Assembly: GCF_036250065.1 (NCBI RefSeq)
Contig: NZ_CP109199.1
Span: 3,038,001-3,102,000 of the forward strand
DNA length: 64,000 nt
Direction of reading: 5' to 3'
Source of the DNA: Micromonospora sp. NBC_01699
GTDB lineage: Bacteria > Actinomycetota > Actinomycetes > Mycobacteriales > Micromonosporaceae
Shown here piece after piece: positions 1-64,000 of this stretch (positions are counted from its first letter, which is position 1; every line of letters starts with the position of its first letter). The notes under the pieces are model-generated. The model saw nothing but the letters and a program-made list of their open reading frames with translations. It did not search any database and had not been told where the DNA came from. Made by a program: the position numbers and the translations under genes.

Positions 1-1
1 T

Positions 2-1093
2 CCGATCACCGCCGCCCACCTGAACCGGTGGCAGCATCTCGCCTTCTCCTACGACCAGGCCGACCGCAGCGTCGCCCTGTTCATCAACGGTGTCCAGGTG
101 ACCCGGGTTCCGCTGGCGAGCACTCCCTGGAACGCCACCGGGGGCATGCGGCTCGGTCACATCGGGTTCCAGAATGCGGTCCTCGACGGTGCGCTCTCCG
201 ACGTGCAGGTCTTCGACCGGGTGCTGGTCGAGGAGGACTTCGTCGGCCAGCAAGCCGAGGCCCCGCTCTCCGGTGGCGTCCACGAACCGGGCTTCCTCAA
301 CCCGGTCCAGGTCGGTGACTGGGACTTTTCCGGGGCGCGGTCCTGCTACGAGGCGGGCAGCGACCCCCTGTTCTGCCAGTCTCCGGAAGCGGGGCAGTTT
401 GGCCGGCGGCTGGCCCTGACCCAGGGCAGCTTCATCGGCTACGGGCACCGCGACGACGGTCTACTGCTCGACAACGTGCACTTCGCCGAGGATCCGGGCG
501 ACCCCTACCACGGCCTGACCACCACCGAGTACGGGCTTTCGCAGAAGAACACCGCCACCGAGGAGAGCCCGGTCTGGCAGGACACACCGGTCCTGCGTAC
601 GGACGACTCGTACGCCGTGTCCGTCTGGGCACGACCGGACGACGTACTTCCCGAGGACGGAACCGTGATCCGTACGGTGGTGGCGCAGGCCGGTGAGCAC
701 CAGTCCAGCCTCTGGATGACCTACGTGCCGTCCATCGAATCCTGGTACCTCTGCACCAAGGCCGTGGACGGCGCCACCGGCCCACTGGAGTGTGTCGGCG
801 CGCACGTGCCCGGTTCGGGCGGTGTCTGGACCCACGTGATCGGTACCTACGACCGGAACAGGTCGGAGCTGCGGATCTACGTCAACGGTCAGCGGGCCGC
901 GTCACACGCGCTCTCGTACGTGCCGTTCTCCGCGACGAAGCGGGTGGTCGTGGGACGCGCGTTCTGGCAGGACGAACTCATCGACCAGTGGGCCGGCGGG
1001 ATCGACGACCTGCGCTTCTACCAGGGCGCACTGACCGATGCGGGAGCCAGGGAACTCTTCGCGGACCAGTCCGTGGAGACCGTGGAGCCGTAG
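2..1093 (+). CDS. LamG (concanavalin A-like) domain protein, C-terminal part
   Basis: The reading frame is open from the window edge, so the N-terminus lies outside. Two LamG/jellyroll-type lectin folds are visible. The first is cut by the edge and carries the typical W-Q-H-L-A-F-S-Y and L-F-I-N-G-V strands at about 24-100. The second runs from about 590 to 1070, with Y-A-V-S-V-W-A-R-P, W-T-H-V-I-G-T-Y-D, R-I-Y-V-N-G and a closing G-G-I-D-D-L-R-F-Y. These folds bind carbohydrate or protein ligands and are usual at the ends of large secreted actinobacterial proteins. A Cys-containing linker (about 340-380) joins them. The protein is probably extracellular, but the signal peptide and any catalytic domain are out of view, so substrate and role are unknown. 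The next gene starts 110 bases downstream. Confidence 0.85.
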   Translation, partial: PITAAHLNRWQHLAFSYDQADRSVALFINGVQVTRVPLASTPWNATGGMRLGHIGFQNAVLDGALSDVQVFDRVLVEEDFVGQQAEAPLSGGVHEPGFLNPVQVGDWDFSGARSCYEAGSDPLFCQSPEAGQFGRRLALTQGSFIGYGHRDDGLLLDNVHFAEDPGDPYHGLTTTEYGLSQKNTATEESPVWQDTPVLRTDDSYAVSVWARPDDVLPEDGTVIRTVVAQAGEHQSSLWMTYVPSIESWYLCTKAVDGATGPLECVGAHVPGSGGVWTHVIGTYDRNRSELRIYVNGQRAASHALSYVPFSATKRVVVGRAFWQDELIDQWAGGIDDLRFYQGALTDAGARELFADQSVETVEP

Positions 1094-1203
1094 TTCCCGC
1101 GAGTTGGTGCGGTGGGCCGATCCCGGCCCACCGCACCGATCTCTGCTCACGAGGCAGACAGCTTTCCGGAACTCGTCCGGATCGGCATGGTAACGGAGGC
1201 GGA

Positions 1204-1872
1204 ATGGTCAACAGGGTGGATTCGATGGGCGACGGCCCTCCCGACGTACGGGCGGCGGTGATCCGGGGGCGTACCCGATCGGTCGTCGCGGCCTGTATGT
1301 CGAGCAGGGACAAGCTCTCGGCGCTGTTGGCTGGAGCCGGGTTGAAGCTGCTCGATGTTCCTGGCTCGGGTGATGAATTGCCGGTTACTGCTGCCTCTCT
1401 GGTCACCAGTTGCGGCCCTGAGCATGGGCGGCGCGACGAGGTGGTCGAGCTGGGCGATCCTCACCTCGTAGAAAAGGCGAACGCCGGGTGGTTTCGGTTG
1501 GCGAGCGAGTACGGCTTGTTCTCGCAGAGCCGGGAGTTCCTGCTCGGCGTCGACTTCGCCGGGCAGGACGCGGCGCCGATTCTTCGTTGGGTTCGGGTCC
1601 AGTTGCAGGATGATTGGGACATCATGGGGGCTGGCGCCGCTTCCGGGATCCTTGGTGCAGGAAGCGGGTGGCCGGGATTCGTCATGATGTCCCTGGATGG
1701 CGAGGTGATTGTCGGTGGGACCACCTGGCAACGCAGCATCGGCTCGCTTGCGGTGCGCCATCCGAGCCGTATCCAACTTGTCCGGGACTACGTCGGGCGC
1801 CTGATCGTCAATCCAAGGACAGCGTCGGATGTTCGAGCTGAAGGCGAGCGCTGGCTGAGTTCGACAGCGTGA
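1204..1872 (+). CDS. Hypothetical protein, unrecognised
   Basis: A 222-residue protein I do not recognise. The ATG follows GGAGG at 1195-1199, which decides this start over longer in-frame openings. An ATG seven codons further in is possible. There is no signal peptide or clear membrane span. The C-terminal half alternates hydrophobic strands and glycine turns (G-A-G-A-A-S-G-I-L-G-A-G near residue 140), suggesting a compact globular fold. Codon use is less biased to G/C at third positions than in the metabolic genes further right, and the gene sits between a LamG protein and a decayed transposase. It is therefore a candidate for recent acquisition. The function is unknown. Confidence 0.6.
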   Translation: MVNRVDSMGDGPPDVRAAVIRGRTRSVVAACMSSRDKLSALLAGAGLKLLDVPGSGDELPVTAASLVTSCGPEHGRRDEVVELGDPHLVEKANAGWFRLASEYGLFSQSREFLLGVDFAGQDAAPILRWVRVQLQDDWDIMGAGAASGILGAGSGWPGFVMMSLDGEVIVGGTTWQRSIGSLAVRHPSRIQLVRDYVGRLIVNPRTASDVRAEGERWLSSTA

Positions 1873-2016
1873 TCCAACGGGGATAGCAGGAGTCGGGGCC
1901 GGGCGGTCCGCCGGCGTTGCCTGATGTGATTGCACATGGACCCGCCTCGGCATTGCCGAGACTCTCGGTACGGCAGACACGCTCTGCTGGGTGAGAGGGG
2001 TTCATCGGTCTGGTGG

Positions 2017-2062
2017 GGCGGCGTCGGTCGAGAGTGAGAGTTCGCTGTCGGCCGACGCCGCC
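2017..2062. terminator. Hairpin between convergent genes
   Basis: A perfect 11-bp inverted repeat (2017-2027 with 2052-2062, loop 24 nt) lies between the 3' ends of the orphan gene (1872) and the PhyH gene (2140). There is no U-tract on either side, as is common for actinobacterial terminators. It probably serves both directions. Confidence 0.5.
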
Positions 2063-2139
2063 GCTTCGAACTGTTGGCCTAGTACGGCCGTCCAGGATCA
2101 TTATGTAGGCTTGGATCGATGGTTCCGCGGGCTGTTGGG

Positions 2140-2925
2140 CTAGCTAGATCGGTTCGATTGCAGTAGCCATTGCTCGGGGTCTTGACCTGCGACCACGCCT
2201 AGGTACTTGCTGGCGGGTGCCACACCGGCAAGGCGGCGAAGTTCTGGTGTGAGGCTCAGGAGCTGTTCAACGCCGGTGGCGAGGATGTGGTTGTCCGCCG
2301 GTCGCAGCCACGGCAGGACGTGCTCGCAGATAAGCGCGCGGCGCGTCGTCTGGGTGCGATTTTCGCCGGCGGCGTGCCAGAGCCGGCCGCTGTAGACCAC
2401 GGCGCTTCCGGCAGGCATCACCACCGGGACCAGCTCGTGTTGCTGTGGGCGCCGACCGGCTGGCCAGCGGTGACTGCCGGGAGCGATCACGGTTGCGCCG
2501 TTGTCCACGGTGAAGTCGTCAACAGCCCAGATGACGTTGGTCTCTGCCTCGACCTCGCGGGGAAGTGGGTAGACGCCCGCGTCGAAGTGCAGCGGCTGGG
2601 ATCCCTGGCCCGGGTCGACCGCGGAGAGGAACAGCATCCCGAACTGATGAACCTCGCCCAGACGCGCCGTGACGAGGCGACGCACCTGGGGGTGGATCAG
2701 CAATGGTTCGAAGCCGCCGAGGCGGCTCAGCAAGGAGTAGACGCGCCGGGTCCGTCGTCCGTCGAAGTCGTTGTCGCTCCAGCCCACGCTGTGTAAAAGG
2801 CTGTCTGCGTGCCGAACAGCCGCGGTCAGCTGCTCATCGGACAGCAGCGCGGGCAGCACGACAAAGCCATCCTCTTGCAGCGCCGCAGCAGCGGGGATGT
2901 GATCGATGTCAGCAGTCTCGGCCAT
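2140..2925 (-). CDS. Phytanoyl-CoA dioxygenase (PhyH) family protein
   Basis: A 261-residue Fe(II)/2-oxoglutarate-dependent dioxygenase of the PhyH family. The iron-binding triad is visible: H113 and D115 in L-H-F-D-A-G, and H184 in R-L-W-H-A-A-G. The 2-oxoglutarate-binding Arg is probably in T-T-R-R-A-L just after. The N-terminus has the usual E-D-G-F-V-V-L-P strand followed by a helix. Such enzymes hydroxylate small molecules in secondary metabolism or catabolism; the substrate cannot be read from sequence. The ATG at 2925 is chosen. An in-frame ATG at 2943 is an alternative, and neither has a strong ribosome-binding site. Its neighbours are an orphan gene and a transposase remnant, so it is probably an isolated accessory gene. 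It reads towards the orphan gene across a hairpin. Confidence 0.8.
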   Translation of the reverse strand: MAETADIDHIPAAAALQEDGFVVLPALLSDEQLTAAVRHADSLLHSVGWSDNDFDGRRTRRVYSLLSRLGGFEPLLIHPQVRRLVTARLGEVHQFGMLFLSAVDPGQGSQPLHFDAGVYPLPREVEAETNVIWAVDDFTVDNGATVIAPGSHRWPAGRRPQQHELVPVVMPAGSAVVYSGRLWHAAGENRTQTTRRALICEHVLPWLRPADNHILATGVEQLLSLTPELRRLAGVAPASKYLGVVAGQDPEQWLLQSNRSS

Positions 2926-3108
2926 AGCCTGCGAATCTAGCATCGGCGCGGGCGACCATGGCTCGTCGAACTGGACAAGGCCCGCGCCTCCAGGGTGGTC
3001 AGCGTGCCGGGCAGGTGTGCAGGCAACCGCCCCCGATGATGAGTAACTTGTGGAGACAACCGAATATCTGGCGGCGGCCGCAAGTGTCAGCGTAGACGCC
3101 CAGGCGCA

Positions 3109-3954
3109 GTGTTGATCCTCGACGACACCGGTGATCTCAGAAAGGGGACCCACACCATTGGAACCCAGAGACAGTACACCGGCACCGCCGGTCGAATCGA
3201 AAACGCGCAAGTGGCGGTGTACCTGGCCTACGCCGCGCCGAGCGGGTCCACGCTCATTGACCGGGAGGTCTACCTGCCCAAGGCGTGGACCGACGACGCA
3301 CAGCGGTGCGCCGCGGCCGGCGTCCCGGCGCATGTCCGCTTCGCCACCAAAGTCGCCCTGGCCCGGCGGATGCTCGCCCGCACCTTCGACGCCGGGGTAC
3401 CCACTCAGTGGTGCACGGCAGACGAGTTCTATGGCGGGGACCGGCACCTCCGCCGCGACTTGCAAGCCCAAGGGGCCGGTTACGTCCTCGCCGTGGCGCG
3501 CAGCCTGCTCATCCGCCGCCGCATCAGCGACGGTGAGCTGGCGTTCTACCTATGCTGGTCACCGCATCCGGTCCCCCTGCGAGCCCTGGTCCGGGTGGGC
3601 GGAACCCGCTGGAAACGTGGAGACCTGCTTCCAGACCAGCAAGACCATCGGACTGGACGAACCCCAGGTCCGCCGCTGGGACTCCTGGTACCGGCACACC
3701 ACCCTGGTCATGCTCGCTCACGCCGTCCTCACCGTCATCGCCGCCAAGGAATGCCAGCAACACACCGACCAGACGCTGATTCCCTTGACGTTCAACGAAT
3801 CCGCACGCTGTTCGCGAAACTGATCGCCAACACCATCCACCCTGTCAGCCACTGCCTGGCCTGGTCCCACTGGCGCCGCCGACACCAAGCCCGCGCCCGG
3901 ACCAGTCACTATCGGAGTCGAGGGCAGCTTACGAATCGACCAGGATCTACATAA
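3109..3954 (+). pseudogene. Decayed IS701-like DDE transposase
   Basis: Remnant of an IS701-family transposase. Frame 1 opens with L-I-L-D-D-T-G-D and R-Q-Y-T-G-T-A-G-R-I-E-N-A-Q, the first catalytic Asp block, but the usual ~100-residue N-terminus is absent. A second block, T-A-D-E-F-Y-G-G, follows. After G-Y-V-L-A-V-A-R-S (about 3510) the frame jumps straight to L-L-I-R-R-R, so a stretch of roughly 60-70 residues seems deleted in frame. Near 3615-3630 the match moves to frame 2 (E-T-C-F-Q-T-S-K-T-I-G-L-D-E), and near 3790 back to frame 1 (R-T-L-F-A-K-L ... W-S-H-W-R-R-R-H-Q-A-R-A-R-T-S-H-Y). Truncation, deletion and two frameshifts make it inactive. I could not identify terminal inverted repeats or target duplication. 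Confidence 0.8.
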
Positions 3955-4049
3955 CGATGCGGGGCTGCCGTACTAGGTAGAGCGCCATGCCCACGTCGCC
4001 GGCTACCGTCCCACTCCTGCCCAGGAGCAGCAGGAAAGCTGAGACCGCG

Positions 4050-4250
4050 TCAGGCGAGGCGACGTCCCGGAAGTTCCCTGACGAAGGTGCCCCACGCGGC
4101 GCGGTCGAAGGCGAGCACCGGCCCGGCCGGATCCTTGGAGTCGCGTACGGCGACCGCCTGTGGCAGTTCGGCGATCTCGACACAGTTCGCGTTGGTGCCG
4201 CTGCGGCTGGACTTGCGCCAGGTGGCTGCGGACAGGTCGGTGACGATCAT
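4050..4250 (-). CDS. DUF397 domain protein
   Basis: A 66-residue protein made of a single DUF397 domain. The family signature is clear: W-R-K-S-S-R-S-G near the N-terminus, then N-C-V-E-I-A, V-A-V-R-D-S-K-D-P and a C-terminal F-D-R-A-A-W. DUF397 genes are nearly always paired with an XRE-DUF5753 gene in Streptomyces and relatives, where such pairs influence development and antibiotic production. Here the gene begins 8 bases after the stop of the XRE gene, so the two are co-transcribed. Some DUF397 proteins are reported to act with or against their XRE partner; for this pair that is inference. The ATG is fixed by the conserved N-terminus. Confidence 0.88.
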   Translation of the reverse strand: MIVTDLSAATWRKSSRSGTNANCVEIAELPQAVAVRDSKDPAGPVLAFDRAAWGTFVRELPGRRLA

Positions 4251-4258
4251 CCCGGGGC

Positions 4259-5107
4259 TCACTCTCGTTCGTGCTCCGTTGCGACCCGCGCAACAAAGTC
4301 GACCGACTCGGCGGGGCTCAAGGCTACCTTGCCGAGCCGGTCCGACTCCCGTCGGAAGAACGCCACCTGCGGCGCCTCCTCCAGGAACAGGCCGGAGAGC
4401 TTGTGGTCGAGATAGACCACGGATCTGTTGCGCGGGAAGTCGAAGAGCGCGAACGCGCCGTCGAGACCGGAGTGTCCGCCGACCTCGAACGGCACCACCC
4501 GCAGGGTGATGTTCGGCCGGTCGGCCAGCTCGACCAGGTGGCGGAGCTGCCGGGCCATCAGGCGTCGGTTGCCGAGCACCCGGCGCAGCACCATTTCGTC
4601 CACGATGGCCAGCAGGTCCGGCGGGGTGGGGCGGGTGAGGATCGCCTGCCGACCCAGCCGGGCGGCCACCCGCGACTGGGCATCCTCGTCCTCGACCCCG
4701 CCGTCGCGCATCAACGCCTGGGTGTAGTCGGCGGTCTGGAGCAGCCCGGGGATGAGTAGCGGCTCCCAGTTGACGACGCTGGTCGCCTCGGCCTCCAGCC
4801 GGATCAGGGTGCGGGACTCGTCGGACAGGCCGCCGATCACCTCCCACCAACCCGTTTCGGCGGACCGTTCGGCCATGCCGAGCAGGCGCTTGCGTTCGTC
4901 GCCGGTGACGCCGTAGATGACCAGCAGCGAGGCCACGTCCGCCGCCGGGATGCCCTGGATGCCGGTCTCCATCCGGGACAGCTTGGACGGCGCCCAGTCC
5001 AGCCGGGCGGCGACCCGACGCAGGCTGAGCTTGCGCGTCTCGCGCAGCTCGCGTAACTCACCGCCCAGGCCACGTCCGACCACTGTGGGCTGGCTCGCCT
5101 TCGACAT
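4259..5107 (-). CDS. XRE-family regulator with DUF5753 domain
   Basis: A 282-residue protein: a helix-turn-helix of the XRE/Cro type at about residues 12-68 (R-E-L-R-E-T-R-K-L-S-L ... A-P-S-K-L-S-R-M-E-T-G), then a DUF5753 ligand/effector domain to the C-terminus (marked by P-G-L-L-Q-T-A-D-Y and the terminal V-Y-L-D-H region). This is the actinobacterial developmental-regulator architecture paired with DUF397. The start at 5107 is preceded by GGAGGAG at good spacing. A longer in-frame start at 5134 has no ribosome-binding site and would overlap the repeat pair upstream. The gene is divergent from the small gene at 5253, and the direct repeats between them are the obvious candidate for its own binding sites. 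Confidence 0.9.
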   Translation of the reverse strand: MSKASQPTVVGRGLGGELRELRETRKLSLRRVAARLDWAPSKLSRMETGIQGIPAADVASLLVIYGVTGDERKRLLGMAERSAETGWWEVIGGLSDESRTLIRLEAEATSVVNWEPLLIPGLLQTADYTQALMRDGGVEDEDAQSRVAARLGRQAILTRPTPPDLLAIVDEMVLRRVLGNRRLMARQLRHLVELADRPNITLRVVPFEVGGHSGLDGAFALFDFPRNRSVVYLDHKLSGLFLEEAPQVAFFRRESDRLGKVALSPAESVDFVARVATEHERE

Positions 5108-5128
5108 CTGCTCCTCCGGGACATTCGA

Positions 5129-5161
5129 TGTCACGTTGATCGACTGTTGGTGTCACGTTGA
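5129..5161. promoter_or_regulatory. Pair of 11-bp direct repeats in divergent promoter region
   Basis: TGTCACGTTGA occurs at 5129-5139 and again, identically, at 5151-5161. The start-to-start distance is 22 bp, about two helical turns. The pair lies just upstream of the XRE gene, and a TTGACA hexamer (5165-5170) for the rightward gene follows immediately. A small inverted repeat (GACAT-TCG-ATGTC, 5120-5132) overlaps the first copy. Autoregulation by the XRE protein is the likely reading. Confidence 0.5.
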
Positions 5162-5252
5162 GTATTGACAGTCCCGCGCTTGGGCACAAGAGTCAGGGGC
5201 AACGTTGCTGAATATTCGTCCGAACCCGGAACACTGCTGGGAGGCGTACAAG

Positions 5253-5627
5253 ATGACCGACGTCAAACCGAGCCCATACGTCCCTACCTGGTCGCAGCCG
5301 TACGACCCGGCCGACTCGCCGGGGCCGATCCCTTCGGTGTTGGAGCGGTTCCGGCGCGGGCGGCCCGAGCAGCCCGCGCCGAGCGAGGCGGAGGTCGAGG
5401 CCGGTCGCTACACGGTGGTGCTGGTGCCGCCGGAGGCGGCCGAGGTGATCGGCTACGACCGTACCGACGTGGGCCTGCGGATGTACCGCGACGCGGACTG
5501 GGACCACAATCCGGGCGACCTGGACGAGGTCGCCGCCATGATCGAGGAGGCGTGCGGCGAGCCGGTCATCCTGGTCGAACACCACTCCGACCTGACCTAC
5601 TGGACAGCCAGGCTCCGAGTCGCGTAG
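5253..5627 (+). CDS. Hypothetical protein divergent from the XRE/DUF397 pair
   Basis: A 124-residue acidic, soluble protein without a signal peptide. The ATG at 5253 follows GGGAGG at about 9-10 nt; an in-frame ATG at 5205 lacks a site and is less likely. The first 45 residues are Pro-rich and probably disordered. The rest is an alpha/beta segment (Y-T-V-V-L-V-P-P-E-A-A-E-V-I-G-Y, then V-G-L-R-M-Y-R-D, M-I-E-E-A-C-G-E-P-V-I-L-V-E-H-H). I do not recognise a family. Its promoter shares the repeat pair with the XRE regulator, so it is a candidate target of that regulator. This is inference from position only. Confidence 0.65.
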   Translation: MTDVKPSPYVPTWSQPYDPADSPGPIPSVLERFRRGRPEQPAPSEAEVEAGRYTVVLVPPEAAEVIGYDRTDVGLRMYRDADWDHNPGDLDEVAAMIEEACGEPVILVEHHSDLTYWTARLRVA

Positions 5628-5651
5628 CCGTAGCCGGGCGGATTCAGTCGA

Positions 5652-5697
5652 GCTGTGGTCGTCCACTACCCCTATCGGGGTAGTAATCCGCCACAGC
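5652..5697. terminator. Two-tier palindrome between convergent genes (46-nt element, copy 1)
   Basis: The outer stem GCTGTGG/CCACAGC (5652-5658 with 5691-5697) encloses a perfect inner 8-bp stem ACTACCCC/GGGGTAGT (5665-5672 with 5677-5684). It lies between the small gene ending at 5627 and the Nudix gene ending at 5716. Read on the minus strand it aligns along its full length with the element at 33318-33363. Confidence 0.6.
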
Positions 5698-5715
5698 CGA
5701 CGATGCGGGGCTGGG

Positions 5716-6222
5716 TCAGTGGTGCCAGGGGAGTTGGTGGGGGTGGGGCGGGCGGGGTTCGGTGAGCAGGTTGGTCAGTAGGGCGGCGAGTCCGGTTGGG
5801 TGGACCGTGTCGCGGGTGGAGGCAAGTTCGGGTACGGGCCACCACCGGTGCCCCACGTGGACCGTCAGCTCATACCCGGCCATTCCGCTCACGTCGACCT
5901 CGTGCGAGTCGACCCGCAGGCGGAAGAAGTCGTCGCGGAAGTTGCCGGCGGCCCAGCCGAGGTCGGCGTACCCGCTGGTGTAGGCGACCGGATCGCCGAG
6001 CTGGTCCGGGTGGACGGCGAGCCCGACCTCCTCCCGGAGTTCGCGGGCCGCCGCCTGCGCCAGCGACTCGCCCTCGTCGACGCCGCCACCGGGCACGCTC
6101 CACGAGTAGCCGAGACCGGGGTTGTCGGGGTCGCTCAGGTATTGCAGGAGCAGGACCCGATCGGCACCGTCGAGCAGCAGCACCCGCGCCGCCCGCCGCC
6201 GGTACGTTGCCTCGTCGGTCAT
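5716..6222 (-). CDS. NUDIX hydrolase
   Basis: A 168-residue Nudix hydrolase. The Nudix box is complete at residues 46-68: G-G-G-V-D-E-G-E, then R-E-L-R-E-E-V-G-L, matching GX5EX7REUXEEXGU and supplying the Mg2+-binding glutamates. These enzymes cleave nucleoside diphosphates linked to another group; many actinobacterial members of this length clean up damaged nucleotides or act on nucleotide sugars. The N-terminal strand R-R-A-A-R-V-L-L-L-D and the W-S-V-P-G-G-G entry to the box are typical. The substrate cannot be assigned. The gene is the last of a leftward group and ends at the bidirectional palindrome at 5652-5697. Confidence 0.9.
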   Translation of the reverse strand: MTDEATYRRRAARVLLLDGADRVLLLQYLSDPDNPGLGYSWSVPGGGVDEGESLAQAAARELREEVGLAVHPDQLGDPVAYTSGYADLGWAAGNFRDDFFRLRVDSHEVDVSGMAGYELTVHVGHRWWPVPELASTRDTVHPTGLAALLTNLLTEPRPPHPHQLPWHH

Positions 6223-6265
6223 CGGCCCAGGTTACCGACCTGGCAACACGGTCCAGAAGGGGAAA

Positions 6266-7330
6266 CTACCTGGAGGTGACGACCTGCACCACGGTCAGCG
6301 CGATCGGCAGCAGTAGCGTGGTGGCGGCCCGTCCGATGTAGCCGAAGGAGAACGGCGCGGGCTCCGTAGTCACGATGACCTGGCGCAGCCGCAGCGCCAC
6401 GTCCAGTCTGCTCCACTCCCGTTCGATCAGCGGATGCGCGCTATTGCCGGGAGCGGTCACCACCCGGACCGCGTCCTCGATCGCCGGCGCGAAGGTGTCC
6501 AGCGCCCGCTCCTGGCTCTCCCTGGACAGTCGGTACAGCAACCAGACCGGGATGCTGAACACGGTCAGCCCACCGCCGAACAGCAGCACCACGAACACCC
6601 AGACGATGGCCCGGCTGGCCGGGGTGAGCTGCGGCTGTACGCCGAGCATGGCCGGTACGAAGAGGGCACCGCAACTGAACATCAACCCCTCGACCCAGGC
6701 GAAGGTGTAGAGCTGACGGATGCCCCACGCCCGCTCGGTACGGAACGGGGTCCAGTGCAGTCGCGCGCCCTTCGTCGCCGCGTACACCAGGGCGATCGCC
6801 TTGCTGATGCCCCAGATGCCGGCGGCGCTGCACAGCCCGACCGCACCGATGACCACCAGACCGGCGGCCCGGTGCCAGCCGTGGTGGACCGGGATGACCG
6901 CGTCGAGCGGCTCGAACGACAGCGCCAGGGCGACCAGCGGGGCGAGTCCGACCGGCAGTACCAGCAGGTAGAAGGCGCGGTCCCAGGAGTCGACGCAGCG
7001 CTGGATCGCGCCGAGGTCCCAGCCGGCGCGGCCGCCGTGCCGGCTGAACTCGCGCAGCAGGTTCTCCAACCTGAACTCGGCCTGCTGCATCAGCAGCGGA
7101 CTGAGGCTCACCCAGAGCGCGGCGGTCGGGATGGCCCAGCGCATGGTCGACGGCTGCGACCCCATCCGGTCGACCACGGCGGTGGCGAACCACCACCAGA
7201 ACAGCGCGGTCGGTCCGAGCGCGAAGATCGCGGCGCAGGCGAGACGCTGGCGGTGTCGCGCCGGCCCGGCCCGGGGGACCCGCCGGGGCACCGAGGTGTA
7301 CGGCGACACCCAGGTCTCGACGGCCGTCAC
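6266..7330 (-). CDS. Multi-pass membrane protein, hypothetical
   Basis: A 354-residue integral membrane protein I cannot assign. Hydrophobic segments lie at about residues 32-52, 65-83, 118-138, 152-175, 205-225, 240-262 and 330-352, giving about seven spans. A basic N-terminus (R-R-V-P-R-A-G-P-A-R-H-R-Q-R) favours a cytoplasmic start. A polar stretch at about 262-325 (R-E-S-Q-E-R-A-L-D-T-F-A-P-A-I-E) forms a soluble domain before the last span. It starts 4 bases after the stop of the FAD-dependent reductase, so the two are probably co-transcribed and may act in the same membrane-lipid pathway. No transporter or enzyme motif is visible. Confidence 0.75.
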   Translation of the reverse strand: MTAVETWVSPYTSVPRRVPRAGPARHRQRLACAAIFALGPTALFWWWFATAVVDRMGSQPSTMRWAIPTAALWVSLSPLLMQQAEFRLENLLREFSRHGGRAGWDLGAIQRCVDSWDRAFYLLVLPVGLAPLVALALSFEPLDAVIPVHHGWHRAAGLVVIGAVGLCSAAGIWGISKAIALVYAATKGARLHWTPFRTERAWGIRQLYTFAWVEGLMFSCGALFVPAMLGVQPQLTPASRAIVWVFVVLLFGGGLTVFSIPVWLLYRLSRESQERALDTFAPAIEDAVRVVTAPGNSAHPLIEREWSRLDVALRLRQVIVTTEPAPFSFGYIGRAATTLLLPIALTVVQVVTSR

Positions 7331-7334
7331 GGGG

Positions 7335-8549
7335 TTACCAGCCGTGTCGGAGAATGCGCCAGGTGGTTTCCGCGCGGATGCGGCCGAGCCCGAACAGCAG
7401 GTCCACCGCGTCGCGGAAGACCACCGGGTCGTTGTTCGCGGCGCGGATCATGTGCCGGGCCCACCACGGTATGGACATCAGGCCGTGTGCGACCCGGCTG
7501 GAGATCAGGTGTGCGCGGTAGGTGCGCCGGAACCAGGTTTCGAACTCGGCCAACGCCCGCGCCTGCTCGACCGCCCCGGACAGGTTCGCGGGCAGCCGGG
7601 TGACCAACTCGTACGCGGCGTTCATGCCGTAGACGATGCCCTCCCCGCTGAGCGGATTGATCATCGATCCGGCGTCACCGATCAGCGCCGCCCGCTCGTG
7701 CGCCAGCCGGGGTATCGGTCGCGCCAGTGGCAGGTGGTGGGCCCGGTGGGCGTACAGGTCACCGAGTTCGATGCCGCGCTGCCGGCACGAGTCGGCGAAC
7801 CGGTCGAGGACCCGGCGCAGGTCCAGTGACCGGCGACGCAGTTCGGAGACCATGATGCCCACGCCGACGTTCACCGTGCCCTTCCCGTTGGGAAAGACCC
7901 AGCCGTACGCGGGCAGCATCTCCTTCGACCACTCGAAAATCATGCGCTGGCCGAGCGGCCCGTCGGGGTCGAAGGCGTCGCTGTCGGCGTAGGCGCGCAT
8001 CGCGATGGCGGTGCTCCGGCCGCTCGGCCGCCCGGCACCGAGCTGCCGACGCAGCACCGAGTACGCGCCGTCCGCACCGATCACCAGTCCCGCCTCCAAC
8101 CGGTGCTCGGTGCCGGCCCGCCGGACCGACACCCAGCGGCGGTCGTCGGCCAGGCCGGTCGCCGTCACCTTGTGCCCGCTCAGGTCCACCGCCCCGGCGT
8201 TCAGCGCCGCCAGCCGTAGCCGCTGGTCGAAGTCGGCGCGCGGCACCACGTACCCCTCGGTCGACATCCCGTCCAGGCCGGTCAGCGCGGCGTTCAGCTC
8301 CACGCCGGCCGGGCCGTAGACGGTCAGCGACGCGGCCGGGGTCTCGCCGGCCAGGATGTGGTCGAGATCGAGCCGGCGCAGCAACTGGGCCACGCCCGGT
8401 CCCAGCCCGTCACCGCAGGGCTTGTCCCGGGGAAAGGTGCGCTGGTCGACCAGGGCGACGCGCCACCCGCGACGGGCGGCCACGATCGCGGCGGTGGCGC
8501 CGGCCGGGCCGGATCCGGCCACCACGACATCGAACCGGAGTGGGCCCAT
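7335..8549 (-). CDS. Geranylgeranyl reductase family FAD-dependent oxidoreductase
   Basis: A 404-residue flavoprotein of the geranylgeranyl reductase family. FAD-binding signatures are in place: the N-terminal Rossmann loop G-S-G-P-A-G (12-17), the family motif D-K-P-C-G-D-G (42-48), and G-D-A-G (291-294) followed by N-P-L-S-G-E-G-I. Such enzymes reduce isoprenoid double bonds in the side chains of lipids or quinones, for example menaquinone in actinobacteria. The C-terminal arm contains W-W-A-R-H-M-I-R, usual for the group. The ATG at 8549 lies just upstream of the first strand. A membrane protein follows 4 bases after the stop. The cobalamin genes read in the same direction 134 bases upstream, but no functional link is evident. 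Confidence 0.88.
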   Translation of the reverse strand: MGPLRFDVVVAGSGPAGATAAIVAARRGWRVALVDQRTFPRDKPCGDGLGPGVAQLLRRLDLDHILAGETPAASLTVYGPAGVELNAALTGLDGMSTEGYVVPRADFDQRLRLAALNAGAVDLSGHKVTATGLADDRRWVSVRRAGTEHRLEAGLVIGADGAYSVLRRQLGAGRPSGRSTAIAMRAYADSDAFDPDGPLGQRMIFEWSKEMLPAYGWVFPNGKGTVNVGVGIMVSELRRRSLDLRRVLDRFADSCRQRGIELGDLYAHRAHHLPLARPIPRLAHERAALIGDAGSMINPLSGEGIVYGMNAAYELVTRLPANLSGAVEQARALAEFETWFRRTYRAHLISSRVAHGLMSIPWWARHMIRAANNDPVVFRDAVDLLFGLGRIRAETTWRILRHGW

Positions 8550-8683
8550 GCGCTCATATTGCCAGGCGTGATCGCTCCACTACGGAAGTCGGGAGCGGTC
8601 GGGCTCGGCACCGATCGCCAAACCTCTCGAAGCGGGCGGTCACCGATCCCGCCGGCTCCGTCGGTCGACCGGCGAGCCGGCGA

Positions 8684-10327
8684 TCAGGCCGGGTAGCGGC
8701 GGGGCGTGAAGACCACCGGACCGGCGAAACCCCGCTCCACCACCCGAGTGCCGGACGAGCCGACCAGCAGCAGCGTACGCATGTCGACCTCGGCCGGGTC
8801 GAGGTCGGCGAGCCGGACCACGCGTACGCGTTCACCCGTTCCGCCGACGTCCCGCCCGAGCACCACCGGGGTCTCCGGTGACCGGTGCGCCAGCAGCAGT
8901 TCCTTAGCCGCCGCCACCTGCCAGGTACGACTCTTCGACCCCGGGTTGTAGATCGCGATCACCAGGTCGGCCTCGGCGGCGGCGGTCAACCGCTTCGCGA
9001 TGATCTCCCACGGCTTGAGCCGGTCCGACAGCGACAGCACGCAGTAGTCGTGCCCGAGCGGGGCGCCGACCCGGCTCGCCACCGCGTGGGCGGCGGTCAG
9101 CCCCGGCAGCACCCGTACCGGAATGTCCGTCCACTTCGGTTCGGAGGCCACCTCCAGGACGGCGGCGGCCATCGCGAAGACACCGGGGTCGCCGGACGAC
9201 ACCACCGCCACCCGCCGGCCGCGTCGGGCCAGGTCCAGGGCGAACTCGGCCCGTTCCGCCTCCACCCGGTTGTCCGAGGCGTGCCGGCGCTGGCGCGGGT
9301 TGGCCGGCACCCGGTCCAGGTACGGCCCGTAGCCGACCAGGTCGTCGGCAACGGCCAACGCGTCCTGCGCCTGCGGGGTGCACCACTCGCGTCCCGCCGG
9401 ACCGAGCCCGATCACGACGACCTCACCCATCCCCGCCGCGACCGGCTCGGGACCACCGATCGACTCGGGGACAGCCACCGGCTCGGGGACGGCCGGGGGA
9501 GTCACCGCACCCGCCAGCTCGGCGCGGGTACGTTCGTGCACCCGGCTCGGCAGCAACGCCAGCGAGAAGTACGGCACCGTCGCCGGATCCACCTCGGCGA
9601 GTCTGGCCGACTGCTGCCGATCGGTGGTGGCGCGTTCGACGTACCAGGTCTCGTCCAGCCGGCCCGCCTGCGCGAGCGCCGCGCGGACGTTGCCGAAGGT
9701 GCGGCCCAGCTTCATGATCGCCGCCGAGTCGGTGGCCGCCAGCCGCTCCGCCAGGATCTCCGTCGGCAGGGTCCCCGGCAGCACGGTCAGGATCTCGTCC
9801 CGCTCGACCAGCGGACGCCCGAGTACGGCGGCAGCCGCGCTGACCGACGTCACGCCCGGCACCACCTCGGTCGGGTAGCGACCGGCGAGCCGCTTGTGCA
9901 TGTGCATGTACGAGCCGTAGAAGAACGGGTCGCCCTCGCAGAGCACCACCACGTCCCGCCCGGCGTCCAGGTGTGCGGCGAGCCGGGCCGCGCTCGCCGC
10001 GTAGAACTCCTCGATCTCGGCCCGGTAGCCGTCCGGGTGCTCCGGCTTCTCCGTGGTGACCGGGTAGGTCAGCGCCTCCTCGATCTGCCCGTCCCGCAGG
10101 TACGGTTCCGCGATCGTCCGGGCCACACTGCGCCCGTGCCGCGCGCTGTGGTACGCGACCACGTCGGCCCGCTCGACCAGCCGGGCGGCCTTCACCGTCA
10201 CCAGCTCCGGGTCACCCGGTCCGAGCCCCACCCCGTACAGCCGGCCGGTGTTCCGGCCCGGTCCGGGCGCGTCGCCGTCGAGGGCCGGGCCCGTCTCGTT
10301 CACCGGCACACCGTCCACGTTGGTCAC
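8684..10327 (-). CDS. cobIJ: Precorrin-2 C20- / precorrin-3B C17-methyltransferase fusion
   Basis: A 547-residue fusion of two SAM-dependent tetrapyrrole methyltransferases. The CobI half (about 28-262) starts with [10 protein letters not shown] and contains [16 protein letters not shown] and V-P-G-V-T-S-V-S. A Pro/Glu/Val-rich linker (about 275-298) leads to the CobJ half, with [29 protein letters not shown] and [11 protein letters not shown]. Together they methylate C20 of precorrin-2 and then C17 with ring contraction. The fusion is usual in actinobacteria. The GTG at 10327 overlaps the cobH stop (GTGA), and a purine-rich GAGAGA precedes it, so translation is coupled. It is the third gene of cobG-cobH-cobIJ. 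Confidence 0.95.
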
Positions 10328-10950
10328 TCTCTCTCGCTGGCGATGGCGTTGATCGCCGCCGCGGTCATCGCGCTGCCGCCGCGCCGCCCGTGCACGACCA
10401 GGTACTCCAGCCCACCCGGATGCGCGGCGAGCGCCTGCTTGGACTCGGCCGCGCCGATGAAACCGACCGGGATGCCGAGCACCGCCGCCGGCCGCCCGGC
10501 ACCCGCCTCGACCATCTCCAGCAGGCGGAACAGGGCGGTCGGCGCGTTGCCCACGGCGACCACCGCGCCGTCGAGCCGATCGCCCCACAGGTCCAGCGCG
10601 GCGGCGCTGCGGGTGGTGCCGAGTTGCGCCGCCAGGGCCGGCACCCGAGGATCGCGCAGGGTGCAGATCACCTCGTTGTCGGCGGGCAGCCGGGTCCGGG
10701 TGACCCCGGCGGCGACCATCTCGGCGTCACAGAGGATCGGCGCCCCGGCGCGCAGCGCCGCCCGCGCCGCCGACACCACGCCGGGGGAGTGGGCGACGTC
10801 CGCCGGCAGGTCGACCATGCCGCAGGCATGGATCATGCGTACGGCCACCGTCGCGACGTCGTCGGGCAGGCCCGACAGGTCAGCCTCGGCGCGGATAGTG
10901 GCGAACGACCGGCGGTAGATCTCCGCACCGTCGCGGACGTAGTCGATCAC
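10324..10950 (-). CDS. cobH: Precorrin-8X methylmutase
   Basis: A 208-residue CobH/CbiC enzyme that moves the methyl group from C11 to C12 of precorrin-8x, giving hydrogenobyrinate. Family marks: Y-R-R-S-F-A-T-I-R near the N-terminus, M-I-H-A-C-G-M-V-D with the catalytic His (about residue 41), P-I-L-C-D-A-E-M-V, and [11 protein letters not shown] followed by [13 protein letters not shown]. The length matches the family. The GTG start at 10950 is preceded by GGAGGGG at 3 nt and overlaps the cobG stop by GTGA; the cobIJ start overlaps its own stop the same way. All three genes are therefore translationally coupled. Confidence 0.95.
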
Positions 10951-12266
10951 GTACCCCTCCGTGCCGCCGCGATCGTGGCGGCGGTCTCGTCCAGCGTCGC
11001 CGACCGCGAGCGCGGTCGACCGTCCAGGCTGACCTGGTAACCCTCGATGGTGGCCAGCACCTCGACATGCCGGTCCGTCGGCCGGCCGCAGCGCCGCTCG
11101 CAACCGACCCAGTGCACCGGCAGTCCGGTCGGCCCCGACGGCGCGGCGGCGTGCACCACCGTCGCGTCGGTCCGTACGTTCGCGAGCGCCTTCGCGCAGC
11201 CGGGCGACCCGGCGCAGCCGGTCACGCCGACCCAACCGGCGGCGGCATCGGCCACCAGACCCGCGGCGGCCAGTGTCGCCAGCCGGCGCCCAGCCTCGCC
11301 GGTGTCCAGATCGGGTACGACAACGGTGCGCCACGGAGTGATGTTGATCTCGTCGCCGCCCGCCCCGGCGGCCGCCGCCAACGCGATGAGCTGGGTGTCG
11401 GTGAGTCGACCGAGCGGCACCACCGCCGCGAGCGCGACCCGCCCGTCGAGCTGGTCCACCAACCCGACCGGCGCCCGGTTCGGCGTCTCGGGGATGTCGG
11501 CGGGCACGGGGGCGACCATCGGCAGGTCCAGCGCCGCGTGCAACCGGGCGGTGATGGTGCGTACGCCGTTGTCGAGTTCTGCCAGCCGCCAGGCGGTGCT
11601 GTGCTGGGCGGTGGACTCGGTGAGGAAGGCGCGGGCGGCGAGCAGGGCGGTCGACGCGGCGGCCGCCGGCGGTACGCGTACCCCCGTGTCGGTGCCGGCC
11701 AGCAGCACCGCCACCGCCCCGCCCGGTACGGCGAGCAGCCCGACGTCCGCGCCGAAGCCGGTCACGTCGCCCCGCCCGTCGTCGACGGTGAACAGGAACC
11801 GGCCCGGCAACCCGGCCAGCACCGGATCCGCGCAGAGCCCCTCGTCCAGCTCATCGACCAGCGCCCGGACGTCGAGCAGCCCCCCACCGATCCGACCACT
11901 GAGTACGGAAGCGATCACGTTGCGTACGCGTTCGTGGCTCTCTGACGGCAACAGCCCGGCCGCGTACAACCGGGCGGCCAGGTCCCGCTCGGTGCCCGCC
12001 CGCAGGCCACGCAGCTGCACGTTGCCGCGCGAGGTCAACTCCAGGGCGCCGTCACCCAGATCGAGCGCGGCGGCGGTCAGCGCGACGAGCTGTTCGGTGT
12101 GCAACCGCCCACCGGGCACCCGCACCCGAGCCAGGTTCCCGTCGGCGGCGACATGTACGCGCAGTGTCCCCGGACAGGCGTCCGGTGCCGACCGCCCTCG
12201 TGGTGACCACACCCGGCGGATACTACGGCCTGCGTGGGCCCACCCCGGCGGCACGCCGACCGGCAC
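10947..12266 (-). CDS. cobG: Precorrin-3B synthase
   Basis: A sulfite/nitrite-reductase-fold Fe-S enzyme, about 439 residues, that uses O2 to make precorrin-3B. It marks the aerobic cobalamin route. Two ferredoxin-like half domains are visible (R-V-R-V-P-G-G-R-L ... [12 protein letters not shown] and the mirrored [10 protein letters not shown]). The 4Fe-4S/siroheme-type cysteines lie near the C-terminus in [10 protein letters not shown] and G-C-E-R-R-C-G. The GTG at 12266 has AGGGG at 7 nt and begins close to the first conserved strand. Longer frames run into sequence antisense to the riboswitch and are less likely. It heads the cobG-cobH-cobIJ operon and diverges from the cobN leader. Confidence 0.88.
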
Positions 12267-12324
12267 ACCAGCACCCCTGGCGGGAGCGGCTTGACGAACC
12301 GGGGTCCGAGTCGTGAGAGTGAGA

Positions 12325-12480
12325 ACCGCTGAACGCGGCGACAGGTGGAGGAAGCCGGTGAGATCCCGGCGCGGTCCCGCCACTGTTACCGGGGAGCGGA
12401 CCCCGACACGGTCACGGCCCACACGGGCGGGAAGACCGGGGCGAGCGACGATCCGGGAGCCAGGAGACTCCGGGTCACCG
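12325..12480 (+). promoter_or_regulatory. Cobalamin riboswitch upstream of cobN
   Basis: A B12-sensing RNA is recognisable from its conserved core: GAAGCCGGTGAG (12351-12362), then GCGGTCCCGCCACTGT (12370-12385, the B12 box), and later AGCCAGGAGACTC (12459-12471) closing the ligand core. The order, strand and spacing match the adenosyl/cobalamin class. The strong ribosome-binding site GGGAGG (12550-12555) lies about 70 bases downstream, just before the leader ORF, so control is probably translational: ligand binding would hide that site. The outer limits are approximate. Confidence 0.92.
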
Positions 12481-12563
12481 CGCGGCGTGGAGCGGACCCG
12501 TCCGGGCCCGCCCCGAGCCGCAACCGACGAACCCGGGGCGCGGACCCCGAGGGAGGAACCACC

Positions 12564-12596
12564 ATGTCACGCCACGCCCTGCGCGGTGCCCGATGA
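12564..12596 (+). CDS. Ten-codon leader ORF overlapping cobN
   Basis: An ATG at 12564 sits behind the best ribosome-binding site of the region (GGGAGGAACCACC) and encodes MSRHALRGAR. Its TGA (12594-12596) overlaps the cobN ATG (12593-12595) as ATGA. The cobN start itself has only GC-rich, unhelpful sequence upstream. The arrangement implies that ribosomes load at the leader, under control of the riboswitch, and reinitiate at cobN. The peptide itself may have no function; two Arg and one His codon do not suggest a classical attenuator. An alternative is that the leader ATG is the true start of cobN after a sequence error, but a frame change would be needed. Confidence 0.55.
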   Translation: MSRHALRGAR

Positions 12597-15500
12597 TCCT
12601 GCTCCTCTCCACCTCGGACACCGACCTGCTCAGCGGCAGGGCAAGTGGCGCCGACTTCCGGCTGGCGAACCCGGCCCGCACCTCGGTCGAGGACCTGCCC
12701 GCCCTGCTCGACGGCGTCGACCTGGTGGTCGTACGCATCCTCGGCGGCTACCGCGCCTGGGAGGAGGGGCTGGACTCGCTGCTGGCCGGGGCGCTGCCGG
12801 TCGTACTCCTCGGTGGTGAACAGGCACCGGACGCGGAGCTGATGCGCCGCTCGACCGTGCCCGCCGGGGTGGCCGCGGAAGCCCACGCCTACCTCGCGCA
12901 CGGTGGACCGGCGAACCTCACCGAGCTGCACCGGTTCCTCTCCGACACGGTCCTGCTCACCGGCTACGGCTTCGCCCCGCCGGTGCCGACCCCGGAGTGG
13001 GGCCGGCTGGAGCGCGAGGAGCGCAACACCGCCGGGCCGGTGATCGGGGTGCTCTACTACCGGGCCCATCACGTCGCCGGCAACACCGCCTTTGTCGAGA
13101 CGCTCTGCGCCGCGATCGAGGACACCGGTGGCCGACCGCTGCCGATCTACTGCGCCTCGCTGCGCAGCCCCGCAGCCGCCCTGTTGGAGACCCTCGGCGA
13201 GGCCGACGCGCTGGTCGTGACCGTGCTCGCCGCCGGTGGCACCCGCCCCGCCGAGGCCGGTGCCGGCGGTGACGACGAAGCCTGGGACGTCGGCGCGCTC
13301 GCCGCCCTCGACGTGCCGATCCTCCAGGGGCTCTGCCTCACCAGCAGCCGCGCCGTCTGGGCCGACAACGACGACGGCCTCTCCCCGCTGGACACCGCCA
13401 CCCAGGTCGCCATCCCCGAGTTCGACGGCCGGATCATCACCGTGCCGTTCTCGTTCAAGGAGATCGACTCCGACGGGCTGACCGTCTACGTCGCCGACCC
13501 CGAGCGGTCCGCGCGGGTCGCCGGCATCGCGGTCCGGCACGGCTCGCTGCGGCACACCCCGAAGGCCGAGCGTCGGATCGTGCTGATGCTGTCGGCGTAC
13601 CCGACCAAGCACGCCCGGATCGGCAACGCGGTCGGCCTCGACACGCCGGCCAGCGTCGTCCGGCTGCTCACCGCCATGCGCGAGCAGGGGTACGACATCG
13701 GCCCGACCGACGGCCCGGACGCGTTCCCCGGAGTGGCCGCCGGTGACGGCGACGCCCTGGTGCACGCACTGATCGCCGCCGGTGGCCAGGACCTCAACTG
13801 GCTCACCGAGCAACAGCTCGAAGCCAACCCGATCCGGATCCCGGCCAGCCGCTACCGCACCTGGTACGACACCCTCCCGGCGCAGCTGCGCGAGGGCATG
13901 GAACGGCACTGGGGACCGCCGCCCGGTGAGCTGTTCGTGGACACCTCCCGCGACCCCGAGGGTGAGATCGTGCTCGCCGCGCTGCGGGCCGGCAACACCG
14001 TCGTCATGGTCCAGCCGCCGCGCGGCTTCGGGGAGAACCCGGTCGCCATCTACCACGATCCGGACCTGCCGCCGAGCCACCACTACCTGGCCGCGTACCG
14101 GTGGCTGGCCGACGAGTTCGGCGCGCACGCGATGGTGCACGTCGGCAAGCACGGCAACCTGGAGTGGCTGCCCGGCAAGACCCTCGGCATGTCCGCCGCC
14201 TGCGGCTCCGACGCCGCCCTCGGCGACCTGCCGCTGATCTACCCGTTCCTGGTCAACGACCCCGGTGAGGGCACCCAGGCCAAGCGGCGGGCGCACGCCA
14301 CCCTGGTCGACCACCTGATCCCGCCGATGGCCCGCGCCGACAGCTACGGCGACATCGCCCGGCTGGAACAGCTCCTGGACGAACACTCGAACATCGCCGC
14401 GCTCGACCCGGCGAAGCTGCCGGCGATCCGGGCCCAGATCTGGACCCTGATCCAGGCCGCCAAGCTCGACCACGACCTCGGCCTGTCCGACCGCCCGCAC
14501 GACGCCGAGTTCGACGAGTTCATCCTGCACGTCGACGGCTGGCTCTGCGAGGTCAAGGACGTACAGATCCGCGACGGGCTGCACGTGCTCGGGGTGGCGC
14601 CGAGCGGACAGAACCGGGTCGACCTGGTGCTGGCCATGCTCCGGGCCCGGCAGATGTGGGCCGGTCAGGTCGCCGCCCTGCCCGGCCTGCGCGAAGCGCT
14701 CGGGCTGACCGAGGACGGCACCGCCGCCCGCGTCGAGGTGGACCGGATCGAGGAGACCGCCCGCGCGCTGGTGCTGGCGATGGAGGAACGGGACTGGGCG
14801 ACCGGGGTCGCGGCGCAGGTGTGCGAGCGGGTGCTCGGCGACTCGGTGGCCGACCACGCGCCGGTGGTCCGGGTGCTGGAGTTCGCGGCCGACGAGATCG
14901 TGCCCCGGCTGGACCGGACCACCGACGAGATGACCGCGGTGCTGCACGCGCTCGATGGCGGATACGTGGCCGCCGGCCCGAGCGGGTCGCCGCTGCGCGG
15001 CCTGGTCAACGTGCTACCCACCGGCCGCAACTTCTACTCCGTCGACCCGAAGGCGGTGCCGAGCCGGCTCGCCTGGGAGACCGGGCAGGCGATGGCCGAC
15101 TCGCTGCTGGCCCGCTACCGGGCCGACACCGGCGAGTGGCCGCGCTCGGTCGGGCTGTCGATGTGGGGCACCAGCGCCATGCGTACCGCCGGTGACGACA
15201 TCGCCGAGGTGCTGGCGCTGCTCGGCGTACGGCCGCGCTGGGACGAGGCGTCCCGCCGGGTCACCGGACTCGAACCGGTCGACCTGGCCGAACTCGGCCG
15301 ACCCCGGATCGACGTGACGATGCGGATCAGCGGCTTCTTCCGGGACGCGTTCCCGCACGTGGTGGCCCTGCTCGACGACGCCGTACGGCTGGTCGCCGGA
15401 CTCGACGAGCCGGACGAGTCGAACTACGTACGGGCACACGCCCTCGCCGACCGGGCCGAGCACGGTGACGAGCGCCGGTCCACCATGCGCATCTTCGGCT

Positions 15501-16213
15501 CCAAGCCCGGCGCGTACGGGGCCGGACTGCTGCCGCTGATCGACAGCCGGAACTGGCGCGACGACGCCGACCTCGCCGAGGTGTACGCCGTCTGGGGCGG
15601 TTACGCCTACGGCCGGGGCGTCGACGGGGTGCCCGCCCGCGGCGACATGGAGACGGCGTACAAGCGGATAGCGGTGGCGGTGAAGAACACCGACACCCGC
15701 GAGCACGACATCGCCGACTCCGACGACTACTTCCAGTACCACGGCGGCATGATCGCCACCGTCCGGGCGCTCACCGGGAAGGCACCGGCGGCGTACATCG
15801 GGGACAGCACCCGGCCGGACGCGGTGCGCACCCGTACGTTGAGCGAGGAGACCGCCCGGATCTTCCGCGCCCGGGTGGTCAACCCCCGCTGGCTGGCCGC
15901 TATGCGCCGGCACGGCTACAAGGGCGCGTTCGAGCTGGCCGCGACCGTCGACTACCTGTTCGGGTACGACGCCACCGCCGGCGTCGTCGCCGACTGGATG
16001 TACGAGAAACTGGCCGAGACGTACGCGCTCGACCCGGAGAACCAGAAGTTCCTCACCGAGTCGAACCCGTGGGCGCTGCACGGCATCACCGAGCGGCTGC
16101 TCGAAGCGGCCGACCGGCAGCTCTGGGAGCACCCGGAGCAGGCCACCCTCGACGCCCTGCGCGAGCTGTACGTGCGCACCGAGGGTGACCTGGAGGACGA
16201 CGGCTCCGAGTAA
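12593..16213 (+). CDS. cobN: Cobaltochelatase subunit CobN
   Basis: The large subunit of the aerobic, ATP-dependent cobaltochelatase (1206 residues, usual for the family), which inserts Co2+ into hydrogenobyrinate a,c-diamide together with CobS and CobT-type partners. Recognisable blocks: G-V-L-Y-Y-R-A-H-H-V-A-G-N-T near residue 150, P-I-L-Q-G-L near 243, V-H-V-G-K-H-G-N-L-E-W-L-P-G-K near 514, and the C-terminal T-M-R-I-F-G-S-K-P-G-A-Y-G-A-G with W-G-G-Y-A-Y-G. CobN is related to BchH/ChlH. The ATG is embedded in the stop of the leader ORF. It is the only gene of the riboswitch transcript before the hairpin at 16231. No cobS/cobT is in the window; actinobacterial ChlI/D-type proteins elsewhere would be needed. 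Confidence 0.96.
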   Translation: MILLLSTSDTDLLSGRASGADFRLANPARTSVEDLPALLDGVDLVVVRILGGYRAWEEGLDSLLAGALPVVLLGGEQAPDAELMRRSTVPAGVAAEAHAYLAHGGPANLTELHRFLSDTVLLTGYGFAPPVPTPEWGRLEREERNTAGPVIGVLYYRAHHVAGNTAFVETLCAAIEDTGGRPLPIYCASLRSPAAALLETLGEADALVVTVLAAGGTRPAEAGAGGDDEAWDVGALAALDVPILQGLCLTSSRAVWADNDDGLSPLDTATQVAIPEFDGRIITVPFSFKEIDSDGLTVYVADPERSARVAGIAVRHGSLRHTPKAERRIVLMLSAYPTKHARIGNAVGLDTPASVVRLLTAMREQGYDIGPTDGPDAFPGVAAGDGDALVHALIAAGGQDLNWLTEQQLEANPIRIPASRYRTWYDTLPAQLREGMERHWGPPPGELFVDTSRDPEGEIVLAALRAGNTVVMVQPPRGFGENPVAIYHDPDLPPSHHYLAAYRWLADEFGAHAMVHVGKHGNLEWLPGKTLGMSAACGSDAALGDLPLIYPFLVNDPGEGTQAKRRAHATLVDHLIPPMARADSYGDIARLEQLLDEHSNIAALDPAKLPAIRAQIWTLIQAAKLDHDLGLSDRPHDAEFDEFILHVDGWLCEVKDVQIRDGLHVLGVAPSGQNRVDLVLAMLRARQMWAGQVAALPGLREALGLTEDGTAARVEVDRIEETARALVLAMEERDWATGVAAQVCERVLGDSVADHAPVVRVLEFAADEIVPRLDRTTDEMTAVLHALDGGYVAAGPSGSPLRGLVNVLPTGRNFYSVDPKAVPSRLAWETGQAMADSLLARYRADTGEWPRSVGLSMWGTSAMRTAGDDIAEVLALLGVRPRWDEASRRVTGLEPVDLAELGRPRIDVTMRISGFFRDAFPHVVALLDDAVRLVAGLDEPDESNYVRAHALADRAEHGDERRSTMRIFGSKPGAYGAGLLPLIDSRNWRDDADLAEVYAVWGGYAYGRGVDGVPARGDMETAYKRIAVAVKNTDTREHDIADSDDYFQYHGGMIATVRALTGKAPAAYIGDSTRPDAVRTRTLSEETARIFRARVVNPRWLAAMRRHGYKGAFELAATVDYLFGYDATAGVVADWMYEKLAETYALDPENQKFLTESNPWALHGITERLLEAADRQLWEHPEQATLDALRELYVRTEGDLEDDGSE

Positions 16214-16230
16214 CCCCGTCACCGGGTGAT

Positions 16231-16252
16231 CGGCAGGGCCTCCGCCCTGCCG
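16231..16252. terminator. Hairpin after cobN
   Basis: A perfect 9-bp stem (16231-16239 with 16244-16252) and a CTCC loop, 17 bases after the cobN stop and 18 before the stop of the convergent ferredoxin gene. There is no U-tract. It is probably a bidirectional terminator. Confidence 0.65.
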
Positions 16253-16270
16253 GCACCGGGTGCGGGTCTC

Positions 16271-16699
16271 TCAGCGACGGGTCGCCGGGCCGGGCGCGGG
16301 GACCGAATACAGCTCCAGCACCGGGGGCAGCGGGACGACGCCGGGGCCACCGGCACGTACCCAGGCGGCGATCTCGTCCACCGCCGGGTCGTCCAGGACG
16401 AACCCGAACCAGACCGGACGGGCACCGGCCGCCCGCCCCGCCGGTGACGGATGTACGACCACCACGTTCGACCGTTCACACGCGTCGAGACAGTCGTCGG
16501 TCACGCGTACCCGATGTTCGGCACCGACCTCGGCCCGGAGCCGCTCCACCTGGCCGGCGTGGTCCACTTCCGGGTGCTTGCGGACCGAACCGCAGCAACA
16601 GCCGCGACAGACGGTCAACGCGCAACCGGTGGGTGGTGACCAGCGGCGCCGACCGGCCGGCTCAACCACGGTGTCCCACCCCTGCCTGCACCCACCCAT
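16271..16699 (-). CDS. Thioredoxin-like 2Fe-2S ferredoxin domain protein
   Basis: A small protein with a thioredoxin-like 2Fe-2S domain. Cysteines sit in L-T-V-C-R-G-C-C-C-G and in D-D-C-L-D-A-C-E-R-S-N-V-V-V-V, the usual four-ligand layout. A C-terminal segment, W-F-G-F-V-L-D-D-P-A-V-D-E-I-A-A-W-V, is found in versions next to cobN. Such genes accompany cobalamin clusters in actinobacteria and may serve in cobalt insertion or electron supply to CobG; that role is inferred. The start is uncertain: the ATG at 16699 (142 residues) is given, but in-frame ATGs at 16744 and 16762 would add a basic, Gly/Arg-rich leader. It converges on cobN. Confidence 0.75.
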   Translation of the reverse strand: MGGCRQGWDTVVEPAGRRRWSPPTGCALTVCRGCCCGSVRKHPEVDHAGQVERLRAEVGAEHRVRVTDDCLDACERSNVVVVHPSPAGRAAGARPVWFGFVLDDPAVDEIAAWVRAGGPGVVPLPPVLELYSVPAPGPATRR

Positions 16700-16824
16700 C
16701 CTGACATCCGGCGCCCGGCCGGTCGGCGCGGCCCCGAGCCGCATCCGCCCGGCACGACTCACGTCGATATCCTGTTTGCAACACCGGGATGCGAGGCTGG
16801 TGCGGTGAAGAGTGGAGCGTGTTC

Positions 16825-17667
16825 GTGACGGGTCACCTGTTTGCCGTGAGTGACCTGCATGTCAGCTATCCCGAGAACCGCCGGATCGCCGACGAGCTGC
16901 GGCCGGAGTCCGACGACGACTGGCTGATAGTCGCCGGTGACATCGGCGAGATGGCCGCCGACATCGAGTCCGTCCTGACCGGGCTGGCCGAGCGGTTCGC
17001 CCGGGTGATCTGGGCACCCGGCAACCACGAGCTGTGGACCCACGCCAGTGACCCGCTGCAACTGCGTGGCGAGCAGCGCTACCGGCACCTGGTACGGATG
17101 TGCCGGGAGATCGGTGTGGTCACGCCCGAGGACGAGTACCCGGTCTGGCACGGCACCGGTGGCCCGGTCACCGTGGCGCCGCTGTTCCTGCTCTACGACT
17201 ACTCGTTTCGGATGCCCGGCCTGCACACCAAGGAGGCGTCGCTGGCGCGGGCGTACGAGGTGGGTGTGGTCTGTAGCGACGAGTTCCTGCTGCACCCGGA
17301 CCCGTACCCGACCCGGGAGGAATGGTGCTGGGCCAGGGTGGAGCAGACCGAGCGCCGCCTCGCCGCCTGCGACCCGACCATCCCCACCGTGCTGGTCAAC
17401 CACTACCCGCTGGTCCGGGAGCCGACCGACGTGCTGTATTTTCCCGAGTTCGCGCAGTGGTGCGGCACCGACCGGACCGCCGACTGGCACCTGCGCTTCC
17501 GGGCGGCGGTCGCGGTCTACGGCCACCTGCACATCCCGCGTACCACCTGGCACGACGGTGTGCGGTTCGAGGAGGTGTCGCTCGGCTATCCGCGCGAATG
17601 GGGGCGCCGCGAGCAGCCGCCACGGGTGCCGGTCCGACTGCTGACCCCGGTGGAGGTGAACCAGTGA
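16825..17667 (+). CDS. Metallophosphoesterase
   Basis: A 280-residue calcineurin-like phosphoesterase. All metal-binding motifs are visible: S-D-L-H (near residue 9), A-G-D-I-G-E (near 40), P-G-N-H-E-L (near 68), V-N-H-Y-P-L (near 192) and Y-G-H-L-H (near 232). The GTG at 16825 lies 8 nt after GGAG; a GTG two codons earlier would abut that site, and a longer ATG frame lacks one. Its TGA overlaps the GTG of the phosphopantetheinyl transferase gene. This pairing is common in actinobacteria, and the enzyme may act on a phosphopantetheine-related substrate (for example as a carrier-protein hydrolase). That is inference from context. Confidence 0.88.
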   Translation: MTGHLFAVSDLHVSYPENRRIADELRPESDDDWLIVAGDIGEMAADIESVLTGLAERFARVIWAPGNHELWTHASDPLQLRGEQRYRHLVRMCREIGVVTPEDEYPVWHGTGGPVTVAPLFLLYDYSFRMPGLHTKEASLARAYEVGVVCSDEFLLHPDPYPTREEWCWARVEQTERRLAACDPTIPTVLVNHYPLVREPTDVLYFPEFAQWCGTDRTADWHLRFRAAVAVYGHLHIPRTTWHDGVRFEEVSLGYPREWGRREQPPRVPVRLLTPVEVNQ

Positions 17668-18326
17668 TCGAGCGGCTGCTGGCCCCACCGGCCGTTGCGG
17701 TGGAGGCGTTCGACGACAGCGTTCCCGGCCTGCTCTTCCCGGAGGAGGAGGCGCTGTTGGTCAACTCCGTCGACAAGCGGCGGCGGGAGTTCGTCACCGC
17801 CCGCCGGTGCGCGCGGGAGGCGTTGGCCGGGCTGGGATTTCCCCCGGCGCCGCTGCTGCCCGGCCCGAAGCGGGAGCCGCGCTGGCCGGCCGGGGTGGCC
17901 GGCAGCATCACCCACTGCGAGGGCTACCGGGCCGCCGCCGTCGCCCGGACCACCGACCTGGTGACCATCGGCATCGACGCCGAACCCCACCAACCGTTGC
18001 CGCCCGGCGTGCTCGACGCGATCGCGCTGCCGTCCGAGATCGCCCGGCTGGCGCGACTGGCGGCGGTCGACCCGTCGGTCTGCTGGGACCGGTTGCTCTT
18101 CTGCGCCAAGGAGGCGGTCTACAAGTCCTGGTTCCCGCTCGCCCGACGCTGGTTGGACTTCCACGAGGCGGAGATCGACATCGCGCCGGCCACCGGCACC
18201 TTCACCGCCACCCTGCTGGTGCCCGGACCACTGGTCGGCGACGCGCCGCTGACCGGGTTCGACGGACGTTGGCTGGTCGACCGGGGCCTGCTGCTCGCCG
18301 CGATCACCGTCCCGCCGCCCGCCTGA
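17664..18326 (+). CDS. 4'-phosphopantetheinyl transferase (EntD/Sfp type)
   Basis: A 220-residue phosphopantetheinyl transferase that converts apo carrier proteins of NRPS, PKS or siderophore assembly lines to the holo form using CoA. The Mg2+-binding acids are seen in I-G-I-D-A-E (D105, E107), and the second signature is W-D-R-L-L-F-C-A-K-E-A-V-Y-K-S-W (141-156). The N-terminal F-V-T-A-R-R-C-A-R and P-G-P-K-R-E-P-R-W-P blocks fit EntD-like actinobacterial enzymes. The GTG start at 17664 overlaps the upstream phosphoesterase stop (GTGA), so translation is coupled. No carrier-protein gene lies in the window. A GC-rich hairpin followed by GGTTTCTT is found just after the stop. Confidence 0.93.
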   Translation: MIERLLAPPAVAVEAFDDSVPGLLFPEEEALLVNSVDKRRREFVTARRCAREALAGLGFPPAPLLPGPKREPRWPAGVAGSITHCEGYRAAAVARTTDLVTIGIDAEPHQPLPPGVLDAIALPSEIARLARLAAVDPSVCWDRLLFCAKEAVYKSWFPLARRWLDFHEAEIDIAPATGTFTATLLVPGPLVGDAPLTGFDGRWLVDRGLLLAAITVPPPA

Positions 18327-18771
18327 CCCGCGAGGGCGGGCCGGGTCGGTTTCTTGACAGACGGGTCGACTCCGTTGAATGAGCGTGTGCACTGGGGTCA
18401 TGGCGGCGTGAACGGACCATTCGGCGCTGCCTCAGAGCGGCAGGAATGCCTGGTCAACGCGCATTTGATGGGGCCGTACGGTGAACCGTCGCGGGACCCG
18501 TTCGGGCGTCGCGCGCGTCGGGTTCCGGTCTCTGTTCGTCACGCCCCGTATACCCGCTTGCGGAAACCGGGGCCGGGGCGGTTCCGCATGGAACCGCCGC
18601 GGGGCGTCTTTCGGGCGCTCTTTGCCATGGTGCAATTTCCGCGTGGGGCTTCACAAGCCCGGCTCACCGACGGCGGGTAGGCCGGGCCCGACAGGCGGAG
18701 GCGGCCGATATTTTCCGGGGGATGCCCCGCCGGGCATCTCCCGCGCATACCGCACCCCCTGAGCTGCCAGC
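18327..18771. other. 445-base intergenic region with several hairpins
   Basis: No convincing gene is seen between the convergent PPTase and lsr2 genes. Just after the PPTase stop, GACCCG/CGGGTC arms precede a short T-rich run (terminator-like). A TTGACA at 18354 has no good -10 partner. At 18577-18598 there is a perfect 9-bp stem with a GCAT loop, and GGGCTT/AAGCCC-type arms occur near 18645. The region is less G/C-biased than its surroundings and could carry a structured RNA. An open frame across it has no family resemblance or ribosome-binding site. Confidence 0.4.
18721..18738 (-). terminator. lsr2 terminator hairpin
   Basis: GATGCCC-CGCC-GGGCATC (18721-18738) forms a perfect 7-bp stem with a 4-nt loop about 34 bases after the lsr2 stop. 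A second 7-bp hairpin, CTGAGCT-GCC-AGCTCAG (18759-18775), overlaps the lsr2 stop codon itself. Together they look like a tandem terminator for lsr2. Confidence 0.55.
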
Positions 18772-19119
18772 TCAGTGGTTGTTGTACGCCTCGACCACGG
18801 AAGCCGGAATCCGGCCGCGCTCGGAAACGTCGTAGCCGTTCTTCGACGCCCATTCCCGGATCGCCTTGTTCTGGTCCCGGTCGCTGCGGGTGGGCGCCGC
18901 GTTGCCGCTGCGGCGGGCCGGCCGACGGCTTTCCACGCCGCCCCGACCCACGCGGGTACCGGCGGCGATGAACGGGTCGAGCACCTTGCGGAGCTTGCCC
19001 GCGTTCTCTTCGGATAGATCAATGGTGTAGCTGACGCCGTCGAGCCCGAACTCGACGGTGCGGTCGGCCTCGCCGCCATCGAGGTCGTCGGTCAGGACGG
19101 TGATTACCTTTTTAGCCAT
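18772..19119 (-). CDS. lsr2: Lsr2 nucleoid-associated protein
   Basis: A 115-residue Lsr2 family protein, the actinobacterial xenogeneic silencer and DNA-bridging factor, functionally like H-NS. The N-terminal dimerisation domain starts [17 protein letters not shown] and continues [14 protein letters not shown] basic linker (about 65-78) leads to the C-terminal DNA-binding domain [19 protein letters not shown], whose R-G-R is the AT-hook-like minor-groove contact. The ATG follows GTGGAG. An 8-bp inverted repeat lies in its promoter. The protein would be expected to bind the AT-richer stretches of this window. Confidence 0.97.
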
Positions 19120-19154
19120 GGTTGATCACTCCACGTGAACAATGGGGTTCCAGG

Positions 19155-19173
19155 TGATGAGTTTGACTCATCA
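19155..19173. promoter_or_regulatory. 8-bp inverted repeat in the lsr2 promoter
   Basis: TGATGAGT-TTG-ACTCATCA is a perfect 8-3-8 inverted repeat about 36-54 bases upstream of the lsr2 start. On the minus strand it overlaps a weak -10-like CAAACT, 18 bases from a TTGCGA. Its place suggests an operator for control of lsr2, perhaps by Lsr2 itself or by a dedicated regulator. Confidence 0.45.
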
Positions 19174-19261
19174 ATCACTGCTTTCGCAACGCTCACCCCA
19201 TTGCGGGAGTGGCGCGGGTGCCCCGAGCGGCCCGGAAACTCCTCCGGCCGGCATAAACGAC

Positions 19262-19298
19262 GCCGCCGGCGCCTCCCGGTTCGGTGGGCGCCGGCGGC
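19262..19298 (-). terminator. Terminator of the GH30 gene
   Basis: GCCGCCGGCGCC (19262-19273) and GGCGCCGGCGGC (19287-19298) form a perfect 12-bp stem with a 13-nt loop, 32 bases after the GH30 stop. The very stable stem without a U-tract is typical for high-GC actinobacteria. It also insulates the lsr2 promoter. Confidence 0.7.
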
Positions 19299-19329
19299 TG
19301 CCGGTACGGTACGAAGCGCTCCGCGCTTA

Positions 19330-21246
19330 CTAAGCCGGGGCGGTCCATTTCTGGTTTCCGGCGCCGGTGCAGGTCCAGATCTGAAGCGGGGTGCCGTCGG
19401 CGCTGGTGTTACCCGTCACGTCCAGGCACTTGTTCGCCTGCGGATTGACCAGGTCCCGACCGCTGGTGTAGGTCCACACTTGCGCGCCGGAGCCGTTACA
19501 GGTGTAGAGCTGCACGCGGGCGCCGTTCGCGGTCGACCCGGAGCTGATGTCGAGGCATTTGCCGAGTGCGCGCAGCGTCCCGTCGCTGGCCCGGGTCCAC
19601 CGCTGGGCGGTTGTTCCGTTGCAACCGTACAACTGCACCGGGGTGCCGTCGGCGGAGTTGGCGCCGGCGATGTCGATGCATTTTCCGCCGAGGCCGGTGA
19701 TCTGTCCGGCCGGGCCGGTCGGGGGAGTGGTGGGACCGGTGCCCGGTGTCCCGCTCCAGGTGAAGGTGGCCGAGGTGTTCGTCGGCAGGGGGTAGGTGAA
19801 GGACTGGTTCCCCCAGTTCACCTTGACGTTCTGGGTGCCCCCGGTGTTGTTGTACGCGATCAGCGCCTTCGAACCGTCCGGGTTCTTCCAGGCCACGTTC
19901 GGCACCGAGGCGTTGCCGGTCGAGTCGATCCGGTACGCGCCCGGTTTCACGAACTTGGTCAGGTGTCCCATCGTGTAGTACTCGATCGTGTAGTCGACCT
20001 GGCCGTGCCGGCTGTCGCCGTTGTGCACGGTCACCAGCCCGGTGCAGGTGCCGCAGCCGCCGTTGTGCGGGCCCTGGTTCTGGTCCAGGGCGAGGCTCCA
20101 TTTGATCCAGCTACGGTCCCAGTTGCGGGTGTAGTCGACCAGGTTCAGCATGTCCTCGGTCTGTTGGTTGGCGATCCAGTCACCGCCGGAGTGCTCGGTC
20201 ATGTACGCGTTCACGTTCGGGAACTGGTTGTGCACCGTGGTCTGGGTGCTGACGTTCCCGCCGTACCCGTGCCAGGCGATTCCGCCGAAGAGCGGGTCGT
20301 TGCGGATCGCCGGGTCGTTGAGCAGTGGTGCGGCCCATTCCTGGTAACCGTCCCAGTTCCAGTCGTGCACCAGCACCTTGCTGTTGATCCCCGCGTTGCG
20401 GAACGCCGGGTAGAGGTGGTTCTTGGTGAACTCCTGCAACCCGGCGGCGTTCCACTGCATGGAGGGGTAACCGGCGCAGCAGGTCGGTTCGTTCTGTGCC
20501 GTCACGTAGTCGATTTTCACGCCCTGGGCGGCGTAGCCCTGCACGTACCGGGCGAAGTACTGGGCGTAGGTCGGGTAGTGCTGCCACTGCAACCAACCCT
20601 GGGTCATGCTGTTGTTGTCCTTCATCCAGCCCGGTGCGCTCCACGGCGAGGCCATGACCTTCAGAGCCGGGTTGAGACTCTTCGCCTGCTTGGTCAACGC
20701 CATCACGTCGGTGTCCCGGCCCAGCGAGAAGTCGGACAGGTCACAGCAGGTGTCGTCGTACGAGTAACTGAATCGGGCCAGGTCGGAGGCGCCCATCGGA
20801 TTGCGGGTGAAACTGAGGCCGATTCCGTTGACCGGGTCGAACAGTTGGCGCATCACGCTGTCGCGGGTGCTCTGGCTGAGTGCGCCGCTGCCGTGGATGA
20901 GCCAGGCAGCGGTGTCGGTGAACGAGGCGCCCGCCCCCTCGAACTGCTGGTAGGTGACGTTCTCGTTGACGGTGACGGTCTGGTTGCCGGCGCCGCTGCT
21001 GGTCGCGAAGGCGATCGGGGTCTGCGGCTGGAGCCCGCGGGTGACCGTACGACCGCGGGCGTCCGAGGTCGTGGTCAGCCAGATGTTGACCTGTTCGCCG
21101 GCGGCGAAGGCGGCGGGTGCCCGGAGCACGGCCAGCCCGGTGGCGACCAGGCAGCAGGCCAGCAGCGCGGCCTGGAGCGCGCGTCGGCGGGTTTGTCCGT
21201 TCCGGCGGGTGGGTGCGACGAGCGGTGGAGTCGCTGTCGATGGCAC
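19330..21246 (-). CDS. Secreted GH30 glycosidase with ricin-type CBM13
   Basis: A 638-residue secreted enzyme. A twin-Arg-containing signal peptide with hydrophobic core (about 19-47, ending A-A-F-A-A) is followed by a GH30 (beta/alpha)8 catalytic domain (about 50-500). The acid/base Glu is E253 in T-A-Q-N-E-P, and the nucleophile is E351 in Y-M-T-E-H-S-G-G. A Pro/Thr linker (about 507-522) leads to a C-terminal ricin-B/CBM13 trefoil with three repeats, each with a K-C-[IL]-D and a Q-x-W. GH30 enzymes cleave beta-glucans, glucosylceramides or beta-1,6-glucan; the exact substrate is not certain. The GTG start has AAAGGA upstream and is preferred over longer frames. It is divergent from the LacI gene, which probably controls it. 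Confidence 0.92.
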   Translation of the reverse strand: MPSTATPPLVAPTRRNGQTRRRALQAALLACCLVATGLAVLRAPAAFAAGEQVNIWLTTTSDARGRTVTRGLQPQTPIAFATSSGAGNQTVTVNENVTYQQFEGAGASFTDTAAWLIHGSGALSQSTRDSVMRQLFDPVNGIGLSFTRNPMGASDLARFSYSYDDTCCDLSDFSLGRDTDVMALTKQAKSLNPALKVMASPWSAPGWMKDNNSMTQGWLQWQHYPTYAQYFARYVQGYAAQGVKIDYVTAQNEPTCCAGYPSMQWNAAGLQEFTKNHLYPAFRNAGINSKVLVHDWNWDGYQEWAAPLLNDPAIRNDPLFGGIAWHGYGGNVSTQTTVHNQFPNVNAYMTEHSGGDWIANQQTEDMLNLVDYTRNWDRSWIKWSLALDQNQGPHNGGCGTCTGLVTVHNGDSRHGQVDYTIEYYTMGHLTKFVKPGAYRIDSTGNASVPNVAWKNPDGSKALIAYNNTGGTQNVKVNWGNQSFTYPLPTNTSATFTWSGTPGTGPTTPPTGPAGQITGLGGKCIDIAGANSADGTPVQLYGCNGTTAQRWTRASDGTLRALGKCLDISSGSTANGARVQLYTCNGSGAQVWTYTSGRDLVNPQANKCLDVTGNTSADGTPLQIWTCTGAGNQKWTAPA

Positions 21247-21609
21247 AGGATTTTCCTTTCCGCGAGGAGTTTTTCTCGGCCGACGGTGGGCGCCCCGCGC
21301 CCGTTCGGCGGGGGCGGTCACCGTCCGGGCGACGACGACGGGCCACGGCCGGGTGTGGCGGATGCGCTGGTCGGCCGGGGTGCGATGCCCGTGGTCGTCG
21401 GGATGGAGCCCGTGATGCGACGGAACGCATCGATGATGGTGAAGAGGTAACACGCCCGTACAGCTAACTGCAAGGTTTGTTTAGTAATCTGTTTTGTTAC
21501 GCGACCGTGATTGACGTGGCCCGCGTCACTCCGGTTGACTCGGCCCGGAACCGCTTCCGCAACCGGTTCCGAACCAGCCGTTAACCGTCCTGACACGAAG
21601 GGGCACCCG
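21247..21609. promoter_or_regulatory. Divergent GH30/lacI control region
   Basis: 363 bases without a gene. The centre (about 21466-21500) is AT-rich for this genome and contains GTTTGTTTAGTAA followed by CTGTTTTGTTAC, an imperfect direct repeat that would lie around the GH30 promoter. The lacI side has the inverted repeat described separately. Open frames through this region are shadows. Confidence 0.45.
21547..21570. promoter_or_regulatory. Inverted repeat before the LacI-type gene
   Basis: GGAACCG (21547-21553) and CGGTTCC (21564-21570) are perfect 7-bp arms around a 10-nt spacer. The right half also forms the palindrome AACCGGTT (21561-21568). It sits 40-60 bases before the GTG start and is a plausible autoregulatory operator, though it differs from the palindrome upstream of the transporter. 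Confidence 0.4.
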
Positions 21610-22614
21610 GTGCCGATCACCATCGCCGACGTCGCGGCCCGAGCCGGGGTCAGCAAGACCACGGTCTCCCGGGTGCTGAACGGCAAGGGTGAGCTGGACG
21701 TGCAGACAGCGGCGCGGGTGCGCCGGGTGATCGAGGAACTGGGCTACGTGCCGAGCGCGCGGGCGGTCGGGCTGGCGCGGGGCCGTACCCGGGTGGTCGG
21801 CATGCTCGTCCCGTCACTGACCTGGCCCTGGATGGGCGAGGTGTTGCAGGGCGCGGTGGACGTGGTGGAGACCGAGGGCTACGGCCTGCTGCTGTTCACC
21901 TGCAACCGGGGTGAGGAGTCGATGCGGCAGTTCGCCTCCCAGGTGTCGGCGAAGTCGTTCGACGGCCTGCTGGTGATCGAGCCCGAGGGCACCCTCGACT
22001 ACATCACCGACCTGCACGCCCGTGGCCTGCCGGTGGTGCTCATCGACGACCGGGGCCACCAGCCGCTCTTCCCGTCGGTGGCCACCACCAACCGCAGTGG
22101 CGGTGCGGCCGCCGCCCGCCACCTGCTGGAACTCGGCCGGCGCCGGCCGCTGGTGATCACCGGCATCGAGCCGTTCGGCTGCACCCAGGAACGGATGGCC
22201 GGGTTCGGCGACGTCTACGCCGAGGCGGGCCTGCCGCTGGACCCGAGACTCGTGGTGGAGGGCGACTTCACCTTCGACCGGGGCCGGGCGGTGGTCAAGC
22301 AGTTGATCGCCGAGGGGATCGAGTTCGACGCCGTCTTCGCCCACAACGACCTCTCGGCGGCCGGCGCCCTGCTGGCCATCCGGGAAGCGGGCCGCCGGGT
22401 GCCGGAGGACGTCGCCCTGGTCGGCTTCGACGACATCCCGTACGCCTCGCACACCGACCCGCCGCTGACCACGGTGCACCAGCCGATGCGTCAGATGGGC
22501 GAGGCGGCGGCGCGGATGCTGCTCGCGTACTTCGACGGCACCCCGCTGCCCGACGCCCCGCACGTGCTGCCCACCACGCTGATCATCCGAGCCTCCACCA
22601 TGGTTCCCGCCTAA
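21610..22614 (+). CDS. LacI-family transcriptional regulator
   Basis: A 334-residue LacI/GalR regulator. The N-terminal HTH is textbook ([21 protein letters not shown]), followed by the hinge helix ([13 protein letters not shown]) and a periplasmic-binding-like sugar domain (V-G-M-L-V-P-S-L to the end, including V-G-F-D-D-I-P-Y-A). The GTG at 21610 follows GAAGGGG. It is divergent from GH30 and reads towards the ABC transporter and GH1 genes, 222 bases before the binding-protein gene. The layout resembles CebR/BglR-type control of cello- or beta-glucoside genes. The inducer is inferred from neighbours. Confidence 0.93.
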
Positions 22615-22735
22615 CCCACCCGATCCCGACCGGTCCCACCCCCGACCGGTCCGCCCGGCTCCACCGGACCACCCCGACCGGCCGCACCACACGCTCACCC
22701 CCACTGACAGTCAAGATCCTTCGGACCCGTCCACC

Positions 22736-22761
22736 CGATCGAGAGAGCGCTCTACCGATCG
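22736..22761. promoter_or_regulatory. LacI-type operator before the transporter operon
   Basis: A perfect palindrome AGAGCGCTCT (22744-22753) is flanked symmetrically by two CGATCG blocks (22736-22741 and 22756-22761), giving a 26-bp palindrome with two mismatched pairs. The central GAGCGCTC core is that of CebR-like operators in actinobacterial cellulose and beta-glucoside genes. It is 75-100 bases upstream of the binding-protein start. Confidence 0.7.
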
Positions 22762-22835
22762 GTCGGCCCCGTCAGAAACGCCCTTTCCGATCAACCCGAT
22801 GACCACCCTCACCACCACGACACAGGGAGGAATAC

Positions 22836-24509
22836 ATGCACGTCAGGCGCACTCTCGCGGTCGCCCTCGCCAGCGTGATGGCGGTCGGTGCACTCGCCGC
22901 CTGCGGCGACAGCCCGAACGCGAACCGGGACGGGAACAACGCCCCGTCCGTGCTCAACATCGGCATGCCCAACGGTCCGCAGACCGAGAACCACAATCCG
23001 TTCCTGACCTCCGCGTCGGCCGCGTCGCTCGGCTACCGCTGGATGATCTACGAGCCGCTGATCATGGATAACCTGATCCGTCCCTCCGACGCGGGCAAGC
23101 CGTGGCTGGCCACCAAGGCGGAGTGGAGCAACGGTTACAAGACCCTCGCGCTGACCATCCGCGACGGTGTCAAGTGGTCCGACGGCAAGCCGTTCAGCGC
23201 CGAGGACGTCGCGTTCACCTGGGAACTGATCAAGAAGACCGAGGCGCTGAACATCAACGCCCTGCCGCTGCTGGACATCACGACCAGCGGCAGCACGGTC
23301 ACGGTGAACTTCGGCGCGCCGCAGTTCGTCAACCAGCACAAGATCCTCACCACCATCCCGATGGTGCCCAAGCACATCTGGTCGACCATCGCCGACCCGG
23401 CCACCGACATCAACAAGAACCCGGTCGGCACCGGTCCGTACGCCCTGAAGTCGTTCACGCCGCAGACCACCACGCTGACCGTGCGGGACAACTACTGGCA
23501 GGAACTGCCGAAGGTCAAGGAGCTGCGCTACACGTCGTACAACGACAACAACGCGCAGACCACCGCGCTGGCCAACGGCGAGTCGGAGTGGAGCTTCGTC
23601 TTCATCCCGAACTACAAGACCGTGTACGTGGAGAAGAACCCCGAGTTCAACAAGGTCTGGCCGGCGTCCGTACTGGGCATCCACGGTCTCTACATCAACG
23701 TCACCCGCAAGCCGTTCGACAACCCGGTCCTGCGCCGGGCGATGAACATGGTGATCAACCGGAACGACATCTTCGTGCAGGCCGAGGCGGCCTACTTCCA
23801 CCCCGAGGTGACCTCGGTGACCGGCATCCCGCTGCCGGCCGGCGAGTCGTTCATCGCACCGGAGTACAAGGGACAGACCCACAAGGTCGACGTCGAGGGC
23901 GCCAAGACGCTGCTCACCGGTGCCGGTTTCAAGCTTGAGGGCAACGTGCTGAAGGACCCGACCGGCAAGCCGGTCACCCTGAAGCTGAGCGACCCGGCCG
24001 GCTGGTCCGACTACATCACCAGCCTGGAAATCGTGAAGGACAACCTCTCCCAGATCGGCATCGCCGCGACCGTGGAGAAGGCCAACCAGGACGCCTGGTT
24101 CACCGCCGTCGAGGAGGGCAACTTCGAGGCCAGCTTCCGCTGGACCAACGGTGGCGCCACCCCGTACGACATCTACCAGACGATCATGGACGGTCGGCTG
24201 CTCAAGCCGATCGGCACCGCGTCGCCGCAGGGCAACTTCGGGCGGTTCAACAGCCCGGAGGCGACCAAGGCGCTGGAGGAGTACGCCAGTGCTCCCGACG
24301 ACGCCGCCCGTACCACCGCGATGAACACGCTCCAGAAGATCTTCGTCGAGCAGATGCCGATGATCCCGGTCGGCGCGGACAACGCCGGTGGCGCCTACGT
24401 CACGAAGAACTGGGTGGGCTGGCCGGACGACCAGAACCCGTACGCGCCGGCGCAGCCGACGCAACCGAACGCGGTCGACGTCGTCCTGCACCTCAAGCCC
24501 GCTTCCTGA
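22836..24509 (+). CDS. ABC transporter substrate-binding lipoprotein (SBP family 5)
   Basis: A 557-residue extracellular solute-binding protein of family 5 (OppA/DppA type). The signal peptide ends with the lipobox L-A-A-C (C23), so it is a lipoprotein on the outer face of the membrane. Family blocks include [20 protein letters not shown] and the C-terminal P-M-I-P-V-G-A. Although the family is best known for peptides, several members (for example in Thermotoga) bind cello- or other oligosaccharides. The neighbouring LacI regulator and the GH1 and GH30 enzymes favour a beta-glucoside ligand here. GGGAGG precedes the ATG. It is the first gene of the transport operon and is followed by an intercistronic hairpin. 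Confidence 0.9.
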
Positions 24510-24526
24510 TCCAGCCGCGCTGCCTC

Positions 24527-24553
24527 CCGGGTGTGCCGTACCAGGCCACCCGG
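24527..24553 (+). promoter_or_regulatory. Intercistronic hairpin after the binding-protein gene
   Basis: CCGGGTG (24527-24533) pairs with CACCCGG (24547-24553), a 7-bp stem with a 13-nt loop, in the 113-base gap before the first ATPase gene. Such structures often stabilise the binding-protein part of the mRNA or cause partial termination, which raises its dose over the membrane components. Confidence 0.4.
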
Positions 24554-24622
24554 GGGGCGGCGCAGCCGCGCGGGGGAGGCAGCGCCGCGCGGGGATCAGA
24601 TCTCTTCGACAGGAGCTCCGGC

Positions 24623-25729
24623 ATGACCATGAGCGAGACCTCCACCCCCGCGCCGACCGAGGTGGTGTTGGAGGCGGATGGCCTGACCAAACATTTCCCG
24701 GTCCGACGGCGGGTCCGGGACCTCCTCTCCCGCGAGCGGCGGGTGGTGCACGCGGTCGACGACGTGAACCTGGTGTTGTACCGGGGTCGGGTCACCGCGC
24801 TCGTCGGCGAATCCGGATCGGGCAAGTCCACCGTGGCCCGACTGCTGGCCCAGCTCTACCGCCGCACCGGGGGCGACATCCGGCTGCACGGCGAGTCGAC
24901 CACCGTACGCGGCGGCCGGCGGTTCCGGGCGTACGCCCGGCGGGTGCAGCTGACCTTCCAGGACCCGTTCGCCTCGCTGAATCCCGTGCACACCGTCCGC
25001 TACCACCTCACCCGCTCGCTGCGCATCCACGGACACGGCGGCAACACCAACGCCGAACTGGAACAGGCGCTGCACGAACTGCTCGGCCGGGTGGCCCTCA
25101 CCCCGCCCGAGCGCTACATCGACAAGTTCCCGCACGAACTCTCCGGCGGCCAGCGCCAGCGGGTGGCGATCGCCCGCGCGCTCGGCGCCGACCCGGAGGT
25201 GCTGCTCGCCGACGAACCGGTGTCGATGCTGGACGTGTCGATCCGGCTGGGGGTCCTGAACCTGCTGCGTGACCTCAAGGAACGGCTGAACCTGGCGATC
25301 CTCTACATCACCCACGACATCGCCTCGGCCCGCTACTTCGCCGACGACACCCTGGTCATGTACGCCGGCCGGATGGTGGAGGGCGGCGACAGCGAAACCG
25401 TGACGCAGCGCCCGGCGCACCCGTACACCCGGTTGTTGATCGCCTCGGCGCCGGACCCGGACCGGATCCAGGGCTCGCCCACCGACGCGGCCGCCGCCAC
25501 CCCGGAGGACCGGGGCGGAGGGGAACCGCCCAGCCTGATCAACCCACCGTCCGGTTGCCGGTTCCATCCCCGCTGCCCGAGCGCCATGCCGCGCTGCTCC
25601 ACCGCGCTGCCGCCCCGGTTGGCCGTGCAGGGCGAGCCGGGCCACTGGGCCTCCTGCTGGCTCTACGACCCGGAGAACACCGAGACGCCCGGCTCCGCCG
25701 CGCGCGAGGTACGGACGGTGGCCTCGTGA
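24623..25729 (+). CDS. ABC transporter ATP-binding protein (OppF type)
   Basis: A 368-residue ATPase of the peptide/oligosaccharide importer class. Walker [10 protein letters not shown] (about 66-74), Q-loop [10 protein letters not shown], signature [10 protein letters not shown], Walker B V-L-L-A-D-E-P and the H-loop I-T-H-D-I are complete. The C-terminal C-R-F-H-P-R-C-P domain with clustered Cys is the oligopeptide-type extension that often binds an Fe-S cluster. AGGAG precedes the ATG at 24623; an upstream in-frame ATG runs into the hairpin region. Its stop overlaps the first permease gene (GTGA). With the second ATPase at 27768 it forms the heterodimeric motor. Confidence 0.94.
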
Positions 25730-26706
25730 AGTTCCTCCTGCAACGGATGGCGTTCTACCTGTTCACCGCGTGGGCCGCGATCACCATCAACTTCTTCATC
25801 CCGCGCATGATCCCCGGCGACCCGGTCCAGTCGCTGATCTCCCGCTACCAGGGGCAGATCAGCACCCAGGCGATGCAGTCGCTCTACGTCCTGTTCGGCC
25901 TGGACAAGGACAAGAGCATCTGGCAGGAGTACATCGAGTACTGGGGCCAGCTCTTCCGGGGTGACCTGGGGCTGTCGTTCACGTTCTTCCCGGCGCCGGT
26001 CTCCCAGGTGCTCGCCGACAGCCTGCCCTGGACCCTGTCCCTGGTCGGCATCACCACCGTGATCAGCTTCCTCACCGGCACCATGCTCGGGGTGGTGGCC
26101 GGCTGGCGGCGCGGCTCCTGGATCGACGGGCTGCTGCCCGCGACGACGTTCCTGTCGTCGGTGCCGTACTTCTGGCTCGGGCTGATCTCGATCGCCCTGC
26201 TCGCCGGGCCGGGCAGCTTCTTCCCGTCCTCCGGTGGTTACGAACCCGGCCTGGTGCCGGCGTTCGACCAGTACTTCATCGGTAGCGCGATCCAGCACAG
26301 CATCCTGCCGGCGTTCACCATCCTGATCTCGTCGGTCTCCGGCTGGATCCTCAGCATGCGCAACATGATGGTCACCGTCGCGGCCGAGGACTACATCACC
26401 GTGGCGCACGCCAAGGGCCTGTCCGAACGCCGGGTAGCGGTCAGCTACGCCGCCCGCAACGCGCTGCTGCCGAACGTCTCCGGCTTCGCGCTGTCGCTGG
26501 GCTTCATCGTCGGCGGCACCCTGCTGGTGGAGATCGTCTTCTCCTATCCCGGCCTCGGTTTCCAGCTCTTCCAGGCGGTCGGCGCCAAGGACTACCCGCT
26601 GATGCAGGGCATCTTCCTGATCATCACGCTCTCCGTACTGCTGGCGAACCTGCTGGCGGACCTGGCGTACCTGGCCCTGGACCCCCGAACCCGCAAGGAG
26701 GGCTGA
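25726..26706 (+). CDS. ABC transporter permease (OppB type)
   Basis: A 326-residue inner-membrane permease with six predicted spans (about 9-29, 95-125, 135-160, 190-210, 245-275, 290-312). It shows the OppB N-terminal F-L-L-Q-R-M and I-P-R-M-I-P-G-D-P blocks, and the cytoplasmic EAA loop [11 protein letters not shown] that docks to the ATPase. The start is the GTG overlapping the ATPase stop. It forms the channel with the next gene, which begins 3 bases after its stop. Confidence 0.93.
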
Positions 26707-26709
26707 GCG

Positions 26710-28787
<2,078 letters not shown>

Positions 28788-28895
28788 CTCCGAAGGTGTC
28801 GACCGTTCCCCGTCGCGTCGCCCGCGGCCCACCCGCCGCCGGCCGCCGCGCACCCGCCAGCCCGACACCAGTTCCCCACACCGATCAGGAGAGCC

Positions 28896-30323
<1,428 letters not shown>

Positions 30324-30328
30324 ACCCT

Positions 30329-30365
30329 CGGGTACGGCGACCGGGCCACCCGGTCGCCGTACCCG
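30329..30365. terminator. 17-bp perfect hairpin between convergent genes
   Basis: Arms 30329-30345 and 30349-30365 are perfectly complementary over 17 bp with a CCA loop. The element lies 6 bases after the GH1 stop and 36 before the sigma-factor stop. It is the tightest hairpin of the window and almost surely terminates both transcripts. Confidence 0.8.
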
Positions 30366-30400
30366 GTCCGGCTGTGTCGCCCCGGCACCCGTACCGGTGA

Positions 30401-31663
30401 CTACTCGGGCTCGGTCGCGGCGGCCAGGCGCTCGGTCAGGAACTCCCGCTCGGCCTCGTTCCCGGTCAACTCCAGCGCCCTGCGGTACTCGACCGCCGCC
30501 TCGTGGGCGCGACCGAGCCGTCGCAGCAGGTCCGCCTTCACCGCCGGCAGGTACTGGTACTCCGCGAGCCGGTCGTCCGACTCCAACCGCTCCACCTCGG
30601 CCAGCGCCCGCGCCGGCCCCGACACCTCGGCCAGCGCCACCGTCCGGTTCAACGCCACCACCGGCGACGGCCACACCGACAGCAGTACGTCGTACAGGGT
30701 GACTATCTGTTGCCAGTTCGTCTGCTCGTAGGTCGGCGCCTCGGCGTACAGGGCGGCGATGGCGGCCTGGAGCAGGTACCGTCCCGGTCGGCCGCCGCGC
30801 AGCCCGGCCACTATCAGGTCACCCGCCTCGGCGATCGCCGACCGGTCCCAGCGCGACCGATCCTGCTCCTCCAGCCGCAGCAACCGGCCCCGGGCGTCGA
30901 CCCGGGTGGCCCGCCGGGCGTCGGTGACCAGCAGCAGGGCGAGCAAACCCCACACGTCCCGCTCGTCGGGCATCAGCTTCCGCAGCATCCGGGTCAGATG
31001 GACCGCGCGGTCCACCAGATCCGTACGCACCAGCTCGGCGCCGGCCGGTGCCGTGTGCCCGAGGGTGAACAGTACGTGGATCACACCGAGCACCCCGGCC
31101 AGCCGTTCCGGCAGCTCGGCCGCCTTCGGCACCCGGTAGGGGATCCGGGCGACCGAGATCTTCTTCTTGGCCCGGGTCAACCGGGCGGCCATCGTCGGCT
31201 CGGACACCAGGAACGCGCGGGCGATGTCGGCGGTCGACACCCCGCACACCAGCCTCAGGGTGAGCGCCATCTGCGCCTCCGGCGCCAACGCCGGGTGACA
31301 GCACATGAAGATCAGCCGCAGCCGCTCGTCCGGTACGACGTCCGTCGGCTCCTCGGCAACCGGCACGTCCACCTCCAACGATTCCTCGGGCTCGACCAGC
31401 AACGGCAGCTTGGCGCGAAACACCTGCTCCCGCCGGATCGCGTCCATCGCCCGACGCTTGGCGGTGGTGGTGAGCCAGGCCGCCGGATTGGCCGGGATCC
31501 CGTGCCGGGCCCAGCCGGTCAGCGCCGCCGCGTACGCCTCCTGCACGCACTCCTCGGCCAGGTCCAGGTCCCGCGCGACCCGCGCCGTCGCGGCGAGCAC
31601 CAGGGCCCACTCGCTCCCGTGCGCCTCCGCGACGGCCGCCCGTACGTCCTCCCGGTCCGTCAT
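30401..31663 (-). CDS. ECF sigma factor with C-terminal TPR-like extension (ECF42 type)
   Basis: A 420-residue protein: sigma region 2 at about 10-80 (E-C-V-Q-E-A-Y-A-A-A-L, then W-L-T-T-T-A-K-R-R-A-M-D), sigma region 4 at about 105-165 (L-I-F-M-C-C-H-P-A-L ... V-S-T-A-D-I-A-R-A-F-L-V-S-E-P-T-M), and a long C-terminal extension of DUF6596/TPR character (about 180-415). This is the architecture of ECF42-type sigma factors, which lack an anti-sigma factor and are linked to small YCII/DGPF proteins. Such a gene lies directly upstream. In that group the extension itself is thought to regulate activity. The ATG at 31663 is the last of four closely spaced ATGs in a 20-bp repeat, each preceding one opening a seven-codon mini-ORF. 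Confidence 0.92.
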   Translation of the reverse strand: MTDREDVRAAVAEAHGSEWALVLAATARVARDLDLAEECVQEAYAAALTGWARHGIPANPAAWLTTTAKRRAMDAIRREQVFRAKLPLLVEPEESLEVDVPVAEEPTDVVPDERLRLIFMCCHPALAPEAQMALTLRLVCGVSTADIARAFLVSEPTMAARLTRAKKKISVARIPYRVPKAAELPERLAGVLGVIHVLFTLGHTAPAGAELVRTDLVDRAVHLTRMLRKLMPDERDVWGLLALLLVTDARRATRVDARGRLLRLEEQDRSRWDRSAIAEAGDLIVAGLRGGRPGRYLLQAAIAALYAEAPTYEQTNWQQIVTLYDVLLSVWPSPVVALNRTVALAEVSGPARALAEVERLESDDRLAEYQYLPAVKADLLRRLGRAHEAAVEYRRALELTGNEAEREFLTERLAAATEPE

Positions 31664-31723
31664 CGCTCTACCCGGTCCGTCATGCGTCCACCCGGTCCGT
31701 CATGCGTCCACCCGGTCCGTCAT
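31660..31723 (-). other. Chain of three overlapping seven-codon mini-ORFs
   Basis: Read on the minus strand, each repeat copy carries ATG, six more codons and TGA, with the TGA overlapping the next ATG as ATGA. They run 31723-31700 (MTDRVDA), 31703-31680 (MTDRVDA) and 31683-31660 (MTDRVER). The last overlaps the ATG of the sigma gene at 31663, whose own N-terminus is MTDREDV. Each unit also contains GGTGGA or GGTAGA at 4-9 bases before the next ATG. Translation of the sigma gene could thus depend on serial termination and restart. Confidence 0.5.
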
Positions 31724-31740
31724 GCGTCCACCCGGTCCGT
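31661..31740 (-). repeat. 20-bp tandem repeat upstream of the sigma gene
   Basis: On the plus strand CATGCGTCCACCCGGTCCGT occurs three times, perfectly, at 31681-31700, 31701-31720 and 31721-31740. A fourth copy with four mismatches lies at 31661-31680, and a fifth, diverged copy (31641-31660) is the first part of the sigma gene. The unit evidently arose by duplication of the sigma translation start. Confidence 0.9.
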
Positions 31741-32102
31741 CAGCGCCGCGCCGGCGGTACGGTGGGAAAGCCGGCCGCCACCGGACGTACCTCGACGCCG
31801 CCGCCCTGCTGGGTGGCGGGGTTGCGGCGGGCGATCTCCAGGGCGGCGTCCAGGTCGGGTGCCTCGATCACGTAGAAGCCGGCGACGACCTCCTTGGCGT
31901 CGAGGAACGGGCCGTCCGTCACGACGTCACCGTGGACCGAGGTCGCCGTGGTGCTCGGCTCCAGCGCGTACGCCGCGAGCATGGTCCCGCCGAACCGCTC
32001 CACGTCCTCCCCGTGCCGGTCGTGTGCCTGCCGCTCCTGCGGCGTCAGGTCGGCGGCGTCGGCCGGGGCCTTCGCGAACAGCAGGATCGCGTACTGGGCC
32101 AT
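31740..32102 (-). CDS. YCII-related (DGPF) family protein
   Basis: A 120-residue YCII/DGPF-type protein with a ferredoxin-like alpha/beta fold. Visible family marks are M-A-Q-Y-A-I-L-L-F at the N-terminus, the F-G-G-T-M-L-A-A-Y-A-L segment, V-T-D-G-P-F-L-D-A-K-E-V-V-A-G-F-Y-V-I-E-A (the D-G-P-F motif) and A-L-E-I-A-R-R-N-P. These proteins are the standard genomic companions of ECF42 sigma factors and are probable targets or modulators; their biochemical role is unsettled. GGAGAAACACG precedes the ATG. The stop lies in a fifth, partial copy of the 20-bp repeat, and the sigma gene follows in the same direction. Confidence 0.9.
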   Translation of the reverse strand: MAQYAILLFAKAPADAADLTPQERQAHDRHGEDVERFGGTMLAAYALEPSTTATSVHGDVVTDGPFLDAKEVVAGFYVIEAPDLDAALEIARRNPATQQGGGVEVRPVAAGFPTVPPARR

Positions 32103-32220
32103 CGTGTTTCTCCAATCGGGTCCGGGTTCGGGTCGCCCCACACCTCTACGTCGAACGGCCGACACCGAACTCGACAGCTCCCGACCAGGTCGGGAAACAT
32201 CCTCCGTTCGACACCGTGAC

Positions 32221-32592
32221 TCAGCACGTCGAGTGCAGCAACGCCCCGACCGCAACCGATGCCGCCAGCTCGTTGTACATCCGTACCGCCTCGCTGCTCT
32301 CCCGGACGTGTACGGCGACGCCCCTGCTCCGCAGCAGGTCGAGTGTCTCGACCATCACCCCGAGCCGTTGCTCCATCCCGACTCCGAGGACGACGACCGT
32401 GGCGCCGTTGTCAACGATTTCCGCCACGTCGGCCGGTTGGATGCCGGGTGAGTGGCCGGTGCCCGTCTCCGACCAGTCCCAGGCACGGCCGCCGCCCGGG
32501 TAGAGCTTGGCGTCCTTCACCGTACCCAGGCCCTCGACCTTGATCTCGCCCCAGGAGATGGCGGTGACCAACGGTGACTTTCGCTCTGTCAT
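32221..32592 (-). CDS. Mth938-like domain protein
   Basis: A 123-residue protein of the Mth938/AAMDC-like fold (also seen in NDUFAF3-type proteins). Characteristic parts: I-S-W-G-E-I-K-V-E-G near the N-terminus, K-D-A-K-L-Y-P-G-G-G-R-A-W-D-W, the G-T-G-H-S-P-G-I loop, V-V-V-L-G-V-G-M and the C-terminal A-V-R-M-Y-N-E-L. No enzymatic activity is established for bacterial members. It is the upstream member of a leftward group with the YCII and sigma genes, separated from them by 118 bases. It is divergent from the DinB-like gene at 32711. Confidence 0.85.
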   Translation of the reverse strand: MTERKSPLVTAISWGEIKVEGLGTVKDAKLYPGGGRAWDWSETGTGHSPGIQPADVAEIVDNGATVVVLGVGMEQRLGVMVETLDLLRSRGVAVHVRESSEAVRMYNELAASVAVGALLHSTC

Positions 32593-32710
32593 GACCAGAA
32601 CTGTGCCAGATGCGTGGCGACGCCGACGGGGAGTAGTCGATCTGGCTCTGTGCGTACGGATGTGGTTGTCTGCTCTCCGCAGGTATTCATCATCATCGAG
32701 GAGATTTGCC

Positions 32711-33304
32711 GTGACGACGCAGAACGAGCCGATCGCGTTGCTGTCGCAAGCGCTGGACCAGATCGATGAGGTTCTTGCCGGGATCCGTGAGGACCAGCTG
32801 GATCTGCCGACGCCGTGTCGGTCCTGGACGGTCGGTCAGCTCATGAACCATCTGGTGCACGATCTGAGCCAGTACCTCAAGGTGGCGACCGGGGTCCAGC
32901 CGGACTGGACCGAACCGACCCCGCCGGTGACGCAGGACCGCTTCGTGGCCTTCCGTAAGGGCGCCGCCGAACTGCTCGACGCCTGGCGTGCCGTGGGTGA
33001 GCCGACCGGGACGATCACCCTGCCCGACATCGGCGAGGTGCCGGCCCGCTTTCCGATCGACCAGCAGATCTTCGAGTTCACGCTGCACGCCTGGGACCTG
33101 GCGAAGGCGACGGGCCAGCCGGTCGATTTCAAACCCGAGCTCGGGCAGCTCGCCCTGGACTGGATCCGCGTCGTGGTGCCGCCGGAGATGCGCGGCCCGG
33201 AGGGGAGCGGTCGGCTGTTCGGCCCCGAGGTCCAGGTAGCCGCCGACGCCCCGCTGTACGACCGGCTCGCCGCGTTCTGCGGACGCGAGCCGCAGCACGT
33301 CTGA
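32711..33304 (+). CDS. DinB-like / TIGR03086-type metal-binding protein
   Basis: A 197-residue protein of the DinB/MDMPI four-helix-bundle superfamily, closest in look to the actinobacterial TIGR03086 group. The first helix pair has L-D-Q-I-D-E-V-L-A-G-I and the entry motif D-L-P-T-P-C-R-S-W-T-V-G-Q-L-M-N-H-L-V; N-H-L-V contains the first metal His. The second part shows F-E-F-T-L-H-A-W-D-L-A-K-A-T-G with the second His. Relatives use bacillithiol, mycothiol or similar thiols as cofactor in isomerases and transferases, but this one's substrate is unknown. The GTG at 32711 follows GAGGAG at 7 nt. It ends at the palindrome 33317-33364. Confidence 0.82.
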   Translation: MTTQNEPIALLSQALDQIDEVLAGIREDQLDLPTPCRSWTVGQLMNHLVHDLSQYLKVATGVQPDWTEPTPPVTQDRFVAFRKGAAELLDAWRAVGEPTGTITLPDIGEVPARFPIDQQIFEFTLHAWDLAKATGQPVDFKPELGQLALDWIRVVVPPEMRGPEGSGRLFGPEVQVAADAPLYDRLAAFCGREPQHV

Positions 33305-33316
33305 TCGAAGGCCGAC

Positions 33317-33364
33317 GGCTGTGGCGATCCGCTGCCCCTGAATGGGCAGTCGGCCGCCACAGCC
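33317..33364. terminator. Two-tier palindrome between convergent genes (46-nt element, copy 2)
   Basis: The outer 10-bp stem GGCTGTGGCG/CGCCACAGCC (33317-33326 with 33355-33364) encloses the inner stem CTGCCC/GGGCAG (33332-33337 with 33344-33349). It separates the DinB-like gene (stop 33304) from the flavoprotein gene (stop 33381). It aligns over 46 nt with the minus-strand reading of 5652-5697, with a paired base change in the inner stem. Confidence 0.65.
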
Positions 33365-33380
33365 GGGGCGCACGTGTTGG

Positions 33381-34739
33381 TCAGTTGGGCAGCAGGACGC
33401 CGGGGTTCAGCACACCGGCCGGGTCCAGGGCGGACTTGATCCGGCGCAGGACCTCGATCTCCTCGGGGGAGCGGGACAGCGACAGCCACTCGGCCTTCGC
33501 CCGGCCCACCCCGTGTTCCGAACTGATGCTGCCGCGTCGGGCCGCGACCTGCCGCAGCACCGCGTCCGTCACCTGCTCGGCCCGCTCGCCCGCGCCCAGC
33601 ACGTTGACGTGCAGGTTGCCCTCGCCGAGGTGGCCGAAGAGGATCGTCCGGGCGCCCGGCGCGACCGCTTCGACCGTCTCCGCCAGCACCGCGACCAGTC
33701 CGGCCAGTTCGCGCAACGGTACGCAGACGTCGAGCTTGGTCGGCACGCCCGCCGTGTTGATCGCCTCGGTGTGCGTCTCCCGGTACGCCCACAGCCGAGC
33801 CCGACCGGCCGCGTCGGAGGCGACCGTGGCGTCCTGCACCGCCGCACACTCGCCCAACATGTCCAGCAACTCGTCGGTCGGGTCGGCGTGCCCCGCGCAC
33901 TCCAGCAGCACGTACGCCGGATAGTCGGTGTCGAACGGGGCGGGCAGCCGACCGTACGACCGGACCAGTTCCATGCCCTCGGGGTAGCAGATCTCGGCCG
34001 CGGCGAGGGTGGACAGGCGACCGCGGGCGGCGGCGAGCAGGGTCAGCGCCGCGTCGGTGCCATCGACCGCTACCAGGGCCACCGCTCGGGCGGGCAGCAG
34101 CGGGACCAGGCGCAGGCGTACCCGCGTGATGATCGCCAGGGTGCCCTCGCTGCCGGCGAGCAACTGGGTCAGGTCGTACCCGGTGTTGTCCTTGGCCAGT
34201 CCGGCGAGCCTGGTGATCACGGTGCCGTCGGGCAGCACCGCCTCCAGGCCGGTGAGCTGGTCGCGCATGCTGCCGTAGCGCAGCACCCGGATGCCACCGG
34301 CGTTGGTCGCCACCATGCCGCCGATGGTCGCCGACGAGCGGGCGGCCAGGTCGACGCCGACGTCCAGTCCGGCCGGGCGGGCGTGCGCCTGGAGTTTCTC
34401 CAGGGTGACGCCGGCCCCGACGGTGACCTGGCCCTCGATCACGTCGACCGGCTCCAGCCCGGTCAGCCGGGTCAGGCTGACCAGCACCTCGCCGCCGCCC
34501 GGCACACCCCCGCCGACCAGGCCGGTGTTGCCGCCCTGGACCACCATCGGCACGCCGGCCGTGGCGCAGGCCCGGACCACGGCGGCCACCTCGGCGGTGT
34601 CCGCCGGGCGGACGACGCAACGCGCGGTGCCGGTGAACCGGCGGGTCCAGTCCGTCTCGTACGCGTCGCGCAGGTCCGGGTCGACCAGCAGGTGCGCCGG
34701 GCCGACGATCGCCCGCAGGTCCTCTTCGAGGTCGCTCAC
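33381..34739 (-). CDS. FAD-linked D-2-hydroxyacid dehydrogenase (GlcD/D2HGDH type)
   Basis: A 452-residue flavoprotein. The N-terminal PCMH-type FAD domain has V-V-Q-G-G-N-T-G-L-V-G-G, G-A-G-V-T-L-E-K-L-Q and G-M-V-A-T-N-A-G-G-I (about 70-160). The C-terminal cap domain ends with F-G-H-L-G-E-G-N-L-H-V-N-V, S-S-E-H-G-V-G-R-A-K and L-D-P-A-G-V-L-N-P-G. Such enzymes oxidise D-lactate, glycolate or D-2-hydroxyglutarate. Its GTG start overlaps the serA stop (GTGA), so both are made together. SerA can reduce 2-oxoglutarate to D-2-hydroxyglutarate, and a D2HGDH partner removes it, so that activity is the best guess; D-lactate is the main alternative. Confidence 0.88.
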   Translation of the reverse strand: MSDLEEDLRAIVGPAHLLVDPDLRDAYETDWTRRFTGTARCVVRPADTAEVAAVVRACATAGVPMVVQGGNTGLVGGGVPGGGEVLVSLTRLTGLEPVDVIEGQVTVGAGVTLEKLQAHARPAGLDVGVDLAARSSATIGGMVATNAGGIRVLRYGSMRDQLTGLEAVLPDGTVITRLAGLAKDNTGYDLTQLLAGSEGTLAIITRVRLRLVPLLPARAVALVAVDGTDAALTLLAAARGRLSTLAAAEICYPEGMELVRSYGRLPAPFDTDYPAYVLLECAGHADPTDELLDMLGECAAVQDATVASDAAGRARLWAYRETHTEAINTAGVPTKLDVCVPLRELAGLVAVLAETVEAVAPGARTILFGHLGEGNLHVNVLGAGERAEQVTDAVLRQVAARRGSISSEHGVGRAKAEWLSLSRSPEEIEVLRRIKSALDPAGVLNPGVLLPN

Positions 34740-35950
34740 GACAGTTCCCGCAGCCGGATCGTCTGGCTCATCGCCCGCAACTGGAGCACGACGTCCTCGG
34801 TGTAGCCGGCGCCGAGATCGGTGAGCAGGTAGCCGTACTCGCCACGGGTGCCCAGCAGTTGGCCCTCGATGTTCACCGCGTGCTCGGCCAGGATGCTGTT
34901 CACCTGCGCCAGTACGCCCGGCATGTTGTGGTGGGTGTGCGCGATCCGGTGCGTTCCGGCCGCCGCCGGCAGTTGGATCGCGGGCAGGTTCACGCTCAGC
35001 GTGGTGTTGCCCTCGCCGACGAACTGGGCCAGCTTGTTGGCCACGAACCCGCCGATGTCGGCCTGCGCCTCCTCGGTCGAGCCGCCGATGTGCGGGGTGA
35101 GGATCACGTTGCGCAGGCCGCGCAGCTCGGAGGTGAACTCGTCGCCCCGGCCCTTGGGCTCGTGCGGGAACACGTCGATGCCGGCGCCGGCCAGGTGCCC
35201 GCTGACCAGGTTGTCGCGCAGGGCGGCGTAGTCGATCACGAAGCCACGGGAGAGGTTCAGGAAGAGGCTGCGGGGACGCATCCGGGCGAACTGTTCCTCG
35301 CCGAAGAAGCCGCTGTTGCCCGGTCGGCCGTCCACGTGCAGGGTGACCGTCTCGGCCACCTGGAGCAACTCGTCGAGGCTGTCGCAGCGCTTGGCGTTGC
35401 CGAGGGCGAGCTTGTCGGCGGTGTCGTAGAAGTAGACCTGCATGCCGAGGTTCTCGGCGAGCACCGACAACTGGGCGCCGATGTTGCCGTACCCGACGAT
35501 GCCCAGGGTCCGGCCGCGCACCTCGTGGCTGCCGTTGGCCGCCTTGTCCCAGATCCCGGCGTGCATTCCGGCGTTCTTCTCGGGCAGCCGCCGGGCCAGC
35601 ATGATGATCTCGGCGAGCGCCAGCTCGACCACGCTGCGGGTGTTGGAGAACGGCGCGTTGAACGCCGCGATGCCGGCCGCTGCGGCGGCGGCCAGGTCGA
35701 TCTGGTCGGTGCCGATGCAGAACGCGCCGATGCCGACGAGCTGCGGCGCGGCGGCCAGCACCCGGGCGGTGACCTGCGTCTTGGAGCGGATGCCGAGCAG
35801 GTGCACGCCCTCGATCCGGGCGATCAGCTCGTCCTCGTCCAGCGCGTTGCGCAGCGACTCGACGAGAAATCCCTCCGACTCCAGCCGGGTGACCGCGTCG
35901 GGGTGAATGTTCTCCAGCAGCAGGACGCGTGTCTTGGCCTGGTCGATCAT
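34736..35950 (-). CDS. serA: D-3-phosphoglycerate dehydrogenase
   Basis: A 404-residue SerA of the E. coli-like length class: N-terminal substrate domain, NAD-binding Rossmann domain (L-G-I-V-G-Y-G-N-I-G, about 150-159, then Y-F-Y-D-T) and a C-terminal ACT domain (about 335-404, with H-N-M-P-G-V-L-A-Q-V-N). Catalytic residues are in place: the Arg in N-L-S-R-G-F-V-I-D, the Glu in I-D-V-F-P-H-E-P and the His in L-T-P-H-I-G-G-S-T-E-E-A-Q. It makes 3-phosphohydroxypyruvate, the first step of serine synthesis, and ACT suggests serine feedback. The TGA overlaps the GTG of the flavoprotein gene. Confidence 0.93.
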   Translation of the reverse strand: MIDQAKTRVLLLENIHPDAVTRLESEGFLVESLRNALDEDELIARIEGVHLLGIRSKTQVTARVLAAAPQLVGIGAFCIGTDQIDLAAAAAAGIAAFNAPFSNTRSVVELALAEIIMLARRLPEKNAGMHAGIWDKAANGSHEVRGRTLGIVGYGNIGAQLSVLAENLGMQVYFYDTADKLALGNAKRCDSLDELLQVAETVTLHVDGRPGNSGFFGEEQFARMRPRSLFLNLSRGFVIDYAALRDNLVSGHLAGAGIDVFPHEPKGRGDEFTSELRGLRNVILTPHIGGSTEEAQADIGGFVANKLAQFVGEGNTTLSVNLPAIQLPAAAGTHRIAHTHHNMPGVLAQVNSILAEHAVNIEGQLLGTRGEYGYLLTDLGAGYTEDVVLQLRAMSQTIRLRELS

Positions 35951-36119
35951 GATCTTTGTTCCGTCCGTTGCGGTCCGTTGCGTTGATCAGCGGCGAGCGC
36001 GCCATAGAGCCCGACCAGAGGCCAAGGTTAGTCCAGCGCCGAGTCGCTCCCACGCCTCGTCCGCCCCGTCCCGACCCTTGGATCCCGCGCGTCCGGTTCC
36101 CCGGTGCGAAACCCGTCCC

Positions 36120-36566
36120 TCAACCGGCCAGATAGTGCCGGAACCCGGCGGCGATCTGCCGGAATCCACACGACTCGTAGAAATCGTGTGCCTCGTCGCG
36201 GGTCGACCGGGACAGCAACTGGACCTTGTAACAGCCGGTCGACCGGGCCAGGTCGACCGCCGCCGCGAGCAACCGCCGGCCGACCCCGCGACGGCGTACG
36301 GAGGAGTCGACCACGACGTTCTCCACCAGCATGAACGGCCGACCGCCCCGGGTCAGGTTCGGCAGCACCGTGCAGTCCAGGGTGCCGGCGGGCACCCCGT
36401 CCCTCGACGCGAGCAGGACCGTACGCCCGGGCTGTGCGGTGATCTCCCGCCAGATCGGCCCGGCCCGGTCGACCGGGAGCGGGGTGTCGTCCGGGTGCAG
36501 TTGCCCGTACAGCGCCAGCAGCGCCGGGAGATCCGTCTCCACCGCTGTCCGAATGGTGATCGCCAC
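36120..36566 (-). CDS. GNAT family N-acetyltransferase
   Basis: A 148-residue GNAT acetyltransferase using acetyl-CoA. The N-terminal I-T-I-R-T-A-V-E-T-D-L-P-A-L-L-A-L-Y is the usual first strand and helix. Motif A, which binds CoA, is visible in V-E-N-V-V-V-D-S-S-V-R-R-R-G-V-G-R-R-L-L (Q/R-x-x-G-x-G/A). Motif B appears in Y-K-V-Q-L-L-S, followed by H-D-F-Y-E-S-C-G-F. The acceptor is unknown. The GTG at 36566 is preceded by GGAGAGTGGAGCC; longer frames extend through unrelated sequence antisense to the acyltransferase and are rejected. It stands 104 bases downstream of that gene. Confidence 0.9.
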   Translation of the reverse strand: MAITIRTAVETDLPALLALYGQLHPDDTPLPVDRAGPIWREITAQPGRTVLLASRDGVPAGTLDCTVLPNLTRGGRPFMLVENVVVDSSVRRRGVGRRLLAAAVDLARSTGCYKVQLLSRSTRDEAHDFYESCGFRQIAAGFRHYLAG

Positions 36567-36670
36567 GGCTCCACTCTCCCACCGACCGGCCGTCGCTCGC
36601 CGGACGGTGGGGCTGACCCGGCGCTCGGCCGGTGTCGGGTGGCCGGGGACGGCGAGGGTGGCCGGCTGGA

Positions 36671-37834
36671 CTACGACGCCACCGATCGGCTCTCCGTTCG
36701 CCGACGCTGACCGGAGGCGGCGCGGTGTGTCGCCGGTCGACGAACCGTCGGGTCGCGGGGGAACAGGGTGGCCGGGCGGCGGGCGGCTAGGTCCTCGATC
36801 CAACCGAGCAGCACGACCGCCAGCGCGGTGAGGGCGAGTACGCCGGCCAACCGGACCGCGGCCTGCCAGCCCGGCTCGACCCGCCCGGTGGAGACCAGCA
36901 CGGTGGCGACGAGCATCCCGACGGGCACGTGCCACAGGTAGATGGTGACGGCGCGGGCGTTGACGGCCTGGAGCATCCGGTCGAGCGGACGGATCCGGGC
37001 GAGCCAGTCGAGCCGGGGCCGGAACCGGAGGACGGTGGCGACGACGGCCATCGTCCAGAGCACGTTGCCGCTCGGAATGCGGTCCAGGTCGAACTCGCCG
37101 TCGCGCCAGGCGGCGACGACCACCCAGGCGATGCCGGAGGTCGCGAGCGCGGCGACGCCGCAGGCGTACCGGCGGGCCGCGATCCGGTGCAGCAGCCCGT
37201 CGTGGTGGGCGAATCCGAGCAACCAGCAGGGTAGGTAGCCGGCGATGAAGTAGCCGGGAACGTTCTCCCCGAAGACCTGGAAGCCGACCGACAGGCAGCA
37301 GGCGGCGGCGAGGCTGGCGTACGGCCACCGTCGGAACAGGGCCAGCAGTGCCGGCGAGAGCAGCATCAGCCAGAGGTAGGTGACGACGTACCAGAGCGTG
37401 ATGTTGAACGCCCAGGACCACGCCGGGCCGCCTACCGGCGGGACCTGCACGGGGAACGCCCACAGGGTCAGGGCGGCCCAGCCGAGTGGGCCGGAGGGTA
37501 CGGCGCGCCAGCCGTTCGACAGCAGCAGGACGACGGTGATCGTGCCGAAGGCCCACAGCGGGGGCAGCAGCCGGCGCAGTCGCCGCCCGACGGCGGTCGA
37601 GCCGGATCGGTCGAGCGAACTGGCCATGAGGGACCCGGCGAGGCCGAACATGAGGCCCATCGCGGGGAAGGAGACGGACACCCAGATCCAGCCGAGGGCG
37701 TGGTAGACGACGACGCGTACCAGTGCGATCGCCCGCCAGAGGTCCAGGTAGCGGCTGCGTCGGTAGCCGGGTGGATCACGGGCGATCGCCGCCGTGGGCG
37801 TGTCCCTCTCGACAATTCGGGCATTTCGTGACAT
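36671..37834 (-). CDS. Acyltransferase family (Acyl_transf_3-like) membrane protein
   Basis: A 387-residue integral membrane acyltransferase. The start of the fold, R-Y-L-D-L-W-R-A-I-A-L-V-R-V-V-V-Y-H, has the Arg and His expected in the first span of the AT3 family, although the spacing differs from classical OafA. About ten hydrophobic segments follow, and L-W-H-V-P-V-G near residue 295 marks a late span. The C-terminus (about 350-387) is basic and cytoplasmic. Such proteins transfer acyl groups to sugars, lipids or antibiotics at the membrane; the target is unknown. No ribosome-binding site precedes the ATG at 37834, and an AT-rich stretch lies directly upstream, so the mRNA may be leaderless or nearly so. 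Confidence 0.8.
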   Translation of the reverse strand: MSRNARIVERDTPTAAIARDPPGYRRSRYLDLWRAIALVRVVVYHALGWIWVSVSFPAMGLMFGLAGSLMASSLDRSGSTAVGRRLRRLLPPLWAFGTITVVLLLSNGWRAVPSGPLGWAALTLWAFPVQVPPVGGPAWSWAFNITLWYVVTYLWLMLLSPALLALFRRWPYASLAAACCLSVGFQVFGENVPGYFIAGYLPCWLLGFAHHDGLLHRIAARRYACGVAALATSGIAWVVVAAWRDGEFDLDRIPSGNVLWTMAVVATVLRFRPRLDWLARIRPLDRMLQAVNARAVTIYLWHVPVGMLVATVLVSTGRVEPGWQAAVRLAGVLALTALAVVLLGWIEDLAARRPATLFPRDPTVRRPATHRAASGQRRRTESRSVAS

Positions 37835-37948
37835 AGGATGAGAACTTACTTAGTTTGTGTCCTGCCGGGTCGCACATCGCCAAGAACCGATCAGTGACGC
37901 GGCGATCGGCCGGCGCGACGGCGTGTCCGGGTTGCCTATCATCGAGCC

Positions 37949-39829
37949 GTGCCCGGTGACCCGCCGCCCGCTGTGCAGTCGCCCGGGTCCGGCGCGCCCA
38001 TCGGCCCGACCGAGTCGACCGAGCACGGGCGGGCCGGGCACTTCGTCGTCTGGGGTGACAACCCGCTCGCCCGCCGGCTGGTCGCCGAGCTGATGGACAC
38101 GTACCACGCGCCGGTCACGGTGATCGTCGGATCCATGTCGGCCGGTCAGGCACCGGACATCGCCGGGCTGCGACCCGAGGACGGCGACCCCGCGCTGCGG
38201 CCCGTGGTGGTCGTCGCGCCCCGGCTCAGCCAGGAGGTGCTCCGGCACGTCGGGGTCGACCGGGCCGCCGCGCTGGCGCTGGTCGGGCGGGACGACATCG
38301 ACAACGTCGACGCGGCGATGATGGCCCGCGAGGTCAGCCCGACCGTCCGGATCGTGGTCCGGATCTTCAACCCGGTGCTCGGTGACGGCGTCGCCGCCAT
38401 GCTGGGCGACTGCGACGTACTCTCCGGGTCGGAGATCGCGGCACCGGCGTTCGTCGCCGCCGCGCTCGGCGACGACACCCCACGGTACGTCCGGCTGCCG
38501 GACGAGTTGCTGATGGCGGTGAACCGGGACCGGGTGCCCGACCCGGACGACATCCTCTGCGGCCTCGCGGTCACCGGCGGAACGACCGAACCGGTCACCC
38601 TGCCGGAGCGGGACAGCGCGGCCGACCTCGTACTCGCGCGGGTCTCCGGGCCCCGGCCGCGCCCCGCCCGCCGACGCCGACGTCGGCCGTTGCGGACCAC
38701 CCGGCTGCTGCTCGACCGCAAGCTGCGGCTCGCCCTCGGCTCGGTGGCCGGGCTGCTGCTCGCCGGCACGGCGACCCTCGCGATCCTGCGTGACCTCAGC
38801 TTCTGGCAGGCGGTCTACCTGACCGCCGTCACCGCCCTCGGCGGGGCCGACGCCGACCTCGCGGGCTCGGCGGCCGTACAGGCGGTGCAACTCGTCCTCG
38901 TCCTCGCCGGGGTCGCGCTGATCCCGACCGTCACCGTGCTGCTGGTCGGGCTGGTGGTCAACGTACGGCTGGCGCTCGCCGCCGGCGAACTCACCGAGCC
39001 GATCTCCGGACACGTGGTCGTCGTCGGCCTGGGCAACATCGGCACCAGGGTGATGGAGGAGCTGCACGCGCTCGGGGTGGGCGTGGTCGCGATCGACCGG
39101 GCCGCCGACGCCCGGGGTGTGCAGGTGGCCCGGGACCTCGACATCCCGGTCCTGGTCCGCAACGCCAACAGCGCCGAGACGCTGCGGGCGGCGTCGGTGC
39201 AGACCTGCCGGGCGCTGGTGGTGCTCTGCCGCGACGACGTGACGAACCTGGAGACCGCACTGCTGGCGCGCTCCGTACACCGGACGGAGCAGGACCGGGG
39301 CGGCCCGGCGGCGGATCCCGCACCGCCGCTGCGGGTGGTGCTGCGGCTGTTCGACGAGGAGTTCGCCGGCCGGATCCGGCGATCGTTCGGCATCAACATC
39401 TCGCGCAGCGTCTCCTACCTGGCCGCGCCCGCCTTCGCCGCCGCCCTGCTCGGCCGCGAGGTGATCGACACCGTCTCGGTCGGCCGGCGGGTGCTGCTGG
39501 TCGCGGAGATCCCGGTCGGTGCCGGATCCGAGCTGGAGGGCGAGTTCTGCCCCGAGGTCAGCCGGCCGCACGAGGTACGCCTGATCGCGGTGCGGACCGG
39601 TCGGGTCGGGCAGACCCTCTGGACGCTGCCGGACCGGCGGCCGCTGGTCCGCACCGACCGGCTGCTGGTGGTCGCCACCAGGGCCGGACTGGCCGCACTG
39701 CTCGCCCGGACGGCCGCCTCGCCGAACCCGCCCCCGCTGGTCGAACCGAAACCGCTCCCGCTGCTCGCCGGACCGCCCCGCGGTCGGGACGGCGAGCAGC
39801 TGTCGGCCGACGACTCCCGCTCCGGCTGA
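37949..39829 (+). CDS. RCK/TrkA-N protein with two-span channel-like core
   Basis: A 626-residue protein with the order Rossmann domain / two spans / Rossmann domain. The first RCK-like domain (about 30-230) begins H-F-V-V-W-G-D-N-P-L-A. A basic stretch (R-P-A-R-R-R-R-R-R, about 238-246) precedes span 1 (about 260-280), a re-entrant-like L-T-A-V-T-A-L-G-G-A-D (291-301) and span 2 (about 307-338). The second RCK domain starts H-V-V-V-V-G-L-G-N-I-G (355-365). This matches K+ channels and Castor/Pollux-like proteins, but the selectivity filter T-x-G-Y-G-D is degenerate. It could be a nonselective or altered-selectivity channel, or a regulator. The GTG start lacks a strong ribosome-binding site. 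Confidence 0.78.
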   Translation: MPGDPPPAVQSPGSGAPIGPTESTEHGRAGHFVVWGDNPLARRLVAELMDTYHAPVTVIVGSMSAGQAPDIAGLRPEDGDPALRPVVVVAPRLSQEVLRHVGVDRAAALALVGRDDIDNVDAAMMAREVSPTVRIVVRIFNPVLGDGVAAMLGDCDVLSGSEIAAPAFVAAALGDDTPRYVRLPDELLMAVNRDRVPDPDDILCGLAVTGGTTEPVTLPERDSAADLVLARVSGPRPRPARRRRRRPLRTTRLLLDRKLRLALGSVAGLLLAGTATLAILRDLSFWQAVYLTAVTALGGADADLAGSAAVQAVQLVLVLAGVALIPTVTVLLVGLVVNVRLALAAGELTEPISGHVVVVGLGNIGTRVMEELHALGVGVVAIDRAADARGVQVARDLDIPVLVRNANSAETLRAASVQTCRALVVLCRDDVTNLETALLARSVHRTEQDRGGPAADPAPPLRVVLRLFDEEFAGRIRRSFGINISRSVSYLAAPAFAAALLGREVIDTVSVGRRVLLVAEIPVGAGSELEGEFCPEVSRPHEVRLIAVRTGRVGQTLWTLPDRRPLVRTDRLLVVATRAGLAALLARTAASPNPPPLVEPKPLPLLAGPPRGRDGEQLSADDSRSG

Positions 39830-40000
39830 CCGGCGGCCCCGGAACGCCCCTCCGGCACCTCCGGCGTCGATGCGCGGAGATGACGAAGGTGAATGTCCCA
39901 TCGGTTTAACCCGGAGGTTGCCTGCCGCACGCCCCATGGTCGCCTGACCCGCCGACGATGCGCGCGGAAGCGTCCGGACGACCCGATTGGACATTCGCAG

Positions 40001-42064
40001 ATGGCTCTCACCCGATGGCGCAGGGTCGCTGTCGCCGCGATCGCGGCGGTCACCGTCCTCGCCGGACTGCCCGCCACCGCCGGGCACGCCGACGGCCGGT
40101 CGAAGCCGGTACGACCGGACAGCTTCGACCTACAGGCCCACCGGGGCGGGCTCGGCCTGCGGGTGGAGAACAGCCTCGCGTCGTTCGGCAACGCCCTCCA
40201 ACTCGGCGTGAGCACGCTCGAACTGGACGTGCAGATCACCGAGGACGGCCGGGCCGTGGTCACCCACGACCGGCGGGTGAGCGGTACCAAGTGCGTCGAC
40301 ACCGGGCCGGCGACCAGCGGTGACCCGGAATTCCCGTACGTCGGCAGGTTCGTCAACACGCTGACCCTGGCCCAGGTGCGTACGCTCGACTGCGGCAGCC
40401 GGACGCTGCCCGACAAGCCCGGACAGCTCGCCGTACCGGGCTCCCGGATGCCGCTGCTGAGCGAGGTCTTCGCGCTGGTCAAGCGGTACGGTGCCGACCG
40501 GGTCAAGCTCAACGTCGAGACCAAGGTGGAGGCCGGGGCACCGAGCGAGACCGCGCCCCGGGAACAGTTCGTCCGGGTCACCGTGGCCGAGATCCGGGCC
40601 GCCGGCCTGCTCGGCCAGGTCACCATCCAGAGCTTCGACTGGGGCGCGCTGCGCCTGATGCGCCGGGTCGAGCCGCGGCTGCCGCTGGTAGCGCTGACCA
40701 ACTACGACTTCCTCCAGACCGGTCAACCGGGTGCCTCCCCGTGGCTCGGCGGTCTCGACATCGACGACTTCGGCGGCGACCCGATCCGGGCGATCAAGAC
40801 CTTCGGCGCGACCGCGTTCTCGCCGGTGCACGGCTTCCCGCAGAACGGCAAGGTCGGCGACCCCGGCTACCGGCCGTACGTGACCGCCGAGATGGTCCGG
40901 CACGCGCACCGCAACGGCATCGCGGTGGTGCCGTGGACGGTCGACGACGTGCCGACGATGAGCAAGCTGATCGACGACGGGGTCGACGGGCTCATCACCG
41001 ACTACCCCGACCTGCTGCGCGGGCTGCTGAAGCGGCGCGGCTTCGCCCTGCCCCGGCCGTACGTGGCGCCGTTCGACATCCAGGCGCACCGGGGCGGCCG
41101 GGCGGTCCGACCGGAGAACACCCTGCCCGCGTTCTCGTACGCGCTGGCGAATCCGGCGATCTCCACCCTGGAACTCGACACCGGGGTCACCCGGGACGGG
41201 GAACTCGTGGTGCTGCACGACCGTACCGTCAACGGCTCGCACTGCGTCGACACCGCCCCGGCCCGACCCGGCGACCCGCAGTTCCCGTACGTCGGCAAGC
41301 TCGTCCGGGACCTGACGCTGCGCCAGCTCAAGACCCTCGACTGCGGCACGAGGACGCTGCCGGAACTGCCCCACCAGGTGCCCGCGCCGGGAGCCCGGAT
41401 CCCGACCCTGAACGAGGTCTTCGACCTGGTCCGGTCCAGCGGCCGGACCGACGTGTCGCTGAACATCGAAACGAAGATCAGCCCGCTGGTGGCCGACACC
41501 CTGGCGTACCCGGTCTTCACCACCAAGCTGGTACGCGCGATCGAACGGGCGCGGTTCGTCGACCGGGTCACCATCCAGTCCTTCGACTGGCGGACCATCA
41601 CGCTGGCCCGCTCGCTCAACCGGCAGATCGAGACGGTCGCGCTGGTCTGGCAGTACGGCCCGGCCGAGTGCGCCTCGCTGGCCGACGAGTGCTCGCTGCG
41701 GGCGGACTACGACGATCCCTCGGTGAAGAGTCCGTGGACCGATGGCCTGGACTGGTGGCGCTTCCGTGACCTGGGCAAGCTGGTCCGGGCCAGCGGCGCC
41801 GGCACCGTCTCGGCGAACTGGCAGGTACACGACCCGGACCAGCCGACGGTCGTCTCGCCGGACTGGTACCTGCGCCAGGACCCGAGCTACTTCCACGGGC
41901 CGACGGTGGACGTGTTGCAGCGGCGCGACCGGTTGAAGGTGGTGCCGTACACGGTGGACGATCCGGCGCTGATGCAGCGGGCGATCGACCTGGGGGTGGA
42001 CGGCATCATCACCGACGACCCGGACACGCTGATCACGGTGGCGGTGCGCAACGGTCTGCGCTGA
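40001..42064 (+). CDS. Secreted glycerophosphodiester phosphodiesterase, tandem double domain
   Basis: A 687-residue secreted protein with two complete GDPD domains in tandem (about 43-345 and 356-687). A signal peptide spans residues 1-30. Each domain opens with Q-A-H-R-G-G and a following E-N, and has T-L-E-L-D, a T-H-D-R or L-H-D-R motif (catalytic His), a conserved C-V-D-T and T-L-D-C-G pair of Cys, N-[VI]-E-T-K and T-I-Q-S-F-D-W. The final strands read V-P-[WY]-T-V-D-D and G-[LI]-I-T-D. It hydrolyses glycerophosphodiesters, possibly phospholipid headgroups or teichoic-acid-like polymers outside the cell. The ATG at 40001 begins a good signal peptide; an in-frame ATG at 39893 adds a non-conserved leader. 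Confidence 0.9.
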   Translation: MALTRWRRVAVAAIAAVTVLAGLPATAGHADGRSKPVRPDSFDLQAHRGGLGLRVENSLASFGNALQLGVSTLELDVQITEDGRAVVTHDRRVSGTKCVDTGPATSGDPEFPYVGRFVNTLTLAQVRTLDCGSRTLPDKPGQLAVPGSRMPLLSEVFALVKRYGADRVKLNVETKVEAGAPSETAPREQFVRVTVAEIRAAGLLGQVTIQSFDWGALRLMRRVEPRLPLVALTNYDFLQTGQPGASPWLGGLDIDDFGGDPIRAIKTFGATAFSPVHGFPQNGKVGDPGYRPYVTAEMVRHAHRNGIAVVPWTVDDVPTMSKLIDDGVDGLITDYPDLLRGLLKRRGFALPRPYVAPFDIQAHRGGRAVRPENTLPAFSYALANPAISTLELDTGVTRDGELVVLHDRTVNGSHCVDTAPARPGDPQFPYVGKLVRDLTLRQLKTLDCGTRTLPELPHQVPAPGARIPTLNEVFDLVRSSGRTDVSLNIETKISPLVADTLAYPVFTTKLVRAIERARFVDRVTIQSFDWRTITLARSLNRQIETVALVWQYGPAECASLADECSLRADYDDPSVKSPWTDGLDWWRFRDLGKLVRASGAGTVSANWQVHDPDQPTVVSPDWYLRQDPSYFHGPTVDVLQRRDRLKVVPYTVDDPALMQRAIDLGVDGIITDDPDTLITVAVRNGLR

Positions 42065-42162
42065 CCGTTCGCGGGCGCCGGTCGACCGGTCGGCGCCCGC
42101 GAACGGGTTCCGTCGTGCCGCGTAGAGTGGTTCGACGGTCACCGATCAAAACAGGATGAGGC

Positions 42163-44073
42163 ATGTCGAAAGCCACAACTGGCTCGCAGCGCGTGAACCC
42201 GGCCGGTACGTGGCGGCTGGTCGACGGCCCGCCGCCGCCGCTCAGCGAACGGTTGGGCCGCCTCGTCGGCCTGCGGACACTGCGCCTGCCCGGTTCGCGT
42301 GGCGTGCTCGTTGTCGCCGGGACACCGGAACGGTTGCACGACCTGCTGCACGCCTATCCCGAGGCGCTGACGCCGACCACCCGCGCCCGGATCGTCGTTG
42401 TCTACTGGCGCTCGCCGCGCGCCGGCTGGTCCGGCCGGATCGGCCCGCTGGACCACCTGGTCCGGCACCGGGTCGCCCTGCCCCGGATGGGACGCGGCCC
42501 GGCCACCGTCCGGCTCCGCCTGCGACACCCGGCCCCGCTGCGCGACATCGTGCGCGGGGCGGTGGACGCCCTCGGCCCGACCCGCCCGCTGCCCGCACCG
42601 GTGAGCGCCAACCTGACCGGGTGGGGCGGGCTGCCGGCGTACCTGCCGGCGCAGCTCGGCGCCTCCGTCGTGGCCGGCGCGCTGCCGCTCAGCTCCGACA
42701 TCCGGGCACACGACGTCGTACTGCGCCACCCGACCGTGGCCGAACCGGGCGGACCGGCGCAGGACCAGCCGTACGCGGTGGCGGTGCCGGCCGGTCGGCA
42801 CGGCGTGACCGCTCCCGGCGGCGGGACCGTGCTGCTGGTGGACGCCCGCCGGATCAACCCGAAGGGGCGCCGGGCCGGCGCGTACCGGCCCGACGCACCA
42901 GGCGTCCGGCTCGAACTCGACCCGCGCGGCAACGCCCGACGGGCCCGTGGCGGGGCCGACCGGCATCCGCTGGGCGGCCCCGGACTCGACGCCGCCACCC
43001 TGGCCACCCTGCGCCAGGTCGGCGTGGTGGAGTGTCCGCCGTTGACCGACGAGCGGCCGGTCGAGACGGCGGCGCTGCTGGTCCAGTTGGCGATGACCGG
43101 CGCGGTGCTGCGGATACCGGCACTGCCGCCCCGGGTCGCCGAACTGATCCGGCCCGAGCTGCGGGACCTGCTGACCCGCCCGCTGCCGGCCGGCGACCCG
43201 CTGGCGCTGGAGGCGCGCAGCGTACGTCAGCGCCGGGCCGCGCTGCGCGGCCACGCCGCCGGCTTCGCGCTGCCGCAGGTGACCGCGGACGCCCTGCCGG
43301 AACTGGCGCGCCCGCCGTCGGTCAGCGCGATCCTGGCCACCCGCCGGGCCGAGATGCTGGCCGGGGCGGTGCGGGCGATCGTCGACCAGACCTACCCGGA
43401 GCTGGAACTCGTCCTCTGCCTGCACGGCATCGACCTGCCGGCCGAGGTGGCGGCACTGCTCGCCGAATCCGGTCGGCCGTACGAGATCGTCCGGGTGCCG
43501 GCCGGCACCGGGTTCGGTGCCGCGCTCGGCGAGGCGACCCGGCGGGCCCGGGGCAGCCTGGTGACCAAGTTCGACGACGACGACAGTTACGGCGTCGAGC
43601 ACGTCTGGGACCTGGTGCTGGCCCGGCACTACTCCGGGGCCACCCTGGTCGGCAAGGGTGCCGAGTTCGTCTTCCTGGAAACGCTCGGCACCACCGTACG
43701 GCGTCCGTCCGGCGCACCCGAGTCCGACGGCGAGGTGGTCGCCGGTGGCACCATGCTGCTGGCCAAGGGGGACCTCGAAGCGGTCGGCGGCTGGCGACCG
43801 GTGCCCCGGTCGGTCGACTACGGCGTGCTCGACCGGCTCCGCCGCGACGGCGCGGCGATCTACCGGACCCACCCGTTCGGCTACGTCTACCACCGCCGCG
43901 AGTCCGGCCACACCTGGGATCCGGGGCAGCAGTACTTCCTCGACACCGCGTTCGCCCGCTGGCCGGACATCCCGGCCGAGGCGTTCGCCAACCCGGAGCC
44001 GACCGGCACCGGAACGGCGTCGGATCCACGGTCCTCCGTACCCTCCTCCGATGCCGTCCACAGTGGAGCCTGA
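42163..44073 (+). CDS. Glycosyltransferase family 2-like protein with N-terminal extension
   Basis: A 636-residue protein. The C-terminal part (about 385-615) is a GT-A fold: P-P-S-V-S-A-I-L-A-T-R-R-A opening strand, I-V-D-Q-T-Y-P-E-L-E-L-V-L, the acidic metal/nucleotide site T-K-F-D-D-D-D-S-Y-G, then G-G-T-M-L-L-A-K-G-D-L and a catalytic-region D-Y-G-V-L-D-R-L. The N-terminal 380 residues are not a family I recognise; they contain short hydrophobic strands but no spans. The protein probably adds a sugar to a cell-wall or secondary product. It stands between the GDPD and SWIM genes with about 100 bases on each side, so it may be monocistronic. Confidence 0.8.
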   Translation: MSKATTGSQRVNPAGTWRLVDGPPPPLSERLGRLVGLRTLRLPGSRGVLVVAGTPERLHDLLHAYPEALTPTTRARIVVVYWRSPRAGWSGRIGPLDHLVRHRVALPRMGRGPATVRLRLRHPAPLRDIVRGAVDALGPTRPLPAPVSANLTGWGGLPAYLPAQLGASVVAGALPLSSDIRAHDVVLRHPTVAEPGGPAQDQPYAVAVPAGRHGVTAPGGGTVLLVDARRINPKGRRAGAYRPDAPGVRLELDPRGNARRARGGADRHPLGGPGLDAATLATLRQVGVVECPPLTDERPVETAALLVQLAMTGAVLRIPALPPRVAELIRPELRDLLTRPLPAGDPLALEARSVRQRRAALRGHAAGFALPQVTADALPELARPPSVSAILATRRAEMLAGAVRAIVDQTYPELELVLCLHGIDLPAEVAALLAESGRPYEIVRVPAGTGFGAALGEATRRARGSLVTKFDDDDSYGVEHVWDLVLARHYSGATLVGKGAEFVFLETLGTTVRRPSGAPESDGEVVAGGTMLLAKGDLEAVGGWRPVPRSVDYGVLDRLRRDGAAIYRTHPFGYVYHRRESGHTWDPGQQYFLDTAFARWPDIPAEAFANPEPTGTGTASDPRSSVPSSDAVHSGA

Positions 44074-44171
44074 GCGCCCCGACCAGGGCCGGCGCCACGA
44101 GCTGAACGGCCGGTGAACAGGCCCGCCGGTACGTCCGCGGAAGTGTCGGACCGGCTCTCTAGAGTGCCGCT

Positions 44172-47027
44172 GTGCCAATCGAACCGTGGTCCAACGCACA
44201 GGTGCTCGCGCTGGCTCCCGACGCCAGTTCCGCCAAGGGGGCGCGCAGTGTCAGCGGTGCGGCGAAGTGGGTCGCCACCGGCCTGGACGGTGACGTGCTG
44301 TGGGGGTTGTGCCGGGGCAGCGGCAGCAATCCGTACCAGGCGTGCGTCGACCTGACCGAGCCCGCGTACCGGTGCTCCTGCCCGAGCCGCAAGTTTCCCT
44401 GCAAGCACGCGCTCGGCCTGCTGCTGCTCTGGTCCGGCGGCGGGGTGACCGAACAGGCCGCGCCCGACTGGGTGACGGAATGGCAGGCCCGGCGCTCGGC
44501 TCGGGCCGAGACCACGGCCGCCAAGCGGGCGCAGGCCGGCCCGGTCGACGAGGCCGCCGCGCAGAAACGGGCCGGACAGCGGGCCGACCGGGTCGCCACC
44601 GGGCTGGTCGAGCTGGACCGGTGGGTGACCGACCAGGTGAGCCAGGGGCTCGCCGGTGCCCAACGGAGCGGATCCGCCCCGTTCGCGGCGATGGCGGCCC
44701 GGCTGGTGGACGCGCAGGCCCCGACCGCGGCCGGCACCGTACGGCGGCTCGGTGAGGTCGTCGGCATCGGCCCGGACTGGGCTGACCGGCTCCTCGGCGA
44801 ACTGGCCCTGCTCCGCCTGCTGGTCGCCGGCTACACCCGGATCGATGACCTGCCGGCGGATCTCGCCGCCACCGTCCGCGCCCGGATCGGCATCCCGGTG
44901 TCGACCGAGGACGTGCTCGCCGGCCCGACGCAACGCGACCACTGGCTGGTGCTCGGCCAGGTTGATCTGCCCGACGAACGGCTCGTCGCCCGCCGAACCT
45001 GGCTCCACGGCACCACAACCGGGCGGTACGCCCTGCTGCTGGCGTTCGCCGCACCCGGTCAGGCCCTGCCGGCGGACGTCGTACCGGGCACCGTGCTCGA
45101 CGCCGACCTGTGCTGGTATCCGGGCGCGTTCGCGCAACGGGCGCTGCTGGCCCGACGACACGGCACCCGACCGGCCGGGCCACCGACCGGGGCGATGCCG
45201 GTCCGGGCGGCGCTGGCCGGCTGGACCGCCGCCCTCGCCGCCGAGCCGTGGTGCGAGCAGGTGGGCATGCTGCTGGCCGACGTGGTGCCGACCGGCGACG
45301 GGTACCTGGTCGACGCGGCCGGTGACGCGGTGGCGCTGCGCCCCGGCGAAGACCCGCCGTGGTGGTTGCTGGCCGCCGCCGGTGGACGACCCGTCCCGGT
45401 GGCCGGCGAATACTCCGCCGCCGGGTTCCGCCCGCTGGCCGCCTGGCCCGACGGGGAATACCTGCCCGCCCCGGCCCGTACCGGCGGTGACCGCCGGCCC
45501 GCGTTGCTCCCGCCGGACCTGGTCTCGGCCGCGCTGATCGGCACCGACCGCCGGCCGTTCACCGCCGCCACGGTCGACCTCGACGGGCGTGCGCTGCCGG
45601 TGGTTCCCGGCGGGGAGCCGGCGACGTCCCTGCTGGACACCGCCGCGGTCGCCTGGACCTACCGCCGGGCCGGGGTCACCGCCGAGGTGGGGCGCCCACC
45701 GGTCGACGCCGCGCCGGGGGAGAGCCGCCGCACCGTCCCCGCCCCGGCCGCCCGCCGGCTCGCCTCGCTGCTGGCCGGCGGCGGGCCCGGCGGCAGCGAT
45801 CTGGCCCACCGACTGCTCGGCGGATGGCTGCACACCGCCGCCGAACGCGGCTACCTCGCCCCGGCGCACACCCTGCCGGCGCTGCTGGACAACGGTCGGC
45901 GCAGCAGCGCGCTGCGGCCCGCACTCGCCGCCGTCGCCGGTCGACGGGGCGGCTGGCTCGCCGCCCGCAACGCCGACTGGGGTTACCTCCGCAGCGAGGC
46001 CACCGCCGATCCGGACCCGGCCGACTGGGCCACCGGCACACCCGGTGAACGCCTCGCCCACCTGGTCGCGCTCCGGGGCGTCGACCCGGCCGCCGGCCTC
46101 GACCTGCTCGCCCCGGTCTTCGACGACGAGGCACCGGAGGACCGGGCCCGCTTCGTCGGCGCCCTCGCCACCGGTCTGTCGCAGCGGGACGAACCCCTGC
46201 TCGAACGGGCCCTCGACGACCGCCGCAAGGAGGTACGCGAGGCCGCCGCCCGGCTGCTCGGCGGGCTGGCCGGCTCGGCGCTGCGGCAGCGGATGGCCGC
46301 CCGCGCGCTCACCTACGTCCGGCTCGACCAGGGGCGGTTGGTGGTCACCCCGCCGGCCGAGTGCGATACCGGGATGCGCCGCGACGGCGTACCGGCCAAG
46401 GCACCGCGGGGGATCGGCACCGGGGCCTGGCTGCTGGGCGAGGTGGTCGCGCGTACGCCGCTGGAAACCTGGTCCACCGCGTTCGGGCGACCGGCCGACG
46501 GGGTGCTGGCCCTGCCGGTGGCCGACGACTGGGGTCCGGTGCTGCACAAGGGACTGGCCCGAGCGGCGGTGCTGCAACGGGACCCGGTCTGGGTGACCCT
46601 GCTCGCCGACGAGATGTCCCGACCGGTGAACAGGGACCTCGACCCGTACGACGAGCGGTTGATTGCGCAGTTGTACGAGGCGCTGTCCCCGGCCGACCTG
46701 GCCGGGTACGCGGCGGCCGGGTTGCGCCGGGATCCGGGCCGGGCGCTGCGGCTGGTCGAACTGCATCCCGGCCCGTGGCCCGAGCCGCTGGCCGACGCGG
46801 TGCTCGACGCGATCGCCGTCCTGGCCAGCGGCGAGCGGACCGCCTGGCAGACCAACGAGCTGTGCCGGATCGCCGCGACCGCGATGCCACCGGCCTACGC
46901 CGCCCGGGTGGCCGAACTGGCCGACACGATCCAGCGGGACAACCCCGACACCCGGCACGGCGGGACCATCAGCCGGCTCGCCACCACCCTGACCTTCCGT
47001 CACGAGATGTACGAGGAGCTGCGATGA
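44172..47027 (+). CDS. SWIM zinc-finger protein with DUF5691-like region
   Basis: A 951-residue protein, first gene of a four-gene overlapping operon. A SWIM zinc finger is complete near the N-terminus: C68-x-C70-x6-C77-x-H79 in R-C-S-C-P-S-R-K-F-P-C-K-H-A. SWIM fingers bind nucleic acid or protein. The rest (about 230-950) is mostly helical and resembles the DUF5691 region that accompanies such operons. It includes a HEAT-like stretch, D-E-P-L-L-E-R-A-L-D-D-R-R-K-E-V-R-E-A-A-A, near residue 680. The GTG start at 44172 begins just before the first conserved strand. The stop overlaps the MoxR ATG (ATGA). Its biochemical role is unknown. Confidence 0.85.
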   Translation: MPIEPWSNAQVLALAPDASSAKGARSVSGAAKWVATGLDGDVLWGLCRGSGSNPYQACVDLTEPAYRCSCPSRKFPCKHALGLLLLWSGGGVTEQAAPDWVTEWQARRSARAETTAAKRAQAGPVDEAAAQKRAGQRADRVATGLVELDRWVTDQVSQGLAGAQRSGSAPFAAMAARLVDAQAPTAAGTVRRLGEVVGIGPDWADRLLGELALLRLLVAGYTRIDDLPADLAATVRARIGIPVSTEDVLAGPTQRDHWLVLGQVDLPDERLVARRTWLHGTTTGRYALLLAFAAPGQALPADVVPGTVLDADLCWYPGAFAQRALLARRHGTRPAGPPTGAMPVRAALAGWTAALAAEPWCEQVGMLLADVVPTGDGYLVDAAGDAVALRPGEDPPWWLLAAAGGRPVPVAGEYSAAGFRPLAAWPDGEYLPAPARTGGDRRPALLPPDLVSAALIGTDRRPFTAATVDLDGRALPVVPGGEPATSLLDTAAVAWTYRRAGVTAEVGRPPVDAAPGESRRTVPAPAARRLASLLAGGGPGGSDLAHRLLGGWLHTAAERGYLAPAHTLPALLDNGRRSSALRPALAAVAGRRGGWLAARNADWGYLRSEATADPDPADWATGTPGERLAHLVALRGVDPAAGLDLLAPVFDDEAPEDRARFVGALATGLSQRDEPLLERALDDRRKEVREAAARLLGGLAGSALRQRMAARALTYVRLDQGRLVVTPPAECDTGMRRDGVPAKAPRGIGTGAWLLGEVVARTPLETWSTAFGRPADGVLALPVADDWGPVLHKGLARAAVLQRDPVWVTLLADEMSRPVNRDLDPYDERLIAQLYEALSPADLAGYAAAGLRRDPGRALRLVELHPGPWPEPLADAVLDAIAVLASGERTAWQTNELCRIAATAMPPAYAARVAELADTIQRDNPDTRHGGTISRLATTLTFRHEMYEELR

Positions 47028-48085
47028 CCGCCCTGCGCCCGCACGCCGAGCAACTGTTCGCCGAGGAACTGGCGGCGCTCGCCACGGCCGACGACCGACC
47101 CCGGCCGCCCGGCTGGCGGCTCTCGCCGCAGGCGGTGGTGACCTACCTGCTCGGCGATGGCGCCAAGATCACCCCGAAGTACGTCGGCCCGCGCCGGCTG
47201 ATGGAGGTCGCGGTGGCGACCCTGGCCACCGACCGGGCACTGCTCCTGCTCGGTGTGCCCGGCACCGCCAAGACCTGGGTCTCCGAACACCTCGCGGCGG
47301 CCATCTCCGGCGACTCCACCCTGCTGGTCCAGGGCACCGCCGGCACCGCCGAGGAGGCCATCCGGTACGGCTGGAACTACGCCCGCCTGCTCAGTGAGGG
47401 CCCGTCCCCGGCGGCCCTGGTGCCGAGTCCGGTGCTGCGGGCGATGGAGACCGGTGCCATCGCCCGGGTGGAGGAGCTGACCCGGGTCCCGTCCGACGTG
47501 CAGGACACGCTGATCACCATCCTGTCGGAGAAGACCCTGCCGGTGCCGGAACTGGCCAGCGAGGTGCAGGCGGTCAAGGGTTTCAACATCATCGCCACCG
47601 CCAACGACCGGGACCGGGGCGTCAACGAACTCTCCAGCGCGCTGCGCCGCCGCTTCAACACCGTCGTCCTGCCGGTGCCCGCCTCCGCCGACGAGGAGGT
47701 CGACATCGTCGCCCGCCGGGTGGCGCAGCTCGGCCGTTCGCTCGAACTGCCCGAGGTGCCGCCCGCGCTGGAGGAGATCCGCCGGGTGGTCACGGTCTTC
47801 CGCGAGCTGCGCAGCGGCCTCACCGAGGACGGCCGGACCAAGGTGAAGTCGCCCACCGGCACCCTGTCCACCGCCGAGGCGATCTCCGTGGTCACCAACG
47901 GCTGGGCACTCGCCGCCCACTTCGGCGACGGGGTGCTCCGCCCCGGCGACGTGGCCGCCGGCATCCTCGGCGCGGTGGTCAAGGACCCGAGCAGCGACCC
48001 GGTGGTCTGGCGCGAATACCTGGAGACCGTGGTCCGCGAACGCGAGGGCTGGACCGCCTTCTACCGCGCCGCCCGCGATGCCTGA
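47024..48085 (+). CDS. MoxR-family AAA+ ATPase
   Basis: A 353-residue AAA+ ATPase of the MoxR group. Walker A is G-V-P-G-T-A-K-T (77-84). Where Walker B is expected the sequence is A-I-A-R-V-E-E-L (145-152), with Glu-Glu in place of Asp-Glu. Sensor 1 is A-T-A-N-D (191-195) and the arginine finger is in L-R-R-R-F (207-211). MoxR proteins remodel partner proteins and nearly always work with a VWA-domain protein; here that partner is the fourth gene. Its start overlaps the SWIM stop and its stop lies 8 bases inside the next gene, so all are made together. Confidence 0.93.
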   Translation: MTALRPHAEQLFAEELAALATADDRPRPPGWRLSPQAVVTYLLGDGAKITPKYVGPRRLMEVAVATLATDRALLLLGVPGTAKTWVSEHLAAAISGDSTLLVQGTAGTAEEAIRYGWNYARLLSEGPSPAALVPSPVLRAMETGAIARVEELTRVPSDVQDTLITILSEKTLPVPELASEVQAVKGFNIIATANDRDRGVNELSSALRRRFNTVVLPVPASADEEVDIVARRVAQLGRSLELPEVPPALEEIRRVVTVFRELRSGLTEDGRTKVKSPTGTLSTAEAISVVTNGWALAAHFGDGVLRPGDVAAGILGAVVKDPSSDPVVWREYLETVVREREGWTAFYRAARDA

Positions 48086-50396
48086 GCGCTTCTACGGGGT
48101 ACGCCACCACGGTCCCGGATCCGCTCGGGCGGTGCTGGCGGCGCTGGCCGAACAGCGCCCCGACCTGCTGCTGATCGAGGGCCCGCCGGAGGCCGACGAG
48201 CTGGTCCGGTGGGTCGCCGACGAGGGGCTGGAGCCACCGGTGGCGTTGCTCGGCTACGCCGCCGACGACCCGCGCCGGGCGGCGTACTGGCCGTTCGCCG
48301 TCTTCTCCCCGGAATGGCAGGCGATCCGCTGGGCGGCGGAGCACGGCGTGCCGGTGCGCTTCTTCGACCTGCCGTACGCGTACCGGCTCGGTGCCACCGC
48401 CGGGACGGACGAGCCGGGCACCGACGGCGACACCGGGGTCGACGGGCCGTTGGCCGACGAGACCGACGGCGGGAGCGACGCCGGGACCGGGTCGGGTGAA
48501 CCGGAGCAGCCGGTCCGGCCGGTCGACCCGATCGGCGAGCTTGCCGCCGCGGCCGGCTACGACGACCCCGAGCGCTGGTGGGAGGACGTGGTCGAGCACC
48601 GGGGCGCACCGGCCTTCGAGGCGATCGGGGAGGCGATGGCCGCGATTCGGGCCGAGTCCCCGGAGGACCCGGACGACCTGCTCCGCGAGGCGTACATGCG
48701 TGGGGTGTTGCGCGAGGCCCGGAAGAGTCACCGGAACCTCGCCGTCGTCTGCGGCGCGTGGCACGTGCCGGCGCTCACCGCCAGCGTGCCGGCCAGCCAC
48801 GACACCGCCCTGCTCAAGGGGCGGCGCAAAACGAGGGTCACCTTCACCTGGGTGCCGTGGACCTACGGCCGGCTGGCCTCCTGGCAGGGCTACGGCGCCG
48901 GCGTGACCTCCCCCGGCTGGTACCACCACCTGTTCACCACCACCGACGAGGTGGTGCCGCGCTGGCTCGTCGCCGCCGCCGGGGTGCTGCGCGCCGAGGG
49001 GGTGCCGACCTCGTCCGCGCACGTCATCGAGGCGGTCCGGCTGGCAGAGGCCCTGGCCACCATCCGGGGCCGGCCGCTGGCCGGGCTGGCCGAATTGACC
49101 GAGGCGACCCGCGCGGTCATCTGCGAGGGCGACGACCTGCGGCTGAACCTGGTCGACCGGCAGCTCGTGGTCGGCGAACGGCTCGGGGCGGTGCCCGACG
49201 ACATGCCGGCGGTACCGCTCGCCCGCGACCTGGCCGCCCAACAGCGCACCCTCCGCCTCAAGCCGGAGGCGCTCGACCGGGAACTCGACCTCGACCTGCG
49301 CAAGGAGACCGACCTGGGGCGCAGCCGACTGCTGCACCGGCTCCGGCTGCTCGGCATACCGTGGGGCGAATCAACCCGTGGCCGGCAGGGCAAGGGCACC
49401 TTCCGGGAGAGCTGGCGGCTGCGCTGGTCGCCCGAGTTCGCGATCGCCGTGGTCGAGGCCGGGACGCACGGCACCACCGTACGGAGCGCCGCCACCGCGA
49501 AGATCACCGGTGCCGCCCGCGACGCGGAGGTACTCGCCGAGGTTACCCCGCTGGTGGAGAGCTGCCTGCTGGCCGACCTCACCGACGCGTACCCGGCGGT
49601 GCTGCGGGCACTGCACCAGCGGGCCGCTCTCGACGCCGACGTGACCCGACTGATGGCGGCGGTGCCGGCGCTGGCCCGTACGCTGCGCTACGGCGACGTC
49701 CGGGGAACCGAACTAGGCCCCCTGCGTACGGTGACCGCGAGCCTGCTGGTCCGGATCTGCGTCGGTCTGCCACCGGCGGTGCGCTCGCTCTCCGACGACG
49801 CCGCCCGGACGATGCGCGAGCACGTCGACGCCGTGCACGCCGCGATCGGACTGCTCGACGAGCCCGACCTGCGGGGCCGTTGGCTCGACACCCTGGCCGA
49901 TCTCGCCGCCCGCGACACCGAGGCGCACGCCGGCCCGGAGCAGGCCGTCCACGGTCTGGTGGTCGGTCGGCTGACCCGGATCCTGCACGACGCGCAGCGG
50001 CTCGACGCCGCCGAGACCCGGCGGCGGATGGGCCTGGTGCTCACCCCCGGCACCCCACCGGCGCAGGCGGCCCAGTGGATCGAGGGTTTCCTCGCCGGTG
50101 GCGGGCTGCTCTTCGTGCACGACACGGCCCTGCTCGCCCTGGTCGACGAGTGGTTGACCGACATCGACCCGGAGGCGTTCACCGACGTGCTGCCGCTGCT
50201 GCGGCGTACCTTCGGCGCGTTCGCCCCGCCCGAGCGACGGGCCATCGGCGAGCGGGTACGCGGCGACCGGTCCGACGCCGGTACGCCGGCCGGCGTACGG
50301 CCGATCGACCATGACCGGGCCGCCCTGGTCCTGCCCACCCTGGCCGCCCTGCTCGGTCACCAGACGCTGTTGGGGGATGTCCGTGGACCCGAATGA
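48078..50396 (+). CDS. DUF5682-like protein of the MoxR/VWA operon
   Basis: A 772-residue protein. The N-terminus reads Y-G-V-R-H-H-G-P-G-S-A-R (6-17), then L-L-I-E-G-P-P-E-A-D (31-40) and later V-R-F-F-D-L-P. That His-His and Glu-containing pattern recalls the TraB/Tiki/EreA-ChaN-like superfamily of putative metal-dependent hydrolases. An acidic, Gly-rich insert (about 112-140) probably forms a loop. The C-terminal 450 residues are helical with I-P-W-G-E-S as a conserved-looking block. It matches the DUF5682 proteins that sit between MoxR and VWA genes. The start overlaps the MoxR stop by 8 bases, and its own stop lies 20 bases inside the VWA gene. Whether it has enzymatic activity is unknown. 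Confidence 0.82.
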   Translation: MPERFYGVRHHGPGSARAVLAALAEQRPDLLLIEGPPEADELVRWVADEGLEPPVALLGYAADDPRRAAYWPFAVFSPEWQAIRWAAEHGVPVRFFDLPYAYRLGATAGTDEPGTDGDTGVDGPLADETDGGSDAGTGSGEPEQPVRPVDPIGELAAAAGYDDPERWWEDVVEHRGAPAFEAIGEAMAAIRAESPEDPDDLLREAYMRGVLREARKSHRNLAVVCGAWHVPALTASVPASHDTALLKGRRKTRVTFTWVPWTYGRLASWQGYGAGVTSPGWYHHLFTTTDEVVPRWLVAAAGVLRAEGVPTSSAHVIEAVRLAEALATIRGRPLAGLAELTEATRAVICEGDDLRLNLVDRQLVVGERLGAVPDDMPAVPLARDLAAQQRTLRLKPEALDRELDLDLRKETDLGRSRLLHRLRLLGIPWGESTRGRQGKGTFRESWRLRWSPEFAIAVVEAGTHGTTVRSAATAKITGAARDAEVLAEVTPLVESCLLADLTDAYPAVLRALHQRAALDADVTRLMAAVPALARTLRYGDVRGTELGPLRTVTASLLVRICVGLPPAVRSLSDDAARTMREHVDAVHAAIGLLDEPDLRGRWLDTLADLAARDTEAHAGPEQAVHGLVVGRLTRILHDAQRLDAAETRRRMGLVLTPGTPPAQAAQWIEGFLAGGGLLFVHDTALLALVDEWLTDIDPEAFTDVLPLLRRTFGAFAPPERRAIGERVRGDRSDAGTPAGVRPIDHDRAALVLPTLAALLGHQTLLGDVRGPE

Positions 50397-51558
50397 GGAA
50401 CGGTTGCGCCGGTGGCGGTTGGTGCTCGGTGGGGCGGCCGATCCGTCCTGCGGGCAACCGTCCGGAAGCGACGCCGGGATGGACGCCGCGCTGGCCGCGC
50501 TCTACGACAGTGACGGCCCCGACGGCGAAGGGACCGACGGCGGGCGCTCCCGGCAGCGGTCGGCCGGGCTGTCCGCCTCGGCGCCCCGGGTCGCCCGCTG
50601 GCTGGGTGACATCCGGGAGTACTTCCCCAGCACGGTGGTGCAGGTGATGCAGGCCGACGCGATCGACCGGCTCAACCTCACCAGCCTGCTGCTCGAACCG
50701 GAGATGCTGACCGCGGTCGAGCCCGACGTGCACCTGGTCGGCACGCTGCTCTCGCTGAACCGGGTGATGCCCGACAAAACCAAGGACCTGGCCCGCCAGG
50801 TGGTCCGCCGGGTGGTCGAGGAGTTGGAACGGCGGGTCGCGCAGCGCACCGTGGCGGCGGTGGCCGGCGCGCTGAACCGGGCCACCCGGATCAACCGGCC
50901 CCGGCACGCCGACATCGACTGGGACCGCACCATCCGGGCGAACCTGAAGCACTACCAGCCCGAGTACCGCACCATCGTGCCCGAGCGGCTGATCGGGTAC
51001 GGCCGGCGTACCTCGGCGGTGCAGCGGGACGTCTTCCTCTGCGTCGACCAGTCCGGCTCGATGGCGGCGTCGGTGGTCTACTCCGGCATCTTCTCCGCCG
51101 TGCTCGCCTCCATGCGGTCCCTGCGTACCTCGCTGGTGGTCTTCGACACCGCCGTCGTCGACCTCACCGAGCAGCTCAGCGACCCGGTGGAGGTGCTGTT
51201 CGGCACCCAACTCGGCGGCGGCACCGACATCAACCGGGCGATCGGCTACTGCCAGGGCCTGATCACCCGTCCCCGGGACAGCATCTTCGTGCTGATCAGC
51301 GACCTGTACGAGGGCGGTGTGCGGGCCGAGATGCTACGTCGGGTGGCGGCGATGGTCGAGGCCGGCGTGCAGGTGGTGGTGCTGCTGGCACTCTCCGACG
51401 AGGGCGCCCCGGCGTACGACCACGAGAACGCGGCGGCGCTCGCCGCGCTCGGCGTACCGGCGTTCGCGTGCACCCCGGACGCCTTCCCGGACCTGATGGC
51501 GGCGGCGATCGAGCGGCGCGACCTGCGCGCCTTCGCGGAACGCTTCGCCGGCCGCTGA
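50377..51558 (+). CDS. VWA domain protein (MoxR partner)
   Basis: A 393-residue protein with a C-terminal von Willebrand factor A domain (about 215-390). The MIDAS metal site is intact: D224-x-S226-x-S228 in V-D-Q-S-G-S-M, T283 in G-G-G-T-D-I and D309 in I-S-D-L-Y. The N-terminal half (about 65-200) is helical and likely a docking domain, as in CoxE-like proteins. GGGGG just before the ATG at 50377, plus overlap with the upstream gene, support this start; a GTG two codons later is an alternative. MoxR/VWA pairs act as chaperone-like machines that activate or load a metal or cofactor into a client. The client here is not evident. Confidence 0.93.
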   Translation: MSVDPNEERLRRWRLVLGGAADPSCGQPSGSDAGMDAALAALYDSDGPDGEGTDGGRSRQRSAGLSASAPRVARWLGDIREYFPSTVVQVMQADAIDRLNLTSLLLEPEMLTAVEPDVHLVGTLLSLNRVMPDKTKDLARQVVRRVVEELERRVAQRTVAAVAGALNRATRINRPRHADIDWDRTIRANLKHYQPEYRTIVPERLIGYGRRTSAVQRDVFLCVDQSGSMAASVVYSGIFSAVLASMRSLRTSLVVFDTAVVDLTEQLSDPVEVLFGTQLGGGTDINRAIGYCQGLITRPRDSIFVLISDLYEGGVRAEMLRRVAAMVEAGVQVVVLLALSDEGAPAYDHENAAALAALGVPAFACTPDAFPDLMAAAIERRDLRAFAERFAGR

Positions 51559-51653
51559 ACGGCTGACCGGTGAACCGGCTGGCGACGCTCCGGGACGGAC
51601 CGGAGCGCCGCCCCGACACCGGCTGATTGTCGTCCCCGCCGCCCCGGACGGCG

Positions 51654-51730
51654 CGACGATCTTGCACTTGTGGTGGCGCACAAATCCGGATGAGAGCCCT
51701 AATCCGGGCACCACAAGTGCAAGATCGTCG
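51654..51730. repeat. 22-bp perfect inverted repeat (77-nt palindrome)
   Basis: Arms 51654-51675 and 51709-51730 are perfectly complementary over 22 bp with a 33-nt loop that itself holds a direct repeat AATCCGG (51683-51689 and 51701-51707). It lies between the convergent VWA (stop 51558) and lysA (stop 51769) genes. It may be a terminator, but its length and lower GC than its surroundings also fit a dispersed palindromic or MITE-like element. Confidence 0.85.
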
Positions 51731-51768
51731 AGGGAATCGGTGGAGCAGGCAGCGGCGGAAGGTAGGAA

Positions 51769-53133
51769 TTACTCCTCTATGTCGGGATCGAGGTCGCGGG
51801 CGAGTACGTCGTTTAACGTCTCGGCGCGTACCAGCAGCCGGGCCCGGCCGTTGTCGACGGCGACCAGCGGCGGCCGGGGCACCAGGTTGTAGTTCGAGGC
51901 CAGGCTGAGCTGGTACGCCCCGGAGCAGGGCACCGCGAGCAGGTCGCCGGGTCGCAGGTCGCCCGGCAGCGGCGCGTCCCGGACGAGTACGTCCCCGGAC
52001 TCGTCGTGCCGCCCGACGACCGTGGTCCGCTGGTCCCCGGCATGGCTGAGCCGGCCGAGCAGGACGGCGGTGTACCGGGCGCCGTACAGGGCCGGGCGCG
52101 GGTTGTCGCTCAGCCCGCCGTCGACCGCGACGAGCTGGTGCCCGTCCGGGTCGCGGCGTACGGCGAGCACCCGGTAGAGCGCCACGCCGGCCCGCGCCAC
52201 GATGGCCCGACCGGGCGCCACCGCCAGCCTCGGCACCGGCAGGTCGTGCTCGTCGCAGGCGACCCGGAGCACCTTGCGGGCGCGGGAGGCGAACGCGTCG
52301 AGGGCGAACTGCCCGTCGGTGTCGGTGCCGGGAACGGCGTGCCCGCCACCGATGTTGATCTCGGTGAGCCGGGTGCCGTGCCGCTGCGCCAGGGCCGCCA
52401 TGGTGGCCACCAGGTGGCTGATCGCCCGCTCGTAGCCGCCGAAGCGGGAGGTCCGCGAGCCGAGGTAGAAGTCCAGGCCGACCAGCTCCAGCATCGGCTG
52501 GTCGGTGATCCGGCGGACCATCTCGTCCAGGGTGGTGCCGGCGGCCGGTACCCCGAACCGGTCCGCGACCGGCGCGGCGGGCAGCATCGACATGGTGTCG
52601 ACCCGGCCGGCGTCCCAGTCGGGCAGCACCCGCAGCAGCACCCGTTGCCGGCGGCGCAGCAGCGCGGCCAGCCGGGGTATCTCGGAGCCGGACTCGATAA
52701 CGATCGTGCCGACGCCGTGGTCCAGCGCGGCGGCCAGGTCGGTGGGACTCTTGGCGTCGCCCTGGAGCACTATCCGGTCGGCGGGAAAGCCGACGGCGGC
52801 GGCGGTGGCGAGCTGCCCGGCCGACTGCACGCCGAGGGACAGGCCCTCGTCGGCGATCCACCGCAGCACACCCCGGCAGGTCAGCGCCTTTGCCGCGTAC
52901 ACGACGTCGCCGGGTCCGAAGGCGCGGGCGTACTCCCGGCAGCGTCGGCGTACGTCCGCCTCGTCCAGCACGTACGCCGGGGTGCCGAACCGTGCGGCGA
53001 GTTCGCCGAGCCGTACCCCGCCGACCGAGATCTCGCCGTGCTCGTCGCGGCGGGCGGTCGCCGGCCACACGTCGCCGTGCAGGTGGGCGGGGAGTGACGT
53101 ACGCAGCGATGGGATGAGTTCGGCCAGGGTCAT
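51769..53133 (-). CDS. lysA: Diaminopimelate decarboxylase-like PLP enzyme
   Basis: A 454-residue fold-type III PLP decarboxylase of the LysA group, forming lysine from meso-diaminopimelate. The PLP lysine is K82 in V-V-Y-A-A-K-A-L, the glycine-rich phosphate loop is in I-N-I-G-G-G-H, and the C-terminal active-site Cys is in P-C-S-G-A-Y (with the Tyr following). Actinobacteria often have more than one LysA-like gene, so a related substrate (for example in a secondary pathway) is possible. The ATG at 53133 overlaps the stop of the small RAM-domain gene (ATGA), an unusual partner that may sense an amino acid. Confidence 0.85.
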   Translation of the reverse strand: MTLAELIPSLRTSLPAHLHGDVWPATARRDEHGEISVGGVRLGELAARFGTPAYVLDEADVRRRCREYARAFGPGDVVYAAKALTCRGVLRWIADEGLSLGVQSAGQLATAAAVGFPADRIVLQGDAKSPTDLAAALDHGVGTIVIESGSEIPRLAALLRRRQRVLLRVLPDWDAGRVDTMSMLPAAPVADRFGVPAAGTTLDEMVRRITDQPMLELVGLDFYLGSRTSRFGGYERAISHLVATMAALAQRHGTRLTEINIGGGHAVPGTDTDGQFALDAFASRARKVLRVACDEHDLPVPRLAVAPGRAIVARAGVALYRVLAVRRDPDGHQLVAVDGGLSDNPRPALYGARYTAVLLGRLSHAGDQRTTVVGRHDESGDVLVRDAPLPGDLRPGDLLAVPCSGAYQLSLASNYNLVPRPPLVAVDNGRARLLVRAETLNDVLARDLDPDIEE

Positions 53134-53489
53134 GACGGGTCGCCTTCGGGGTCGGCGGGCGCCCGCTCGGGGATGTCGAGCGGGCGGAGCAGCAGGTGGG
53201 TGACGGTTTCCGTGGCGCCGCCGCGCAGCCGCAGGTCGGCGACGGCGATGTTCAGCTCGGTGAGGCTGGTACAGGACAGCCGCACCATCAGGTCGATGTC
53301 GGCGGCGACCCACCACGCGGCGACCACCCGGGGGTCGGTGCGCAGATGCCGGGCGAACCGGCCGCCGACGGTGCTGGCGGCCAGCCGTACGCAGACCAGC
53401 GCCTCGATCCGGGTCGGCGTCCGCGCGAGCAGCTCGTCCGGGCGTGGCCGGGCGTCGGCGGTACGGCGGGGCAGGGCCGGGCTGTGCAT
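53130..53489 (-). CDS. Stand-alone Lrp/AsnC-type RAM domain protein
   Basis: A 119-residue protein whose main part (about 38-112) looks like the C-terminal ligand-binding (RAM) domain of Lrp/AsnC regulators: A-L-V-C-V-R-L-A-A-S, P-R-V-V-A-A-W-W-V-A-A-D-I-D-L-M-V-R-L, then L-T-E-L-N and T-E-T-V-T-H-L-L-L. The helix-turn-helix half is missing, and no DNA-binding motif is seen in the N-terminal 35 residues, which are Arg/Pro-rich. The ATG at 53489 is given; a GTG at 53534 would add 15 basic residues. The ATGA overlap with lysA ties the two together, perhaps as a lysine or diaminopimelate sensor. The ligand is inference. Confidence 0.7.
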   Translation of the reverse strand: MHSPALPRRTADARPRPDELLARTPTRIEALVCVRLAASTVGGRFARHLRTDPRVVAAWWVAADIDLMVRLSCTSLTELNIAVADLRLRGGATETVTHLLLRPLDIPERAPADPEGDPS

Positions 53490-53587
53490 GTGCCGATCGT
53501 GGCGCTCCGCCGCCCGACCGACCCGGATCTTCACGCGTTCACCACGCCCGGCCCGGCTATCCCGACGCCTTCTTGACGCCGCCGTGG

Positions 53588-53674
53588 CACCGGCATCGGC
53601 ATCAGCACCGGCATCGGCATCGGCATCGGCATCGGCATCAGCATCAGCACCGGCACCGGCAATCGCACCGGCTC
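53588..53674. repeat. Hexanucleotide (GGCATC-like) tandem repeat
   Basis: About 87 bases made of GGCATC/AGCACC/AGCATC-type hexamers, with four exact GGCATC copies in a row near 53611-53634. It lies between the SulP-CA gene (stop 53726) and the start of the RAM-domain gene, that is, in the upstream region of the lysA operon. On the plus strand it would encode an Ala/Ser-rich run, but no gene supports that frame. Confidence 0.8.
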
Positions 53675-53725
53675 CGGTGGCGGGGGAGGCCGCTACCGGG
53701 CCGGACCGCCGTGCGTGTCGGTGTG

Positions 53726-56059
53726 CTACAGCGGCAGCGGCCGCCGGGCACCATTGCCGGCGTCCACCAGGTACATCCGTGCCTCGTGCAGGTCGAAGTA
53801 GAGTCCGACCAGGGTCAGTTGCTCGGCCTCCAGGCGTCGTCGGACACTCGGATAGGTCCGCAGGTTGGCGAGCTGCTGGGCGACGTTGGCCAGGGCCTGG
53901 CGTTCCAGTGCGGCCGGGTTGTCGGCCGGCCCGGCCGGGTCCCTGGGCGGTGGCGCCACCGGGCCGCGCCGGTCGTCGCGTCGCCCGCCGAGGCGTACGT
54001 GGCTGAGCCAGGAGCCGAGGTGCGACTCCCGGGCGACACCGCCGCGCAGGACCGCCCGCATCGCCCCGCAGTCGGAGTGCCCGCAGACGGTGATGGTGGA
54101 CACCTGGAGCACGTCGGTGGCGTACTCGATGGCGGCGCCGACGCTGTGGTCGCCGGGGGTGCCGTGCCGGGGCACGATGTTGCCGATGTTGCGCAGGCAG
54201 AACAGGTCGCCGGGTCCGCTCGCGGTGACCAGGTTGGGGACCAGCCGGGAGTCGGCGCAGGTGATGAAGAGTTCGCTCGGGCGTTGTCCGTCGCGGGCCA
54301 GCTCGGTCAGGTAGGGCCGGACCAGCGGGGCGACCCGCCGCTCGAACTCCCGCACGCCCACCAGCATGTTGTCGCCGATCTCACCGGTCGTCTGGGCGAC
54401 CGGCGGGTCGGACGTGTCGGCCGTCGGCTGCCCGGTGTCGGACCGGGTGGGCGGTGCCGTGCCGGTTTGCCAGTGTGACCACGGGGCGAGCCAGCGCGGC
54501 AGGCGCTCGGGCAGGGTCTTGCGGTTGCCGAGGCGATCGCGGACGGCTCGGTCGAACCAGCCGTCCGGCGCCTCCTCCACCCGTACCTGACCGCCGTTGC
54601 GCTCGTAGCCGGCCCGCCAGTGCTGGATCACCGCGAAGGCGGCGTGGTCGAGGAAGTCCAGGCGCAGTTCCAGCTGGACGCGGGCGCCGGGCGGCAGCCG
54701 CCGCAGTTCCTGGTTGAGCCGTCCGGCGCCGAGGAAGAGCAGGGTGCCGGTGATCTGCACGAGCCACTCGTCGGGGCCGCGCCGGTCGACGTCGATCCGC
54801 CAGTGGGTGAGTCGGTACAGCGCCGCGACCAGGGCTACCGCCATGCCGAGCAGCACGCCGGTGACCAGGTCGAGGAAGACCACCCCGGCGACCGTCACCG
54901 CGTACGCGGGAAACTCCCGGTGCCGCATCAGGTCGCGTACGTGCGCGACACTGATCAGCCGCAGGCCGACGATCACCAGCACCCCGGCGAGCGCGGACAT
55001 CGGGATCAGTTCGAGCACGCTGGCCAACAGCAGGGCGAAGACGGCGATCCACAGTCCGTGCATGATCGCCGAGGCGCGGGTGCGGGCCCCGGCCTCCACG
55101 TTCGCCGAACTGCGGACGATCACGCCGGTGACGGGCAGGCCGCCGAGCGCGCCGGAGGCGGAGTTCGCGACGCCCTGGGCGATCAGCTCGCGGTCCAGCC
55201 TGGCCCGTGGACCGTCGTGCAGCCGGTCCACCGCGACCGCGGAGAGCAGGGACTCCACGCTGGCGACCACGGCGAGCAGGAGCACCCCGGAGAGCACGTC
55301 GGTCAGCGCCGCGTCCGGCCACCGGGGCAGGGTCAGGTAGCTGAGCGGGTCGTCGGGCAGGGACACCCGGGACAGGTCGAGATCGAGTCCGCTCGACATG
55401 GCGGTGGCCACCGTGATGGCGACCAGCGGCGCCGGGAGGTACGACACGCGTACCAGCCGGGGCCAGACGAGCAGTACGGCGACGGTGACCACACCGACCA
55501 GCACCGCGGCGTCGTGGTAGCCGACGAGCTGGGCCGGCAGTTCGCGCAGGTTCTCCCAGACCGATCGCTGTGGCGCACCGCCGAGCACCACGTGCAGTTG
55601 ACTGAGGGCGATCACGATGCCGATGCCGGCGAGCATGCCGTGCACCACGGCGGGGGAGAGCATCAGCGCGGCCCGGCCGAACCGGCTGAGTCCGAGCACT
55701 ATCTGGAGCAGGCCGGCGAGGGTGACCATGGTGGCGGTGGCCGTCCAGCCGTGCCGGATCACCAGGTCGGCCACGATCACCGAGAGCCCGGCGGCCGGTC
55801 CGCTGACCAGCAGTGGTGCGCCGCCGATGGCGCCGACCACTATCCCGCCGACCACCGCGGCGATGATGCCGGCGAGCAGCGGGGCACCGGAGGCCGCGGC
55901 GATGCCGAGGGAGAGCGGGACCGCGACGAGGAAGACGACGAACGATGCGGGTAGGTCGTGGCGGAGCAGCGTACGCCGCCACCGGGTCGCCCGGCTTCCC
56001 TTCGATGGATCCGGGACGGGCATGGAGGCTGCGCTCTGCGGTTGCCCGGTATCCACCAT
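53726..56059 (-). CDS. SulP-family transporter fused to a beta-carbonic anhydrase
   Basis: A 777-residue fusion. The N-terminal SulP/SLC26-type membrane domain (about 35-425, some 10-12 spans, with V-G-A-I-G-G-A-P-L-L-V-S-G-P-A-A-G) is followed by a STAS-like segment (about 440-530) and a C-terminal beta-carbonic anhydrase. The zinc ligands are C601 in T-C-A-D-S-R, H661 and C664 in C-G-H-S-D-C-G-A, with D603 and R605 as the dyad. The layout implies bicarbonate transport coupled to CO2/HCO3- interconversion. GAGGATAAA precedes the ATG at 56059, deciding it over a longer open frame. A CATAAT-like -10 lies 35-40 bases upstream on the minus strand. Confidence 0.93.
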   Translation of the reverse strand: MVDTGQPQSAASMPVPDPSKGSRATRWRRTLLRHDLPASFVVFLVAVPLSLGIAAASGAPLLAGIIAAVVGGIVVGAIGGAPLLVSGPAAGLSVIVADLVIRHGWTATATMVTLAGLLQIVLGLSRFGRAALMLSPAVVHGMLAGIGIVIALSQLHVVLGGAPQRSVWENLRELPAQLVGYHDAAVLVGVVTVAVLLVWPRLVRVSYLPAPLVAITVATAMSSGLDLDLSRVSLPDDPLSYLTLPRWPDAALTDVLSGVLLLAVVASVESLLSAVAVDRLHDGPRARLDRELIAQGVANSASGALGGLPVTGVIVRSSANVEAGARTRASAIMHGLWIAVFALLLASVLELIPMSALAGVLVIVGLRLISVAHVRDLMRHREFPAYAVTVAGVVFLDLVTGVLLGMAVALVAALYRLTHWRIDVDRRGPDEWLVQITGTLLFLGAGRLNQELRRLPPGARVQLELRLDFLDHAAFAVIQHWRAGYERNGGQVRVEEAPDGWFDRAVRDRLGNRKTLPERLPRWLAPWSHWQTGTAPPTRSDTGQPTADTSDPPVAQTTGEIGDNMLVGVREFERRVAPLVRPYLTELARDGQRPSELFITCADSRLVPNLVTASGPGDLFCLRNIGNIVPRHGTPGDHSVGAAIEYATDVLQVSTITVCGHSDCGAMRAVLRGGVARESHLGSWLSHVRLGGRRDDRRGPVAPPPRDPAGPADNPAALERQALANVAQQLANLRTYPSVRRRLEAEQLTLVGLYFDLHEARMYLVDAGNGARRPLPL

Positions 56060-56321
56060 TTTATCCTCCGGGTCGTGACAAGGCTCGGACAGGATTATGA
56101 CAAAAATAAGAACGAATGCCGTGTATGGGTGTTCATGCCGCTCATCGGGCACATTACCGTCTGGACTTGATCGATAACACCCTGCTGTTTTCCGAGGCGT
56201 ACGGAGATCGAAAGTCGCTGACCTGTGCGTTGAGTGGTGAAAGCGATCATCCAATGTGGACATAAGAGGACAGCCCTCGGCCTCTGTCGCCACAGTGGAC
56301 GGCAGTGACTCGTACCGGGGG
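56060..56321. promoter_or_regulatory. Upstream region of the SulP-carbonic anhydrase gene
   Basis: 262 bases without a gene. On the minus strand CATAAT (56099-56094) is a good -10 hexamer about 35 bases before the start, in a notably AT-rich stretch (56094-56115). The remaining sequence has lower GC than its surroundings and shows no clear operator. Such an AT-rich block is a plausible Lsr2 target. Confidence 0.35.
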
Positions 56322-56744
56322 TCAGACCTCGGAGTCGGTGGTCGGGGACTCGTCGCCGCGTACCGCCCGATTGGGCCGGGCGTGCGCGCGGATCGCGGCC
56401 ACGGTCGCGTCCGGTGCCAGGATGGCCTCGCGCCAGCGGTGGCGCAGTGCGGTCAGCTCCCGGTGGGTGACCCGCAGTTCGCTGATCTCCCGCTCGGCCG
56501 CGAGCGCCTGACCGCGGGTCTGTGCGGTCTCGGTTTCGAGTTCCGCCACCCGGCCGCGCAACGGTCGCACGATGGTGAGTGCGGTGTCGGTCAGCAGTTG
56601 CGCGGTGTCCGTGCTGAACCTGTGTCGGCGCACCGTCACCGAGGCCACCGCGAACACGCCGCCGACGCAGCCGAGCAGACCGACGGCGGACAGCAGGATC
56701 TGGATCCAGGCCGGTCCGCTGGAGGGGGTCGGCGGGGTGTTCAC
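56322..56744 (-). CDS. Small membrane protein with coiled coil
   Basis: A 140-residue protein with one N-terminal span (about 13-35, I-L-L-S-A-V-G-L-L-G-C-V-G-G-V-F-A-V-A) and a cytoplasmic heptad-rich coiled coil at about 60-105 (L-R-G-R-V-A-E-L-E-T-E-T-A-Q ... E-R-E-I-S-E-L-R-V-T). I recognise no family. The GTG start overlaps the stop of the upstream membrane gene (GTGA), so the two are translated together and probably interact, the coiled coil serving for oligomerisation. Single-span coiled-coil proteins of this size are seen in phage spanin/holin-like and cell-envelope contexts, but no phage gene is nearby. Confidence 0.65.
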   Translation of the reverse strand: MNTPPTPSSGPAWIQILLSAVGLLGCVGGVFAVASVTVRRHRFSTDTAQLLTDTALTIVRPLRGRVAELETETAQTRGQALAAEREISELRVTHRELTALRHRWREAILAPDATVAAIRAHARPNRAVRGDESPTTDSEV

Positions 56745-57238
56745 GGTGATCCCGTCCGGGCACGCCGGTCGGGTGCTTCGGCCAACCGGCGCAGGTTTCC
56801 CATGATCTGCCCGGCGCGCCAGCTACAGCCGATCGAGACGGCGCCGATGAAGGTTCCGGCGGCCAGGGCGGCCTCGCCGCTGATCACGAACAGGGCGATG
56901 GCGTAGATGCAGGTGTTCGCGCCGAGCAGCAGGATGGCACCGAGTTCGAGGCCCTGGCCGGTGGAGATCTGCCCCGGCCAGCCGATGCCGAGCAGGCCGA
57001 CGAGTCCGGCGAGCACGAGGCTGACCTCCCAGGTCCACTCGACAGTCGCGGGCACGGCGGCGACCAGTGAGCGGGGTAGGGCGTCGAGGGTGACCATCAT
57101 GACGCCACAGACGAGGCCACCGAGCAGGAAGGACAGCTCGAACGGGTGCCGACCGGAGGTGATCCGGATGGGCGTGGGCGGCGGGGGAGGGGCATCGGAG
57201 ACCCGGTGATCGGCGGACCGGGAATCGTTTCTGTTCAC
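56741..57238 (-). CDS. Four-span membrane protein, partner of the coiled-coil gene
   Basis: A 165-residue membrane protein. After a Pro-rich N-terminus (A-P-P-P-P-P-T-P-I-R-I-T) there are four hydrophobic spans at about residues 36-55, 66-85, 92-112 and 116-138, with a basic C-terminal tail (R-R-L-A-E-A-P-D-R-R-A-R). There is no recognisable transport or enzyme motif. The GTG at 57238 has AGAGG at 7 nt, which favours it over a longer frame starting at 57316. Its stop overlaps the start of the coiled-coil protein gene. The unit may be a small membrane complex of unknown role. Confidence 0.62.
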   Translation of the reverse strand: MNRNDSRSADHRVSDAPPPPPTPIRITSGRHPFELSFLLGGLVCGVMMVTLDALPRSLVAAVPATVEWTWEVSLVLAGLVGLLGIGWPGQISTGQGLELGAILLLGANTCIYAIALFVISGEAALAAGTFIGAVSIGCSWRAGQIMGNLRRLAEAPDRRARTGSP

Positions 57239-57657
57239 GCTGGTGCCTCTGGGAGGTGTGGCGGTCCTGGTGACCGCGTCGTCCGGCTGATCCGGGCCGG
57301 CTTGGTGACGTCGCATTGCAGGCGAACGACGCCTTGTGCATGAATACTACAATCTATGCCCAATCAGTCACTCATGGATAAGTGACGGATTATGGACACC
57401 GGTCCGTGTCGCTCGGCCGGGCGCTCGGTCCGGCCCGGTCCGGGTCGCTCGTGCCGGAGACCGCCGTGGGCACGCTCCACACACGACATGAGGTGTCGAA
57501 CTCCGCCCCGGCGCGTTCCGTCCGTCCACCCCCGTCCGGTACGGCATAGTCGGTGCCGCGGGAAACGGATGCGTACGCCCATGCCCGCTGTCGAACCAGG
57601 TGCGACCCGGCGCCCTGGAGCGGCGGCTGCCCGGCGGCGCGGGTGGGAGGATTCCGG
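57239..57657. promoter_or_regulatory. 419-base divergent intergenic region
   Basis: No gene is seen. The part nearest the leftward membrane pair (about 57330-57400) is AT-rich and contains the inverted repeat GTCACT-N8-AGTGAC (57367-57386), a possible operator between the divergent units. The right part, up to the sensor gene, is ordinary high-GC sequence; an open frame reaching into it has no ribosome-binding site. Confidence 0.35.
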
Positions 57658-59511
57658 TTGGCGCAGCGCCGCATGATCGGCTTTGTCACGCTGACCGCCG
57701 TACTCGGACTGGGCGTCCTGCTGTTCCCCACCGCGGCGGCGATCCTCTGGGGCACGATCGGGGCGGCCAGCGTGGCCGCGGTCGCGTACGGTATCCGCCG
57801 GCACCGGCCCGCGCGCCCCGGGCCGTGGCTGCTGCTCGGGGCGGCGCTCACCGTCCTGGCCGCCGGCGACGTGGTGTACGCGGTCGCGTCGGCCTCCTCG
57901 GCTGGTCGGCTCTGCGCCCTGCTCGCCGACGCCCTGTACGTGGCCCTGTTCCCGTTGCTGACCGCCGCCCTGGTGCAGTTGACCCGCAGCAGCGCGATCA
58001 TCCGGGACCGCTCCGGCCTGACCGACCTGCTCGCGGTGGTGCTCGCCGTCGGGCTCGTCGGCTGGACCCAGGTGGTCGCACCGGCGCTGCCCGGCACCGG
58101 GCTCTCCCGGGTCGAGCAGTGTGTGCTGGTCAGCCACGTACTCGGTGATCTGCTCGTGCTGGTCGTGATGGGACGACTGGCGGTCGCCGCACCGCGCAAC
58201 GTGGCGGTGCTGCTGCTGACGGTGGGTGCGGCCGGTCTGCTCGCCGCGGACACCGCGTACGCCGTCGCGGAGCTCGGTCCGGGGTGGCGACCGGGCGGGC
58301 CGGCCGAGCTGGGTTGGCTGCTCTGCTACCTCGCCTGGGGTGCCGCGGCGCTGCATCCCTCGATGACCCGGCTGACCGCGCGGGTCGACGTGCCACCGGA
58401 CGAGACCGCCGCGACCCGGGTCGGGCTGGTGGCGCTGGCCAGCCTGGCCGCTCCGGTGGTGCTGCTGGTCGAGGCGATCGGCGGTGCGGTGCCCGACGGC
58501 GCGGTGATCGCCGTCGTGGCCGGGATGGGCACGGTGCTGGTGGTGATCCGGGTGGTCGACGCCCGCACCAAGCACCGGCTCGCCGTCCGTCGGGAGCGGC
58601 ATCTGCGGGAGACCTGCACCAGTCTGGTCGGTGCGACCGGCAGCGCCCAGGTCGGCGAGGCGCTGCGGATGATGGTCGCGCAGATGATGCCGGCCGGCAC
58701 CCCGCACCGCCTCGTCTTCGCCCGGTACCGGCCGCCCGGCCGGTGGACCGACGACGTCGACTTCGTCGGGGCGCCGCAGGTGGACCTGGACCGGCCGCTG
58801 CCGACGAACAACTCCCGGCGGCGCAGCCTGTTGGTCGAGACCGGGCTGCTGCCCGGGGTGCTGGTCGAGCCGCTGGGCGGCCTGCCGGCCACCATCGTGG
58901 CGTCGCTGACCCCCGACGTCGGGCCGGTGGCCGGGCGCGCGGGCGCCGCCCTGCTGGTGGCCGCCGACCGAGACACCCTGGTCGCCTCGCGGGACGTCAT
59001 CGAGGTGGCCGCCGGCCAGGCCACGCTCGCCCTGCAACGGCTGGCGGTGACCGGCGCGGCGAACCTGCGGGAACGGGACCGCTACCTGGACCTGGTGGCC
59101 GGCAGCACCAACGACGGCGTCCTGATCGTCGGCGACGACGACCGGGTGGGTTACGCCAACCCGGCGCTGTGGCGGATCCTCGGCATCGAGTCGCGGGCGT
59201 TCGCCACCTGGCGGGACATCATCCACCCGGACGACCACGACCAGGTGGACCGCACCCTGGGTGCCGTACGCGCGGGCGACGAGCCGTCCGGGGTGGACCT
59301 CCAGTGGACCCTGCGTCGAGCCGATCGCAGCCGGGTCCTGGTCGAGGTGAACTGCCGGCCGTTGCGGGCCGAGCCGGGCCCGCCCGGAGTGTCGATCACG
59401 CTGCGCGACGTCACCGACGAGCGGCGCCGGGAGTGGGACCTGCTCCGGCGCCGGTTGGAGACCACCGCGCCGGGCCTGAACCGGCGCAGCCTGCGGCGCC
59501 GGTTCCGCTGA
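57658..59511 (+). CDS. Membrane-bound PAS-domain sensor without output domain
   Basis: A 617-residue protein. About nine hydrophobic spans cover residues 5-325 (starting M-I-G-F-V-T-L-T-A-V-L-G-L-G). A cytoplasmic GAF-like region (about 330-465) and a PAS domain (about 475-590) follow; the PAS contains D-G-V-L-I-V-G-D-D-D-R-V-G-Y-A-N-P-A-L. The protein ends soon after, with no GGDEF, EAL, kinase or phosphatase domain, although its layout is that of actinobacterial cyclic-di-GMP sensors. The TTG at 57658 sits 7 nt after GGGAGG and is preferred; the ATG at 57673 is possible but lies 22 nt from that site. Confidence 0.78.
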   Translation: MAQRRMIGFVTLTAVLGLGVLLFPTAAAILWGTIGAASVAAVAYGIRRHRPARPGPWLLLGAALTVLAAGDVVYAVASASSAGRLCALLADALYVALFPLLTAALVQLTRSSAIIRDRSGLTDLLAVVLAVGLVGWTQVVAPALPGTGLSRVEQCVLVSHVLGDLLVLVVMGRLAVAAPRNVAVLLLTVGAAGLLAADTAYAVAELGPGWRPGGPAELGWLLCYLAWGAAALHPSMTRLTARVDVPPDETAATRVGLVALASLAAPVVLLVEAIGGAVPDGAVIAVVAGMGTVLVVIRVVDARTKHRLAVRRERHLRETCTSLVGATGSAQVGEALRMMVAQMMPAGTPHRLVFARYRPPGRWTDDVDFVGAPQVDLDRPLPTNNSRRRSLLVETGLLPGVLVEPLGGLPATIVASLTPDVGPVAGRAGAALLVAADRDTLVASRDVIEVAAGQATLALQRLAVTGAANLRERDRYLDLVAGSTNDGVLIVGDDDRVGYANPALWRILGIESRAFATWRDIIHPDDHDQVDRTLGAVRAGDEPSGVDLQWTLRRADRSRVLVEVNCRPLRAEPGPPGVSITLRDVTDERRREWDLLRRRLETTAPGLNRRSLRRRFR

Positions 59512-59641
59512 CCCGGGTTCCGCTGACCTGCCCGCGGGCTCTCCCGCACCGGGCGAATTGACGGGAATCCGATAGTTCGCTGGACGACCCTGGGTGATCG
59601 TTCAGAAACTGACCGCGATGTCAGCCTGGTTTGGGGGGTTT

Positions 59642-60316
59642 ATGAAGATCCGCTCGCTCGCCTCGGCCGCCCTCGTCGCGGTACTCCTGGTCACCGCTCC
59701 GCCACTGCCGGCGTACGCCGGTCCGGTCCCCGCCGTCTCGGCCTGCCGCCCCGGCACACCCGACCAGGCGACACCCACCCAGCAGTTCCACAATCCCGCC
59801 CGGCCCGAACTCGGACCGGCGCAACTGCCGGCGGACCGTCCGGTGGGGCCACTGCTCTTCGGTTACCAGCGCTTCGGCGGGCTCACCGAAGCGGAGTTCG
59901 TCGCCAAATACCGTGGCGAGACGGGCTGGACCTACCCACCCGCCGACGGCTTCCTCGTCGTCGACGGCCAACCGGTCAGGCTCGCCCAGACCCTGTGGGC
60001 GGGCAGCCGGGTCGACCGATTCGGCTATCCCGGCGGTGGCTACCTGGCACCGGCTCGGACCCTCTTCCTCCAGCGGGCCCTGCCGCCGCAGAACCTCAAC
60101 ACCCCGAGCGGAACCCCGGCCAGCAACTACCACCTGTACTGCGTCCTGCGGGCGTTCCGGGTCGACTCCGGGCCGATCGCGCCGTGGTTCGGGCAACTGG
60201 GGCTCGGCCTCCAGTACAAGCTGGAGTCGCGGCACCTGCCGAAGGCACCCTCGCCGCTCAGCGTCGCCTGGCTGCTCGACAACGGTTACCTGGTGGAGGA
60301 ACGCCCGGCCGGGTGA
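59642..60316 (+). CDS. Secreted TNT-domain protein (putative NAD+ glycohydrolase)
   Basis: A 224-residue secreted protein. A clear signal peptide (1-26, ending P-A-Y-A) precedes a C-terminal domain (about 70-215) like the tuberculosis necrotizing toxin, an NAD(P)+ glycohydrolase fold. Matching features: F-G-G-L-T-E-A-E-F and G-W-T-Y-P-P-A-D-G-F, then S-R-V-D-R-F-G-Y-P-G-G, L-P-P-Q-N-L-N-T-P, Y-H-L-Y-C-V and A-P-W-F-G-Q with the L-Q-Y (Q191) expected in the active site. It is a stand-alone secreted version without a CpnT-like channel domain. No immunity gene is obvious nearby. GGGGGGTTT precedes the ATG. Exact catalytic residues should be confirmed by alignment. Confidence 0.8.
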   Translation: MKIRSLASAALVAVLLVTAPPLPAYAGPVPAVSACRPGTPDQATPTQQFHNPARPELGPAQLPADRPVGPLLFGYQRFGGLTEAEFVAKYRGETGWTYPPADGFLVVDGQPVRLAQTLWAGSRVDRFGYPGGGYLAPARTLFLQRALPPQNLNTPSGTPASNYHLYCVLRAFRVDSGPIAPWFGQLGLGLQYKLESRHLPKAPSPLSVAWLLDNGYLVEERPAG

Positions 60317-60328
60317 CGGAGGAGACCA

Positions 60329-60368
60329 ACGGCCCGCCGGTGCCGCACCCGCGACACCGGCGGGCCGT
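60329..60368. terminator. 14-bp hairpin between convergent TNT and gnd genes
   Basis: ACGGCCCGCCGGTG (60329-60342) and its exact complement (60355-60368) enclose a 12-nt loop. The element lies 12 bases after the TNT gene stop and 6 before the gnd stop. It is a bidirectional terminator without U-tract. Confidence 0.75.
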
Positions 60369-60374
60369 CGCCGG

Positions 60375-61841
60375 TCAGGCCGCCGATTCGGTACGGTCGC
60401 CGGCCCACAGCGTGTGGAAGGAGCCGGCCTGGTCGACCCGCTGGTACGTGTGCGCGCCGAAGTTGTCCCGCAGCCCCTGGATCAGCGCGGCCGGCAGCCG
60501 GTCCCGGCGCAGCCCGTCGAAGTACGCCAGCGACGAAGAGAACGCCGGCGTCGGGATGCCGACCTCGGTGGCGTACTTGACCACCCGTCGCCAGCTCTCG
60601 ATGCTCTGCGACACGATGTCGGCGAAGTACGGCGCCACCAGCAGCGAGGGCAGTTCGGGGTTGGCGTCGTACGCCTCCCGGATCCGGTTGAGGAACCGGG
60701 CCCGGATGATGCACCCGCCGCGCCAGATGGTGGCCATCGCGCCCCGGTCGATGTTCCAGCCGAACTCGTCGCTGCCCGCCTGGATGTGGTCGAAGCCCTG
60801 CGCGTACGCGACCACCTTCGACGCGTACAGCGCCCGGCGGACGTCCTCGACGAACGCGTCCCGGTCACCGATGCTCGCCTTGCCCCCGGCGTCGGCGAAC
60901 AGCTCACGGGCGGCGGCCCGCTGGTCGGCGTGCCCGGACAGCGAGCGGGCGAAGGTCGCCTCGGCGATACCGGTGATCGGTACGCCCAGGTCCAGCGCGC
61001 TCTGCACGGTCCAGCGCCCGGTGCCCTTCTGCTCGGCCTGGTCGAGCACCACGTCGACGAAGGGCTTGCCGGTGCCGGCGTCGGTGTGGCCGAGCACGTC
61101 GGCGGTGATCTCGATGAGGAAGGACTCCAGGTCCCCCTCGTTCCAGGTGCGGAAGATCTCGGCGAGTTCGCCCGGCGTCGCCGACAGCCCGTCCCGGAGC
61201 AGGTCGTACGCCTCCGCGATGAGCTGCATGTCGGCGTACTCGATGCCGTTGTGCACCATCTTCACGAAGTGCCCGGCGCCGTCCGGCCCCACGTGGGTGC
61301 AGCACGACACGCCGTCCACCTGCGCGGCGATCGACTCGAAGATCGGCCCGAGTTTGGCGTACGCCTCGACCGAGCCGCCGGGCATGATGCTCGGGCCGAG
61401 CAGTGCGCCCTCCTCGCCGCCGGACACGCCGGTGCCGACGAAGTGCAGCCCGTGCGCCTTCAGCGTCTCCTCCCGCCGCCGGGTGTCGGCGAAGTGGGCG
61501 TTGCCGGCGTCGATGACGATGTCGTCGGTCTCCAGCAGCGGGATCAGTTCCTCGATGACCGCGTCGGTCGGGCCGCCGGCCTTCACCATCACGATGACCG
61601 CGCGCGGGCGGGACAGCGACGACACGAAGTCGGCCATCGACTCGCTCGGCACGAACTCGCCCTCCTGGCCGTGCTCGGCGATCAGGCTCCGGGTCCGGTC
61701 CGCGGAGCGGTTGTGCACCGCCACCGGATAGCCGTGCCGGGCCAGGTTCCGGGCCAGGTTCCGGCCCATCACACCGAGACCGGTGACCCCGATCTGCGCG
61801 CTGCCCGCGGCCGGCTTTCCGAACGCTGCCTGTTCCGCCAT
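60375..61841 (-). CDS. gnd: 6-phosphogluconate dehydrogenase, decarboxylating
   Basis: A 488-residue dehydrogenase of the pentose phosphate pathway, converting 6-phosphogluconate and NADP+ to ribulose 5-phosphate, CO2 and NADPH. The N-terminal G-L-G-V-M-G-R-N-L-A-R-N-L binds the cofactor, and N-R-S after the second strand fits NADP+. The substrate loop G-T-G-V-S-G-G-E-E-G-A, then H-F-V-K-M-V-H-N-G-I-E-Y with the catalytic Lys, are complete, as is the C-terminal substrate tail region. The length is usual for the homodimeric long form. GAGGGAGAGAAACA precedes the ATG. It converges with the TNT gene across a hairpin. Confidence 0.97.
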   Translation of the reverse strand: MAEQAAFGKPAAGSAQIGVTGLGVMGRNLARNLARHGYPVAVHNRSADRTRSLIAEHGQEGEFVPSESMADFVSSLSRPRAVIVMVKAGGPTDAVIEELIPLLETDDIVIDAGNAHFADTRRREETLKAHGLHFVGTGVSGGEEGALLGPSIMPGGSVEAYAKLGPIFESIAAQVDGVSCCTHVGPDGAGHFVKMVHNGIEYADMQLIAEAYDLLRDGLSATPGELAEIFRTWNEGDLESFLIEITADVLGHTDAGTGKPFVDVVLDQAEQKGTGRWTVQSALDLGVPITGIAEATFARSLSGHADQRAAARELFADAGGKASIGDRDAFVEDVRRALYASKVVAYAQGFDHIQAGSDEFGWNIDRGAMATIWRGGCIIRARFLNRIREAYDANPELPSLLVAPYFADIVSQSIESWRRVVKYATEVGIPTPAFSSSLAYFDGLRRDRLPAALIQGLRDNFGAHTYQRVDQAGSFHTLWAGDRTESAA

Positions 61842-62085
61842 TGTTTCTCTCCCTCGGTCCGACGTCGGTGACCATGCTGCCAGCGTTTCTCCACGCCGGC
61901 TGCCGGCCCAGCTATGTGATCTTCCTCTATGCAGGTCCGGGCCGCCGGCTCAGTGCCGCCCGTCCCGATTGGTGGGCGGGACCGGTCCGGGCGCGGGCCG
62001 GCCGCCGGTGGACGTGCGGCGGCCGGGGGTGAAGGCCCGGCGGGCGGCCCGGCACAATAGCGGGCAGTCGGCGTGGGGAGGGCGT

Positions 62086-62742
62086 GTGCGCATCCTGTTG
62101 GTCGAGGACGACAGCCGGGTCGCGGCGGCGATGGCCTCCGCCCTGACCCGCCGCGGGTTCGACATCGAACAGGCGGCCACCGCGGCGGCGGCGCTGGCGG
62201 CGGCCCCGTGCGACCTCGTCCTGCTCGACCTCACCCTGCCCGACGGCGACGGGGTGGAGGTGTGCCGGACGCTGCGCCAGCGCAGCCCACAGCTCGGGAT
62301 CATCGCGGTCACCGCCCGGGGCGAGGAACGCGACCGGGTGCTCGGGCTGCGCGTCGGCGCCGACGACTACGTGGTCAAGCCGTTCTCGATGGCGGAACTG
62401 CACGCCCGGATCGAGGCGGTACTGCGCCGGGGCGCCTACGCGGCGGCACCGCGTACGGTGATCGAGGCCGGCCGGATCCGGATCGACGTCACCGCCCGGT
62501 CGGCCGAGATCGACGGGGTCGCGGTGGCGCTCACCCGCAAGGAGTTCGACATTCTGATGTCGCTGGCCCGCCAACCCGGACTGGTGGTGCCGCGCGACCG
62601 GATCCTGCTCGACGTCTGGCAGACCACCTGGACCGGTCGGCACACGGTGGAGGTGCACGTCGGCTCGCTGCGCGCCAAGCTCGGCGACCCCGGCCTGGTG
62701 GAGACCGTCCGGGGCGTGGGCTACCGGCTCCGGGTCGAGTAA
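62086..62742 (+). CDS. OmpR/PhoB-type response regulator
   Basis: A 218-residue two-component response regulator. The receiver domain (1-115) has the acidic pair E-D-D (7-9), the phospho-acceptor D48 in V-L-L-D-L-T-L-P-D-G-D-G, T in A-V-T-A-R and K in V-V-K-P-F-S. The winged-helix DNA-binding domain (about 130-216) has L-T-R-K-E-F-D-I-L-M-S-L and T-V-E-V-H-V-G-S-L-R-A-K-L, ending V-R-G-V-G-Y-R-L-R-V. The GTG at 62086 follows GGGGAGGGC. The partner kinase starts 12 bases after the stop. The regulated genes cannot be told from the window. Confidence 0.96.
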   Translation: MRILLVEDDSRVAAAMASALTRRGFDIEQAATAAAALAAAPCDLVLLDLTLPDGDGVEVCRTLRQRSPQLGIIAVTARGEERDRVLGLRVGADDYVVKPFSMAELHARIEAVLRRGAYAAAPRTVIEAGRIRIDVTARSAEIDGVAVALTRKEFDILMSLARQPGLVVPRDRILLDVWQTTWTGRHTVEVHVGSLRAKLGDPGLVETVRGVGYRLRVE

Positions 62743-62754
62743 CCGGGAGCTGAC

Positions 62755-64000
62755 GTGCGTCGCCGTCTGGTCTTCAGCTATCTGCTGTTGATGGTCCTGG
62801 TGCTGGTCGCGCTGGAGATCCCGCTCGCCTTCACCCTGGCCACCGCCGAGACGGACCGGGTCCGGGCCGACCGGCTCGCCGACGCGACCCGGTTCTCGTC
62901 CCTGTCCGGGCCGGCCCTGCGCGGTGGCGCGACCGGCGGGGTCAGTGCCGAACTGGACCGCTACGCGGAGCTGTACGGCCTGCACGCGGCCCTGGTCGAC
63001 CGGGACCGTACGGTCGTCATCCGCACCCCGCGCTACCGGCCCGACGCGGAACTGGTGGAGTCCGCCACCCGGGCGTCGCTGGCCGGACAGCAGTCCGCCG
63101 AGCCGGGACTGGTCTGGCCCTGGGGGGACGAGCCGCTGGTCGTCTCGGTGCCGGTGAGCGAGAGCGGCGAGGTGCTCGGCACGGTGATCATCTCGTCGCC
63201 GACGTCCCGGATCGGCCGCAGCACCCTCACCTGGTGGCTGGCGCTGGCCGTGATCGGGGCGCTCGCCCTGCTCGCCTGCGTCCTCACCGCCTTCCGGCTG
63301 GCCGGCTGGGTGTTGCGGCCGATCACCGTACTCGACGCGGTGACCCACGAGATCGCCGCCGGGGACCGGGCCGCCCGCGCGCCGCACCGGGTCGGGCCAC
63401 CGGAGCTGCGCCGGCTGGCGGCCAGCTTCAACGACATGGCCGACGCTTTGTCCGACGCGATGGAACGGCAGCGGGCGTTCGTGGCGCACGCCAGTCACCA
63501 GCTGCGCAACCCGCTCACCGCGCTGCGGCTGCGGGTGGAGGAACTCGGGCCGAGCGTGACCGACGAGGTCGGTCGGACCGAGCACGCGCTCGCCCTGGAG
63601 GAGAGCGACCGGTTGGCCCAGGTGCTCGACGGCCTGCTCACCCTGGCTCGCGCGGAGCGGGGCGCGGACAAGATGGTGGTGGTCGACGCGGTGGCGGTCG
63701 CGGTGTCGCGGGTGACGGCGTGGCGGCCGTTGGCCCGCCGCCGGTCCATCGAACTCACCGTCAACACCCCGAGCACCCCGGCGTACGCGAGCGCCGCGCC
63801 GACGGCGTTGGACCAGTCCCTCGACGCGTTGATCGACAACGCGGTGAAGTTCACCGACGACGGCGGCCGGGTCGAGGTGTCGGTGTACAAGCTCGACGGC
63901 GGGGTGGCGATCCACGTCCGGGACAACGGGCGGGGCATGACCTCGGCCCAGCTCAAGCACGCCACCGAACGGTTCTGGCGGGCCGCCGACGCGCAGAACA
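62755..64000 (+). CDS. Sensor histidine kinase, C-terminally cut by the window
   Basis: A two-component kinase, 415 codons visible. Span 1 (about 8-28) and span 2 (about 158-180) bracket an extracytoplasmic sensor loop of about 130 residues. HAMP (about 180-232) leads to the dimerisation helix with the phospho-acceptor H248 in A-S-H-Q-L-R-N-P-L. The ATPase domain begins with the N-box D-N-A-V-K-F-T near residue 360 and G1 D-N-G-R-G-M near 387; the G2 box is lost at the edge. The GTG at 62755 has GGGAG at 5 nt. It pairs with the response regulator just upstream. Confidence 0.95.
   Translation, partial: MRRRLVFSYLLLMVLVLVALEIPLAFTLATAETDRVRADRLADATRFSSLSGPALRGGATGGVSAELDRYAELYGLHAALVDRDRTVVIRTPRYRPDAELVESATRASLAGQQSAEPGLVWPWGDEPLVVSVPVSESGEVLGTVIISSPTSRIGRSTLTWWLALAVIGALALLACVLTAFRLAGWVLRPITVLDAVTHEIAAGDRAARAPHRVGPPELRRLAASFNDMADALSDAMERQRAFVAHASHQLRNPLTALRLRVEELGPSVTDEVGRTEHALALEESDRLAQVLDGLLTLARAERGADKMVVVDAVAVAVSRVTAWRPLARRRSIELTVNTPSTPAYASAAPTALDQSLDALIDNAVKFTDDGGRVEVSVYKLDGGVAIHVRDNGRGMTSAQLKHATERFWRAADAQN

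Follow-up and report, generated by a model that had tools for sequence, protein, structure and literature searches.

The MIRUs of mycobacteria are repeat units of some 50–100 bp that belong to one shared sequence family; the MIRU paper is that of Supply et al. (1997), and the locus ETR-D is a MIRU locus. The ORF carried by the MIRU unit is coupled to the following gene at −4 nt (PMC12548453), the MIRUs at senX3-regX3 are arranged in tandem and differ in copy number between BCG strains (PMC9392950), and the repeats at ETR-D measure 77 and 53 bp (PMC2640374). Restart at an adjacent stop is also familiar from overlapping gene pairs of the ATGA and TGATG types, the coupling of which was tested in E. 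coli and Haloferax and found in all but one E. coli pair (PMC6728339). The bicistronic design leaders of synthetic biology use a short ORF to hand ribosomes to the next start (PMC12548453), and repeat-driven phase variation involves slippage-prone repeats at genes (PMC3711429).

The locus described here, a 20-bp tandem array between a YCII-domain gene and an ECF42-type sigma factor gene of Micromonospora, shares with MIRUs a short ORF in each unit that overlaps the next ORF by 4 nt, a tandem arrangement, and a unit length of 2 mod 3, as are both ETR-D lengths. It differs in that its unit is 20 bp long and copies the start of the adjacent sigma gene, whereas MIRUs are described as apparently mobile; because the unit copies the neighboring gene's own start, the array was presumably born in place. 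By size and origin it is not a true MIRU. The ATGA-type overlap and the presumed restart step are common to overlapping gene pairs as well, but a single restart joins two genes there, whereas the array strings several together through mini-ORFs; unlike bicistronic design leaders, it is natural and tandem. In contrast to repeat-driven phase variation, no copy number at the array shifts the sigma gene out of frame, and since every unit with an ATG closes with a TGA and a fresh start, with the sigma gene starting behind the array, it is not a phase-variable repeat. The initial annotation of this DNA had known of no described example. The mycobacterial MIRUs, with their short ORF coupled at −4 and their variable copy number, are a published precedent for the principle. 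No paper describing the array class was recognized among the open-licence papers covered on tandem stop-start arrays, coupling, and MIRUs.

The array and its flanking genes

The window is a stretch of 64,000 nt from Micromonospora sp. NBC_01699 (GCF_036250065.1, NZ_CP109199.1 positions 3,038,001-3,102,000), the genome of which is assembled as one contig. The array lies on the minus strand between the YCII-domain and sigma genes, and Tandem Repeats Finder assigns it a period of 20, 4.9 copies, 92% matches, and a score of 166. Its features are as follows.

31740..32102, minus strand: YCII-domain gene, 120 aa with ATG 32102 as the chosen start; stop TGA at 31742-31740, within copy 1 (sequence)
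31645..31742, minus strand: 20-bp tandem array, 4.9 copies (Tandem Repeats Finder)
31723..31742, minus strand: copy 1, containing the YCII stop, with CTGA in place of ATGA (sequence)
31727..31733, minus strand: SD-like GGGTGGA before the ATG of mini-ORF 1 (anti-SD duplex −5.9 kcal/mol; putative function)
31707-31713 and 31687-31693, minus strand: GGGTGGA repeated in the next two copies (sequence)
31700..31723, minus strand: mini-ORF 1, MTDRVDA, stop overlapping the next ATG as ATGA (sequence)
31680..31703, minus strand: mini-ORF 2, MTDRVDA, ATGA overlap (sequence)
31660..31683, minus strand: mini-ORF 3, MTDRVER, stop overlapping the sigma ATG (sequence)
31667..31673, minus strand: SD-like GGGTAGA before the sigma ATG (anti-SD duplex −5.0 kcal/mol; putative function)
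30401..31663, minus strand: ECF42-type sigma factor gene, uninterrupted reading frame of 420 aa (PF04542, PF08281, PF20239)

ECF42 sigma factors are characterized by sigma2 and sigma4 domains and a TPR-rich C-terminal extension of ~200 residues (PMC8999054). The sigma protein, which has relatives of up to 80% identity, possesses the expected domains and the C-terminal extension, with no TPR family hit at E 0.001 and with domain matches to general Pfam families. Directly upstream lies the neighbor expected of an ECF42 gene, a YCII-domain gene (Pfam PF03795, E 2.2e-13 with a query that had one extra upstream codon).

Copies 1–3 of the five are identical (TGACGGACCGGGTGGACGCA), copy 4 differs from them at 4 sites, and copy 5 consists of the sigma gene's own first codons (MTDRED...). 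Copies 2–4 begin with ATGA and encode MTDRVDA, MTDRVDA, and MTDRVER, with 4-nt ATGA overlaps at 31703-31700, 31683-31680, and 31663-31660. The first mini-ORF begins 16 nt past the YCII stop, so that the two lack a −4 coupling. SD-like sites were scored as duplex energies against an anti-SD string. The three minus-strand mini-ORFs proposed in the initial annotation, together with their overlaps, peptides, and the sigma start at 31663, can be read directly in the sequence, and the SD-like motif that it saw in each unit is GGGTGGA (−5.9) or GGGTAGA (−5.0 kcal/mol). The self-ending, self-restarting character it ascribed to the unit is likewise borne out by every ATG-bearing copy.

The pattern ATGA-N16-ATGA-N16-ATGA occurs in the 8.28-Mb genome at this site only (two overlapping hits), and the reversed control gave 0 hits; the array is therefore not a chance occurrence. 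As regards dispersal, the same search for the tandem pattern places the 20-bp ATGA array nowhere in its own genome other than the window site. Elsewhere in the window, a hexamer repeat (GGCATC, 12.7 copies, 53586-53661) lies just beyond the stop of an 855-aa minus-strand ORF that appears, by eye, to combine transporter and carbonic-anhydrase-like parts.

Direct repeats upstream of a regulator gene could also serve as an operator, a promoter, or a site bound by a regulator on DNA or RNA, with the mini-ORFs incidental, and the TAACTGA repeats before start codons in Beggiatoaceae, proposed to be binding sites of a post-transcriptional regulator (PMC4679880), offer a parallel. Against this reading, no promoter or intrinsic terminator was found in 30300-32700 by a search covering sigma-70-like promoters, 31200-32600 gave no Rfam match, and the RNA structure at the array is ordinary (z +1.10). 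The recurrent arrays considered below moreover share start, stop, and phase, but their units look unrelated by eye. A binding element is thus regarded as very improbable.

ECF42 relatives and a sister species

Relatives of the sigma protein at E 1e-140 are present in 79 of 300 family genomes, with loci listed for 30 of the matches, and the genus is represented by three genomes. Eighty named loci were drawn in as well; 134 loci were aligned, of which 119 were distinct, the window locus included. A motif identified the YCII end in 88 of these 119 ECF42-like loci, which were scored; the other 31, where it was not recognizable, were left out. An in-frame overlap between the YCII stop and the sigma start (NTGA) is seen in 72 of the 88, with ATG at 37 of the overlaps, GTG at 34, and TTG at 1, and the SDs are weak (median −1.7 kcal/mol, with 8% reaching −4 or lower). 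Because so many loci overlap in frame with weak SDs, the coupled YCII-sigma junction is probably ancestral. The 16 loci without the NTGA overlap include the window locus, three TGATG overlaps (L082, L099, and L101, by eye), and several short gaps. The YCII stop of the window reads CTGA without an overlapping ATG, so at this stop the two genes do not form a coupled overlapping pair. At the window locus, the junction has been amplified in tandem, with SD-like starts.

Between −200 and +90 of the aligned start, an array of the window kind is absent from all of the other 118 distinct ECF42 loci. Conservation of the array among ECF42 loci is accordingly rejected, with one carrier among 119. The copy-number comparison between orthologs that the initial annotation had suggested thus removes a conserved ECF42 role for the unit and leaves the relay itself untouched.

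Five other ECF42 loci have nearby tandem repeats, all with periods that are multiples of three.

ECF42-locus repeats: L062, 9 bp; L086, 9 bp; L070, 12 bp; L098, 18 bp; L106, 18 bp

The repeats in L062, L086, L098, and L106 overlap the aligned N-terminus, and that in L070 lies 49-89 bases upstream. Taken with the window array, these repeats indicate that the YCII-sigma junction is prone to tandem duplication. Phases 0 and 2 are represented among the six junction repeats and phase 1 is absent, with six being too few for a test. L098 is the ECF42 locus of Micromonospora zingiberis, where ~6.5 copies of the 18-bp repeat begin 95 bases ahead of the aligned start and run 21 bases beyond it, into the aligned N-terminus.

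Another member of the genus, G002, has a YCII gene with 87% DNA identity to that of the window. The gene is followed by GGCTGACGGACCGGGT, after which homology ends, and GCTGACGGACCGGGT, corresponding to 13 bases of the first unit, is retained at the position of copy 1. Homology to the window returns ten bases beyond the sigma stop, at window 30391. The sigma gene is missing from G002, where ~2.1 kb with other ORFs takes its place (L152 3972-6118; among them 413 aa on the minus strand and 251 aa on the plus strand) and the YCII gene is orphaned. The remaining stump reads CTGA and GGGT, as in the extra unit, where the sigma coding copy has ATGA and GGGA. Given this match, the extra copy is probably older than the split between G002 and the window species, a dating that rests on two bases.

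Unit length at gene starts across genomes

The 20-bp ATGA pattern has matches in 48 of 354 family genomes, many of them tandem, with units that look unrelated to one another. Their contexts include junctions where the first unit contains the end of the upstream ORF and the last ATG serves as the start of the downstream one, and the phase of unit length was therefore tested with spacings of 16, 17, 19, 22, and 23 bp beside 20 bp in 183 Micromonosporaceae genomes. Matches of any kind were found in 38 genomes for 16 bp, 46 for 17 bp, 17 for 19 bp, 25 for 22 bp, and 20 for 23 bp. The 21-bp (phase 0) pattern matches in 164 of the 183, with the matches listed swamped by non-tandem ones, and the census covers phases 1 and 2.

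Arrays were kept at ≥75% identical units, and their flanks were scored by a codon-usage model trained on the long ORFs of the loci. A start array was defined as one whose boundary ATG starts a same-strand coding region, and both strands of one array were merged in the final count; with strands unmerged, start arrays number 37/93 (2 mod 3) and 5/45 (1 mod 3), and non-start arrays 56 and 40. Loci from genomes beyond G182 were left out of the 20-bp comparison, as were L295 and L301 (true unit 11 bp) from the 22-bp set, the 16- and 17-bp matches judged non-tandem by eye, and a 16-bp match at a contig end of G023 duplicating the unit of another; five phase-1 arrays with <120 bases of downstream flank were set aside. 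The 16-bp match of G072 passes the 75% threshold and was counted as non-start. The excluded L295 and L301 have 11-bp ATGA units (2 mod 3), seen via the 22-bp search. Start arrays were distributed as follows.

Start arrays, 2 mod 3: 17 bp, 26/53; 20 bp, 6/21; 23 bp, 5/12
Start arrays, 1 mod 3: 16 bp, 5/31; 19 bp, 0/8; 22 bp, 0/6

The main new result is a phase preference across many junctions. Among classifiable arrays of the 183 genomes, short-flank arrays excluded, 37/86 with units of 2 mod 3 are start arrays vs 5/40 with units of 1 mod 3 (Fisher p 5.7e-4), which agrees with the claim of the initial annotation that a change in copy number would never break the sigma reading frame. The raw numbers of start arrays, 37 vs 5, give a binomial p of 4e-7 on the assumption of equal opportunity for both phases, and non-start arrays number 49 vs 35 (p 0.16). 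By pairs, 17 vs 16 bp gives p 0.009, with 20 vs 19 bp (p 0.29) and 23 vs 22 bp (p 0.11) not significant. The direction was the same throughout 18 settings of identity, score, and flank length, all with unmerged strands and the last ATG only (p 3e-5 to 0.025). In the shifted-start control for phase 2, a start displaced from the last ATG by one base occurs in 0 and by two bases in 4 of 93 cases, vs 37/93. Where an array precedes same-strand coding sequence, the boundary ATG is its open in-frame start in 42/48 (2 mod 3) and 5/11 (1 mod 3) cases. The 37 phase-2 start arrays are spread over 25 genomes and 18 genera, as counted from the tables. The phase rule is not strict, as five start arrays are 1 mod 3, and in one of these, L415, the in-unit stop lies one base before the next ATG in a relay-like manner.

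Together with five further 20-bp ones from the 354-genome search, the 37 make up a total of 42 start arrays, with copy numbers from 2.3 to 9.3. Their mini-ORFs are open to the boundary TGA in 100 of 109 cases, and 8 of the 9 remaining end at TGATGA with a one-base overlap (own reading). The mean SD energy before the last ATG is −5.08 in start arrays vs −2.15 in the rest, a difference that supports the calling of starts. Compared with shuffled units, the SDs of start arrays are only slightly better (mean z −0.33), and they are partly due to the fact that gene starts have SDs anyway. A Pfam search on ten of the 42 junctions matched all 20 proteins to families, the junctions including histidine kinase and response regulator, ABC ATPase and permease, MoxR and DUF58, and CopCD and DUF1775.

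At one locus, 74% identical between species over 3.2 kb, G058 carries a 20-bp array and G104 a 17-bp start array, which suggests that arrays arose independently at one place; G104 is also the relative with a 9-copy array. The G058 array was counted outside the start class, since its last mini-ORF (18 codons) ends at a further ATGA. In a class sample reaching beyond the family, 38 of 181 genomes have 17-bp matches, its two family members having none, and the 30 listed loci contain 21 arrays (two counted on both strands), of which 10 are start arrays and 7 strict junctions. At L404, a response-regulator-like start has a 17-bp array, and the stop of the upstream ORF falls in an ATG-less copy roughly one unit ahead of the first ATGA, much as in the window. 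G503, of the same order, holds three 17-bp arrays whose units look alike (GATCGAGCC-like) and may form a dispersed MIRU-like family, and the 17-bp ATGA array of L336 (G097) reaches 15.4 copies between flanks that do not score as coding.

These counts bear on the idea that the array is a neutral by-product of slippage, in which sigma translation would rely solely on the SD-like site just ahead of 31663, while the additional copies would be harmless debris that neither pass on ribosomes nor regulate anything. Consistent with debris are the singularity of the array among 119 distinct ECF42-like loci, the three identical copies, which suggest recent expansion, the SD-like site of the sigma ATG itself (−5.0), and the many arrays of the ATGA pattern away from gene starts, where most 20-bp arrays lie (6/21 are start arrays). 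Silent copies should nevertheless make length modulo three irrelevant, yet starts number 37 vs 5 and arrays elsewhere 49 vs 35, and neutral debris is considered unlikely.

A putative ribosome relay and its significance

The preference has a simple arithmetic. With a unit of 2 mod 3, the chain stays intact at any copy number because each ATG opens a frame that the first boundary TGA after it closes. In a 1 mod 3 unit, the frame runs past one boundary to stop two copies on, so that parity matters, and with 0 mod 3, it meets no boundary TGA and the gene can acquire an N-terminal extension. The phase preference therefore fits what would be expected of a termination-reinitiation relay that tolerates any copy number. 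Selection for keeping the coupling would be its cause, and a seeding bias, in which in-frame Met codons of the upstream gene yield ATGA at 2 mod 3, may add to it.

For the window locus, the preferred reading, which we hold to be fairly likely, is a locally amplified start cassette that would relay ribosomes from YCII to sigma by termination-reinitiation. A cassette made up of an SD-like site, an ATG, six more codons, and a TGA overlapping the next ATG would have been tandemly amplified in place at the YCII-sigma junction. Ribosomes finishing YCII, or entering at any SD-bearing copy, would make a peptide of seven residues, terminate where the TGA overlaps the following ATG, restart there, and pass from each copy to the next until the sigma start. 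The unit of 2 mod 3 would leave this relay intact at every copy number, so that slippage would be tolerated. We infer that ribosomes would relay through the array and that the extra SD-bearing entry points would feed rather than starve the sigma gene. Against the relay, the YCII stop has no overlapping ATG, and other ECF42 loci manage without an array.

The initial annotation had gone further and viewed the array as a copy-number rheostat, in which some fraction of ribosomes would be lost or gained at every restart and slippage would grade sigma output without ever turning it off. The frame is indeed kept at any copy number, start arrays vary in copy number, from 2.3 to 9.3, and at senX3-regX3 copy number varies between BCG strains (PMC9392950), but the array is absent from the other ECF42 loci scored, and a rheostat appears quite unlikely. 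The reading as a relay is retained, and the array is best classified as a locally born, very short MIRU-like relay and a member of a recurrent class.

In broader terms, it is tentatively conceivable, although doubtful, that actinomycete operons harbor a class of micro-MIRUs, namely widespread and repeatedly, independently arising SD-ATG-TGA cassettes of 17-23 bp at gene starts, which would be held at 2 mod 3 by selection for an unbroken relay, would collect ribosomes, and would allow slippage to tune the product ratios of neighboring genes without ever turning them off. From a single oddity, the phase preference leads to a testable rule: tandem repeats at coupled gene starts should favor 2 mod 3, because only then does the relay survive every change in copy number. 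If upheld in a full census, this would amount to sequence evidence that reinitiation at overlapping starts affects fitness, and it would predict mutable, graded rather than on-off expression at operon junctions, including those of sigma factors and two-component systems.
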